The translations under genes were made by a program, and so were the position numbers. Shown in pieces: positions 1 to 64,000 of a stretch of 64,000 bases of DNA. The stretch comes from Coffea arabica (lineage: Eukaryota; Streptophyta; Magnoliopsida; Gentianales; Rubiaceae): positions 6,634,001 to 6,698,000 of the forward strand of contig NC_092329.1 of NCBI RefSeq assembly GCF_036785885.1, written 5' to 3'. How positions within the stretch are numbered: position 1 is the first letter of the stretch; each line of letters starts with the position of its first letter. The notes under the pieces are model-generated. The model was not told where the DNA came from. It did not search any database and worked only from the letters and a program-made list of their open reading frames with translations.

Positions 1-1293
1 GGGGTGATTTAAATAAAAAAAAAAATGGCCAAACGTAAGAACTCTAACTTTTGAATTTTATTAAAACACCGACTGAAACTACTAGATGGAGGGGACACAG
101 GCCTTACACTCGAACAAATCAAGGACCATATAAAATGATTCACTAGATTAATATTACAGCTTACAATTAATGGGATTGCTTATAAAATAATGACCAGTAT
201 TTATCCAGCCCATTGGACTCCTAAAATTAGTAATGGGCTACTTGGAAAATTGGATTGTTTTAAGTTTGGTCTGAATTGATTTGCAAAAATTGCATTAGAC
301 AAAAAAGTATCTTACACTCAAAAGTTTTTAAAAAATCAAAGAAATTATTATTATCATTTATCAAAAATACTAATAATAAGGAAAAACATTTTAACGAATC
401 ATAATCAAACTTGAAAGTGGATATAACGGATAGCAATTTACCATAACACAAAGGCAGATAAAGATTGCACAGAACATTTCAATTGAGGCCATGTATGGTG
501 TACGGGCAGATGCTTGAACAAACACCATGAGCCGCAATTCCGCAAATTTGAAACCATATTTGTCGCTTCAAATGGTAATCAGTTCCGGCCTTTTCAAGTT
601 GGTCTTGACCCCGCTTCACCGGGCTTGAACAATGAAGCTCTCGTGCTCAAATTCGAGTTCGTACTTAATCTAGTTCGAATAAAATGAAAGCTAATTATAT
701 ATTTTTTTTCAAATGAATAAAATAGGTATTTTACTGTAATAAATATAAAAGCACAAGGGACTTGCATTGTAACTTCACAACGAATAAAAATTTATAAAAA
801 ATATATATATTAGATTGATCCGGTTTGACGAATCAATGAATCGAATATTGATATTCAGTCTCAATTTGGCAAGTCGAATCGAGTTTTGACCGATCAGTTT
901 GCAAGCGATCGCAATGCAGCACTAAGTACGGTATAAAATTTCATCTAGATTGTTTGTTGCATCAGATTTCTTACTTGAAGTATTGAATTGAATAACTTTT
1001 CACACAAATTCAATTCTAAGTAACCTAAATTACTCGTACACAATACATGTGCTAATATGCCTACGAAAGTTCATGACATTTTTATCCGTTAAAACCATAC
1101 ATGCCAAGCGCACATGCACAATCTTGACATAGAAAATGTAAGATAGATATTTATTTCATCGAATCCAATGGTTCAAGACAGGAATTGCTGCAAAAACAGT
1201 TCATGGCGACCAATCTAACACAAGGGAAATGTTCAAGGTGACAAATTGCAGTTTCTCAATCAGATATGAAGCACGGATTGACAATCTTGACAA
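1..1293. other. intergenic, downstream of oxidoreductase copy 1
   Basis: I see no gene in this stretch. It is AT-rich. Between about 590 and 910 it carries scattered motifs of the GTTCGAGTT/CAAACTCGA kind that recur elsewhere in the window (4340-4870, 8540-9290, 44340-44830) and probably come from an old, unclassified DNA element. No terminal repeats or target duplication could be found here. Confidence 0.5.
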
Positions 1294-3173
1294 CTAAAAC
1301 ACAACTTCAATAGGCTCAAACCCCTTGTCAATAGAAGCCTTAACTGCATCAATAACAGCCTGTGTCTTTCTACTGATGTTTGGCCATTTCTTCTCAGGCT
1401 TTGAACCATGTAATTTTATACCACCAACCAAAGAAGAGAACTCCTTCACCATCAGGGCTTCCTGAGGAAGATCCGTTCCCACAATATGCTCATTAGGAGA
1501 AGGATCACACCCTATAGCGAGCTCAACAAACTTGGAATTTGAAGTCACATAAAATGGTGCAGCACTTTCTTGGTATGGAATGACAAAATCATGAACCCGA
1601 AGATTTCCATTTGTTCCAAGAACTGTGATGTCCATTGTCAAGTTGGTGATGAAAGAACAATAGAAAGTTGCAACTTTTCCATCTTCCCAGCGCAAGGATG
1701 CACCACAGGACAAGATCACGCCTGCTTCATTGAATTCAGGATCAGGCAAAGCTGTTACAGTTTTAGGGAGTTCGTATTCTGCAGCCCACAGAATTGCCCT
1801 AGTGCAATACCAGCCAGTGTCACCCAAAGCACCAAGTGCATCAAGATCAGGTTTTACTCTGATATCATTCTTGAGAAATTCAGGGCCCTCAACGTATGAG
1901 AAAATGCTGTGGACCTGTTGAAATTATGAGAACACTAACATCTATATATTAAAAAAAAAAAAAAAAAAAGGTAGTCCAATGGGCACTCCAATAGTCTTAC
2001 AAAACAAAAAAGGAACATTAGCATCTGAAAAAAGGTTGTCCAATAGTCTAATTTAAGCTTTTAATTAGGCAACCACCGTATATTGTCAATTCCACTATTG
2101 GTCGCATTGTTGCTTTTGAATTCCCATTATTGGTCCTTTTGTTGCTTTTCACCCAATGTGGTACGTATTCATTGAGTGAACCTATGCATCAAGAACAAGG
2201 ACTATTTTATATCAGTACCAAAAAAGTCATGGCTTAAAAACTCCAATTCTTGTAGTTACATCAACAATTAGGCAATAATTCATTCGTGAACTCTTGTATA
2301 ACATGTATACGTCTTTAAAAGATCACATCCAGCTTGATTAAATTTGGATTGGAAGGACTAAATAATCAAAGAAGAAAAAAAAAACATGTAAATGGTATCA
2401 ATGATCCACTTTTTGGTTCAAATTAAAACTACAAATTCAATACAACAAGCGAGAAAAAATTTGGCTGCTGTTCATGCCCCAGTCTAATTTTATTTCCCAT
2501 GGTAATTTTTTGCACAAAATTGCCTAACTTGCCCTTCACAAATCCAGTGCAGTTTACATTAAAAGATTTTTTTTGGTTATTTTAACAAAAGTTTATGCAA
2601 AAATAAAGTGCGGGCTATGGCAATATCATGATAGAAAGAACAAAATTAAACACGCAAAAAGGAAAGAAAAAATTCAAAAAGAGGAGGAAAAAATTTAAAA
2701 AAAAAAATTACCGCCTTGAGCTGACCGAATTTTTGAGGATCAGAGAGAAATTCCCTCATCTGAGTGGTGCGTGGATGGTGCATCCACATGGTAGCATCCA
2801 TGAACTGCACCCCACTCGATTCACAGGCCTCAAGAATTATATCCAGCTCCTTCACGTTCAGCGCCACCGGCTTATCCAAAAGCACGTGTTTCTTCTTTTG
2901 AGCCGCCAAAACAGCCCAGCGCAAGTGTAAGCTCGTAGGCAGCGGAATATAGACCGCTTCCACGTCCGGATCGTCCAACACACCGTCGTAGCTTCCATAC
3001 ACCTTGGCGGAAGCCGGGAAGCCGTTCTCTCTTGCGAAGCTTATGGCTTTCTCCAGTGAACGGCTCCCAATAGCTACAATAGTTGAGTTTGGAGCCAGAG
3101 TTATGGCTCGAGATAGTTTTCTTGCTATCTTTGCACAGCCTAAGATTCCAAAACGAACCGGCGGCTCGGCCAT
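1294..3173 (-). CDS. Gfo/Idh/MocA-family oxidoreductase, copy 1 (two exons)
   Basis: Complement join of exon 1 (2712-3173) and exon 2 (1294-1914), with a 797-bp GT-AG intron in phase 0; 360 aa. The protein resembles the plant At4g09670 family: an N-terminal NAD(P)-binding Rossmann fold with FGILGCAKIARK near residues 8-19, then a C-terminal alpha/beta domain. It is predicted to be a soluble NAD(P)-dependent dehydrogenase related to dihydrodiol dehydrogenases; the substrate is unknown. DATMWMHHPRT, conserved in this plant group, lies near the end of exon 1. The family signature EKP is DKP here (VLLDKPVALN), whereas copies 2 and 3 keep EKP. The frame is open throughout, and the start fits the family N-terminus (MAEPPVRFG). 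A TATA box lies about 100 bp upstream. This is the most diverged of the three tandem copies and is separated from copy 2 by 6.5 kb of inserted repeats. Confidence 0.9.
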
Positions 3174-3272
3174 TTTTTCCGAATCTGTGCTTCTTTTTTT
3201 TCCCCCCTTTTTAATAGCTGTAGGCTGTGTGAATTTAGATTACTCTCAGGCTCAGCCAGCATCCATTGAAGC

Positions 3273-3280
3273 TTTATATA
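3273..3280 (-). promoter_or_regulatory. TATA box of oxidoreductase copy 1
   Basis: The minus strand reads TATATAAA about 100 bp upstream of the ATG at 3173, a normal distance for a plant TATA box plus 5' UTR. Confidence 0.55.
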
Positions 3281-3283
3281 GTT

Positions 3284-5011
3284 GTCGTAGTTTTGCTACA
3301 AGTAGAGGGCTTCAAGTCATCGGTCGCAGGTCTAGCCGTGGCAATTCAGTCACTTCACTAAGACTCTTCTACGTGGAAAATGTTGCATTGATTGGCTCAC
3401 TATGTAATTAATGTACTAGTATTTTTTTTTTTTGTTTTTTGTGACATTATATGGCAGGAGTAGGAGTTGTTTTGCTAAAAATAGTGCATTTGTTTCATCC
3501 AATGATAGTTCAATATCCATCGATTCGTTCAATGATGGTTCAGACCTTGTTTGAAAAAAAAAGTTTCATCAAAAAAATGTCTACATCTTTTGTAAACATA
3601 TTTTTCAATCACATAAATATGGGAGAAGGGACCAACCGACCAAGTTCAAGTGGACCAACAGGGACTTCACCAGAAGAGGGGAAAGATCTGACTGAAACTT
3701 ATAACAAACTAGATTTGAGGATAACCATTTCATTAATTGGCATGGTTTGGTTCTTTTCAAAATTTGGGATCATCTTCCTCTTTTGATTCTATGGGTAACT
3801 AGAGAGAAAACAAGACCTGAGAGCCATCCAAGTTTGTGAAAGATCTCCTCGCCTACAGTGAGAAAAATTAGGGAAAAAGAGAGGTGAGAATAAATCCCAA
3901 GATTAGTGCTTCTTGGATCACAAGCCTGAATTGTTTTTCGTGTCTGCAAACTTTTTTCAAGAGAGGCAAAGGGTTTTTCTCGACAATTAAACATTCCTAA
4001 ACAAAATGTTAGCAGCCAAGAAGTATTAGTAAAAACGAAGCTTATTAAACATATGTTAACCATTCCTAAACAAATAACTACGTTGTTCCGCTGCTTAATT
4101 TAACTCTTTTCTCTTTCAGCAACTCAACTGTGTCGTCGCAGTAATTTTAGTTTTGACTATAGTGTTATTACATTTCATCTTGTAAACTATTTGTCTGAAT
4201 CAAAATAGATCTTGTTGTAGAACCACAATAATAATACTGGTTCTTATTTTCGAATTGGGATTGCCTCGTAATTGTCCTGATACGTAAAAATCTGGTTCTC
4301 TAAACATCATAGGAGGTGAACGCAATTGCAATTTGCAACTAGGAATGTCAATTGAACTTTCTGAGTTAAGTTTGATAAGTCTCAGCTCGGCTGATAAATT
4401 ATACCGGTTTTCAGGTTTCAAGTTTTGGTTATTTGAGTTGAAATTAAAAAGTTCAAACTTAGTTCACACTATAATATGAGTCTCGAGTTCAAATCGGATT
4501 TGAGCTAAACTCATATTTAAATGCATATTTATTAATTATATATAATATATATTTTATAATTATGAATTACTATAAATTTATATATAAATTATTAACATTA
4601 TATGTTATAATATGTATAATTATAAATTATGGATATTATAAATACTATATATATATATAATTATACTCATATATGGGCGGGTCTTAATTGAATCTGAGTC
4701 TAGTATAACCCAACTTCGATTCACATTTAGTTTATGGCTAATATTTAAGTTCAAACTATGTTCGATCCAACTAAAATTTGTGCTTAGAAAACTTTTTTTG
4801 AGGTCAAATGGGTTGGATTTGGGTTAGCCCGACCCCATTTTCAGTGTATTCGCAAAGTTCTATTTACACGTCATTGGGAATATTACCTCCTATTTCCAAA
4901 GGGAATATTACCCCCTATTAATGTGAATTATCGATAAGGACATCATTATTATCATGCTAGATGAGAATTATGATTCTTGAGATGGAATCCAGCATGAGGT
5001 AAATTAATAGG
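3284..5011. other. intergenic, with a diverged repeat block at about 4340-4870
   Basis: No gene is visible. From 4342 the sequence TAGGAATGTCAATTGAAC resembles a hAT-type terminus (compare TAGAGGTGTCAA at 43377). It is followed by GAGTTCAAAT-rich arms and an AT-rich core with ATATAT runs to about 4870. No matching right terminus or target duplication was found, so this is at best a broken DNA-element remnant. Confidence 0.35.
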
Positions 5012-5016
5012 AGTTT

Positions 5017-7446
5017 TGTGACGGCTCCGCTTCTCGCAAGGGCGAACCAGAGGGTTCAGCGGGCCGCATGCCCGACTCTCGCCGGGACTCAGTCGTTCAC
5101 TACATTCCTCAAACATATTACAAGATAAAACTTCAAATATTACATCAAATTCTCCAATAAATAATTACATATCAAAAGCGAAGTGTCCATGCTTCCACTG
5201 CGCCACTCTGATCCTTGATACCAACCATTCACACGGAGAACTTTAATACAAACGTTTCCTTCGCCACGAGCCCTGTGGAAGGGAATAAAATATTTTTGGG
5301 GTGAGCTAGAAGCTCAGCGAGTAACCAGTAAAATCATTAAATAAATATATTTCACAATGTTGCATTTCGATCATTTCGATGATGTCATGATTCAGAGATC
5401 AAATGTTCGTTTAGTGCTCTCGTGAGCCAGGGAAATCATAGCACTTGAACACCCAACGCTCAAATAGATCATTTAACATTAACATTAACATTAGGAGGGA
5501 GCCCCTTTTTGAGCTCCGGAGCCATTTGCTCCACCATGTCACGAACTCACGAAAATGGTGGAGACGTTGGTGTCCAGCACAAGACTCCCCAAGAACTCAT
5601 TAAAGCCAAATCATGTCATGAATCCACATGCAAGCACGCATGAGATGCAATCGAGTACATAATGCAAGAAAAATTTCACAAGTACTTTGGAAATAGTTTA
5701 GGGTCACTCACCTCCATGGCTCAGGAACCATCCATCATATAACATTGCCTTACTCAAATCCAAGTCTTAGATCACAAACTCAATGCAAACAAATCCCTTC
5801 AAAGTTCGGACAGCACTTCCCCTGAATTTGCTAACTTTTCCAGCCATCATGGCTTCATTATTTCCTCATCCAGTCCCAAAGGTACACACACAACAACAAG
5901 TTCATCCAATAGCCATTCAGCAAGCTCCAAGTAGTACTAGTACAAGTCAAGCTAGGGAAAAGTCCGGAAATGAAAGTTAAGCTCAAAATCAGAAAAATAG
6001 CTTTTGACATCCTTTTGCGGTAATGGCACCAAAGGTACTACGACTGTCGGATGAAGGTGAAAGATACACCGTTTCGAAGCTAAGAGATAGGGCTACAATA
6101 TTGCAGAAGGTCACTCAACCCAGTTTCGAGTGTAACCAGGTAAAAAATGCAAGATACTATACCAGAATCACAAAAACAGATTCACAAAACGCATTCTAGC
6201 GGAAACATCATAAAGCAGGCTATTCAAATCCAAATCCAGAAATTCCAAAACCAGATGAAAGATAAGAAACAGGGGTAAATTTCATCAGAAGACCTCAACA
6301 ACCAATTCGGAAGGAATTCCAGCCAAAACAACCAATTATAGGCGCAATTCTTACATTCGGGTAAAACCAGAACAGCAATAGTAATTTCGACTTTTCTCGT
6401 TCTACACTACTCCGATTGACCTGAAATTTTTCAGGCACCTCTAAAATGTCATTCCCTACAACTTTCATGTTTTAAGCCAAGGCCAATTCGGCCTCTATCT
6501 ATGAGCTATAAATTCGGGCAGAATGCACAATCATAAACCCTAACTTTCCAAAATTTCTTCCAAAACAGAAATTGTTTGCAATTAACCACTTTTTCCACCT
6601 CATAGAGTCCTTAAATATCATTTCCAATCATCATATATAACCACACAATCATATCCATATGAAAACAGAAAAATCCCCAATAATTATAAAACTTCACCAA
6701 TTCAACCAAAACCAAGATATAATCCATAAAAGTGCATCTTATACCACCACCAATCATGAATTGAACATCATTAGAGGAAGGAGAGGGGTCATTCACAACT
6801 CACCTTAGCAATACAAGAGATAGAGCAACTAGTCACCTTAGCTTTCCAAACAACTCCACAAAACACCTCAAGACCACTTAGCAAAGAGATTTTATGGAAT
6901 GATTTGGAGTTTTATTGATTGGATTTGAAGATTGAGCAAGAAATAGAAGGAAGAAATTGAGAGCTTTTCTTTCTTTCTTGAGCAAGAACATTCGGCCAAG
7001 AAGCTTGCAAAATGAATCTTATTTTGATCAAATTTTTTGTATTTATTTGGTAAAGGTAAAGGTAAAGTCAAATGGTCAAAGTCCAAGATTAAATCACAAG
7101 GTGACACTTGTCACCTTTTTGGTTTAAAACTTATCTTTTTGTCTCTCCAATACAAATATCTTAACACTTTGTAAAATAATATCACTTAATACAAAATTCC
7201 AACAAGTTGTCAAAAATATAATGCATTTACCGCACTTGCGGGTCCCACGTCCAAAATACGCTTTTAATTTCTCAAAAACTAACTGATACTAGAAAAATCA
7301 TTTTTAAACTATCTTTGCTCATAAACTTTATCTGGGGAATTTTTCTAATAAAGAAAATGTAGAAAAGGCGGGCGATTAAATAAAATAAACCCTAGAAAAT
7401 TAGAAAATTTTCGAGTTCTCACACTCATACTTTTCGGGGCGTCACA
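5017..7446 (-). mobile_element. solo LTR of an LTR retrotransposon (fossil)
   Basis: The 2430-bp block starts TGTGACGG and ends CGTCACA, so it has 5'-TG...CA-3' ends. It is flanked by a perfect 5-bp target duplication, AGTTT, at 5012-5016 and 7447-7451. No second LTR, primer-binding site, polypurine tract or gag/pol coding is visible, so it reads as a solo LTR left by recombination. Its length and the TGTGACG end fit long plant Ty3/gypsy-type LTRs (chromovirus-like is a guess). Reading TGTGACGCC as the 5' end suggests minus orientation. With only one LTR it cannot be dated by LTR divergence. Confidence 0.75.
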
Positions 7447-7684
7447 AGTTTAGACTCTAGAGGCTTCTGTTGTTGCCAGTTGCAATCGCACCCAGTAATT
7501 TTTTACACTTTTCTGTAAAACCAAACAATTTTTAACAGATAATCTACATCAACTTTTGGAATTGCCAACACTAACCTTTGCTGTACTCGTGATTTTTTAT
7601 ATGTTTACAAAAGCAAATATTTCGACACCAATGAAGCTAGCTAAAGCAACTTTTTGAAAGCATTTTACAATCTAGCCTATTGCT

Positions 7685-7923
7685 TCTTTTTTTTTTTTTC
7701 AATCGTCATCCTTACTCCTATTCCTACTCTATCCTAATCTAATTACGGGGAGATCCAACTGGGTCTATGGGAGACCGATGGAGACAGAACCACCACCGAA
7801 TCAGACAGGTGCACCACGCATCCGTTTGAATTTTTTGAAGAACCACAAATGTGGCAAATCAAACCTTACCTCCCACCCCAGCAAAACTTTTAAGGTGGTG
7901 GCCATCAGCCTAAGGCTGATGGT
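7685..7923 (-). mobile_element. tailed SINE, minus orientation
   Basis: On the minus strand this 239-bp unit ends in a poly(A) tail (poly(T) at about 7686-7699 on the plus strand). It is flanked by a perfect 14-bp target duplication TCTAGCCTATTGCT (7671-7684 and 7924-7937). Its other end carries a hairpin, CCATCAGCC-TAA-GGCTGATGG. Tail plus long duplication is the LINE-mobilised SINE signature. I could not assign a named family, and the internal Pol III boxes are not clear. Confidence 0.75.
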
Positions 7924-7937
7924 TCTAGCCTATTGCT

Positions 7938-8074
7938 ATTTGGATCGGAGTTTTTGAGAGTTTTTTTATACCCAAAAAAAAAATGTACTATAACTAGTAA
8001 AAAAGATAAGTGAAGAATATATGAAGAGAATTTTTTTAAAAAAATTTCGTGCAAAACTCGGCAATCCAAACGGG
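7938..8074. mobile_element. MITE of the TTTGGATTG-terminus family, copy 1
   Basis: Ends ATTTGGATCGG and GCAATCCAAACGGG form imperfect terminal inverted repeats around an AT-rich core of about 135 bp. At least six further copies lie in this window. It directly abuts the right target duplication of the SINE at 7685-7923. Confidence 0.6.
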
Positions 8075-8499
8075 AGCCTCTAAAACTTCCAGTACAAGTG
8101 GAGAGAATTGAACTGATTGTCATGACTCATGTGATGGTGACAACATCTGGATGGATGATTTTCGCAAAGCTGGCCGGAAGCAGAGGTCAAATGTGTCCGT
8201 TCCGTGCAGGCAGTAGCCACCATTATTATTAATTAATTAATCTTACAAAAGCCGGGGGGAGTAGTTGCGGGTCAATTCTCTCGTCCACTTCCAGTCTTTC
8301 TCCGGTATCCGGAGTCTGGCTAGAATACGACTCTTTGTTCTATCTATAGCGTTCGTACTTTCTTAACGGTTGTGCATAATCTCTACGAAGAGTTCAGTGA
8401 AGACCAATCAGTGTACAATAATTGTCCGTCAAAAACAGGAAAGGTTGGTCAAAATATACATCGATAATCCATACATTCATTATACTTAGCTTAATTACA

Positions 8500-8533
8500 G
8501 CTAGATTCTTTTTTTTTTTTTTTTGCTAGATTC
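8500..8533. repeat. bare poly(T) tract flanked by 9-bp direct repeats
   Basis: GCTAGATTC at 8500-8508 and again at 8525-8533 flank an uninterrupted run of T. This is what remains when retrotransposition inserts only the poly(A) tail, or when a retroposon is later lost. Confidence 0.5.
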
Positions 8534-8760
8534 ATAAACGAATCAAAAACTTGACAAACAGTTTGGACTCAATTTGAGTTTGACTTTTAATAAGTTTGAA
8601 TTCGAATCGAATTCGAACTTTTAAATATTCTACTCGTAAAACTTGAATAATATTTTATATTTTTTAGTATTTAACATATTATTAATATTTTATAGAAAAT
8701 CACACATTTATTAGTCGGATAAATCTTGCATACATTGGCTATGTATATACTAAGGCTTTT

Positions 8761-8884
8761 GTTTGGATTGCATTTTTGTAGAAAAATTATTGTAACGATT
8801 TGATATATGTGAGGTAAAAAGATAATTGAAAAATATGTCTACGAAAAACTTAGCAATTTTTCAAGAAAAATTGCAATCCAAACA
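8761..8884. mobile_element. MITE of the TTTGGATTG-terminus family, copy 2
   Basis: GTTTGGATTGCATTTTTGTA at the left and AAAATTGCAATCCAAACA at the right are inverted repeats. The core contains TGTAACGATTTGATATATGT, shared nearly exactly with the copy at 46160-46299. Confidence 0.7.
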
Positions 8885-9694
8885 CACCCATTATGTAAAT
8901 TAATGTTCAAGAATGATTAATCCAAACACACCCTTATGTAAAATTTCAAGAAAACTTGTCTTGATACATGCTACATATGTAAAATTTAATGTTCAAATTT
9001 AAACTGAAATGATTTGGCATGCATCTAGACATATGTGCTAACGGTATAAGAAAAATTAATCGTTATTATTTTAGTATGTACATATTATATATATTATTGA
9101 TAATATAATATTATAAATTAAAAAAGTTAAATAAAAATTCGAACTCTTGAATCAAACTTGAGCCATTAGATCATTTAATTGAATCGAACTTAAGCTTGAA
9201 ACTTAAACTCGTATAGGGCTTGAGCTTAAATTCAAGTTTGGGCCCAAAAAGTAGAACCGAGCATGACAGTTTAAAAGTTCGAGGTTTACTGCCCTAATTA
9301 CAGCATAGTTATGACTTATGAGATGATAAAAGGGCGTGCTTGGTAGTTCAGTACTAGAGGAATGTACATCCATGGCAATGAGCCAATAAACCATACAGGA
9401 TCTGGAAGTCACTTTCTTCACCAGAATCACCAGCCTTTCGAATATAATTCTGGGGCTTGCACCAATATTGTTTTGGAAGTACATACCTGCAAATGATATC
9501 ATTCTGTCCAACAAAATCCAGCAAGATACCAACACGTTGTAAGTTCCCGCTTCGTGAAGAAACAAATTTGACGCTGTTAATAAATCAAAGCTCGAAATGA
9601 AATCCAATGGCAAACAAAGAAGAATCTTCTTTACAAGGAGCAATCAACATCTTATTCAAGATAAATGCCCAATGGGCAACGCAATACAGTGCAA
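8885..9694. other. AT-rich intergenic region downstream of copy 2
   Basis: No gene is visible. Between about 8540 and 9290, interrupted by the MITE at 8761, the DNA is rich in AATTCGAA, AAACTTGAG and similar words, like the blocks near 600-900 and 44340-44830. The rest should include the 3' UTR of the gene ending at 9695. Confidence 0.4.
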
Positions 9695-11605
9695 TCAGCT
9701 AATAACTTCAACAGATTCAAAGCCCCTGTCAATCGATGTCTTGACTGCATCCAAAACTAGTTGAGTCTTCCTGCTGAAGGTTGGCCATTTGGTTTCTGGC
9801 TTTGCACCCTCAGCTTTGATGAGTCCAACCAATCTTGAAAACTCCTTTACCATTTGAGCCTCCTGGGGAAGATCTGTTGTGACAACATGCTCGCTCGGCT
9901 TGGGCGCCCACCCAGTCACAAGATCAGTGAAACCCGATTCAACACTGGTCGAAAATGAAGCCTTTTCCTCTTCAAAAGGGATAACAAAGTCACAAAGGTG
10001 CAGAGAACCCTTTGTTCCAATAGCAGTTACATTCATCGTCATGTTGGACAGGAAAGAGCAGTGTAAAGTAGCCACTTTCCCGTCTTCCCAATATAAAGAA
10101 GCTCCACATGATAAAACTACCCCCGCTTTGTTGAAGACAGGACCAGGCAATGCAATTACCGATTTTGGTAGCTCAAAATCAACAGACCACAAAATTGCTC
10201 TGATTGTGTACCACCCAACATCACCAAGAGCGCCTAGAGCATCCAGATCAGGCTTCACCCGAATATCATTTTCCAGGAAATCAGGATCAGCAGTAAATGT
10301 GAAGACACTGTGAACCTGCAAGGTTAGCTAATTAATAGAAAGCTAGTCCTTCTGGCAGGATTCATTTTTATTTCTTTCAGTTGGTGCATGTATCTACTAA
10401 GATAAGATGCCACAAACACAAATAACAATTCATTTATTTCCACAAAATACTCATCCCATCCATAATTCTATCACATTACTCCTTGTACCATTGATTATCT
10501 CAGAACCATTCCAATATGCATACAGACTCAAAATTTTATTTGCACTAGGAGTTTATTCTTCAAACAAAAGCTCTATATCTGCACCGGTGCACCTGGAATG
10601 AACCAGCCGGTAGTTCTTGAATTACCACTAAATCTGCTAAAAATCTTTCAAGCATTTTACCCCTCAAAGATCACTAAAAAACCAAAGGTTAGCGTGCGAC
10701 ATCACTCTTATCTGCATCAAGAAAAAGTAAATCAACCCCTTTATACCCGTCTAATGCTAATAGAAGTCGGGGGAGATCATTGCATCCCATCATACGGCAA
10801 AATAAAAGAGAACCAATATTACATTTGATCTTTCAATTAACAGCACAAAAATCCAACCTCTAATGATTAATTCCAGACAAAATTCCAATTATAACAACTA
10901 AGAGAGGATACTTTGATCATAAATTGCTGTACTTGAGAAAAATGCGTCCAAATGTTTGACTCAGACTGACAACTTTGTCAAAATCACACTCAGATTCTGC
11001 ACAGAAAAAAGAGCAAAGAAACCCACAAACAAGACTATTCAATTTGATTAATCAAGATATCTAATCCCATAGGGGAAGAGAATATAAAGAACTGCTAGTG
11101 CTACTGAAAAATATTTGCTTGGGGGAGAATAAATTATCTATACCGATTTGAATTGACCAAACCGTTGAGGGTCATTTAGGAATTCTCTCATTTTAGCAGT
11201 ACGAGGATGATGCATCCACATGGTAGCATCCATGAACTGCACCCCACTGGATTCACACGCCTCCAGGATCACATCAAATTCTTTAACGTTAAGGGCCACT
11301 GGTTTCTCCAAAAGCAGGTGCTTTTTCTTCTGAGCAGCCAAAACTGCCCATTTTATGTGCAAGCTGGTCGGCAACGGCACATAAACAGCGTCAACATCTG
11401 GGTCATCTAGAAGGGCGTCATAACTGCCGTATACCTTTGCTGAAGCCGGAAAGCCATTATCTTTCGCAAAGTTTGAGGCTTTTTCCACCGAACGGCTGCC
11501 TACGGCGTAGAGGGTGGAGTAGGGGGAAAGTGTAATGGCCCGGGAAACTTTCCGAGCAATATCGGCACAGCCCAGAATGCCAAATTTGATGGGGATTCCG
11601 GCCAT
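9695..11605 (-). CDS. Gfo/Idh/MocA-family oxidoreductase, copy 2 (two exons)
   Basis: Complement join of exon 1 (11144-11605) and exon 2 (9695-10315), with an 828-bp GT-AG intron in phase 0; 360 aa. The Rossmann motif FGILGCADIARKVSRAI and the EKP motif (LLLEKPVALN) are present, as is DATMWMHHPRT at the end of exon 1. I chose the ATG at 11605 (MAGIPIKFG) because it aligns with the other two copies. An in-frame ATG at 11650 would add 15 residues (MTIISIPTPKILEKL) with no counterpart in the paralogs. It is predicted to be a soluble NAD(P)-dependent dehydrogenase of unknown substrate. It lies 1.1 kb from copy 3 and is closer to it in sequence than to copy 1, so these two probably come from the later duplication. 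Confidence 0.92.
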
Positions 11606-11820
11606 TAGTTTTTCTAGGATTTTTGGCGTAGGGATTGAAATGATAGTCAAGTATTTGTGATAATGTGTGAACGGGGGAGAAGCGGATGCTTCTCAGGCTT
11701 TGCGGAGTGAGGGAGCCTGGGAGTTGGCAGAGAGTAACACAGCGGTGAGTGGAACCAGTGAGTAATGAGTGGGACAACAAAAGTGAGCAGTGACGTATTG
11801 CTGTTTGGATTTTGCCAAAA

Positions 11821-11832
11821 TAAATATATAAA
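11821..11832 (-). promoter_or_regulatory. possible TATA box of oxidoreductase copy 2
   Basis: An AT-rich TTTATATATTTA on the minus strand lies about 220 bp upstream of the ATG at 11605. It is the best TATA-like site there, but it is further away than in copies 1 and 3. Confidence 0.3.
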
Positions 11833-11891
11833 TCAATAAGTTTTTTTTTGAAAAAAAGCAAAAGAAAAAAAAAATTGTGTAATAGATCCAA

Positions 11892-12689
11892 TTAAACAGG
11901 GGCCATATTGCTGGGGCCTGCTAATCGTGCGAGTTGTCAGCATTAATTTATTATGATATCCAAATGGATTTGCAAAATCATTTGGATATGTTGTTTTATT
12001 TACCAATCATCCAATCGGAGGAAGAAAGGTTCAGATCATAAAGTCAAGAAGAGTGGAGTATAGGGATTTTAAATTTTACCTTCATTGCGAGACAAATTTT
12101 GGAAAAAAAAAAAAAAAAAAAGTCACTCATTAAAATGTAATCATGGCGTTAATATATTAAAAAAGCAAAGTTAATAAGGAAAAATTTATAAATATAAAAT
12201 AAGATAATAATTGTTATTGTATATATTTATATAATAAATTAAGCGTGATATACATGTCTCAACAAGTGTTCATTAGACATCTGTTAGGGAAAAAAAAAAA
12301 GCACATGTTTGGTAACTAGACTCAAATGCCATGTTAGGATCTAATCAACAATGGCCATGTTAATTGAAACGATTTTTTTATTAATTTGAAACCACCTACA
12401 GCAATCCAACAAAAAAAAAACCACCTACTAATAAACAGTATGTTTTTTTCAAAGAAATCATCATAATAACAAAAACTGAACCTGCAATTTCATGCTACTT
12501 TTAGAGGCTTATTGACTAAGTTTACAATTCAAAGGTGGAAATGAATTCCAAGCAACATTCACAAAACTTTCAACCAGATTTTTGAAGGAATAAATTAGAG
12601 AGTACTCACTTCATACCATTGCCCAGGCAAAGATAGGAAGAACTGCTAATTCAAGATGGATGCCAAATGGGCAACAGGAAAAAGTATAA
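11892..12689. other. intergenic between oxidoreductase copies 2 and 3
   Basis: No gene is visible. The stretch is AT-rich with a long A-run near 12103-12120. It must hold the copy 2 promoter on one side and the copy 3 3' UTR on the other. Confidence 0.5.
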
Positions 12690-14942
12690 TCAACTAATCA
12701 GTTCAACGGATTCAAAGCCCTTCTCAATTGATGTCTTCACTGCATCCAGAACTAATTGTGTCTTCCTACTGAGGGTTGGCCATTTCTTCTCTGGCTTCCC
12801 ACCTTCAGCTTTAATGATTCCAACCAACCTTGAGAACTCCATGACCATTTTAACTTCCTGAGGTAGATCAGTAGCTACGACATGCTCATTTCGGTCGGCA
12901 ACCACCCCCCTCTGAAGTTCAGCAAACCCTGGATTCTCACAGGTAAAAAAGGAAGCCTTGTCCTCTTCATCAGGGATAACAAAGTCATGAAGGCGCAGAT
13001 ATCCTTTTGTACCAACAGCAGTTACATCCGTTGTCAAGGTGGACAGGAAAGAGCAGTGGAAAGTAGCCACTTTCCCATCTTCCCAGTACAGAGAAGCTCC
13101 ACAGGATACCAGCACCCCTGATTTGTTGAAAACAGGGCCAGGCAATGCGGTTACCTTTTTCGGTAGCTCATAATCAAAAGCCCACAGACATGCTCTGACG
13201 TTGTACCATCCAGCATCACCAAGAACACCAAGAGCATCCAGCTCTGGCTTCACCCGAACGTCATTTTCCAGAAACTCAGGATCAGCAGCAAATGTAAAAA
13301 CAGTTTGCACCTGAAAAATTACAGAGTCAATCAACTATGCACTAAGATTTAAAATTAATCATCAGTGGTTGCCGCAAGGAAAGTGAGACCACTGAGATGA
13401 AACCTTGATTTATTGCAATAACTAATACTACCAATACTACTGAAACTTTTTGTGTTTATGTTCAAATATATGGATATCACCAACATATAACTTGCACCCA
13501 CATACCAGAGAATGGACTAGCCAGGAGCATTTCTTTTCAACTACCAGTAATTCTGTAATCCAGCTTTACACTTAGAGCATTTTACCCTCGATGACCACGA
13601 AAAGTTCACAAAGCTAAGTAACATCCTAAAGTAACCGAGGAAAATAAAGGGTGATTGACATCTATACAACTAGAATAAAACCCCGTGTATTGTTGAATCC
13701 CAGTGATAGAAGACAGAGACATCTGCATTTTTCACTATGGGGAAAAGGGAGAACATCATAACTAATCAACTTTCACATGGGGTATCATGTAATATGGCAA
13801 ATATAAAGTTCACCTAAGATGAAGGCTCAACGTTGCTGTCTTCAGCAGCTGAAAACATCATGACACGCATAAGAGGGATCAATATCATCACTGATTTCTA
13901 ACTTTAGAACTTATTTTAACCAAGGCAACGAAGAACTAACAACAATATTAAGGGTTCGTTCCATGGGGTTACAATCACCTGATTGTGCTATTCTCAACAA
14001 TATCTGTTTTCAGATGCTCTCGAGTTGGACGTCCGATTTTAGCTTATTTTAATCTTAAAAAAATGATTATGAGCTAACCCTTGATGCTTCTGAAAACAAC
14101 AGTTTCAGGAACTAGTGTCTTTGAACTTCTACTGAACCTTTTGAAGTTCTGAAAGCAAAAACATTACTCTACCTACTAAAACAGGTTTTCCAGAATACTT
14201 TTCCATAATCAGCTTCAGGAAAAAAAAAAAAAAAACCACAATCTTGATTGACTGGACCAAGAGCATACTGGTACTTCAGAAGTATAACCGAATTAAGTAA
14301 CAAAATAAGTCCAAATTTCTACTCAGATTACACGACTTGAAGTTAGGATCAGCAGGGAAAAGGCCCACAAAGCAAAACTAATTGATTAATTAGTCTACCT
14401 AATTTTAGGATGACAAAAAAGAAACTGCTAGTACTAAACAACATTTGTTTGGGGGAATGGAAAGTATATAGTATTACCGTCTTAAGTTGACCAAATCGTT
14501 GAGGATCATTAAGAAACTCTTTCATTTTTGCAGTACGAGGATGATGCATCCACATGGTACCATCCATGAACAGCACCCCGTTAGATTCACACGCCTCCAG
14601 AATCACATCCAGCTCCTTAACGTTAAGGGCAACAGGCTTCTCCAGAAGCACGTGCTTTTTCTTCTGGGCAGCCAAAACAGCCCATTTGACGTGCATGCTA
14701 GTGGGTAACGGGATGTAAACGGCGTCGACGTCTGGATCGTCCAGAACGGCCTCGTAGCCGCCATAGACCTTAGCTGAATCCGGAAATCCATTGTCTTTAG
14801 CAAATTTTGCTGCTTTTTCGACGGAACGGCTGCCTACGGCGTAGAGTGTGGAGTTGGGGGAAAGTCTTATAGCGCGGGAAACTTTCCGGGCTATTTCAGC
14901 ACAGCCCAGAATGCCAAATTTGACTGGATTTTGTTCGGCCAT
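12690..14942 (-). CDS. Gfo/Idh/MocA-family oxidoreductase, copy 3 (two exons)
   Basis: Complement join of exon 1 (14478-14942) and exon 2 (12690-13310), with a 1167-bp GT-AG intron in phase 0; 361 aa. It has the family architecture: FGILGCAEIARKVSRAI for dinucleotide binding near residues 9-25, HVLLEKPVALN with the conserved EKP lysine, and MWMHHPRT at the end of exon 1. Exon 2 is 621 nt, the same as in the other two copies, and exon 1 is one codon longer. The frame is intact. The substrate is unknown; annotated relatives are called trans-1,2-dihydrobenzene-1,2-diol dehydrogenase-like or simply oxidoreductase. It is the upstream-most member of the tandem array, with a good TATA box about 90 bp before the start. 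Confidence 0.92.
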
Positions 14943-15030
14943 GGATATTATTGAGGTATGACATGAAGAAGAAGAATAAAAATAAGGATTGGTAAGTGCT
15001 TGTGAAAATGCCGCAAAGAGGAGGGCTCCA

Positions 15031-15038
15031 TTATATAG
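15031..15038 (-). promoter_or_regulatory. TATA box of oxidoreductase copy 3
   Basis: The minus strand reads CTATATAA about 90 bp upstream of the ATG at 14942. Confidence 0.55.
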
Positions 15039-15169
15039 ACGCCGAGAAAGGAGATTCCCATTTTGTTGGAGCCCGCAGAGGTCACTGCTATGAATAAGTG
15101 AGGCATCCCCGTGAAGCAGGCGTAGAACAAAAGATCTTCTGTCCTTTCCATTACAGAATTGTTACACAA

Positions 15170-15889
15170 AGGCGGGTCCTGGTAGGCGGCTGCGGACAGT
15201 CTTGGACAAATGTGTACTCTTATCCGTTACTCCTCCTGTCCTCCATCTAATATCTTCTCAATAGTGACGGTATTGCCAATAACAGCATAATAATTTTGGA
15301 GGTTGAGTGGATTTTCCAATGTAAAAGTGGAATTTTTATTTTTCTGCAATCTTTTTCTTTTCCAAAAGTACAAGTGGCATTCCTATTTTCTTCAAAAAAA
15401 AAAACAAAGAAATTTGGAGAAAGTATTGAAATGAGTAGCAGCTAACATAGTTCTTCAATTCAGTACAGTTAATTGTATTTCATCGGAGTATTACCTATTT
15501 GAAGGAAATATAACGGATAACTAAAAATTTGTTTGAGAATTGTAATTCAAAAACGTTTGGCTGGAAGTTTAGGGGTTTTTCAAGTAAAGATCTGAGCAGT
15601 GACGCAGTTATGTCGGTTGAATTTTAGTGATGGGCTTCTGGGGGAAAATAAATGTTAGCAGTGACATATTAAGTGTTTGGATTTAGAGCATAGAATAAGG
15701 CGCAATGTATTTGGATGGTCTTTGGATCTAAAGTTTTATGCTGGCCCATACAATTGTGGCTAATCGTTTTCTGAGGCTAATAATCTGTCAATCCGGTCAT
15801 GTAAAAAAGGCCTTTTGATAAGTGACCACTAGTTGGGGAGGTCCCTTGAGTTGATAGGTAATAATCACAAAATCCAAAGGTCAGGACGG
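15170..15889. other. intergenic upstream of oxidoreductase copy 3
   Basis: No gene or complete repeat is recognised. It should include the distal promoter of the gene at 12690-14942. Confidence 0.5.
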
Positions 15890-15891
15890 CC

Positions 15892-16057
15892 ATCCTCTGT
15901 GCTACTATTCGATATCAAATCCAGTGTCAATCTCACTTATCACATGATGATAGAAGATATTTAAATAAATAGCACGTGACAAATTAAATAAACATGACAC
16001 TTGTCATAAATATAGAAATGACATTGAATTGTCACTGAAAAAGTAGCACTGAAGATC
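15892..16057. mobile_element. GGATCCTCT-type MITE, copy A
   Basis: ATCCTCTGTGCTACTATTCG at the left and AGTAGCACTGAAGATCCT at the right are inverted relatives. The core (TCACTTATCACATGATGATAGAAG, split here by description only) matches copies at 17218-17388 and 17422-17567. This is the most diverged of the three. Confidence 0.65.
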
Positions 16058-16156
16058 CTGTATGTAGACGGCTGGTCACTAACATCTTAAAGAAGTTTCA
16101 ACGGGGAGGAGGGTTAGGAACAACCGTTCCTGAAGGTTGATAGTCAAGATTTTACA

Positions 16157-16164
16157 ATATATAT

Positions 16165-16245
<81 letters not shown>
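16157..16245. repeat. compound (AC)n(AT)n microsatellite
   Basis: About 8 AC units run directly into about 30 AT units. It is likely to be highly variable in length. Confidence 0.9.
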
Positions 16246-16247
<2 letters not shown>

Positions 16248-16442
16248 ATTCAGATTGTACCTTGTACGTTATTTTTCATATCATGTGTGAGACACATAAA
16301 ATTTTGTTTTATAGTTATACGTTGTTGAAAGTAAGTTACACCATGTGCATACAAAATTATATCTTGTGTATTTTGCAAAAAATCGACCTAAATGATTTTT
16401 CTGACAATCGTTTGGGCTAGGGCCTCGTGTCCTTTCAATGGG

Positions 16443-16573
16443 TGTGTTTGGACAGAAAATTATTTAAAATATTATTTAGAATAATTATTATAACATTTTT
16501 TTGTAATATATGTGACAAAAAAATATGTTGAAAAATGTGTTTATAATACAAAGAAATAATTTCTATCCAAATA
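16443..16573. mobile_element. MITE of the TTTGGATTG-terminus family, copy 3
   Basis: TGTGTTTGGACAGAAAAT at the left and ATTTCTATCCAAATAGG at the right are diverged inverted repeats. The core keeps TAATATATGTGACAAAAAAA, like the other copies. Confidence 0.5.
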
Positions 16574-17088
16574 GGCTCAATGCTTCTATGCTTCTGACGG
16601 CAAGTACGCTTTCAGTGTGCTGAGACCTTGGCTGCTCCGATGGGTGGCCGCAAAATTTGTCTTCGTCAAGTTGGATTGGAAAGGATGCAAATATGCAATT
16701 AAAAGCTTTGCCAAATGAAGAAAAGATTTTTATCTTTTGGGGCTTTTTGATTTCATATTTCCCTCAAAACTTGCTTTATATTTATGGATGGTAAGAAGTG
16801 ACGTATTCTTTGATTCGCTAATGTCTTAATCTACATTCTTGGATTATCACAAACCAACTACTACTACTTAGTTTTTTTTCCATTTTTAATATTCTCCTCA
16901 CCCTCTTTAAAATTCCTTCCGCCCAAAACTACTCTTTAAAATTCCTTCCATGAGTCTCTTGAAACTCCTCTTTCGTTTGTGTAATAAGCTTTTACATTTC
17001 TAAAATTTCCTGGTGGGGGAGTTTCTTTTTTCCTAGAATTTTCGTTCATTAGATAATGTCTTAATCCATGCTAAATTAAGTATTTCGT

Positions 17089-17217
17089 ATGGCTAACAAC
17101 TGGATTAGTCCAGTTGGTCAGGGTGTTGCCGTAAGGTGCTCGTGCTGTCAAGGTCAAGAAACCAACGTGACCAATAGAAGTTTTTCAACCACCGGGCTTT
17201 GGTCTAATAGACCAGTT
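17089..17217 (+). mobile_element. possible tRNA-derived SINE head
   Basis: TTAGTCCAGTTGGTCAGGG resembles a tRNA-type box A. AGGTCAAGAAACC, about 40 bp further on, resembles a worn box B. There is no tail; the sequence runs straight into MITE copy B. It is a fragment at best. Confidence 0.4.
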
Positions 17218-17388
17218 AGGATCCTCTATACCACTATTCGGTGTCAAATTCAGTACCAATCTCACTTATCACGTGATGGTAGAAGAAATTTAAATAAACA
17301 ACACATGATAAATTAAATAAATAGGACACTTGACATAAATATAGAAGTGGCACTTCAGTGCCACTAGAAAAGTGGCATAGAGGATCCC
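17218..17388. mobile_element. GGATCCTCT-type MITE, copy B
   Basis: Ends AGGATCCTCTATACCACT and AGTGGCATAGAGGATCC are good inverted repeats. The core holds TAAATTAAATAAATAGGACA, shared with copy C. Confidence 0.75.
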
Positions 17389-17421
17389 GTGTGCTGGTAG
17401 ACACCCTCGCGAGGTTCAGTT

Positions 17422-17567
17422 GGGATCCTCTATTCCACTATTCGGTGCCAAATCCAGTGTCAATTCCACTTATCATGTGATGGCAGAAGAAATTTAAATA
17501 AATAGCACATGATAAATTAAATAAATAGGACACTTTGCATAAATATGGAAGTGGCACTGAGGATCTT
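17422..17567. mobile_element. GGATCCTCT-type MITE, copy C
   Basis: Ends GGGATCCTCTATTCCACT and AGTGGCACTGAGGATC are inverted repeats. It lies 33 bp after copy B in the same orientation. Its right end abuts the first recognisable codon of the NLR pseudogene. Confidence 0.75.
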
Positions 17568-17569
17568 GC

Positions 17570-19521
17570 GTGGATATTGAGGCATGGAATGGTTTAAAGG
17601 TAATTTTCCCTGATGACGGGAATGGGAGTAGAATTTTGTTTACTACTCGGAGCCATGCTGTTGCTTTGGAAGCTAAAAGCCTTACTTATGCTTTTCGTCT
17701 GCTCTCCAATGAAGAGAGCTATGAATTGCTCTCAATGAAGCTCTTTAATGGAGATCCTTGTCATAAGGAATTGTCCAGTATCTCATGCCGTATAGCCAGC
17801 TGTTGCAAAGGGCTGCCACTTGCATTGGTTCTGATAGCTGGTACTCCGAAAAGGACAAAGAGAAAAAAGGATTCTTGGAAACATGTTGCTAAGACGTTAT
17901 TCAGGTCATTAAGCATACAGGAACAAATCCTGGAAATTCTTGAAGTTAGCTACAAGCGCTTGCCAGATCACTTGAAGCCATGCTTCTGTTATTTAGGAAC
18001 TTTTCCAGAGGGCACAACAATTTCAGTGTCAAAATTGATGCGGTTATGGAATTCCGAAGGATTTGTGCAGCAGTCAAATTGGGGCCGCAAGAACTTAAAG
18101 CAAGAGGCAGAGAGTTACCTGAATGAGTTAATTGATAGAAGTCTTGTAATGATAGCCAGAAAAAGTTCCAAGGGAGGAGTCAAAGCATGTCGCGTTCATA
18201 ATGTGCTGCATGAATATTGTACAGCAAAACTTGGGAAAAGACGATCTGTGACACGAGAAGACATTTCTCATGGAATTGCAATTCTTTTGGGTAGTTTCCG
18301 ACTGCATGGTTTGAATTTTTTGCACATCTCTACGAACATCTCTTCATTGCTGTACTTTCATAAACCTGATGGAACTGAACTAGTGAGTTCAGGGTCTTTG
18401 CCTCCTCATGCTAGAGGCTTTCACTCTGAATGTGCGTTCAGAGATTTTCTTTCTAAGGGCAGGCATAATCTCTCCGAACAGATAGGATTAGGGTATAAAA
18501 AAGGGCTTGTGCATGGCACCAGAACTAGCCAAAGCAGGCACTTAGATTATGGTTCAATTCTCAAGTGCAAACACCTTAGTGTGTTAGACTTGGGAAATGT
18601 TCGAGTCCAAAGTAGCGCCGACACATCTGATCTTGTCAAGATAGCCAAGCTGGTTCACTTAAAATACTTGGCTGTCCGGATTCGTACAAATAATATTCCC
18701 TCTGATATCGGCAACCTCCGAAACTTGGAAACTTTTCTTATCAGTGGTGCAATTGGTAACGTCATGTTACCAGAGACTATTTGGAAATCGGCAATGGAGA
18801 GGGAGCTTATACTGGATCATTCTTTCTTCAGTTGCGAATATTACAGTCAAGAGTTTCTTGAAAACTGTTCTGACCTGAATAATTTGAAATCCATTTCCAC
18901 CATTTCTATGCAACATGCAAGTGTTGAGAAATTCCTGAGGAGGCTACCCAACATCGAGAAATTAGGATGCATATTTTCAAGTACATGGAAGGATTACTTT
19001 CAAGCTTGCAAAATCCATTTCGGATATTAGAGTTTTTGTGTGAACTTCAATCGCTCAAGATGTCGTTCCATGCTTGGGCGCCCTGTCCTTGTATCTTTAG
19101 CCTCCCTTCAAAGCTGAAAAAGTTGACAATGTCGAACGCTGGCCTATCGTGGCATGAAATTTCAGTCATTGGCCAGTTACCAAATCTTGAGGTTCTAAAA
19201 TTACTCGACAAGGCATTCGAAGGGCAGCAATGGGACATGAGAGAAGGCGAATTCCAGAAACTGAAGTTCTTGAAACTAGAATCTCTGGATATTGTACAGT
19301 GGAATGCAACTAGCGAGCAGCTCCCCTGCCTTGAGCAACTCGTAGTGCTAAGTTGTGAGCAACTTGAGGAGATCCCTTCTTCCTTTGGAGAAATTCCAAC
19401 TCTACAATTGATTGAGATGAAATGGTGTGGGGCTTCTGCCACCATTTCTGTTAAACAAATTCTAGAGGACCAGCGTAATTATGGCAATGATCAGCTCAAT
19501 GCCATTCTTGTTGGTCCCTAA
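17570..19521 (+). pseudogene. R1-type NB-LRR resistance gene, 5'-truncated and frameshifted
   Basis: The remaining frame starts in mid NB-ARC (IEAWNGLKVIFPDDGNGSR), just past the kinase-2 position, so the coiled-coil, P-loop and kinase-2 regions are absent. What follows is typical of late-blight R1-like CC-NB-LRR proteins: RNBS-B GNGSRILFTTR, then CCKGLPLAL, RNBS-D CFCYLGTFPEG...LMRLWNSEGFV, and a VHNVLHEYC segment at the MHD position (the usual D is N). Leucine-rich repeats come after. The 486-codon frame ends at 19030. The repeats continue in another frame from about 18970 to 19521, so there is a frameshift near 18970-19030. An AATAAA lies at 19553. Without a P-loop and with the LRR split it should not act as a receptor. 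The 5' break coincides with MITE copy C. Confidence 0.88.
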
Positions 19522-19558
19522 TGTAATTTTGCAATTTCTTTTTTTGGTTTGAAATAAA

Positions 19559-21392
19559 TTGGGGGTGGCATGCTCTTAGATGCATGACGAAGTTTTGTAC
19601 CATTTCAATCTTGTGCAAGTATTGTCAGTTGATGATACGAAATTAAAGTCGTCCATATTTTCAAGTTTTTGCGGAGTTTAACTTTCTCTGAATGCAGGAT
19701 TTGACGGAGAACCATAAGAAGTCGAACAAAGTTGTCCATGACACCATACCATTACTAGCTCACTAGTCACTGCCAATCGAAATTAGTTTGGCCAGGAAAG
19801 ATAATTGACGTGGAATGAAAGATAATTGTCAATTATGAACTACAGCCTACTTCAATGAATTGTCAAATTAATCTACATTTGGCACGAGTCCCTTTAAAAT
19901 TAATTTGTATCTCATATACGTATGGAGCCAACTTTTAAGAATAGCTGTGATTCATGCTAAAGCTAATTAAGCACATTATTGTATCTTGCTAAATTACCTT
20001 AGAAGAAAAATAATAAAGAAGCATGGTATCTAGCTAGATTCCCCCCAAAAAAAAAGTATCTCACCATTTCACGTACTTTTACTTTCAAATTATATATATT
20101 TTTAAAACTTTAGCAATGAAAGAAGGTTTAAAGGATGACAATAAAAGTATGAATGTTTTACAAGGACCCTTCCATATGTTAAGAGAGGGGGGGTTCTCCC
20201 TCCACATGGTAGAAAAGAATAGAATGGAGACACCTTAGAACACATTCAAAACTTGTTCATGGTTGATGCAGCCAGCATATGCTCTCACATGTAGTTCTTT
20301 AATTTGCTTCCATTCACGTATGATGAAAAATAATTTGAACGGGTTTAACTTTCAACTGAGGTATTATCAATTGAATGACAAATTTATAAGAATCATGTGT
20401 TGGTGTACAATGTAAAAGAACCATGTAAGTGACCTATGTTCCAGAGACACGGTTTAACCCATGATAGTGATCGGAGTTAAATCTATTCAAACATTTTTTC
20501 TATAAAAAAAAAAAAAAAACTAAAAATCAAGAGCAAAATACAAGTGGACTATCTAAGTGATTGCCATATAACACCTCATTTGGTTTTCATGACCTCTGTG
20601 TTTCAATCTAGTGGATTTAAGCCAATATCAGTCAACACCAATCACCATATCATTTCAACTAATGGGGAAAATTTTTGAAATCGGAAGGCTAAATTTGAAA
20701 GGATTGAAGTATGGAGGGGTCAATTATAGTATCCCAACTTTGGGAGGACTAACATTTAATTCACCCTACGGACTAATTGCCACTTGCTGATTTGCGTTCT
20801 GCTTGAATAGTTCAGTAGAGACGCAGAGTTTGTTGTGCTGTAAGACCGCGAGAGAATATGTGTATTTTGCATCATGTCATAGACTTGGAAATTAAAAAGA
20901 GAAATATTAATGTTAAAGCACTTGATTGATACTCACAAAAATTAAAGTTAAATTGCCAAATTCAGAGATTGAAAGAGTAACGTCTTAACTATCTAATGCT
21001 TAAGGGGAACTCGGCTTAAAAGTAGATTCTTTCATATTAGCGAGTATTATTTTGTAATAATAATGATTAGATTACAAGCCAAACCCATAACGGTGAGATG
21101 AATTCTGACAAATTACAATTTACTGAACGATAGTATGCACAAATACGAACATAACAATCCACACATAGTTAAAGAAATGTTATTTACTTGCCAAAATCAA
21201 GACACGAAATCCCAACCTCAACCGCAAGAGTTTAAAGAAAGTATGAAAAAGATTTCATACTAATTTAAACTCAAATTAAATTTGACTCTATAAACATAAA
21301 TTCTGAAATTTGATAAAACTAAGCTTAGCTTTCCCAATTTGATGAATACTTGTTTGGAACAATTATTTGTGCTTAACCCAAACAACAATTAA
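19559..21392. other. intergenic, no feature recognised
   Basis: AT-rich DNA with scattered A-runs. No coding region, terminal repeats or RNA gene could be supported. Confidence 0.5.
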
Positions 21393-21393
21393 G

Positions 21394-21543
21394 GCCTTGT
21401 CTGGAAAGTCATTTTTTTCCAAAAAAAAAAAATTACGTTTATCGTGAATATGTTTCTTAATTATTTTTTTATCTCACATACATTATATCATTACAATATA
21501 TTTTTTTTATAAAAATTCAAAAAAATAGCAATTCAAACGGACC
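21394..21543. mobile_element. MITE of the TTTGGATTG-terminus family, copy 4 (inverted)
   Basis: The core reads TCTCACATACATTATATCAT, the reverse complement of the ATGTGAG-type core of the other copies. The termini TTGTCTGGAAAG and CAATTCAAACGG are worn. Confidence 0.45.
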
Positions 21544-21641
21544 AACTTTCAATGTTATAGATTTTCTCTAAATTTTTTTTTTTTTCAGCAAGAAACGAAT
21601 GGGACTTAAGAAACGGGTAGAATGGGCAGGGATTTGAACCT

Positions 21642-22248
21642 CTGTTTTCAAACTCGGACCGGACCGGCCGGTCGAACCGGTTGAACCGGGAACCGGCCAG
21701 GTAGCCGGTCCGAGTCACATTAGAAAACCGGAAATTTAAAACCCGGTCAAAGCCGGTCAAAAACCGGGTTTGACCGGGTTTGACCGGGAAAAAACCGGTT
21801 TTTCCGGTTCAACAGTATTTTTTTAAAAAAAAAATTCAAACTTTTTAATATTATGTTTTGACCCCCTAAATTGTTAAAACTTATTGATATACCTCAAATA
21901 TTTGATACTTTATAAATATTGTCCTAAAATTTGATGTTATTTTTCAATTAAATTCATAATTTTAATTCTAAACTTGTTAATATTTATTAAATAATATAAA
22001 TTGCTACTTGATTGTTCTAATTTCTTTGTATTTTCTTGTTAAATATATTTGAAACATCAAATATATATGAATATGCCTTTATTAATATCAATATATTATT
22101 AGATATTATATATATAACATTTTAATTTTAAAATAATTTTTATTTATGACGTCATCCGGTTCGACCCCTATCGACCCCCGGTCGAACCCATTGACCCCTG
22201 ACCCCTGACCTCGGCCGAGTCGCTATCCGGTCCGGTTCTGAAAACATA
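21642..22248. mobile_element. Mutator-like MITE with GC-rich arms
   Basis: A 607-bp element. The left end CTGTTTTCAAACTCGGACCGG pairs with a right end whose complement reads TATGTTTTCAGAACCGGACC. It is flanked by an 11-bp direct repeat GATTTGAACCT (21631-21641 and 22249-22259); 9-11 bp is the Mutator size class. The arms carry repeated GGTCGAACCGG/ACCGGTT words around a very AT-rich core. There is no transposase, so it is non-autonomous. Confidence 0.7.
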
Positions 22249-22637
22249 GATTTGAACCTGCAACATTAACATTATAGCTTGGCACAACTAAATTAGATTA
22301 GTTTAAGGTTACAAAAATGAGAGGATCAAAACACCCATCTGCTCCAGAAAGTAATCCAATTCTCGTCCTCGTCATCATGGGACTGAAATCCATCAAACAA
22401 CGTACGTGTCATCATTCCATGTAAACTGGCAATGAACTGAAACGTGGCTGTTACTTGAACTGAACAGCGCCGCCGTACACAGTAGTACTGCTAAGACCGA
22501 CCATGCACTCGCTCCGAGCAAATCAGTTCCAAAATGGCCATCAAGCACCAACCAACCATAAAAGCCCCGAGAAAACCTAATTTGAATTCAACCTAAAACT
22601 GGTTTAAAGCAGTAGTAACAAAAAGTGGTGGTGCTAA

Positions 22638-23674
22638 TGTCGTCATTTGGGCCTTGGCAGGGCGGAGGAAGGCCGGATTTCGTTCCCTTGCTTTCTCCTC
22701 CTCGAATATATGGGACCCTTTTGGCTATGGTGACGACGGCTGGACCACCGGCAGGGGCGGCGGTGCGACCGGGGTGATGACGTGTCTGCTCTGGCTCATG
22801 CCAACGTGGATTGGCGCGAAACTGACCATGCCCACATCTTTCGTGTTGATCTGCCTGGTTATCGACTTATCGCTCCTTTCTCTTTCATCCAATTTTCTTT
22901 TTTCCCCCAAAATAAAAAAAAATCTTTAGTTTAAAATCATGTAGTTTAAATTATAGCATAACATCATTTAAATAGTGGTCTCTATTAAATATCTCTCTTT
23001 TTTTTTTCTTAATGTTTGTGAGCATCGTTTATAATCCATTTGCTTCAACTTAAGTAACATCATTTATTTCATTGGTCTAAATGATATTTCTCTATTATTG
23101 AGACTTGGATGTAATCCAATAATTAAGAGTTTTCATCCAAATTTAATTATAGCACACTCCACTTTTCTTGAGCACTTTATTCTTTCCATTTTTTTCCCAA
23201 ATTGGGCACAAGAAATGTATTTGATGACCTCAATATTAGATAAAAGAGCAAAAAAATTTATTAGGTGAACTGATTTAATTGTAATTATTTTTTTTTTGTT
23301 TGGGGTATTTCATATATATCATATAAATGGTGAAAAACAAGGAAATTGAACAAACTTTCATGGGGTGTGTAGTAGGGATATGTGCAATATATTCACAAGG
23401 GTGCATGTTAGCAAGGTTAATATTGTCTAAAATAAATGGCTGCTTTAATATTTTGGTTGGGGTCAACAGGGCAGACTTGAAGGTGCAGGTGGAAGATCAC
23501 AACATGCTGGAAATCAGTGGAGATAGGGTGGAGCGCCGCCGTCGAAGCTACCGGAGGAGGTTCCGGCTGCCGGAAAATGCTGATTTGGAGGGAATCAAAT
23601 GTGGGCTTGAGAATGGAGTCTTAACTGTGACTATCCCCAAGAAAGTGACTCAGGAGACTTCCCAGAAATGTTAG
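22638..23674 (+). pseudogene. small heat-shock protein (Hsp20), decayed
   Basis: Two blocks match the alpha-crystallin domain of plant sHSPs. Block 1 (to about 22857) reads DDVSALAHANVDWRETDHAH followed by IFRVDLPG. Block 2 (about 23462-23674) reads VNRADLKVQVEDHNMLEISG, then FRLPENADLEGIKCGLENG and LTVTIPKK before the stop. Before block 1 an NIWDPFGYGDD segment lies in a different frame, and the nearest ATG (MSSFGPWQGGG, about 22638) in a third. The ~610-bp spacer has a GT at 22858 and an AG at 23468-23469, but joining them shifts block 2 out of frame. The C-terminal I-x-I oligomerisation motif is also missing. I read this as a pseudogene. A sequencing error or an unusual intron could rescue part of it, but not all three frame changes. 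Confidence 0.65.
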
Positions 23675-24250
23675 ATAGATGTTGCTTTGTTTAATTATCT
23701 CCACTTGTTGCTTGCTTGTTTTCTAGGTAATCAATCACTCATGTAATGTTATTTGGGACGAAGTGGGTAATCGTCCAAAGTTTGGGGGATAAAGTGGATT
23801 TAACCCTGAAATTAATAATCAAAGAGCATACGTAGGCCAACAAAACATTATCCTTATCCAAAGAAGGATCCGAAGTCACGCAGAGTGGAAAAAAATACTC
23901 GTGCACATTTCGTATTTGGACTTTTTTAGTGATGATCATCCAACCACGTACGTTAGACAAAGGAAATAAAATGCACCCTTTTTCTTTTTGAAGGAAATTA
24001 TGTACTAGTAATTTTCTTACCTCAAGCTAGAAGCACCCGTCACGTTGAGAAAATGAAGCGAAAAGCAATAAATCTTACTACACAAAATATCAATTCAGTC
24101 TCCTTTTCTTGCACGTCTTTCATGACATATGGAAAGTTGCCCTTATTATTACTGATAATTGCACATATCTTTCTTCGTCTTTATACGGACATAATGATGG
24201 TTGCATTTGACAAATTTCAAAAAGCAGTAAAGTTCGTGAGATTATTATAT
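23675..24250. other. intergenic, no feature recognised
   Basis: No gene or repeat could be supported. Confidence 0.5.
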
Positions 24251-24427
24251 GAGTAAATTTTATATATACTGATAGTGTATACATTATCACCGTTTGATTC
24301 ATGGTATACATGCAAAAGTTGAATTTCATTCATCCAATTATCACCGTTTGATTCATGGTATGCATGCAAAAGTTGAATTTCATTCATCCAATTATCACCG
24401 TTACTGTCAGTGTAGGAAAGATTAATC
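24251..24427. mobile_element. MITE-like element with internal 54-bp tandem duplication
   Basis: The left part, TTTATATATACTGATAGTGT, is a palindromic terminus shared with the element at 56644-56797. Inside, a 54-bp unit starting ATTATCACCGTTTGATTCAT is present twice (24283-24336 and 24337-24390, nearly identical), with ten bases of a third copy. Confidence 0.6.
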
Positions 24428-24896
24428 CTTATTATATTAGTTCTATCATTAAAATTTATATCCATCTCTCATCGATTGGCTGTATAATTAAATTTAATAT
24501 AACTAAACTATGTTATTAACCTTCGATCTAATAATCTAATGATATTCTTAAATTTTGACCATTTTCATTTTGATAAACTTACGCTATCCTGCTCGAAAGA
24601 AAAAGAAATCAGAAACTCTGGCTTGTTTTTTTTTCTTTTAAAGATCTCAAGCATTAATGTTATCCGCTAGAAATACTAGTGTAATTCAATTTTAAGTTCG
24701 CTTTCAAACGGCCTACTTCATTCTTTTGGCATTTTAAACCAACTTTGGTTGAATTAAACAATCTAGAAATCAAACGCGAAATCCATGTGCCGAAAATTAA
24801 GGTCATGCTAATCTTGCCAATTTGGCAATTTTTCATTCCTTACCAAAGACGGGTCGCACTCGTAAACGCAATCTTCCGCTCACTCTCCATAATCTA
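24428..24896. other. upstream region of the ABC1K gene
   Basis: AT-rich, no gene; presumably distal promoter. Confidence 0.4.
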
Positions 24897-24906
24897 GCCA
24901 CGTGGC
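24897..24906. promoter_or_regulatory. palindromic G-box upstream of the ABC1K gene
   Basis: GCCACGTGGC is a perfect 10-bp palindrome containing the CACGTG core, about 100 bp before the start codon. bZIP and bHLH/PIF factors bind this core; it is common in light- and ABA-responsive plastid genes. A regulatory role is inferred from position only. Confidence 0.5.
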
Positions 24907-25006
24907 ATTCGAGGAATCTAACCAAAACCGATAATAAAATGAACAAAATTTAACCAACAGAACAGAACCACTCAGCAAAAGAAAGACCGTCGCAAATAAT
25001 AAAACA

Positions 25007-28000
25007 ATGCCACTGCTCCTCTCGCCACCTCAACAGCCGCCGCCGTTATCTTACTCTATCCGCCTTAAGAATGCGGCGAATTTGAACTCTCTCCGCCGCG
25101 TTCTTCTACTATCAACAGCACCTCATTCCTCTATTTCTTCTTCTTCTTCTTCTTCTTCTTCGTCTTCGTCTTCAGCTTCCCGCGCCGTGGAAAATGTGGA
25201 TACGTTCACCAAGTACTCAGGATATTTATTCCAGCTGAGCTCCTCGGAAGCGGACTCGTTGACGGAGTACAACGTTTCGAAAATCGCCGGAATTTATCAG
25301 AAGAAGCCGCTCATTGTCCTCCGTCGCCTCTTCCAACTCGCTAGTACACTCGGGAAATGGTTCGCACTTCGCTACGTGGATAAACTCACCGAGCGTGCCG
25401 ACCAGATGTTTGAGGTAGTTTTCACTCCAACCTATACTTATCAAGATCTGAATAACTCTTATTGAACATTTGAACCAATCAAATTCTTTTTAAAATTATT
25501 TTAAGCTCGAATTTGACTATATCAAGTTATATTGAGATGATAAAAGCTTATTTTTAATAGTTAACTCCATGTTGGTTTTTAGAATCCATATTTTATGATC
25601 ATTCAAGTGGTAGCAGGGAGTGTTTTGTAGTTAAACTGCGTTGTTCTTTGTTTAATTGTTGTTATTATTGATTACTCAGGTTAGAGCAGAGGAACTGAGA
25701 AGGATATTGGTAGAGCTTGGGCCGGTATGTTCTAGACGTATTAACTTTTTAAGCAGAAATTTATGAATTTAGTCATGCGTCTATATTTTAATTCAGGCTT
25801 TTTTTTTCTTTTCCTTTTGTAGGCATATATTAAAATAGCTCAAGCTGTTTCAACTAGACCTGTAAGTGACACTTCTCTTTCATTACCATTGGCTTGGCTT
25901 CATTTCCTATTTAATTTGTTGTCGAGATTAAGTTGCTAAGGCTTCTAAACTTCTTGAATTTTTTATACTTGTGATTATTTATGATTTTGACTACTATGAG
26001 CACAAAAATTTGGTACTAAAGCTTTCTACATAGACCCCATGGGTGATGCTGATCATTGATGGCATAAATAGAGTCCTCAATCTTTATTTCCTTAAGCTGT
26101 GAATTTTTTCTGATAGTTTTTTTTTTTGCATTTTTCTTGAATTTTGACATCTATCATTTTCTTCTTCAGTAGTGGCTCTTGGATCTTCTTGAAGGAGAGT
26201 AAAGACAAACAAGTTTTTTTTTTTTTAGCAACACTGACCTTTTATTGATTATACTGAGAGAATGTGTGTGCACAAGGTTAATCCACAGCTACATCAGATC
26301 AACACCACAAACCCACAAATGCAAATAAACTCTAGTAACCTAAAAAAGATTTATCCAGTGGCAAATCCAATCGAGTGTTAGTTCCAATTTTCTCTGGTTT
26401 TGGGAATCTTTACCCAAGTAAGCACCACATGCTTCATACTCTACACAATAGCTGCCATGACACCTGCAGTAGAATGCTTAGCTTGGGATATCCCAGAATT
26501 TCAAGCTCTCCAAATTTCGTACACAGCAACTGCAAAAATCAGCCTCTTGAATTGGTGCGCAAAAGAAGACGGACAAGTAAAATTATCTAAGATAACTAAT
26601 TAAACCCAGTGGTTCTCTGTGCAGGCTACATATGAGCTTGCTTCAGTAGTTCCTATGAAGTTTCTGAATACCATACATTGAATGTTTGGGGTATTTAGGA
26701 GATATTTGCATTTGGTTAGCAATCAGAGAAAAAGAATATAACAAAGTCGAGTTGCAATTATCAGAGAAAAAGTAACAACCAAAAGTTAGAGGCAATGTCA
26801 AAAGGAGAATTCTTCACATTTTCTCTCATTGATAACTGAGCAAAGCCATGATCTCAAACAGCTCCCAAGTGACAAAAGTACAAAGAGCTCATCTACTTTG
26901 TCAAACATGTCCAAACCATCTCCTTTATGTTTACCATCCAGAAATTACATTTTTCTGTTCATGTTTGTGTATTTAATTTGAATTTAAATCAATTTGAAGG
27001 TAGTATTGAAGCTGATAAAATGTGCAGTTTGATGATTCCACTAATTAGCAGCACATTGTTTGTAACCATTAATTTCTTGCAATTTGCAACTTAAATGAGT
27101 TCGTACAGGAGAAACAATGTTGGCCATACGTATAGAAGAATTAAGGTGTTTCTGTATTCAATCAAAATAGACTTGCATCAGGCCCTGAATTAAATTCATA
27201 CATCATTTGGTGATGGTTTCTCGATTAGTGTTTCAACATCTCATGTTTGAATAAAAGAGAACAATTTGTGATAACAAATTTGATCGGCCATGTTTAGTTG
27301 CTTGAGCCATCATTTCTCATGTTAACACTACTTACTGTAAGTTCAGATACACAAAAACAACGTCCTCTGAAAAAGCGAAGAAGATAGAGAGATAGTAAAG
27401 GAAAGATAGTCCTCATCTTGTTCTCCAACCTGATACCTGCCAATTTGCAGTGGACATGCATTATTGGTTATTTAGTTCCTTCTGAAGGTGGAGTATCTTT
27501 GTTTAAGTTAAAGTATCCTCCTTGTTAGGAACACTCTTGAGTTATATCATATGTGGTGATTGCAAAATCAAAGTTGATTAAAAAAAAAGTGCATGCTTGT
27601 GAATTTCAAGCATTTAAATTATTATAAGCTGGAGATGTTTGAGTAGTATTTCATGATTTTGTTCAAGAAACAGCATTTCATACATTCTAGGTCCCCTGTT
27701 TTCATTCTAATAGCATTGTTGCATAATCCTGAAAGGGACTGCATTAATGTTATGCAACTACATTGTTTTACGATATTTTATTTACTTTATTTTAACCAGG
27801 CACATCTTACACTCTACTTTGACATATTCTTCCAGGATTTGATACCACCTTCATATTTGGATGAGCTCTCACTGCTTCAAGATCGAATAGCACCTTTTTC
27901 TTCTGATGTTGCTTTTGATATGATAGAGAGAGAGCTTGAGTTACCAATAGATGCTATTTTCTCAGAGATCTCGCCTGAGCCTGTAGCTGCAGCATCTCTT

Positions 28001-31000
28001 GGGCAGGTTTTCGGTTATTCATGCTTATTTGTAACTTATTATTTAGATTCTAACTCATATTGAGTACTTCATATGGTGACAATAACAAAATTAATGCTGG
28101 TTGTGGTTGTCCCTAATTTTTAACCGTATAACTAAAGGTTTGTTATCTTTTCTTTATCTTTGGGTCTGGAAAGGTTTATCAAGCTAGGCTTCGTTCTAAT
28201 GGACAACTAGTTGCTGTCAAGGTTCAAAGGCCAGGAGTTCAGGCAGCAATCTCTCTCGACATATTAATTTTGCGTTACCTTGCAGGATTAATAAAGAGAG
28301 CTGGCAAATTTAACTCTGACCTTCAGGTAGTCTTTCGTGAAAGAGATAAATGATTCTTTTGTGTACAAAGAAGCGGAAAATATGTAGTTTGGTCACATGA
28401 TCCTTGCATTTCCTAGGCTGGAAAGTCTACAACTAGTGTTGCCAGGCAATGTAGGCTGAATCCTATGAATTGGTGCATGTATTGTGGCCTTAGGAATACT
28501 TCCTGAAAGGAGGTCTTTGTGATCTTTTCTTGTGGAGGTTATACCTCCTTATATCTAGATCCACTTGTAATTAAATTACAATAAATTTAGTTTTATTAGT
28601 GTAATATAGGGGTTTGACTGTCTGATCTTCAACTCGTAGGGTATCGTTGATGAGTGGGCATCAAGTCTTTTTCGGGTATGTATCCATCATTTTACACTTG
28701 ATTGCTCATATGTAGCTACACTTCCATGGTTGCATGTATGTGACTGCTAGTTAGGGCATTCATCCAAATTCTCAGTGCTAAGACAAGTTTGAAGGTTGAG
28801 ACTAAATGAATCTCCCAAAAGAAGTTCGCAGTTAGTTGCCTATGGAAATAACCTTACAAGATGAGGTAACTTAAGGAGTCCTAAGTTCATGCACGTGAAC
28901 AGCATTCTTACTTATTAAAAGTGGCTTGAGTCAAAATCTTATTCACATTACGGCATCTTTTTATGAGGGGTGAGCAGCATTAGAGTGAAACTCCTATTTT
29001 GTTAGATCAAGGTAACTTATGGTCCATGCAATATTGTTCCTTTCATGTGTAATTTCAGTGTTCAGAAGCATTATTCATTTAGAAGAAGGGGAATGGATGA
29101 TTTATGATCCTTTTAAGCACTAATATGAATAGAAGTTTTCTGTTATTTGAATAGATGTATCTCATGTAATTTGTGTATAAAAATGGAATCACTTGCTGCC
29201 AAAATACTATAGCAGCCACAGTTATCATACCCTGAATCACTTACTGTTTAAATACCACAGTATTCAGGCTACCATACACCATGTTTTGTTCTCACAATTT
29301 AAATTCTGCTTGTTAATCTCCATCACAAGATCAAAAGAGGAATATATTCTTAGGGCTTTGTATTGAATACAGGTAATCAAATTGAATGCAGGAGATGGAC
29401 TACATACGAGAAGCCAGCAATGGAGTTAAATTCAGGTACAAGGTCAATTTCGGCAAATATGAATTCCAAAATTTTAACTCATAATCATATTGCACTTATT
29501 ATGTGTATATGTATCTGTATGATGCTTCTGGAGTCTCTTTTCAGCTCATCATGAGAGCTCGTTTTAGCTTTACAGGCTAACATGAAACCTAATCTGGAGC
29601 AGGACCCAATGAATCATCTAACTGTTGAAAATCTTTGCATTGCGATTTATGAATTAATCAGGGTCGTCAGTCAACTCTTTCTGCTAAGATAAATTTGGCA
29701 AGTATCTGTTGGATTCTATAACCGTCTCACAGTATCTTATGTCTACGATGCATTGGAAAAAGTTTCGCCTTTCAACCCCTTCTTGAAAGAATGTGTGTAT
29801 AAGTATCTAAGTTAATCTTTTCTTGTGACATAATTTTTTGTTTTGGGGTACATTGCTATAACGCTGACCAATCTGTAATGTGATGTGGTTGTATGGTTGC
29901 ATGCCAATCAAGAGTTATTGCTAGAAATGTTGGCTGTTATAGTCAGCTTGATTACGAATGGAACTGATATATATTCAGTCAACCTTGGTTTAGTTTCTAT
30001 TATTTTGTATTGGGACTGGGCTTTTTAGTCATATTTGAGCCATGAATCTCACGATCCCTTCTGAGTTCAACCTCCACAGAAATGCCTAGTTTCTCACTCA
30101 TTTGTCTTATTGGTTGATTATATTGACCATATTTTCTGTCTTTGTATGTTTTAACTATTGCCCTGTTGTGCTATGCAGGCAATTATATGGTGGAATAAAA
30201 GATGTTGTAGTTCCCGAAATATTTATGAATCAAACAACTCGCAAGATCCTTGTCATGAAATGGGTGGAGGTAATATTGAAGGTCCTTGTCACAACTACCA
30301 TTGATTTAGCTCGTTTTAACAAACCAATTAAGTTTTCTGCTAGCCACTGCATAAAGAACTCAGAAATTTGTTGGGGCATAAAATTAAAATAAAGAAAGGG
30401 GCTCAGTAGGAAAGCCCTGTTTGGAATTCACTAACTTTCTTGGTCAACATTAGCTTCCTACTTTAGTCCTCAATAAATTAACTGCAGAACCAACCTAGCT
30501 ATTTACAAGATTCGCCCCTGGCCACCCAATAAAATTACTTCTTGCTTCTAGTTTGCTTGGTTTTTGGGTTGTCTAGAATCACGTTTTGCAAGAAAAGTGC
30601 CTATCTGGTCGTGCTTCTTCTCACTTGACATGGAGCTACCTTCAACAAAATTTGCATTATCTTAGGTCATCTAAGACTTGACATCTAGGACAACTTGTAC
30701 GGGCATTTTTATTTCATTTGTTACAAAGTTAAGGCATTTTAGGATCAGGCTGAATGTTTCTGCTTGCTCATATAGCTAACTATTTATCTTTGTTCTTCAC
30801 TGTTAACCACCAAATCCATACTCTGCATTTTAGAACAATACCTCTAGAAAGGGGTACTATCATAACTTAAATGTTAAATCATACATCTAGACGTGTTGTT
30901 CTCATTGTTTATTCCCAGGATTACATAGTTCAATATCTGTTCACTTGCTAATATGAAGGATAAGTGTCATATAGTATAATTTATGCATTCATCTTCCAAA

Positions 31001-34000
31001 ACTAGTTCAATATTATCCTCGTATAATTCAAATTTGGTGATCTCTAGGGACAAAAGCTGGCCGAAGTGAAGGATCTCTATTTGGTTGAGGTCAAATCACG
31101 AAACCGTTTTCTGTTCTCTTTTTTTTTCCCCCTATGTTTTCAGATTGTCTGCCATATAGCACAATGTTGTAGACCTAAAAGCCGCACTCTGAATTCACAC
31201 AGGTAGGAGTTTATTGCTCATTCAATCAACTTCTGGAAAGAGGGTTCTATCATGCAGATCCACATCCTGGAAACTTACTTCGCACATATGATGGGAAACT
31301 TGCATACTTAGGTACTCTCTTGAACTTACATCTATTATGAAGCATATTAAGATTTAGTTAACACAACTAATGGTAAACGGAAATACATAATGCTGTATTT
31401 AATTGCCAATAGCTCCTGATTTTCCTTTTCCTTTCCCCTTTTTCTTCTCGTGTTTAGGTTTTAACATTATGATTCCTTGTGTTTAGGTTCTAACATTATG
31501 ATTTCCCTTTTTTCTTCTTGTGTTTAGGTTTGAACATTATGATTTTGCCTGTTTAGTTGCCTTGATTGAAGCTGAAACCTTATTTTGCCATTCTAGTGTA
31601 ATCATAATTAAATTTACTGCTTAAACTAGTCAAATTAACTTCCCTGTATTTTCAACTTCAGACTTCGGTATGATGGGTGAATTCAAACAAGAACTTCGTG
31701 ATGGTTTTATTGAAGCTTGTCTTCATCTTGTAAATCGTGATTATGATGCATTGGCCAAGGACTTCGTGACTCTTGGGTAGATGATCATGTTTTCATTCAA
31801 TTGCTGAAGAAATTGGTTCTACCCTTGATGGCATTGATTAAACACTGTTTACTTGTTTACTTGACAGACTTCTTCCACCAACTGCAGACAAGGAAGCTGT
31901 TACAGTGGCACTAACAGGTTAAAATTTGCTTTTCATAATGTGAACTCTTGTGTATGAATCTGAAGAGGTGACGTCAATATATTATGTATGGGTTCATTGA
32001 TAGTTTTCCGGCCTCCGTAGGTGTTTTTCGAGATGCCATTGCCAAAGGAGTTCGCAATATAAGTTTTGGGGATCTTCTGGGAGATTTGGGAGTTACCATG
32101 TAAAGTTCTGATTTTGAGCCTTTTATTGAATAATTACATGTATCTCATCGTAGGAAATCACAAAATTAGAGAATAGACTTGTACTATTGACTGAAGAACT
32201 AACCTAGCATTTTGAGTTTCACTTCCGTTATTTAAAAAGAAAAAACAAATCATTTAACTAGATGGTGATATTGTGAAATGGTTGTTCATGAATATATATA
32301 TATATATATATATATTAGAGATTCCTTTACATGAAAGTGTTCTTTTCAATCAATATTCTCTAGGTTGCATGAGAGTTGTGCTAAACATGCTTCAATGTTT
32401 TTTGTATATTTTTTCCCATTTGATACATTGGTGCCTAAGTTGAATATGCAATCTTCAGCATACACCTTGGATAAAAGTCTGAACTATGAACCTGCAAAAC
32501 GATGACATTTAAGTAAAATCCGTTGTTGTCCTTCAGAAAGCATACCTAAATATGTTCTTCTTTCTTTTTATTCTGAAAAAAATCATATATGGTTGATTTT
32601 TTCTTCTCATCATAAACATTGTTTCAATAATTGGCAGGTATAAGTTCAAATTCCAGATACCATCGTACTTCTCTCTTGTCATTCGGAGGTGCCCATCTTT
32701 TCCTGTTCAATTCTAGCAGAATAGTGTCACTATACTCACTAGAAAATCAAAGTAAATAAAGCAGATGTTTGTTGTAAGAATTTCTTGTTCTTTTAGCCCC
32801 GTACATCCTTCTAGTAACCTTAGGAAATTGATTTCCTTCTAGCTATTTTGCATTTTAATCCACCATCCAAATTCATTACTTGTTTCCGGCAAACTTCCAG
32901 CCTTGCTGTTTTGGAGGGCATTGCTATCAGCTTTGATCCAAATTACAAAGTTTTGGGTAGTACCTACCCATGGATAGCCAGGAAAGTACTGACCGACAGC
33001 TCATTAAAGCTGCAATTGTCGCTTCAAGCTATTCTCTATAAGGTAAATTTGTGGATACAATTCCTGTCTCTGCTGAAGATGCAATCTAACTGTATGTCAT
33101 TGTTTTATCTGCTATATCATCTACCACCGCTTTATCCTTGTCAAAACCCACAGCCTGATTGACTAATTTTCATGTCAGGATGGTGTGTTCAGGATTGACC
33201 GTCTGGAGTCTCTGGTCACAGAGGTGAGATGGTTGCATGGGAATTTTTTTGCCCTTAAATAGATTTTTTTTTCTTTGAAAAGATTAGTTTTATTCATTTC
33301 ATGTCTCTAAAGCAAGTTGTCTGCTGACCTCTCTTTGTCCCGATATTTTCTGCTGAATCATTGGCTAATCTGCTATTGCCACTAAAGATTCTATTTGCAC
33401 AGTAATGTGGAGCATCTGAAGAGTATTCTGCTTTTGTTACTAATTTTTTGACTGAAATATTCTTTCTTTAGTTCCTAAATTTCATTATTCCATTCTATTC
33501 CCTCTCTCAGTTTGGTATTTTCATACCACTAGCTAATTTCTTTGAAAACCTTGAATGCTTTGGCAGTCCCTACGTGCTCGGACAGAAAGATCGATCAGAA
33601 AACAAATTGAAGATGGTGATTCCCATATTATTGTCAAGGAAGTCCTTTCCTTTACATTGACTGAAAAGGTTTGTTGCTTGTTCATGCATTATTGCCGTTG
33701 AAGGGACTAGAATTTTGCTATTCAGTGAAGAGAAAGGAAAGTTAACTTACTAAAAATTTTGCAGGGGGCTTTTGTTAGAGAGATAATTCTTGAAGAATTT
33801 GCGAAGGTATAGTAGGTTAAAGGATTTTTGTTTAATAGTTTTCTGATGCATATAAGAGATGGAACCAAGGTAGCGGATGGTCCATGAACATTTATATCTT
33901 GATTAAAATACAAAACCCTTCTCCAATCCATTACAGCAAAATAACAAACAAGAAGCTGAATTTTCTCCAAGCATGTAAATCCAACAGCTTAATTCACAGT

Positions 34001-35954
34001 GTTGGAGAGCCTTGACAGTCTTTGTTCAGAAAGAGGAAAGTAAAGCTATCATATTTTTTCTTGTGTTTGAAAAATTGCACGCATGCAGCAATTTATAGCA
34101 TCTTTAAAAGATTGGTTCACCTAATCACATTCTGAAAGAGCTTCTGCATTATGGTTCTAAATCCACAAGATTCTAAACTGCCAAATAGTTGATGGTGTTA
34201 AAATTCTAAATCCACAAGATTCTGCATTGGTGTATAAGAACTACTTTTTCTTCTGTATCTTAACATGCTGCTGTAGATGCCTCAGGTTACTGATAGTCTT
34301 ACGAATTTTTCTAGGGATTGGATGCATTTGGACTTGCAACTCTTGATTCTGTAGCATCTTCACTTACTGCAAGAGTCCCATTCTCTGGTTCTCCATCATT
34401 TTCACTAATGACTGATGAAGATAGTGCAAATTTGAGAACATTGCAGCGCCTTGTGTCGTTGCTATCAGGTCTTCAAGAGGATAGAAAAACTGGCCTGGTA
34501 AGAGATTTTCATTTCAATAGTTTAACTAGTCGAAAGTCAAATCATTACTCATCTGTTAAGTAGGACTCTAATGATAGAAATGAATGAAATGACTTGCACA
34601 ACTGCGCGTATATCAACCTCTACAGGCCTCTGTGTACATGTTGAAGTGTAATGATAAGTTTTGGTACTTGCGTTGTGGGGAGAGAGAGAGTGTGTGTGAG
34701 GGAGAGACAGTTTTTATGTTTTATCATAAGTGTGTTTTTCTAATCAAGCTACCACCAAATATTTGAAAATCTTTTGCTCAAATATGTAACAGTGCTGCAA
34801 GTGAAAAAGCAATATGTCAAGCCATCTTCATTGATGATGCATAACTTTCTAGTCCTTGAGAAGTTGGATGTGTGACCATTAGAATACTTCCTATAGTCAC
34901 TTCACAAATTTAAGCTGTTGCTTTGATACTTTTGGAACCCCAACTTCAATTTCATCATGATTATAACCGCCGGTGATTATGCAATTCAGTCTGTAAGAGA
35001 TAGCTTAAACATGGATGAGAATGTTAAACTTGATTATAATGTGCTGTATTACAAGGATGAATTAATCAATCGAACAAGTTATTTAACACTGCTCATTGAG
35101 CAAGTGGAATTCATTGTAGCCCCACATTTGATTTATAATTTTTAAAATTTGGTTTTAAATAAGAATGTTAATTTAGTATAACATAAGGGATGAATTCACG
35201 ACTGTGTCACAAGAGTTAATCCTAATGAAGTGATAATACTCTAGCTCATAAAACAGTAAAATAAGAATGAGCTACGACTTAGGACCCACTAAGGCCAGAC
35301 AATATGGTACAGGTTTTCTCTCACGAAATGTTCAAATGTACTAACATGTCCAGATGGGGCATTTACATAATTTTTTGCAGGTCAGTGCTTACAATAGCCG
35401 GAAAATATCTTCAAATGGAGATTCCCTGGTTCTTTATCAATCTGTATCAATTGAGGAATTAGGGCGATTCCTTGCTGTCCTCCCGGAGGTAATTTAGCTC
35501 TTCAAATCTGAATAGACACGTGGTCAAAGGAATATCATGGCTGTGTCTACCTACAGGATACTAGTAATGAACTCCCAGATATTAGAAGCCTCTCATTGTT
35601 ATGGCTCTCACAACATTTAGATATTCTTTTCTTTATGAAAGTGAGAAAAGGGGGGGTTAGATTCCTTGACTACTTATATTGTTTGCATATAAGTGAAGCC
35701 TTCCAATCTTATCAAAAAATCCCGGGCCTTTGTGATTGTTCATTTAGTATATCCTCGGATTACATTTGCTGATTAGCGTGATTGGTTTTGGGTAATATAA
35801 ACTTCTATGGGAAGGAAGTTCTGATAATTATGTTCCACACCTTTGGCAGCTCCCACCAGATGTGCAACAACAGTTACTTCGGTTGCCAGCTGACCTGTTT
35901 GCCAAGTTGGTTTCTCGTGTTGCTGCAAGAGCACTTCGGAGGGTTTTCTCGTAA
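25007..35954 (+). CDS. ABC1K5: ABC1-like atypical kinase, ABC1K5 type (21 exons)
   Basis: Exons: 25007-25414, 25680-25724, 25823-25861, 27836-28006, 28174-28326, 28640-28675, 29392-29435, 30179-30269, 31048-31089, 31203-31311, 31662-31776, 31868-31917, 32021-32099, 32638-32688, 32901-33042, 33179-33223, 33567-33668, 33765-33806, 34315-34497, 35381-35488, 35850-35954. All introns are GT-AG and all phases match; 719 aa. Motifs in order: KIAQ (155-158, where UbiB/ABC1 proteins usually have KxGQ), the Ala-rich VAAASLGQ loop (214-221), VAVK with K236, EMD (285-287, the ExD motif), HADPHPGN (360-367) and DFG (380-382). A Ser/Pro-rich, acid-poor N-terminus fits a plastid transit peptide. It resembles Arabidopsis At1g71810 (ABC1K5) from memory. 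Known relatives sit on plastoglobules or plastid membranes and affect prenyl-lipid metabolism. The substrate is unknown. The gene looks intact. Confidence 0.92.
25135..25174 (+). repeat. coding (TCT)n microsatellite
   Basis: This trinucleotide run encodes 13 consecutive serines (about residues 44-56) inside the predicted transit peptide of the ABC1K protein, so its length can vary without breaking the frame. Confidence 0.85.
26213..26565 (-). mobile_element. retroposon 3' fragment (LINE-like) in ABC1K intron 3
   Basis: The minus strand ends AATAAAAGGTCAGTGTTGCT followed by a poly(A) run (poly(T) at about 26215-26229). AAAGACAAACAAG on the left and GAAGACGGACAAG on the right could be a worn target duplication (10 of 13 match). 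No open frame remains. The layout (AATAAA about 20 bp before the tail) is like the insertion at 37563. Confidence 0.4.
32291..32316. repeat. (AT)n microsatellite in an ABC1K intron
   Basis: Thirteen AT units in the intron between exons 13 and 14. Confidence 0.8.
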
Positions 35955-36268
35955 CATCAATCCATTATTTATTGATTTTTTAATGGGAAAACCACATGAT
36001 ATTTATGCTTCTGCTGCCTTTAGTATTCTTTCACAATGTATTCCCAAATTCTGGAATGGGACGTCATTCAAATACAGGAAGAGAGAGCGAGTACATGTTC
36101 TCTTGAGTAGGTGGCAAAATGTAGGGCCACCGCCTTGCGTAAATTCAAAGGTTTAACAAGGAAAAACAAAATAATTGTATACAGGAGACTTCGAGGCATT
36201 GAGTCATTGCTGCATGACTCCATTATTTTTCAAATGGCTCCCAGCAAAATGCTAGTATGTGATTTGGG

Positions 36269-36430
36269 TTTGTTTGGATTTAAACTTATTTGCAAAATAG
36301 TTTTTAGTTGCTTCATAAACACATTTTTTAATTAATCTTTTTATTTTTCTAATTACATTTTTATCGCACATACATCACATCAAAAAAAAAATGTTACATA
36401 ACTTTTGCAAATAATCTCCCATCCAAGCAC
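36269..36430. mobile_element. MITE of the TTTGGATTG-terminus family, copy 5
   Basis: TGTTTGGATTTAAACTTATTT at the left and GCAAATAATCTCCCATCCAA at the right are imperfect inverted repeats around a core with ATCGCACATACATCACATCA. Confidence 0.5.
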
Positions 36431-36456
36431 ATTCTACTTCTTGCAATGTTTTGTCC

Positions 36457-36756
36457 ATAGTTATAAAATTCGGTTCAACCCGACAATCGAATTGTCTAAA
36501 TTGGTGACTAAGCAATAGGATTGGGTTGGGTCATTAATTAGATCAGACAAGTAATAAACTTATTGATCAGTCAATTATTCAGCAGTTCAATCGGTGAATT
36601 GCAAAAAAAAAATTGTCAGTTGAACCGTTAACTTAAAAATGTTATTATTTTTGTAATTTAAAATATATTATTACATTATCTAATATAAATGCCGTCCAAC
36701 CTGCTATTGAACCACCCAATCCACGGTTGAACTGATCACCTCATTTTATAACTATA
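36457..36756. mobile_element. 300-bp Mutator-like MITE
   Basis: The left end ATAGTTATAAAATTCGGTTC matches the complement of the right end, TATAGTTATAAAATGAGG. The flanks GTTTTGTCC (36448-36456) and GTTTTGCCT (36757-36765) look like a 9-bp target duplication with two changes. GGTTCAACC words near both ends resemble those of the larger element at 21642-22248. Confidence 0.6.
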
Positions 36757-36894
36757 GTTTTGCCTATATCTGCTTCCGCGAATAACCCACACATACATAA
36801 AACATTAATAATATATGTAGAATGTAATGATCTTGATACCAAATGGAAATATGCTCATGACGTATAGTTAAAGTTTACAATACCAGAATACCAG

Positions 36895-37020
36895 TTTAAG
36901 TTTGGTCTAGTCGATAGAAAGAACAAAATTACTAAGAATTCTTCCCCCTATCAGGTTCAGAGTTCGAATATTGGATCATCTGATAGTTGAAGATAGAAAG
37001 GGTGTGGAAAGAAAAAAAGA
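36895..37020 (+). mobile_element. possible tRNA-derived SINE remnant
   Basis: TTGGTCTAGTCGATAGAAAG (box A-like) and GAGTTCGAATATTGG (box B-like) are about 60 bp apart, followed by an A-rich end. No target duplication was found. Confidence 0.35.
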
Positions 37021-37561
37021 AACTTATTAATCTTTTAACTGGTTAAAGGTTTATATTTATTGATAGCGACAGCTCATGTAAAGACTTCATATGTGAACAA
37101 ATACTAAGAAAGGTGTTACTTACTAATTCCGAATGTTGCCCCCTTTTTTTTTTTTATAAATGGTGTAGCATGCTCTGAATTGATCTTGAAGCGATTTTTC
37201 AAATCTGTAGTGCATGTACGAGTCAGGCAACTTTTCCACCTAAACTGAAACAGCTTTAGGTTTTGGTTTTTCAAATTTTTTACGTCATGCTGTAGCGCAT
37301 TATTGACTAGGTCTTTGTTCATCTCCTGATTTTAGTAGGTCAATTCTCGTGCCTCAATTGACTTTAAAAGCTGGATAACATTTGCATTCATAAAACGGCA
37401 GTAAAAGCAAATTCCAGAAAGCATCTTTTTGAGAATATGCTCCTAGTTTTCTGCTCAAATAAAACTTTAATATGTGAAAGGATGTTAAACAACTAAGCGA
37501 GACATGATGATATCATCGAAAATACTAGGAAATAATAATAATGATTCCCCAAAATTAACAT

Positions 37562-37870
37562 CTTTTTTTTTTTTTGCTGGGTAAGATATTTATTGATACC
37601 CAAAGGAGATACAAAACTACAAGGGGCATACCCCAGGAAATACAATCACAATAAACCAGTTAGCAAAAGACTGCTACAGATCCAATTGCGCAATGGTCCA
37701 TGCATTATAACCATGGCGACAGCTTTTACAAGTTGGAACAACAATACATTCTGCCCAAAACAAAGGACTGCCTGCTTCCTTAGCTGTAGCTTGTGCATGC
37801 AACTGAGGGTTTTCTGCTTCAAGCTAAGACACCAAACTTGACTGCAATAGTAACACAAACGTCCATCCAT
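37562..37870 (-). mobile_element. LINE 3' end, minus orientation
   Basis: The minus strand ends GGGTATCAATAAATATCTTA, a short CCCAGC and a poly(A) run, so AATAAA lies about 20 bp before the tail. Upstream is a degenerate frame with LEAENPQLHAQATAKEAG and CKSCRHGYNAWTIAQLDL segments, faintly like the RNase H-like end of plant LINEs. It is 5'-truncated; the far boundary is uncertain. Confidence 0.4.
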
Positions 37871-39028
37871 CAAAGCCTGAAGAAAGCTAAGACAAAACCT
37901 GGGAGAACAAACAAAAAAAAAAAATTTTTTTTTTTTGGCAAGTCTTGCAGCAGACAGTCAAGATTCTTGCCGAAAGTGGGCTCAAGGAAAACGTATAATG
38001 AGCATAATTAAAATCAGTTTCAAAGATAGTCAAGGAAACATGAAGATCAACCCAGATTTGTATCAGCAAGAGGAACTAACTAAGATAGAGATTAAGTATC
38101 CTGGTGGCTGATTTTCAGTTGTTATAATATATAGTAGCAGCATCAGCATGAGATGGTAACAATAATGTGACTACTGAAATCGGAAGTGGGAACAAGGATA
38201 CCGTAAGAGTAAGATCAACTTCAAAAGATACTCGAAGATCAACTTAGAAACTTCAACTAGCAACATGAATTAAGGTCCAGAATGCGCACTGGACAGGCTA
38301 AATTACATTTGAAATGAGAAAAAATGAGCTGTACTGCTACTAGCATAATAATGCAGTCAGTTCTTACTAAATTTTTCTTTTACATTCATCTGTTTGTGCT
38401 TTTCTATTCCTAACAAGTTATAGCTAGTTGATCAAGAAAGGTCCCCCTAAAAGATACACCAAAGAAACGAGTAACAGAGACCCGGACATCTAATGTACTT
38501 TTTTTTTTGCCCTTTTCTTCTGTTGCAAATATATCATTAGCAAACTGAGAATTCCGTACAAGGTAAACCATTTTGCTCTACAACCCCATGCTTCCATTTG
38601 ATGCCCCTATCAATTTTGCAGCAGTTTACATGTGGAAGTATACTCAACATCTTACAAAATTTCATTGTGCATATGATGTAAGAAATTCATAGATGACTTC
38701 ACTGGAGAAATTACTTTCTTTCGCAAATTTTGAAGACAATGTTGCTGAACATATTATTCTTTACCATACAAAGATTTTGCGCAAACATTTCAGAGATGTA
38801 AAGCTTGAGGATAGACTATTAGACAAACAACCCTAATAAGCTTTAATGGAGATTGGAGCTTTACCAAATGATTGCCTCCTCAATTCATAGCTTGATCTAG
38901 GTTAGAAAGACGAAGATACGTTAGTACACAAAATGAATGGACAGGGAATAAACGTAGGAGCAAACTATTTACAACTTCTCCAAATAACAATCAAATCAAG
39001 TGAAAGACGACAACATTTTCTGCTCTCG
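37871..39028. other. intergenic, no feature recognised
   Basis: An A/T-run lies near 37910-37936. Otherwise no supported gene or repeat. Confidence 0.4.
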
Positions 39029-39181
39029 CTAATCTCCTTTAGCCAAAGAAGACCAAGTTCCTTGAGCCCAAACATCCTCGCCATTTTTCTCGTAGCACTT
39101 GCGGACTTTGCTGCTGGCAGAAGCTGTTGGTGTAACATCGTACTCAACTAGTCCAAGTGTTGGGATAGTACAATAAATCCC
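39029..39181 (-). other. orphan exon-like reading frame
   Basis: A 50-codon minus-strand frame ends at a TAG (39029-39031). It encodes a protein-like segment containing GLVEYDVTPTASASSKVRK and YEKNGEDVWAQGTWSSLAK. Its composition looks coding, and what follows the stop looks like a 3' UTR. The frame has no start codon, and the only gene upstream on this strand is the NAC gene, whose own stop is at 39556. It could be an alternative last exon of that gene, the last exon of a lost gene, or chance. Confidence 0.3.
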
Positions 39182-39555
39182 TCATCCTGGGAACGCTCAA
39201 AGCCTACTGATAAATCATATAATGATAAACTACAATTTTTTGAAGAAATGCAGATTCCTTACAATGAGACGGGAATTATACAAATTCATCTTTCTAGTTA
39301 CCACATGGAAAGAATGCTATGCTAAAGTAAGACAAAATTGCTGAGTATTGCTGAGTAAGACAAAAATGCTAAGATAAAAGAATGCTAAAGTAAGACAAAA
39401 CAGGGCCACTGTTTACTCTTTGCAATTCCTGCAGACGAGGGGCTGCCAAGGTTTAAGAATTATATGATACGAGATTCTGCAACATTCATAAGCTATGTTC
39501 AACTTGTATAAAACACTTTTGAGTAAAACCAGCAAAACTTCAATTTACATTATTA

Positions 39556-42500
39556 CTAGGCTATGCATCTTCCCAGGACTTTTACAGATGTTCCTATCAA
39601 CATCCATAAGATGGCACATAACAGACCAAGCAATGAAAAACAGAAAAATCCACTCTTACATTTGACTGAACTACTTGAAGTTGCTGAGATACTACCTGCA
39701 GCAACATTCGTGTTTTTACTATTTATTCTTACCCTACTAAAGCTAGACATTCGCTCAAAGGCCCGATTCGCACTTTCTGAAGCTGAAGCAGGAGTGGTGG
39801 GTATAGACTCCACAAAAGACCAGAGAGCAGAAGAAAACCAAGAGTCTGTACCATCCTGTTTGCCACTCTGATTTTGATCAGCTCCAGAACCATGATCGGA
39901 AAAGTTACCATCATAACCCATACCTAAACATGCCAAAACTTATGAATATTAGCAATTAAGTCTTACACCACAGTAAAAGCAGAAGAGCTCTTGAAGCTGG
40001 CTCAAACTCTCCCATATCCACTTGGGCAGTAGAGTTTTCACCAAGTTGAAGATGACATGGTCTTCCCATACCATCCATCTGACCAAGAGCTCTATAAGAT
40101 TAGCCGAGAAAGACAACAGTTTTTGTACAAAAATTAAAATACGTAAATGAGACTACAGATACTGATGCCAACCAAAGATGTCAACACTGAATTTGGTTGT
40201 TCTTGCAGTACCTGAGATTGCTGGCTGTATGGTCCCCTGATGAGCTTCTGTTGCAGCAAAGACACTGCTCCTTTGATCATGTGACCATGGTTGAAAACTC
40301 ACCTCCTCTGGATTGCTTAAATAAGTCTGCTCACAGTTTATAGTTTCCGTTAAACCATCGTTGAAATAGAAACTTGAAACAGGATCCACAACTTCAGTGC
40401 CCATATTATTCATATAAGGTTGAGCAATCTGCCCCTGTTCCCCTGTTTCAAACTCATTAAGAAATAAGGGTGCATCCTTATACAGGTCAAGCTCGCTCAA
40501 CCCATCGAACTCATCAAACTGCAGATTTTCAACAGCGGATTTTCCAAAGGCCTGAACAGTTGGTTGTGGACCAAGAAGATCATCCATCTCTAGAAAATCT
40601 TCCAGGAAATCCCCTTCAACCGCATGAGGAGCTGATGCATAACTCTGTGGAACAGATGTGACCTCAGATGCCTCGTGCAACTGTAATTGAGATGTACCTG
40701 ACTGTGTCAAGTCAAAGCTAGGCTGCACATTGTACTCCTGACAGGCTGGGTGAACAGCTGTGCTTTGATCATGTAAATTGACTTCCCGTGAGGATTGATC
40801 CACTAGATTACTCTGGGCCTCCTCCTCGCACAAGAGCTCCTCTAAAGAATATCCATAGTCCACTGCAGGAGATGGAACAACTACAGGCTCATTTGCCATT
40901 CCATTCATAAACTCCTCGAAATCATCTAAATGGGACTGCGGCTGAGACACAATTCCATTCTCACTAACAGGAGCTGTTTCATTAACCAGCTTCACAGGAT
41001 TCTCCTGGTCGTTGTGGTCAATAAGTCCATTGGTCTCACCTCCTTCATCATCCCACTCCTCCTCCTTAAAAGGTGCACCATATTGTTCACCATTCTTTGG
41101 ACCTGGTCCACTCTTTTTATATACCTTGTAAAGTGCATAATAATCCTTCACAGCCTGACATCTTTTTAGCTCTTCTTCATCCAAGGTGTATTCATGCATC
41201 ACCCAGTCTGTTCGCACACCTGAAGGTGCACGACCTTGATAGTAAACCAAGGTTTTCTTCACCCCAACATCACGAGCATTACATGTAATTATCCGATCTT
41301 TCCCCGTTGCTTTCCAGTACCCACGCCTGGTTGCCCTGTTGGACCTCGCTCCATTGGGATACTTCCTATCTCTGGGACTGAAGAAAAACCACTGCCTGTC
41401 CCCAGTTTTTAATTTAGACAATCCTGCAATCAAATTTACAAAAGTAATGTCAGTAAATTCTTCAGAACTGAAAACCAATTTCAAATCTACAACTCATTAA
41501 CCAATAAAGTAAATATCCTCAAACATTTTCTCAAACAAACTGAAGATGGAAAACTTAAACCATTCAGAATATTTATAGAACTTGTTCCATGACTAAAACA
41601 CTGCAGAAGCTCAGTCTGCAATTAAAGTACAAGACCTACAACCATGCATCTACCATGTTAATTATCAACTTATTGAAAACAAGGAACAATAAAGGAGGCA
41701 GATAAGCGGCCCAGCCAAGATTTTAAGTCCTAATAACTACTAGGGGCAGGTTCATGGTCCATATTCTAATAACCAGGTCTCAAAAAATAAAATAAAATCC
41801 ATGCATAGATAACTGCACTTAGGATGCAGCATCAATCCTATCACTGCTCCTAATTTAGCTTTTGTCAGAAAGCTAACACACAGATGAAGCAAATATAATC
41901 CCTTGATAAAGAGTTTAACAGAAGACCGACTGACCAACCAGATACATGTATAAAACCAAAAACAAAAACTGTCAAACTTGAAAATTGCCACCACATGAGC
42001 TAATCACACAAAGCTTCAGCCATGACATTTCCAATCAAAACCATTCAATGACTAACGAGACAATGGAGAATCAACCAACCAACAAATATTTAGTTCCAAA
42101 CAACAGTCCAAAACCATTTGACAATCAACAAGAGTACACGTGGACCATAATCCCAGGAACAATCCAAAGTTTCAAACACAAACAACCTATGAACCATAAA
42201 TAACCATTGATCTACTCAGATATCACACATAGCACACAATTAAACAGAACCCACATGAAAAATCAATCGACGCACTCAAGTCAACCATCAAATACACCCA
42301 AGACATTTATCGAAACCCCCAAAAACACATCAAAAGCCTCCCTCAATCATGTAAACCCATCAGACAAAAAAAAAACACCAAAAGCAGAAAGCACAACCAA
42401 AAATTGAACGGCCAACCCGAATGACAAATCAAGTCAACGCAAGAAAACCCCTATGAGCAAAGCTAAACCAAAGCAGGAAAAGAATAGTAGTCATATACCA

Positions 42501-42691
42501 GGCAGCTCTTCTGGGTCCCACTTGTAAACATCAGTCTCGCCGATGACGTCGAGCAGATGAAACCGGCGACACATCTTCTTCTTCAAATAGTAGAGGACCA
42601 GCTCTTCATCGGTGGGGTGGAACCGGAATCCGGGTGGAAAAATTTTACCACTCCCAAAACAAGACGAGATTTCCTCTTCAATTACCTTCAT
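39556..42691 (-). CDS. membrane-tethered NAC transcription factor (NTL/ANAC017-like)
   Basis: Complement join of exon 1 (42499-42691), exon 2 (40212-41423) and exon 3 (39556-39923), all GT-AG and phase-compatible; 590 aa. The NAC DNA-binding domain spans about residues 16-170: [76 protein letters not shown] and DWVMHEYTL. An acidic, glutamine- and serine-rich middle fits a transactivation region. The last 30 residues hold one hydrophobic segment ([16 protein letters not shown]) that would anchor the protein in a membrane, as in ANAC013/016/017, which are held at the ER and released by proteolysis during mitochondrial stress. [19 protein letters not shown] after the domain supports that clade. 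Upstream in-frame ATGs exist; the one at 42691 suits the usual N-terminus. A 123-nt possible cassette exon lies at 39967-40089. Confidence 0.9.
41485..42498 (-). other. intron 1 of the NAC gene
   Basis: This is most of the 1075-bp first intron (41424-42498). Nothing besides intron sequence is recognised; the long plus-strand frames here are low-complexity, AC-rich DNA. Confidence 0.6.
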
Positions 42692-43376
42692 CTTTTTGGA
42701 TCTCGCTTTAACAATCAAAAAATTACTCACTACTCTGAACAAATAAGTTCAGAATTAAATATATAAATTGAATATTCTACCGATCAAAGGACAAAAATTT
42801 GGATGAATGGATGAAGATAAGAAGGAAAACCCTAAAGGGACCAAGGCGACGACCCAAAAGGCCTTGCTTGGAAGAGTAGAAGTGATGGAGTAGTAGAAGA
42901 AGGGCGAGAAAGAAAAATGGGATTTAATCAAAAGAAGGAATAATTAACAAGAATAAAAGAGTTGACGGGCTTTGGAAGGCTGAGGGGGTAGGGCCGGGCT
43001 CCCTCTAGGGGAAGATTCCAGGAATTTGGGTATATGGAAAATGGTGATCAGGTTAGGTTTGAACGGATAAAAATGAGCATGGGTGGAAGTAGCAGGGGGT
43101 TTGAAAGTGGACTTAGAGGGACTTTCCCCTTTTTTGTGTGGATTTTTAATTGGTTAGTCCATTAGAAAGTTCTTCAATTTTTCTTTATTTTCTAAATTTT
43201 TTCATGTAATTGGAGAATTATTTTTTTTACAATTATAATTGGAGATTTTGTGTTAAGGGGATGATAAAGTGAGAGTGAAAAATAGGAGTTAAGAACTTAA
43301 GAATCAAATTTGATAAAATGAATAATTATGTTTCGAACCACCGGACCATTTGTCCAGTGCCCACCAAATGGATCTT

Positions 43377-44281
43377 TAGAGGTGTCAATTTGTCCCAAGT
43401 CCCAATGGATTACCCATGTTCATAGGGACTTTGGGCGGGATGAGTACTGGAATTTGATATTGGATTTACAATGGGACAAATCCCAATTGTATCCATTAAT
43501 TGATGGAAAATTTTGGAAAAAACTTGGGTACTCATTGGGCTCAAATAGCAAGGGCCCAGTTTGGATTAGTTATTTTTTGGGGTGTTTTTGAAATATTTTA
43601 TTATAGCAGTGTTTATGAAAAATTTTTACTATAAATTTTTTTTGAAATATTTGATATACTAATATGGATGGGATGTTTTTTTAGTTATTGTATATTACTA
43701 TAATATTGTATTTCAAAAAAATTATTTTTAAAAAAAATAGCCAATCCAAAGTGAGTCTTAGATTCAAAAATTATCTTTAACAATTGTTATAGTCATACCA
43801 GCACATATAATCTAGAGTCTTCCTAGTCATTATCCACAAGAATTTCCAGCATTTCAGTCAGTTTAGACCTGTCATCCTTGGACAATGATGAGGATAAATA
43901 TTCAACACCCTAAGTGCCTTGGCCATCTTTATATGTGTTGGAATATGGTTGTATATCTATCTTTTCCTTTATTTGTTAATCCAATTTTTTGTGGGAATCA
44001 TGAGTATAAAGCACTTGCATGTTTATTTAATAAGACAAAAAGAAATTTAATAAATAAAAAATATTAAAGTTATATAAAAAATTAAAAATGAATTAAAGGA
44101 AAAAAATATGTAGAAAATAGATTTGGGTATTGGGCGGGATCAATCTAAACCCATCCTAAAGTGATTCTGCCCAAATTAGTCCCAAAACACATATGGATAA
44201 GGTTAGACCCAAACTCATATGATTCGGTTACATCTCAAATCCAAGCAAATCCCGCCCATCCCGCCCATTTTGCCACCTCTA
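43377..44281. mobile_element. hAT-like non-autonomous element, 905 bp, with a nested MITE
   Basis: Ends TAGAGGTGTCAATTTG and CATTTTGCCACCTCTA are inverted repeats of the TAGNGGTGNCAA hAT type. The flanks TGGATCTT (43369-43376) and CGGATCTT (44282-44289) form an 8-bp target duplication with one change. GGGCGGGAT / CCCGCCCATCCC words repeat near the ends, and the core is AT-rich. A MITE at 43557-43754 sits inside, so it is younger than this element. Confidence 0.78.
43557..43754. mobile_element. MITE of the TTTGGATTG-terminus family, copy 6 (nested)
   Basis: CAGTTTGGATTAGTTATTTT at the left and AAATAGCCAATCCAAAGTG at the right are inverted repeats around an AT-rich core. It is inserted within the hAT-like element at 43377-44281. 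Confidence 0.6.
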
Positions 44282-44339
44282 CGGATCTTTAAGTCCCTCT
44301 TGGAATGCTTTTTGGGGGGGGGGGGAATCAAATATTCTT

Positions 44340-44830
44340 GCCAACAAGCGTCAAACATTAGTATTAGATGTGTATTCGAGTCGAGTTAAACTTGAGTAAT
44401 ATTCGAGATAAAATTACTAAACTTGATCTCGTCTACCTTACTCGAACTCAAGTTTAATTAAATCTAATCAAATTTAATCAAGTTCAATCGAGTTTATTCG
44501 AGTCTAATCAAGCTTCAGGTTCGAGTTTAATTAAATATAATTAAGTCAAATCAAACTCAATCAAACCTATTTGAATCTAATTGAGCTTACCTAATAAATA
44601 TTAATTTTTTACATATAATTTTAAATAAAAACATACAATTGACATCTTATAATAATAAATAGAAAATATATATTATAAAAATCTCAATTAAATCTGTCGA
44701 GATTTGAGTACAAAAATTTGGAACTCGATCTCGACTTGTGAATTTGAACTCGAGCAAAACGAATTCAAGTCAAGTTATTGACCGAATAGTTCGTGAGTTC
44801 AAGTCGAATTATTTGATTCACCATTATCCC
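44340..44830. repeat. TCGAGTTNAA-rich diverged repeat block
   Basis: There are many copies of words like TCGAGTTTAATTAAAT and AACTCGAGC. It is the same kind of block as at 600-900 and 4340-4870. The right end reads ATTATCCCTA, possibly a TAGGGATAAT terminus, but no partner terminus or duplication was found. Confidence 0.4.
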
Positions 44831-45058
44831 TAGTCAGGATTTCTTGACTTCTCAAATTCAACAAGTACATTCGTTTGGTTCAGCAGTGGTTCCCTTTGGG
44901 TTTCCAGTGGCTCTGTTGGGTAATGTGTGGACAAAAGAACAATAACTAGTATGTTCCGGACAAAAGTTGGCTAAGTTAATATTGACCAACGAGAGATAAA
45001 ATTGTCCGTTAAGTAAAAAAAAAATTTGCCTCTTAAATTGTGTTCTGGTACCAGCAAT

Positions 45059-45755
45059 TAGGGGTGGCAATTTTCGACACGACCTGAAAACACGACACGA
45101 ACCTAACACGAAATTAATGGGTTTGGGTTGAGGTTTCGGGAATTCGGGTCAGAATCGGGTTGGACCCAATGAACCCGAAAAGAAAACAGGTCGATTTCGG
45201 GTCAACCCGTGGTGACCCGATATGACCCGTTTACGAATTAAAAATAATTTAATAAATATAAAAATAATTTTATCTAACTAAACTAAGTTATTCTTTTTTT
45301 CAAAGGCATTAATTACTTAATCCTAAATGAATTTATTTAATTTGTGTGAAGTTGAAATTATTATATTTGGACAAATAATATATTATATTATTTTTTACTT
45401 TTATATTGTTTTAATTTATTTTATATTTTGTTTGGGATAAAACACTTTTACGGTGTTTAATTTATTTTAGATTTGGTTTGGAATTATTTATTTAAATTTT
45501 TATTACTTGATTATGTAATTAGTTTTGTGAGAAATTGATTTTATTAGAAATTACAGTGATAAATTAATAAATTAAAATTAAGTTTCGGGTCATTTCGGGT
45601 CGACCTGCCAACCCGCAAACCTGAAATTTTCGGGTTCGGGTCAGCATACCTGACCCGTCACGGGTTGGCGGGTCGAGTTCGGGTCAACAGATTTTCTGCC
45701 GGGTTGACCCGGACCCGACCCGCCAACCTGATTTGGACCCGAATTGCCACCCCTA
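45059..45755. mobile_element. hAT-like non-autonomous element, 697 bp, complete
   Basis: Perfect 12-bp terminal inverted repeats TAGGGGTGGCAA / TTGCCACCCCTA with a perfect 8-bp target duplication CCAGCAAT (45051-45058 and 45756-45763). The arms are dense in GGGTC/CGGGTT repeats and the core is AT-rich. There is no transposase frame. The unworn ends and duplication suggest a fairly recent insertion. Confidence 0.88.
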
Positions 45756-45763
45756 CCAGCAAT

Positions 45764-46159
45764 AGCTGGAGTTGGAAAATAAACCTAGAATAGGAGTATT
45801 CAATTTGAATTAAATATACGTAGTGCACAATGCACAATCATAGTACTAGGTGAATGCAACGTGCCCCAAAACAGGGAGAATTGACTTGCTGAAAAAAAAA
45901 GAAAGAAATCCATAATACCTAGGAAATGTCTACAGCAGGCATGATTTTGATTTGCAACCCTCTGTGAATTTTATAAGAATTTTCTTTCCTTTGCCACTAA
46001 GAATTACGGATTATATGTTAGTTTTGGACCACTATTTTTTTTTTCGTGGAAGAATTGGACCACTAATAGTTTACATGACCATTTTCCTCCCAAAAAAGAA
46101 TAGTTGGTATGGCCATTTGGTGTTCTTTATTGATTGGACTTTAGCCAATCTATCTAATC
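45764..46159. other. intergenic, no feature recognised
   Basis: No gene or repeat could be supported. Confidence 0.4.
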
Positions 46160-46299
46160 CCGTTTGGATTGCATTTTTCATGATTTTTCATAGAAAAATT
46201 ACTGTAACGATTTGATATATGTGAGGGAAAAAGATAATAGAGAAATATGATCACGAAAAACGACACAATTTTTCGGCAAAAAATGACAATCCAAACAGG
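46160..46299. mobile_element. MITE of the TTTGGATTG-terminus family, copy 7
   Basis: CCGTTTGGATTGCATTTTTC at the left and AATGACAATCCAAACAGG at the right are inverted repeats. With the copy at 8761-8884 it shares the core TGTAACGATTTGATATATGT almost base for base. Confidence 0.72.
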
Positions 46300-47335
46300 G
46301 CTGAACTGCTTTTGTTTTCGTACAAATTAATTTTATATAATTAATCCTTGAAAATTAGATTTTTTTTAAAAAATAAATCATGTATTCTCGTTTGTTGTTA
46401 CAAAAGCTATTTAAATGTATGCATGGGTGTTCTCAAAAGAAAAAAATAGAACCCACAATCAGACTCCAAAAGTAGTATGATACAGCCTTTAATTTGCATT
46501 TTTTTCGTCCCCGACAAATCTAAAATCAGAATACAAAAAGTTGAAATAAATTTTAAAAATGAAAAGCTGAAATAAAATCATAGAATTTGCTGAGAATAAA
46601 AACGAGCTGATCGAGTACGAATAGGTATTATTGATTGATATAAACACTTTAAAATTTTAGAAAAGATTGTAAAAAAGAGAACAAAATCACTTACTAGCAT
46701 AATGGTTTAGAGTAAGATAATTAATATAGATTCCAACCAAGTAAAAGCCTAGGATTAGAAGACTAGGCCAAAAACAGAAGAGATCACGGTAAGCTTATTC
46801 CCCCAAACCCATGCTAATTTTTTTTTTTTGGTCAAAACCCAAACCCCTGCTATTCAAAGGTGCCACTCATCATTAATGTACTTTTATATGGTAAAATGCT
46901 GGTCAAAGAAGTGGTTTAACTGGCATTTATAGGTAAATTTAAGGGTTTAAATGTGATAAACACCATTATCCTCGTAATAAAATATTCATTTGGAATTGCT
47001 TTGTTACTCTTTTTAGGCAAAATAAGTAAGTAAATAGATAAAGCCCTTTAGATGAGGGTTTGGTTGGACGATAAAATAGTACGAGGGATTATAGATAGAA
47101 AATTCTAGTTCAAAATTTATTACTTAAAAAAAAAAAAAGAAAACATTATTGACTTTGCAATGTGGGTGGTCCTCATTCAACGATTTCTCTTCTCGTCTTT
47201 CTTCCTTCCTAAGTTCACGCATGTCCATGTAATAAATAACTTTCAACTATAGCAGCCTAAGTGGCTAACCACTGAATTTTCATCGTATTAAACAAGTCAA
47301 TCAGTCAGTTATACGAATTTCACTGAACTTCTATT
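46300..47335. other. intergenic, with a short oligo(dT) insertion
   Basis: The direct repeats CCCAAACCCATGCTA (46802-46816) and CCCAAACCCCTGCTA (46838-46852) differ at one base and flank a 21-bp T-run-plus-GGTCAAAA. This resembles a retroposon tail insertion, as at 8500-8533. Nothing else is recognised. Confidence 0.45.
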
Positions 47336-47344
47336 TTTTACTAA

Positions 47345-48164
47345 GGTATAATTTCAGAAACCTCCCTTGAAGTTTTTAACAATTTCATTCAGCTCTCTCA
47401 AGATTTTAAAAATTACACGTGCCTCCCTTATCATTTGAAATCACAATACTACCCTTAAATATTTTAATAAAATTCCTTTGTTTTGTATGCTTATATACTT
47501 AGAATGACTTTTAAAATTATTATTTTTCATTCTTTTTCCCGCTTATTCTTTTTTTTTTTTTGCCAATAGAGCTATAGAACTACTACTATTATCTCTAACT
47601 TCTATTATAACCAAACGTCGAACTATTGATTTTTTTTATGAGTTAACTTTATATGCAATTTAATGTTTTTACTGATCTTTGTTTTCTATTTTTTGGTATT
47701 AAAATTAACAATAAATAAAAAATAAATAGCCCAAAATCACTACTAAATTATGATAATCCCACTATTCAAAAAATTCATAAATCCTAAATGAATTATTTCA
47801 ACATTTTCTTTTCTATCTTATAAATCTAATTCATAATAAAAATACCATTAAAAGTATCTTATCATAGTGATAAAATTATTATTATAGTTATTTATCAAAT
47901 AGTAAGTATTGACATGAAAATTTTGGCGCCTTTTCCTTATAACTATACTAGATAATCTTATAATTATATGGGAAAATAAATTAAAACTCATTACACAAGG
48001 GCATTTTTGGATATTCATTTAAAAATTTGATCAATTCAATAATATTATTTTAAGATTTTATTACAAAAACTATCAAATCAAAGGAGGTAGGTATAATATT
48101 TCAAATCTCAAGGGAGTTTAGTGAAATTGTCAGAAACCTCAGAGATGGTTTCTAAAATTATCCC
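47345..48164. mobile_element. Mutator-like MITE, 820 bp
   Basis: The left end GGTATAATTTCAGAAACCTC pairs with the complement of the right end, GGGATAATTTTAGAAACC. It has a perfect 9-bp target duplication TTTTACTAA (47336-47344 and 48165-48173), the typical Mutator length. The core is AT-rich and has no coding region. Confidence 0.78.
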
Positions 48165-48639
48165 TTTTACTAAAACAAATTGTCTATTATTAAATAATGT
48201 TGTTGTAATTAGCTTCATTCTTTCTTGGGTTTTCTTTTTGGCAAGACTATCTTCCTCACGCTGATATGAACGTAAAGGACGGTAGGTCGACTGTGCTTGT
48301 CAGAATAGAAGAGTCATCATTATAGTTCTCAAGAGATGTGTGCTCTAAGGAGGAGGACCCTTCTAGGAATGTGCAAGGATGATTGTGACACTTGATTTTG
48401 ATCTGCTTCATCTCCTCTTGTTTAGATAGTTATGGGCAAATCTGATGATGGCATATATTTTCTTTTCTTTGGGTAGAAATCCGATAGCCTATTGAGAGGA
48501 TCTTTCTCTGATTTCTCCTTCTATCCATGGCCAGCCTGGCAATGGATCAGCTGCCTTTTTTTGGATGGTTGAAGCAAACAGCCCGCCTTATTAACATATA
48601 TAGCTAAATGTGTGAATGCCATTCCCTCAAATTGAACTC

Positions 48640-48830
48640 AATTGCTGATGTGGCGCTCTCCCATTGGTCAATTGGTGGTAGTCCTCCAATTGATTCCAAT
48701 TTGATGAGTTGTCGTTCTCTGATTCGTCGATTGGTGGTAGTCCTCCCAATTGCATATGAAATTGATGAAGTGGCGAGTTTTGATTGGATGAAAAGTGGTA
48801 GTTCTCTAATTGCATATAGGATTGTACTAA
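48640..48830 (+). repeat. short tandem repeat, about 64-bp unit, three copies
   Basis: ATTGGTGGTAGTCCTCC followed by an AATTG...GATGA stretch recurs about every 64 bp (near 48672, 48731 and, diverged, 48796). It leads into the larger degenerate array that follows. Confidence 0.6.
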
Positions 48831-48833
48831 AAT

Positions 48834-49640
48834 TTTGCTTCTTTCTTTTTTATCCAACAAATCACATTAACAAAAAAATTGGATTCCTTTTTTTTGTTGT
48901 CCATCAAATCACATCTAATTACCATTCTTTGCACTTAATTGTTAATAGCTAATTTAATGTCATGTTTTTTGTCATACAACAAATCACGTTTAATTAACAA
49001 TTTTTTTGCAATTATTAGCAAAAAATTGACTTCTTTTTTGTGGTGGCCCAAAAACCACCTTTAATTATCAAATTTTTTTCTGGCTGTCCAACAAATCACA
49101 TCTAATTACCAAATTTTTGCAATTAATTGTTAATAACTAATTAATAATGTCAAGTTTTTGGTCACCCAACAAATCATGTTTAATAACAGTTGTTTGGAAT
49201 TATTAAAAAATTGGCTTCTTTTTTTGTGGTTGCACAAAAAATGCATTTAATTATAAATTTTTTTCAAATGTCATAAAAAATGTCCTCTTTTATTTTGGGT
49301 TGTACAACAAATTATAGTTAATTATCAATTTTTTGTAATTAATTGTTAATTAATTAATTAATTAGAAATTTCACTTTCTATTGCCTAATAAATAACATTT
49401 AATTGCTAGCCTTTTGCAATTATTAACACTTTTTTTCTGTTGCTAAATGAACCACATCTAATTACCAACTTTTGCAATCAATTGATAATTTTTTTTGGAA
49501 GTGAATTGTCACTTTTTATTGCCTAGCATATAACATTTAATTACTAGCTTTTTGTAATTATTACCTCTTTTTTTGGTTACCAAATAAATCCCAATTATTT
49601 GTCAACTTTTTTGCGATTAATTGTTGATCTACTTATTACC
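48834..49640 (+). repeat. degenerate minisatellite with a higher-order period
   Basis: About twelve diverged units of 60-75 bp carry the theme CCAACAAATCACATCTAATT, then ACCAA, a T-run and GCAATTAATTG. Three-unit blocks also repeat: 48896-49081 and 49082-49267 align over about 186 bp, giving a higher-order period. Confidence 0.65.
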
Positions 49641-49991
49641 TTTGGAAGTCTTTTATATTGAAGAACTTTTTACCTTTGGAACTTTTTTTTGCATATGGTT
49701 TGAGGATTTATGGGTCTTTTGCCCTTTTTACTTTTGATCAATCAAACGGCATCGTATGCTGATGGATCTTCAATCCTTTTTCTTCCGCTTTTCTCTCTCT
49801 CTCTCTCAGTCAAACGCACAACTATCAGTCAGTGTCAAGAACTCTTGAAGACCGATCCCTATTGCTGTTATCCTCCAGACAAAATTCCATCTTCGTGAGA
49901 CCCATAGTTCTCCCCTGAATTTCTGGCATTTGATTGTACTTGAAACAGGTTGTAATCTCAATTGGGGTCCAAATTTTTTTTCTTCTGACAG

Positions 49992-52900
49992 AGTTGATGG
50001 ACGATGGGCTCAAGAATGCAAAGCGACTGGTAATCTTCCTCTCCTCCCTTTGTCGATTTATCCCTCCTGTTCTCCTTCATCTCCCTCTCTCCATACCTCA
50101 AGTAATTATAGCTGATTTTTTCTATTTCTCTGCCATTTTGCCTGATATTTCCTTGGCTAAAAACAATCAATTCTTCCCCCTTCTTTTTTTTTTGGTCCTT
50201 TTCTGAAACAACGAGGAAGTGAAAGGTTAATATTTCATCTCTACTGTCTATATGAATTTGTAGAATACAGATATGGTATTTTTCTTCCCCTTTCTTTCCA
50301 TGGTTAACGTCTTTGTTTCGTTTCAGTTTTATCATTAAATTTTTATTTTTAGTTTCAACAAAAACCTTTTAATATGGTCGGAGATGGTGAATAATTGATG
50401 ATTAGCTGGCTTGTAGATATTTATTTACTTTATTTTTTGTACCTACTTGGTGTTTTATTGTCCCATTTTTCTTTCCATTTTTGCCTTTCTTGGATTTCTT
50501 CTGCAACAGGGAGGAAAATTGGCCACCCGTGAAAGACAACTGCTGAGGGGAAAAACGTAAGCTTTGTTCTATCATTCTAATTTAATTTTTACTTTAAATT
50601 GCTCTTTTCAGAGCTCAAATGATGGTATACTTTTCTTTGGCCTTTGGTCTTTTCAAACCTCGTTTGAGTTTTCTTTTTAGTCATTTTTTTGGTGTCTTTC
50701 GTGCAGGTGTTTTGTTGATCTCTTGCTCAGAAAAGCAATCCAAATGGTAACCAAAAAGATTCACTTGTTTAAAATAGATTTCTTCATCTTCAAAATGTCT
50801 TTCTATTTGCTCCAGTTCTTCCGATTCCTTTTTCTTCATTGGGTTTTCAACATTTGAAGAATGAATAAATTTCTTCTCTGAGAATCAGGAACTTCCAGGT
50901 CACATTGGTCATTGGCCAAAACTTTGAGTTACAAAAGATCGTGTGATGCTATTCTTTTGATTGCTTTGTGTTGAAATTTTTTGTTTTAGTACATAAATTG
51001 TCTCTTGGTAAAACCTCTTGAATATTCGTTTTATGAACCTTAAGTGGATATTAAACTGAGTATCTTGAGCAATATATTTTTTTGTTACAATGGCAATCTA
51101 AATGGTTTTCCTATTTGTAGGTGGTTAAAGGTTTGTCCAAGACGAGGATTCTCAAATATTATATTCTAAGCACCTGCTTGAAATAATAAGTTACTGTTTT
51201 AATAAAACACCTTAAATTTTCTATTCCTTGATCAAAAAAAGAATTAAATTGCTACATAATTGTAGTTTTGCCTCTTGAATCATGGACTACGATGTTTAAT
51301 AGCTTGGAAATTCTTATTAGGAAAATCAGTTTTGGTTAACTTAAGTCTATATTTACAAAACATGATTTTCTCTTAGATTTGTAACATTTCAGTAAGATTA
51401 AGTCTGGAAAACTGAACCTTATGATAGTTTTTTTACTTGTAAAAATGAACTTAATTGAGATAAGCCTAAACAGAAAATTTTGTGACAAACATGAAGACGG
51501 TATTCCAATTGATAGGTTCAAAAAGGTGAATGTGATGCAGACCTTCAATTTATGTTGAAGTTTTTTATGCAGGAAAGAACTTAAAGGAAGGGCATGTTAC
51601 TTTTGAAGAAAATTTGGTAGAACTCCTAATTTGTTTTAACTGGATGGATAATTTGTACTAAATATAACACATTTGGATGTTCAAATATGAGGACAAGATG
51701 CCTCTACTTTGAGATAAATGGCATACAATTCTTCCTAGAATTTGAGAATACAATCACTTCTTTGACACATCCAACTATTTTTGGAGAGGTGTTTTTGGAG
51801 TCATCTTACCTCAGATTTTTTATGAGAAAAATTGACAGAAAGACCTCAGAGCCATCTCTCTCCTATCTTTTGTGTCAAAAAAAAATCTCTCCCATTTCCT
51901 TTCTGTGCAAAAAGTAATTGTTTTCCTCTTTGCTGGCGAGTTAAAGTACTGGGAGTTACAAAACCAGAGACCTTCCCTCAAATTCCTGCAATAGAGGAGT
52001 TTGGCTCAATGCTAACAAGACTAATCAATTCCCATCAAATAATTTTCCATATCTCAATCCCCTCCAACTCAAAGTTTCTATTTGAAAAGTCCCTTCTGTT
52101 CTTATCTTCCTTTCTTTCTCTCTAAAAACTGCTGGCTTCTCCACTCTTGTTCTATGTATACTTTTTCTCTTGATTAAATTTTATTTTATTCTCTAATAAG
52201 TTTTATATGTTTGCTACGGGTTGAGAAATAGGGATTTGATACCAAGTATGAATGATTGGAAATTCTTTGCTCAAGTAAATACTTTTAGGATCTCTGTTTT
52301 TCTATTTTTTTTTCTTTCTTTTTACCCGAAGTCAACTGTAATCTTCTCCTATCTTTACTCCTCTTTCATAGATGTTCAAGAAATGGACTATGGAGAGGAC
52401 AATCTGCCTCTTATTGAAGTATTTCCTAAAATTCCAGTGTAAGTCATGATTAAGAGGTTGTCAGGTCTTTTTAAGCAACTCCATTAAGTAATTATCCTTA
52501 CTTAAGATCCAATATTTTATGCTTTCACTTTTTTGCATTGAAACTTGTGATTATTTCCTTAGATGAAATGGTTTAATTTCTTTCTTTTTTTTCATGTTCA
52601 TAGAAATTTTTGTTTTCCAGTTGATATTGCCAATAACTCTTTATAAGTAAAAAATTCAAAGTAAGAGGGTGTGGATTGACTGTTTCTGTTAAACTCTCTT
52701 AGTTAGTTGGTAATGATTTTGTCATTTTTTTTCTTTTTGCAGCCAGCTAATGCGCTTTTTGGACAACTTTTTATAGCTCAGGTGAGTGAAATTCCATCTT
52801 GGGGTCTTTTTTCCTTGGATTTGGATCAAAATTGTTTGATTAACGACTAGAATGTCATGTTTGCTTTGCTAAGCATGCTATCTACTTTATTTATTCAATG

Positions 52901-55221
52901 CTTAGGGTTAAATTCTAGGCTGTTAATGGTTGAAGTAGTTAAATTTCAAACCATGTAAGGTTTGTGAACCATTAAATGAAAATATTGAATTCTTGAAAGG
53001 GCTGTGAAATCAAAAGGGTCTTACTCAGAAAGGAGAGGAAAACTTGTGATATTAATCTACATATCATCTTGCTTCATGTAACTATAGACTTTTATTTTAA
53101 TGTAAAAAAAGCAAGGAAAAAATGGTGGGTTGTATATTTCATTTACAACTGTTAATCATGTTGAAGAATATGGAGAATAAGTTCATTAATTTTCTCTGAA
53201 TCATTCTCATGTTATTACCATGAGGTTGTTTTAATTATATTCTTCATTTGGCCGACGCTTGTTTACACTAAATTTTTGTTAGATGAAGGAAGAACGAAAT
53301 AAGGAGGCTACTTTTCTTATTTCAGCCTTCAAGGTATGTGCAGGAGTTATCGTTTCAGTGTTTTTGTTCTCTCTTTGCTTTCTTTTTTTTTCAAATTTAT
53401 TTAGCAGTTTATTCTTTGCACAACTATTGATGGATTTTGGGTAAGTCATTGGAGGCTGTTTATGGATTTCAAGGTGAAGAAGTGGATAAAGAATCTAAAC
53501 TGACACCTTATGGTGAAAAAATTAGTCGAGATATGTGGTGATGGAAATATCACAATTAGCCTGGCACTATTGTCTTTGAGCTACTGGAAGATGATCAATG
53601 TGGTTCTTTACAAACTAAAATTGAAGGATATAGCAGTCCAGATGCCAAGTCAAACCCTTTACAAGACCCTCGAACTAGCTTTGGATTCGGAACGCAAGTC
53701 TTGGTTTTCTTTTGAATTGATGTAGTTCAGAATTTGAGTTAAATAGGTACTTATTTACCTTATGCTATCCTCGGTTACTTGTTACTTTTTCTAAAGAAAC
53801 TTAACTGATACAAATTCCCCAATTTATTGAACCAAAAAAATTTTTGCTTTTGTTTTTAATTGGACCTATAATACAAATTTCCCAATTTAATCAAGATCTA
53901 AGAATTGTTACATTGCAGCCCTGTTTCTATTTCAAAAAGGCATATTTATGGAAGCCTTATGGAATTGTATTAATAATTTCTGCATTAAAAGCTTTCAGTT
54001 GATCTTGACTTTACTGATTGGTCCAAGATTGCATGTAATGATCTTATGCCTTTTCTTAATGAAGATGATGTAATCCATGGGAACTTCAACTTGCTATTTC
54101 ATTGATAGTTTAAATAGTTCATATCAAGTTGGTCGGTGGTTTACATTTTTTCTTGGTTTTAGGTATTCCTGTTAGCTTGATTTTTTCTTGAATTCCAAGT
54201 CATCCTGTCCGCTCATTGCCTTTCTATTAAATGATGGAAACCACATGGATGACTTGATTGTGCTTGTTTCCAAATAATGTATAGGTATTACTGTCATTCT
54301 TGATGAATAGCAAGTTTTCGCCTAAATTCAACATCTCTTGGTTGAGGACTGCATGTGCTGAACCCTCTTAGGTTCATTTGCTTTCATCCCTCAAATTTCT
54401 AAATCCCTTTGCATTTCCTTCACTCGTTGTTTTTTGAATAATCACTTGTTGCTATGAATCATATAAGTGCTTACTGAATTTGCTTTTGAAATTTTGGGAA
54501 GAAAAGTGAGAAAGTTGATGAATTGCTTGAGTTGGCTGGCTACTACAAGACTTTTCTCATGAATTCTTATCAAGAAGCAAGGTATGGTTTTGCAACCACA
54601 AATAGTTTGGATATGAACTATTTTACTATTTGCTATCATTTATCTTTCCCTGGTATAGTGATCAATAATTGTGAGATCGATTGGCCTCTTTACTTAATCA
54701 ATAATTTCTTTTTCATATTTGTTTCCCATGGAAATGTTTGTTCTTTCATTTTTATTTCTCAAATTTCAATATTTTTGGCTTCAAAACTTATCACATATTT
54801 CGTTCCTATTTTTACATGGTGTTATTCTTAATTTTGTCTAATGTGTAAAGTTTTGGTTTCAGCATACAAGAGCTTAATCTACAGTTGATTTTGACACATA
54901 CAAGGCCATGGCAGTAAAGAACGTCATCACCATTGCATGTGCACATCAAGCATAGCTACCAGCAAATTGCATATTTTATAGCGGAGAAAGTAGTTTTTAT
55001 TTGCTTCTTGCTGGGCCAATTCTAACTCAATTTATACTGTAATATTATATTCCTTTTAGTTCCATCAGAGTAGTTCATTTATTACTCTGTCCAGATTATA
55101 TCTTTAATGATACATAAAATTCATATGGCTTAAACATAAAATTGCATTACCTCTTGTGCAGGATAAAAACATGACAGTAGGAGATTATTCGAATAAGCTC
55201 TGGGAAGAGGAAGACAAATAA
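49992..55221 (+). pseudogene. fragments of an unidentified multi-exon gene inside the Helitron
   Basis: Exon-like pieces, each with AG before and most with GT after: 49992-50029 (LMDDGLKNAKRL), 50510-50556 (GGKLATRERQLLRGK), 50707-50746 (CFVDLLLRKAIQM), 52372-52438 (VQEMDYGEDNLPLIEVFPK), 52743-52781 (PANALFGQLFIAQ), 53283-53333 (MKEERNKEATFLISAFK), 54502-54581 (VDELLELAGYYKTFLMNS) and 55162-55221 (DKNMTVGDYSNKLWEEEDK then stop). The first three are phase-compatible and could splice together. The step from the fourth to the fifth is not in phase, and material near 53450-53700 (SLEAVYGFQGEEVDKE) is broken by stops. I do not recognise the protein. All pieces point the same way, which suits capture of one gene by the Helitron followed by decay. 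It could instead be a poorly conserved real gene. Confidence 0.4.
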
Positions 55222-55679
55222 ACTCTTGAACGATATTCGGCATTGTAAAGAGATTGAGAAATGCAAGCTTGAGCCATAGTTAGTAAACACTTAGTATCCA
55301 ATCATGCATACAACTTGTAATAATTTATAGAAGTTTTTTTTAAACTGTATTCTTGATTAATATAGTTGGCCTTGATTCAACATATTTGGCCAATATAGTT
55401 TTATAACTTATTTTAGTCATTACTCCTAATTATGGATTATCTATTTTGTTTTAAAAAAAAACTATTATAATGGGCTTTACACTGGGCATACTACCTATTA
55501 ATTTCACACCGCGCATTGCGCGGTGATCCCCTCCTAGTAGGTTATAACCGCATATAGACAAAGTCAATATGCATGCTAGCTGGTCTCAACTATCACAACG
55601 TTAATTTTCAATTTATGTTGCTTGGATGATTTTTATCAAATCTAAGTGGTAATTGATTGAGTAAGTAGGAGTACTTAGA

Positions 55680-55875
55680 GCCCCTCACTCACAGGCACCT
55701 CGTTTGGTCACGATTGCTTCCTTAAGGCCGTTGTTCAGCCACTCGCAAGGATTCGAACCCCGTGATTAACGTGTTCGGAGGGATGGGGCCTCTCCTTCCG
55801 GGCCGAAATGGGATTAGTCGGACCCCGTAAGAATTGACCCGGACACCCATTCCGTCAGCCAAAAAAAAAAAGAAA
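55680..55875 (+). mobile_element. tailed SINE, plus orientation
   Basis: A 196-bp unit with a 3' A-rich tail (from about 55860). It is flanked by a 17-bp target duplication, AAGTAGGAGTACTTAGA (55663-55679) and AAGTAGTAGTACTTAGA (55876-55892), with one difference. The body has a box B-like GGATTCGAACCCC and the GGATTAGTCGGACCCC-type segment seen in plant SINEs. It lies 140 bp beyond the Helitron terminus. Confidence 0.82.
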
Positions 55876-55892
55876 AAGTAGTAGTACTTAGA

Positions 55893-56643
55893 AAGTTAGA
55901 ATAGTATTGTATGAATTTTTTGATAAAAAAAAAAGTTTAGATAATTTTAATCTTGTCATAATCATAATCATGATTCAAAATATATCTCTAAAACTCATAT
56001 ATTTCTCTTACGAAATATTTAGACAGTATTTTATGTTGATGTTCACATTTTATACGTAAATAAACACTTAAATAGATTTCTTTTCTTTTCTTTTTTCAAA
56101 AACAAAAAGAAAAATCAAAGATAATGTAGGTTAAAGGAATGATCTTTACCCTTCAATTTTGTGTCAAACTTGAGATGGAGATGTTTGTCTCAAGTTGTAC
56201 TAGTACACGATTCTTCTTGTCTTTGACTCAAAACTTTTTATATTGACTTAAAACGTTTTGGGGAATGAATAGTCCTTTTCAATAAATACTTGTTTATGAA
56301 AAGAATAGCCCAATCAAATTAATAATCTCAATTTCTCTTGTCATTTTGGTTGCTTCTACAGCAAATTATTATGTAGAAATCAAACAATTGTTATTACTTT
56401 CTAATAATTAAGTCAAATTATTAGTAGTTTAGAGTTTCACCAATAATCAGAATGTAGATGAACATAGTTTAGTAACAAAAAGAAGATTATTCAATCTGGA
56501 TAGATTATTATACTAAGATGGACAAACAAAACCAAAATTGACCTCTTTTATCCTTCCTCATGAATAATACTCACATTATCATCCTCAAAAATTAACGTTC
56601 TGACTCATGAATTTATATTTTGAAGGAAATGATAAAATATTTA
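55893..56643. other. intergenic, no feature recognised
   Basis: AT-rich; no gene or repeat could be supported. Confidence 0.45.
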
Positions 56644-56797
56644 GGATTAATCTTATATACATTGTTATTGTCTACACCGTCACAATTAGATATATGATAC
56701 ATGTGTAAAATTTAAATTTGAAATTTGAAACTTACTTTTGTGTCATCTATGCAATCGTGATAGTGTATACATTGACACTGTCTATAAAATTTATTCA
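56644..56797. mobile_element. MITE related to the element at 24251
   Basis: The left GATTAATCTTATATACATTG with TTGTCTACACCG and the right GTGTATACATTGACACTGTC with TATAAAATTTATTC are imperfect inverted repeats. The same palindromic end is seen at 24251. Confidence 0.55.
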
Positions 56798-57419
56798 AAT
56801 ATTTATATAAATATATAAAACATAAAAGATAAAAGAATTTCATGAAAGCTTGCTAAAACTACTGAACAAAAAGTTGAAATAAGAAACAAGAATCAAGAAA
56901 AAAAAAAAAGAAAGAAAAGAATAGCAATCATTAGTTTTGCTCTGGTCCAGTGTCCAGTGTCTCTTCGTCCTCCTTCCCTTCCCAGCCCATTTCTCCATTT
57001 TTTCTCCAGCGAATCTCCTCACTTAACTACTCCCTATATGCAAGAATCTCACAACTGTCATCCACATTGCCTCTCCCAGAAAATTAATTCCTGAAACACC
57101 AAAAAAATAAAAGGAAACAGATTAGCCTAGACCAGATCTGTTTGACAGAAAATTCCAGTATCCTACCTGCTCATTCATCACATATGTAAGTCTCCAAACT
57201 TTTAAAGTTTGAATTTTTGCATCATAATTGCACATCCCGGATTTTTATTTATCCTTTTCTTTCTTTAATTTTCAGGGTATACGTTAAAACTATCTGTAGT
57301 TCTATGTATGCATAGATCTTGGGCTTAGAATTGCCAAAATTGAGAGTATCGAATTGAACTGGGAAAAGGGAAAGAAAAAGAAAGAAAAAAAGCCTTGTAT
57401 TATATTTAAGGTTTAGAGA

Positions 57420-60400
57420 ATGGTGTTTTGGGAGGCGTATGTGAGTGATGAATCAATGGGGACATTTGCTCCAATAGTGGTGTATTGGCTGTATGCTGGG
57501 TTTTACCAGCTGCTTCCACCTCTAGACAAGTATAGGTTGCATACTAGAAAGGAGGAAGATGAGAAGAATTTGGTGCCTTTGGGGTCAGTTATTAAAGGTG
57601 TCCTTTTGCAACAGCTGGTTCAGGCTGTAGTTGCAGAATTGCTTTTTCGGGTAAGAGCTTTTCCGTTTCAGTTTGTTTCCATTTGTTTCTAATTCTTATT
57701 AATTTCAGTTATCTATTTTTTTTTTCATTCTTGATCTTTGGACTGTATTCTTTTGTTGTTGTTGTTGTTATAATGGTCTTCAAAAGCCTCATTAGCTTAG
57801 TAGGAAGAAGGTATAATGTAATGCAGTTACTTTTCCTGCCATAATTCTGTAGGAGTAATCGAGCATTATTATGTTAGTGACCATTCTGATGTCTTATATT
57901 GCTTTAAGGGATGGACATTGGTATTGATTTTTCTTCAAGGAAAGATGAGATGATGCTGAATATTTGAGGTCAGAGTTGGTAATTTCAGTTAATATTTGAT
58001 CTAAAAGGAAAGAGTTTGAGAAGTTTGGTTATTTGACTTTCATGAATAACTATGTTCAAATGGCTATTTCTGAAGGTTAGACACAAATTTCGAGGGCTTG
58101 CTCTGGCAGCCCTCTGGTTCTGCTAGCTATCCAAAAGGGAGTGCTCAGCCTGATTTGCCCAATCATTTGACCATCTCATCTTAGGGAAAGTCAGATGAGC
58201 TTAAACCAAAATGTTTCTGAACTTTTCCTTGCCCCCAAACGTACTTCTCTTTTTCCTTGTTTAACTTGAGTAAATTAAGTCCGCGGGCAAATAGCTGTAC
58301 ATTGGACAATTGTCATCCTGAGGTTAGCGTTTACTTCTTATCTTTGTCCAGATTCGGAGTTCACAACCGCCTTTGGTAACCTTCCTCCATTATTCAGGAT
58401 GCCCTTATTCATTATTTTTGAATTAAATGTTACGCAGTTAAAGTTCCTTGCGTTTTGTGCTCCATTATCTACTTATGCTCTTCGTCAAGTTTGCATGTAT
58501 GACCTGCCACCTCTAACAGCTTACCTGAATTGGTCATTAAAATCTAAAGTACTAGTAGCCAATATGTCCTTTAATGGAAGAATCATGTTCACATATGCTA
58601 ATAAAATTAAATGTGTTTGATTGTTGCACTGTGTTCCTTGAAATACTTGGACAGTTTAGCATTAGATAATCAATATCCTCAAAAGAAGCTGGAGATTTGT
58701 TTTTGATGGGTAAGAAAAATTATCTAATCAGTTGTGCATGAAATTGATTTGTCTATGATAAAATAGGTTTAAATTTTTGTTGGATAAAACACCTGATAGT
58801 ATAGTAAACGACAGAGATTTGAACATCCTTGAAAAGTTATCTAGTTATGTCAAATTTTAATGGGAAACAGTGGAATATTTTCCATATAGCATCAATTTAA
58901 GTCTTAAAGTGAATTTATGTTAAACTGTGTAAGAGTTAAAGAACATATATGGCAGACTCGCACTCTTAGTAAACAAAATTTATAACAGCCTATTACTTAA
59001 TGAAGGCCAAGATGATTCCCCAACGAACAGGCAATGAGTGCCATAACAAGAATACATGATCAGATTTGCGACATCTTTTATTTTTATACAAATGAAGGTA
59101 AAGGCCCAAAAGAAAAGTAACTTTACTTGGGTGGTTACTGCTTTGGAAACTAACCGATGAAGAATGTGATAATCAGTCTATATTTTGTACAATGAAAACC
59201 TTAAAGGGATTTCAACTGGATTTATCTGGCGCGTTCACAGACTACCAATGGTGGAGCTGCATCAGTGCAGCTGCCCCCCCCCCCCCCTCCCCTCAAGATA
59301 TTAGAAATTGTTCTAGTCTCCCTTTTGAATGTAAATTTTTGAAGAACTATATCATTATGAGAATTAGCTTCTGCCCATCTTTCTGAAATTAGAGAATGTT
59401 CTGTTTGCTTGGTTTGAAGTTGTCCTCCAGTTTTGTGTCTGGGGGTTTGGGTATACGTAAAGGTGCGGGATCAAATAGAATGCGATGGAACTTCTAGAAA
59501 CTGCAAAAGGAAAGGTAGTTATAAAAAGTGCTTATCGATATAATGCATCTGCAAGCAGATACAATAGGAAGATTAGCTGCTAATTGGTATCATTCCTGCT
59601 ACCTTTTGCATTCTGATACCATTGTCAAGTGCCATCAGTTTCAAAATTTCCCTACTATATTGGTGAGAGACGATGAAGCTCCTATTTTCTACTGCAAAGA
59701 TTTTAAAGCTATCTGTTTTAAGGAACTTACTCAAACCATACTTGAGTATGTTAAAATAAAATATTACTGTGCAAATCAAAATTGGCATTTAGATTCGAAA
59801 AGAGCTCTTATGTGACTCTATAGTTTCTCAAGCAATCCTCATCCCCCAACCCCCACCACCACCACCAAAAAGAAAAAAAAAACCTATTTAAAAGGAAAAT
59901 GAATGATGAAAGTACCAGAAATGGCTACTTTCTTTTCATGGTAGGGGAGGAGTAAGAGACAGAGAGGAGAGAGCAACTGACCTTTCATTTCTTCTTGTGA
60001 TCCTTTAATCTTGTTCTTGATGATCATTAAGAAAGTGAAAAATATTGGTTTATCAGGCCGTAAAGATGTTTATAGTGGTATCATGTAGACTAAAAAACAT
60101 TTTCTGGTTTTATTGATTATATTAGTGTACTTTCTCAGGAGATTTGATTATGAATGCTAGAATCTTTATACCTATCCCCTTAGAAGTTCTTCGGTTCACG
60201 TATTAGTATTCCTAATAGGATGTGTATTTCCAAACCATAATGATGTAAAGTCTGTTGTAAAACTACAGCACAATGTCTAATGACCAACATATGTGAACAA
60301 CTCATGGAAAGTCAAGATTATGTTGCTTTTCACCTCTATATGTGAAAGTTAGATTCTTACCCCTCTTTTTGTACCAGAGAAATGCCTCTGGTACTTTTCA

Positions 60401-61044
60401 CCTCAATATAAGTCCTCGATCTGTTGTTTGGCTCATAGAATTACCTTGAATTGTTTCATGCATTTATATTCAACAACTAATCCCTTTTACCTTCGTTGCA
60501 GTTGACCTCAAATATGAATTCATCTGGAATCATAGTTCAGCCTTCAATTTTTATCCAGATTGTGCAGATAATCATTGCAATGCTGGTTATGGACACATGG
60601 CAATATTTTGTGCACCGGTACATGCACCAGAACTTGTTTCTATACCGACATATCCATTCCCAACACCATAGGCTGGTTGTCCCTTATGCCATTGGGGCCC
60701 TGTACAATCACCCACTTGAAGGTCTTTTATTAGACACATTTGGTGGTGCTATTTCCTTTCTCATCTCAGGAATGACTGCAAGAACTGCTGTGATATTCTT
60801 CTGCTTCGCTGTAGTGAAAACTGTGGATGATCATTGTGGACTATGGCTTCCTGGTAATATTTTCCATCTACTTTTCCAAAACAATACTGCATACCATGAT
60901 ATTCATCATCAACTCCAAGGCACAAAGTTCAACTACTCTCAGCCATTCTTTCCCATCTGGGACAAGCTTCTAGGAACATACGTGCCATACAGACTTGTCA
61001 AGCGACCTGAAGGGGGTTTTGAGGCCAGACTGATCAAAGACTGA
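57420..61044 (+). CDS. SBH1: sphingoid-base C4-hydroxylase (SBH-type fatty acid hydroxylase)
   Basis: Exon 1 57420-57650 and exon 2 60502-61044, joined by a 2851-bp GT-AG intron in phase 0; 257 aa, against about 260 for Arabidopsis SBH1/SBH2. It belongs to the membrane fatty acid hydroxylase/sterol desaturase superfamily. The diiron histidine boxes are complete: HRYMH (115-119), HSQHH (129-133) and HDIHH (209-213), with DDHCGLW between the second and third. Hydrophobic stretches near residues 15-33 and 93-107, and further ones between boxes 2 and 3, fit an ER multi-pass protein. SBH enzymes hydroxylate dihydrosphingosine at C4 to make phytosphingosine for ceramides. The N-terminal MVFWEAYVSDESMGTFAPIV matches the family closely. 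Whether it corresponds to SBH1 or SBH2 cannot be decided here. Confidence 0.93.
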
Positions 61045-62724
61045 TTGCATCATTTATTCAGTTTGTTATGGTAAAAAGCTTGCACAATTTGGACCGTGCG
61101 ACAACCTTGTAAAGGCTGCCTAGATGATTTCTAAGACAATTTATTTGAGCTCAATTGAAGCTGCCAGCTCTTATGCAGTGATTTTGTTTATTCCTTTTCC
61201 CATCTCTTAGACTAATTCCCTTCTGCATAGATTTTCAGTTCAAGTTCACTAACCTACCTTTAAAGTTGTATGTTTATCCCTGAAGCATGTGTTGTGCAGT
61301 ATTAGTTGTTCCATCATTCATAACTTGCTCGTACTCTGGCAGGTTGACAGTTCTATATTGCAGTTTGGTATTTGTAGGACCTTTCCTTGCAGAGGCAGGA
61401 ACTGTAACTAGAAAGTCTGATGATATTTACATTAGATGTAATTGTGGTGTTTGCCTTTTAATCGCAAATATATTTTTTCATTTTTTTCCTCCTATGTTTA
61501 CTTTTATGCTAATATTTCTTCTTGTCATATGCACGTCTTTTGTAGTATATTACAGGACCTTCCTCGATCCTGTTTTGTAGAGCTCTATAAGCCCCTAAGT
61601 AAGTTCTCTTTCAAAGACTAAAATGTGCACCACTGAGCTTATAGTATATCCCTGACAACAAGCCTCTCATTGGCACAGCTGAGTCACTTTCTTGCAGGCT
61701 TTGCTGAAATGTTCTGAAGTGGATCATTGTCCAAGCTTTTCGAAAATTATTGAGCCCCTACTTTCTTTTATTTTCATGTGTACAAGATTTTCTTCTTTAG
61801 GAAAACTGCACGTAAAAACAAATCACCTGAATCTTTTGTGTGTGCATGGGGGGAACTGGAGGGAGGGGATAATGGCGGTAGGGAGCAGCAGCCCACAGCT
61901 TCAAGTTTTATTTATCAGTAGCCAATGGTTATGGCCAAATTCTTTTATTATTTGATACAAGTCGAAGTTTTTCATTTTTCCTGTCAAAGTTAGGTTATTG
62001 GTTATACTTTCGACAGTAAATTTCAGAAAACTCTGAAATCTTTGAACTGATCTCTATTCAAATTTGATTTTCAGTTTTTCCATATATCATATACATCTGC
62101 ACCTGTCAGTGTAAAATTTCTATACACTGCACAAAATATTAATCGTATCTTTAATATCATTTAATGTCATCATAACATGGTTAAGCAATCAATTCCCTTT
62201 GTGTCTTTTTTTTTTTTTCCCAATTGCAAGAAAGAGGGCATTGGCAGTAGTAACTAAGCAGAGGGTAAGATTCAACAACACAGAAAAAAAAAATTAAAGA
62301 GGAACTAATAACGCTTCTTGTCACGAACAATTTTTGGAATAAATTGGGAAACAATCTCTCTTTCGATGAAAACTTTTAACACATAGAAAGGAAAGAAAAC
62401 TAGTTCAATATCCTGATTACGTAGAGAAAAATCCTGCTGCAGGCAAGTTCTAGACTTTCACAAACTATCATTAATCCTCACAACTTTCACAGCAATTTCC
62501 TGTTAGAGTTTTTGTGCTTTTCTATATACCTATTAGAACTAAATCAATATTACAGCACTAATAACCGTCGCTAATGAACTTTGGAAACAACGGGGATTTG
62601 AAACAATTTGAAAGGGGACAACCTAATGAACAGAAAAATATACCGTCAAGCAATGATTCCACTTTGAACCTCTAAAGTTTTAACTAATTCCACAAATACT
62701 GCAGGCGCTTAACTCTCATTTAAA
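61045..62724. other. 3' flank of the hydroxylase gene and intergenic DNA
   Basis: The first few hundred bases should be 3' UTR. A TCATATACATCTGCACCTGT-like stretch near 62085 may be a worn relative of the MITE at 56644. No further gene is supported. Confidence 0.45.
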
Positions 62725-63419
62725 TAGGGATGGCAGCGGGGCGGGGTTGGGGTCCTACAAACTCCCCCCGCCCCGCGTAATAAAAATTTGTTGTATAATT
62801 TTAGTATGGTTAAATTTTAGCAAATAATCAAGTACTAAAATATCAATACATCATCAAATTATTATTCATTGTAATTTTACAATTGAAACTTATAAAAACA
62901 ATCAAATAAAAATTATTTGAATACAATCCAACATGATGAAATAAATATAACTAAAGTAGTCAAGTTTTCACTTTTGGCACAAGTACAATCACTAATTCAT
63001 TATTGTGCTTGTGCTTTTTTTAAGAAAAAAATGTTATTGTATTAAGTGTAATTAGGGATTTAGTATAAATATATTAGTAAATTTAGTATAACCAATTAAT
63101 AATTTGTATTAGTACACATATATAATTATTAGTATAATTAATAATATCAATTATATTATATATACTAATAAACATTATATAATGCATATAACTAATAATA
63201 TCATTATCATAAGTTTGTAACTAATTAAATTATATATTATATACATATATTTATTTTATATATTTATTTTTTTAAAGCGGGTGGCGGGGCGGGGGATGGG
63301 GCGGGGTACACTCCCCCGCCCCCCGCCCCGTTTCTAAGCGGGGGGAATTTTTTTTCCCCCCGCCCCAACCCCCTCCCCATTAGCCCCCCGCGGGGCGGGT
63401 GCCCGCATTGCCATCCCTA
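62725..63419. mobile_element. hAT-like non-autonomous element, 695 bp, with GC-extreme arms
   Basis: The left end TAGGGATGGCAGCGGG and right end CCCGCATTGCCATCCCTA are imperfect inverted repeats of the TAGGGRTGGCAA type. A perfect 8-bp target duplication CATTTAAA (62717-62724 and 63420-63427) surrounds it. The arms are almost pure GGGGCGGGG/CCCCGCCCC and the core is almost pure AT. Confidence 0.85.
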
Positions 63420-63427
63420 CATTTAAA

Positions 63428-63971
63428 CATTCGACAAGAGATTATTTTAAAAAAATTATTTGAAATAATATATTGTAGCATTCTTTGTGATACGATACAA
63501 TGTAAGTTGAATAAATTTTTTTTTTTGATTGCAAATGATGCTAACCAAATGAATTCTGTGCGAAATAATAAAAATGAGTGTTTGATGTATGTATAACAAA
63601 ATAGTTGGCAACTGTATTGAAAATCATAAGTAATATTTTAGAGTAATAAATATTATATATTGTGAGATAAAAAAATAATTTAAAAAGCGTAATTTATAAT
63701 ACAATTAAAATTCAAAAATTAAAGGTGACAATTGTTTGAATTTTGAAAACATTGAAAGGGGCATGCAGTAATTAGCCCTAAAATGGAAGCGTAAAGTTGT
63801 GAAGGCGTACAGGAAAGCATCTAGAGCTTTCCAGCTTCCACTGCTTTTCCTTCAATATTTACCCTTTTGCGTCTTCGCAATTATAAGTTCCCTCAACTCT
63901 TCATTACCCATCATCCTCATAACCTAGTTTAACGGTACAACTTCTCCTACCACAGATCAACAATAGCAAAG
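63428..63971. other. probable promoter and 5' UTR region of a gene beyond the window
   Basis: AT-rich DNA changes near 63780 to a more balanced, CT-rich stretch (CTTCCACTGCTTTTCCTTCA and on), as is common before plant start codons. AATTATAAGT near 63880 is a weak TATA candidate. Confidence 0.3.
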
Positions 63972-64000
63972 ATGAGGTACAATTATCTTCTCCTTTTGTC
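63972..64000 (+). CDS. possible start of a gene cut by the window edge
   Basis: An ATG in AAAGATGAGG context opens a frame, MRYNYLLLL, to the end of the window. The run of leucines would suit a signal peptide. Nine codons are too few to name a product. Confidence 0.3.

Follow-up and report, generated by a model that had tools for sequence, protein, structure and literature searches.

In this report, we found that a 6,947-bp segment on contig C20 of the Coffea arabica genome is, with a probability that we put at about 0.94, a non-autonomous, gene-fragment-carrying Helitron. It would belong to a large Coffea family, be moved by the RepHel of relatives of about 14 kb, and bear a patchwork of cargo. 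The segment lies in the window, by which we mean the whole 64-kb stretch that was analysed (C20:6634001-6698000); the genome searched comprised 131 contigs and 1,197,963,845 bases. A sequence-only reading of the window had already claimed such an element, and its precise ends, many copies, empty homeologous sites and a fragment of an acyl-CoA-binding-protein (ACBP) gene now uphold that claim. The element and its outer parts, in window positions, are as follows.

48591-55537, plus strand: non-autonomous Helitron of 6,947 bp; copies have both ends in common, and the homeologous site is empty
48588-48590, no strand: host TTA just before the element, variable among copies
48591-48603, plus strand: 5' terminus TTAACATATATAG
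48591-49773, plus strand: 5' subterminal region of the family, 92% identical in the cargo-less 1.6-kb relative L059
48658-48748: tandem repeat, 26 bp x 3.2
48898-49265, plus strand: tandem repeat, 188 bp x 2.0
55122-55537, plus strand: 3' subterminal region of the family, 92% identical in L059
55507-55525, plus strand: 3' terminal hairpin with an 8-bp stem and an ATT loop, backed by shuffles, fold and genome-wide motif
55534-55537, plus strand: CTAG of the 3' terminus; the next base, T at 55538, belongs to the host
Insertion point: host ...CCTTA on the 5' side and TAGG... on the 3' side

The 3' terminus had been called near-perfect for a Helitron, and it lies exactly where it was placed: the hairpin CACCGCGC-ATT-GCGCGGTG fills its 19 positions, and the CTAG, which agrees with the CTRR of Helitron 3' ends, is followed by the T. 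The hairpin did not occur once in 100 shuffles of the window, its fold (8-bp stem, 3-nt loop) has a z of -5.1, and it sits 12 bp before the end of the element, within the interval of about 10-12 bp that marks Helitron1. No inverted termini were evident by eye between the first 13 and the last 31 bases of the element. Genome-wide, the motif CACCGCGC-(2-6)-GCGCGGTG-(2-9)-CCTAGT occurs 243 times, versus 0 when reversed, and CTAG followed by T was found in all 14 distinct 3' ends that were read. A genome search with the last bases (query 55400-55560), proposed at the outset as a way to find other copies ending at 55537, returned 40 scored matches, one being the window itself. Such copies exist: 34 of the 39 others pass through 55538 and five end short. 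Twenty-two of the 34 stop at 55538-55539, and the remaining 12 extend 2 to 16 bases past 55538.

At the 5' side, copies are alike from 48588-48591 onward, and the sequence preceding this point differs among them, except in tandem arrays. Among 30 5' boundaries, several of which are units of tandem arrays and not independent insertions, TTAACATATATAG is identical in 28 and differs by one base each in L025 and L061; TTAAC, with which it begins, is directly preceded by A in 23 and by another base in seven. The three preceding bases read TTA, TAA, TTG, TCA, TCC or TCT. Because these bases vary, and because the empty homeologous site has CCTTG in place of the CCTTA of the window, we assign 48588-48590 to the host and place the start of the element at 48591. 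The boundary first proposed, 48590, was thus one base off; the 5' end at 48591 recurs in many copies. A head-to-tail pair in L061 (C17:32743500-32753400, position 493), in which CTAG is joined directly to TTAAC, yields the same two ends as inferred for the window copy. The 5' TC that had been expected, and that is stated for Helitrons in passages of PMC2575219 and PMC4683698, gave way to TTAAC. The other Helitron marks that were clearly tested are present, and we class the element as a Helitron whose 5' end, TTAAC instead of TC, sets it apart from the strictly canonical ones.

The minisatellite noted near the 5' end is real and consists of the two tandem repeats listed above. Part of the 5' subterminal region also adjoins a RepHel copy, L060. 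Same-direction arrays of the family's 5' ends were observed at C5:34669534-34671898 (L028), C6:36908979-36911414 (L024) and C15:34285645-34286269 (L019, L023); L024 and L028 have a flank in common.

The window copy is inserted between A and T (TTA|TAGG) without a target-site duplication. Several contigs behave as homeologous pairs (C19/C20, C17/C18, C21/C22, C11/C12, C3/C4), and the joined host flanks of the window copy match C19:5388544-5388912 across the join at 82%. In this alignment, host sequence runs up to CCTT, breaks into gaps and resumes at GCATGC, such that the 3' side is reached via gaps only; the CCTTG of the empty site falls within the gapped stretch. The sequence-only reading had proposed to look for a locus without the insert and with an intact AT at the join. 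The C19 homeolog is indeed empty. For the C22 copy, homeologous C21:43828121-43828614 aligns over all 499 bases of the joined query at 97%, as judged from positions only; for the C18 copy, the match on C17 (93%) was confined to bases 1-254 of a 420-base query, ended ahead of the join at 260 and did not resume beyond it. Since the homeologous C19 site lacks the element, the empty homeolog indicates that the window copy entered its site after the divergence of the two subgenomes. Directly to the right of the element, positions 55680-55875 hold a tRNA-box-like GGATTCGAACCCC and an A-rich end, a stretch that we take to be SINE-like. Neither ARAGORN nor Rfam reported anything there: ARAGORN gave no tRNA within the 64-kb window, and Rfam at gathering thresholds gave no match in 45000-58000.

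Three copies are almost indistinguishable from the one in the window. Counted over ungapped aligned positions, with about 450 bases of each of these copies outside the comparison, the C18 copy has 3 substitutions over 6,503 bases, the C9 copy 6 over 6,502, and the C22 copy 6 over 6,503, of which one falls on host base 48590. By the same count, the C21 copy has 132 over 6,494 and one C11 copy 130 over 6,491; two partial sequences, the C16 copy and a second C11 copy, have 81 over 4,733 and 76 over 4,396. Because the C18, C9 and C22 copies differ by just 3-6 substitutions in about 6.5 kb, recent transposition of the family is shown, insofar as identity among copies can show it; its age in years hinges on mutation rate and generation time. 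An insert of 1.07 kb (C22:60694752-60695829, C9:52704556-52705631) is common to the C9 and C22 copies (L003, L004), with inverted ends CA(A/G)TGTTTT and ATAAAAAC repeated at its borders, at a site equivalent to window 55162-55170. It is nearly identical in the two (1119 of the 1123 columns aligned, counting short flanks), and we presume it to be hAT-like. Because both copies hold the same insert, a Helitron moved again after it was hit. Older ACBP-bearing copies at C21:13.5 Mb and C22:27.5 Mb, probably an orthologous pair, are 85-90% identical to the window over 51785-54907 and only 68% over 49860-50186.

The C9, C18 and C22 copies are more than 99.9% identical to that on C20, while three homeologous flanks differ by 3, 7 and 18%. 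If near-identical copies truly reside in different subgenomes, they must have crossed after the merger. We offer tentatively, at somewhat less than even odds, the suggestion that the family has kept transposing since the allopolyploid formed, with likely autonomous members still present and chimeric host-gene cargo spread across both subgenomes.

Candidate drivers of this movement came from a search for the Rep domain (PF14214, best 150 of 763 candidates scored), combined with family 3' ends taken from pattern positions (the first 100 of 243 places, through C7). Two elements of about 14.0 kb, with 3' ends placed by pattern match and not by reading letters, hold a Rep between family ends, all on one strand. 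The first, C4:68957650-68971629 (plus), has its 5' end at 68957650, Rep at 68963138-68963683 and its 3' end at 68971597-68971629; the second, C6:2205997-2219981 (minus), has its 5' end at 2219981, Rep at 2213941-2214486 and its 3' end at 2205997-2206029. These elements are the likely drivers of the family, given their domain content and ends. Further, Rep lies on the same strand 3.9 kb downstream of the 5' end at C16:39558880 and 5.5 or 5.9 kb downstream of that at C15:34280384. A third family 5' end, L060 on C16, has a 918-aa frame with Helitron_like_N (5.7e-57) and PIF1 (1.2e-66), and a helicase tail in a second frame. An open frame at L060 248-862, upstream of this RepHel Helitron, is presumably Gypsy-integrase-like. 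At the other extreme of size, the cargo-less L059 (1.6 kb) joins sequence like window 48588-49773 straight to 55122-55538.

The sequence-only reading had left the donor of the cargo unidentified. For the 3' part a source can now be named, in three segments.

53432-53553, plus strand: piece of exon 1 of an ACBP gene, 79% identical to the C19 locus
53556-53766, plus strand: from the same gene, at 71%, its last exon with adjacent sequence, almost abutting the exon 1 piece
53862-55029, plus strand: downstream DNA of the same locus (53862-54934 at 69%, 54947-55029 at 74%)

A DNA search of the genome found this source: the four stretches match C19:4619500-4626500 in order, on its minus strand, and homeologous C20:5907974-5909063 matches window 53894-54927 at 69%. 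The protein of the C19 locus contains the Pfam ACBP domain (PF00887, E 6.9e-22). Because the exon 1 piece joins the last exon almost directly, the exons of the acyl-CoA-binding domain are absent from the element. By its colinear homology, 53432-55029 is identified as derived from an ACBP gene locus, and at 69-79% identity the C19 gene may be either the source itself or a close relative of it. Within the element, in-frame stops lie between the two ACBP exon pieces. The older copies L043 and L045 have a broken frame, and their substitutions have no third-position preference. The peptide search that had been recommended for finding the donor was less informative than the DNA: Pfam yielded nothing convincing for eight spliced window peptides (best E 0.072), and a PDB search with one ACBP-like window peptide gave no match.

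The 5' part of the cargo falls into the following segments.

49725-50933, plus strand: 5' cargo, about 81% identical to sister L063, in which the next 1.4 kb is glutamate dehydrogenase (GDH)
50934-51149, plus strand: place of the GDH exons of L063; no GDH in the window copy
51150-51635, plus strand: continuation of the shared cargo, 84-87% identical to L050, L062 and L063
51783-52968, plus strand: further cargo, parts of it common to homeologous C3/C4 and C19/C20 loci at 78-84%

DNA searches found no source for 49725-52968 among about 40 scored places, swamped as they were by copies. The 5' cargo turns up at dozens of sites with an identity near 80%. Sister L063, on C4, has the same family 3' end, and its GDH exons, identified through a sequence search of the PDB and a search of the genome with PF00208, have plant GDH1 as their best match (PDB 6yeh, E 3.4e-63). 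Two loci, C11:63212111-63213600 and C12:62280213-62281686, match its GDH stretch at 88%. In the window copy, 216 other bases fill this place; GDH may have been lost from the window copy or else gained by the sister lineage. With the L063 stretch as query, 100% identity over 1,471 bases was observed at four places near chromosome ends, including the query itself: C4:76817659-76819129 (in L063), C4:76833263-76834733, C4:77298082-77299552 and C3:76898561-76900031. Such identity would fit a recent duplication or transposition of sister Helitrons. Separately, the 5' cargo recurs at 96% at C6:37518868-37522042, with a Rep domain lying about 0.9 kb upstream of it on that strand; this is possibly a nested or chimeric element.

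The exon-like pieces in the 5' cargo raise the alternative that they belong to a normal, functional host gene whose position is conserved, beside a hairpin present by chance. Open pieces with GT-AG borders do exist as strings, as had been claimed, and the first three (49991-50029, 50512-50558 and 50708-50746) can be spliced in frame. They give no convincing sign of coding constraint. Identities are 77, 85 and 87% to L050, where non-exon sequence is at 88%, and 72, 89 and 92% to L063, where it is at 87%. Two of six comparisons are therefore slightly above non-exon identity (0.89 and 0.92 versus 0.87), as a functional gene might have it, but four are below (0.72-0.87 versus 0.87-0.88), and the second and third pieces carry indels in both L050 and L063. 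The suggestion that they could still be spliced in frame thus finds no evolutionary support, and a coding function for the three exons (49991-50746) was rejected on these identities and indels. Further, the entire block recurs with unchanged ends on several chromosomes and is missing from the homeologous site; in-frame stops split the ACBP pieces, whose frame is broken in older copies. Where tested, the captured pieces appear to be free of convincing coding constraint, and we regard a host gene as extremely improbable.

Nested insertion of other repeats into a Helitron, instead of capture of host-gene sequence, is a less remote explanation of the cargo. Nesting occurs in the family, as the 1.07-kb insert in the C9 and C22 copies attests, and the wide dispersal of the 5' cargo would fit a repeat; indeed, 49725-52968 could still contain such repeats. 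A repeat would not explain why the ACBP part follows the order of a host gene and of the DNA downstream of that gene, and as an account of the cargo as a whole we judge nested insertion unlikely. The 5' TTAAC, for its part, invites placing the element in a separate non-canonical class akin to Helitron2 or Helentrons, given that passages of PMC5148889 describe Helitron2 types with other termini and insertion beside T runs. We find this very unlikely, since the 3' hairpin, CTAG and insertion between A and T follow the Helitron1 pattern in the descriptions of PMC5148889 and PMC4683698, and no endonuclease family was among the Pfam matches of three L060 frames at E 0.001.

The preferred reading, a non-autonomous Helitron with captured gene fragments, suggests a course of events modelled on Helitron biology. 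RepHel from the same-ended relatives of about 14 kb would act on the TTAAC 5' end, and one strand of the element would be copied by a rolling circle. Copying would halt at the 3' hairpin and CTAG, the hairpin being the stop, as sections of PMC4778049 and PMC4683698 would suggest for both steps; the copy would then enter the host between A and T, with no duplication of the target site. Cargo could have been acquired by read-through or template switching, for which the same sections of PMC4778049 and PMC4683698 give precedent, and would thereafter be copied as a passenger. The interior patchwork would thus unite an ACBP piece with a segment that sisters carry together with GDH exons.

These results describe a well-bounded, recently active family in a polyploid crop, for which we now have likely autonomous partners and a cargo-less relative as well as one source gene and several empty sites. 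This set of parts suffices for a step-by-step study of capture, and it allows one to ask whether Helitrons moved after coffee allopolyploidy. There is also a practical side, in that annotators could take Helitron-borne fragments for genes. According to the coffee genome paper (PMC11018527), there was no major LTR mobilisation after allopolyploidy; the word "Helitron" is absent from its main text. Papers with Coffea in their titles, including PMC13013560 and PMC10805892, mention Helitrons once or twice each, the latter placing a homoeologous exchange on Chr7 inside a Helitron. In the open literature (subscription papers and supplements aside), we found no description of the coffee Helitron family. 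Searches of the open literature for Helitron capture of GDH or ACBP gave only works unrelated by title, and those for Rubiaceae Helitrons with gene fragments found nothing.

The coffee element adds a new and well-defined case to a known class, the gene-fragment-carrying Helitrons. The maize elements in the relevant sections of PMC2575219 are likewise large, end in a hairpin and CTAG, insert between A and T, and carry host-gene fragments without RepHel; they differ in host and in their 5' TC, whereas the coffee element has TTAAC, ACBP cargo and, in its sisters, GDH. The rice Mothra Helitrons, as portrayed in parts of PMC4683698, are also non-autonomous, with tandem-repeat blocks, a hairpin and CTAG, and their RepHel was proposed to come from a sister family of related elements with similar ends, much as we suggest for coffee; Mothra elements, however, start with TC and span 1.25-2.7 kb, whereas the coffee element is 6.9 kb with a large cargo. 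The hairpin terminator, AT target preference and capture of host sequence recur in Helraiser/Helibat of bats (PMC4778049, in its account of these features), an animal system proven by experiment, whereas activity in coffee is inferred from copy identity only. Finally, the Helitron2/FoHeli elements of Fusarium, in the portions of PMC5148889 that treat their ends, share with the coffee element termini unlike those of the textbook, but in FoHeli each end bears a hairpin and the terminal inverted repeats are asymmetric, whereas the coffee element has its hairpin and CTAG at the 3' end.
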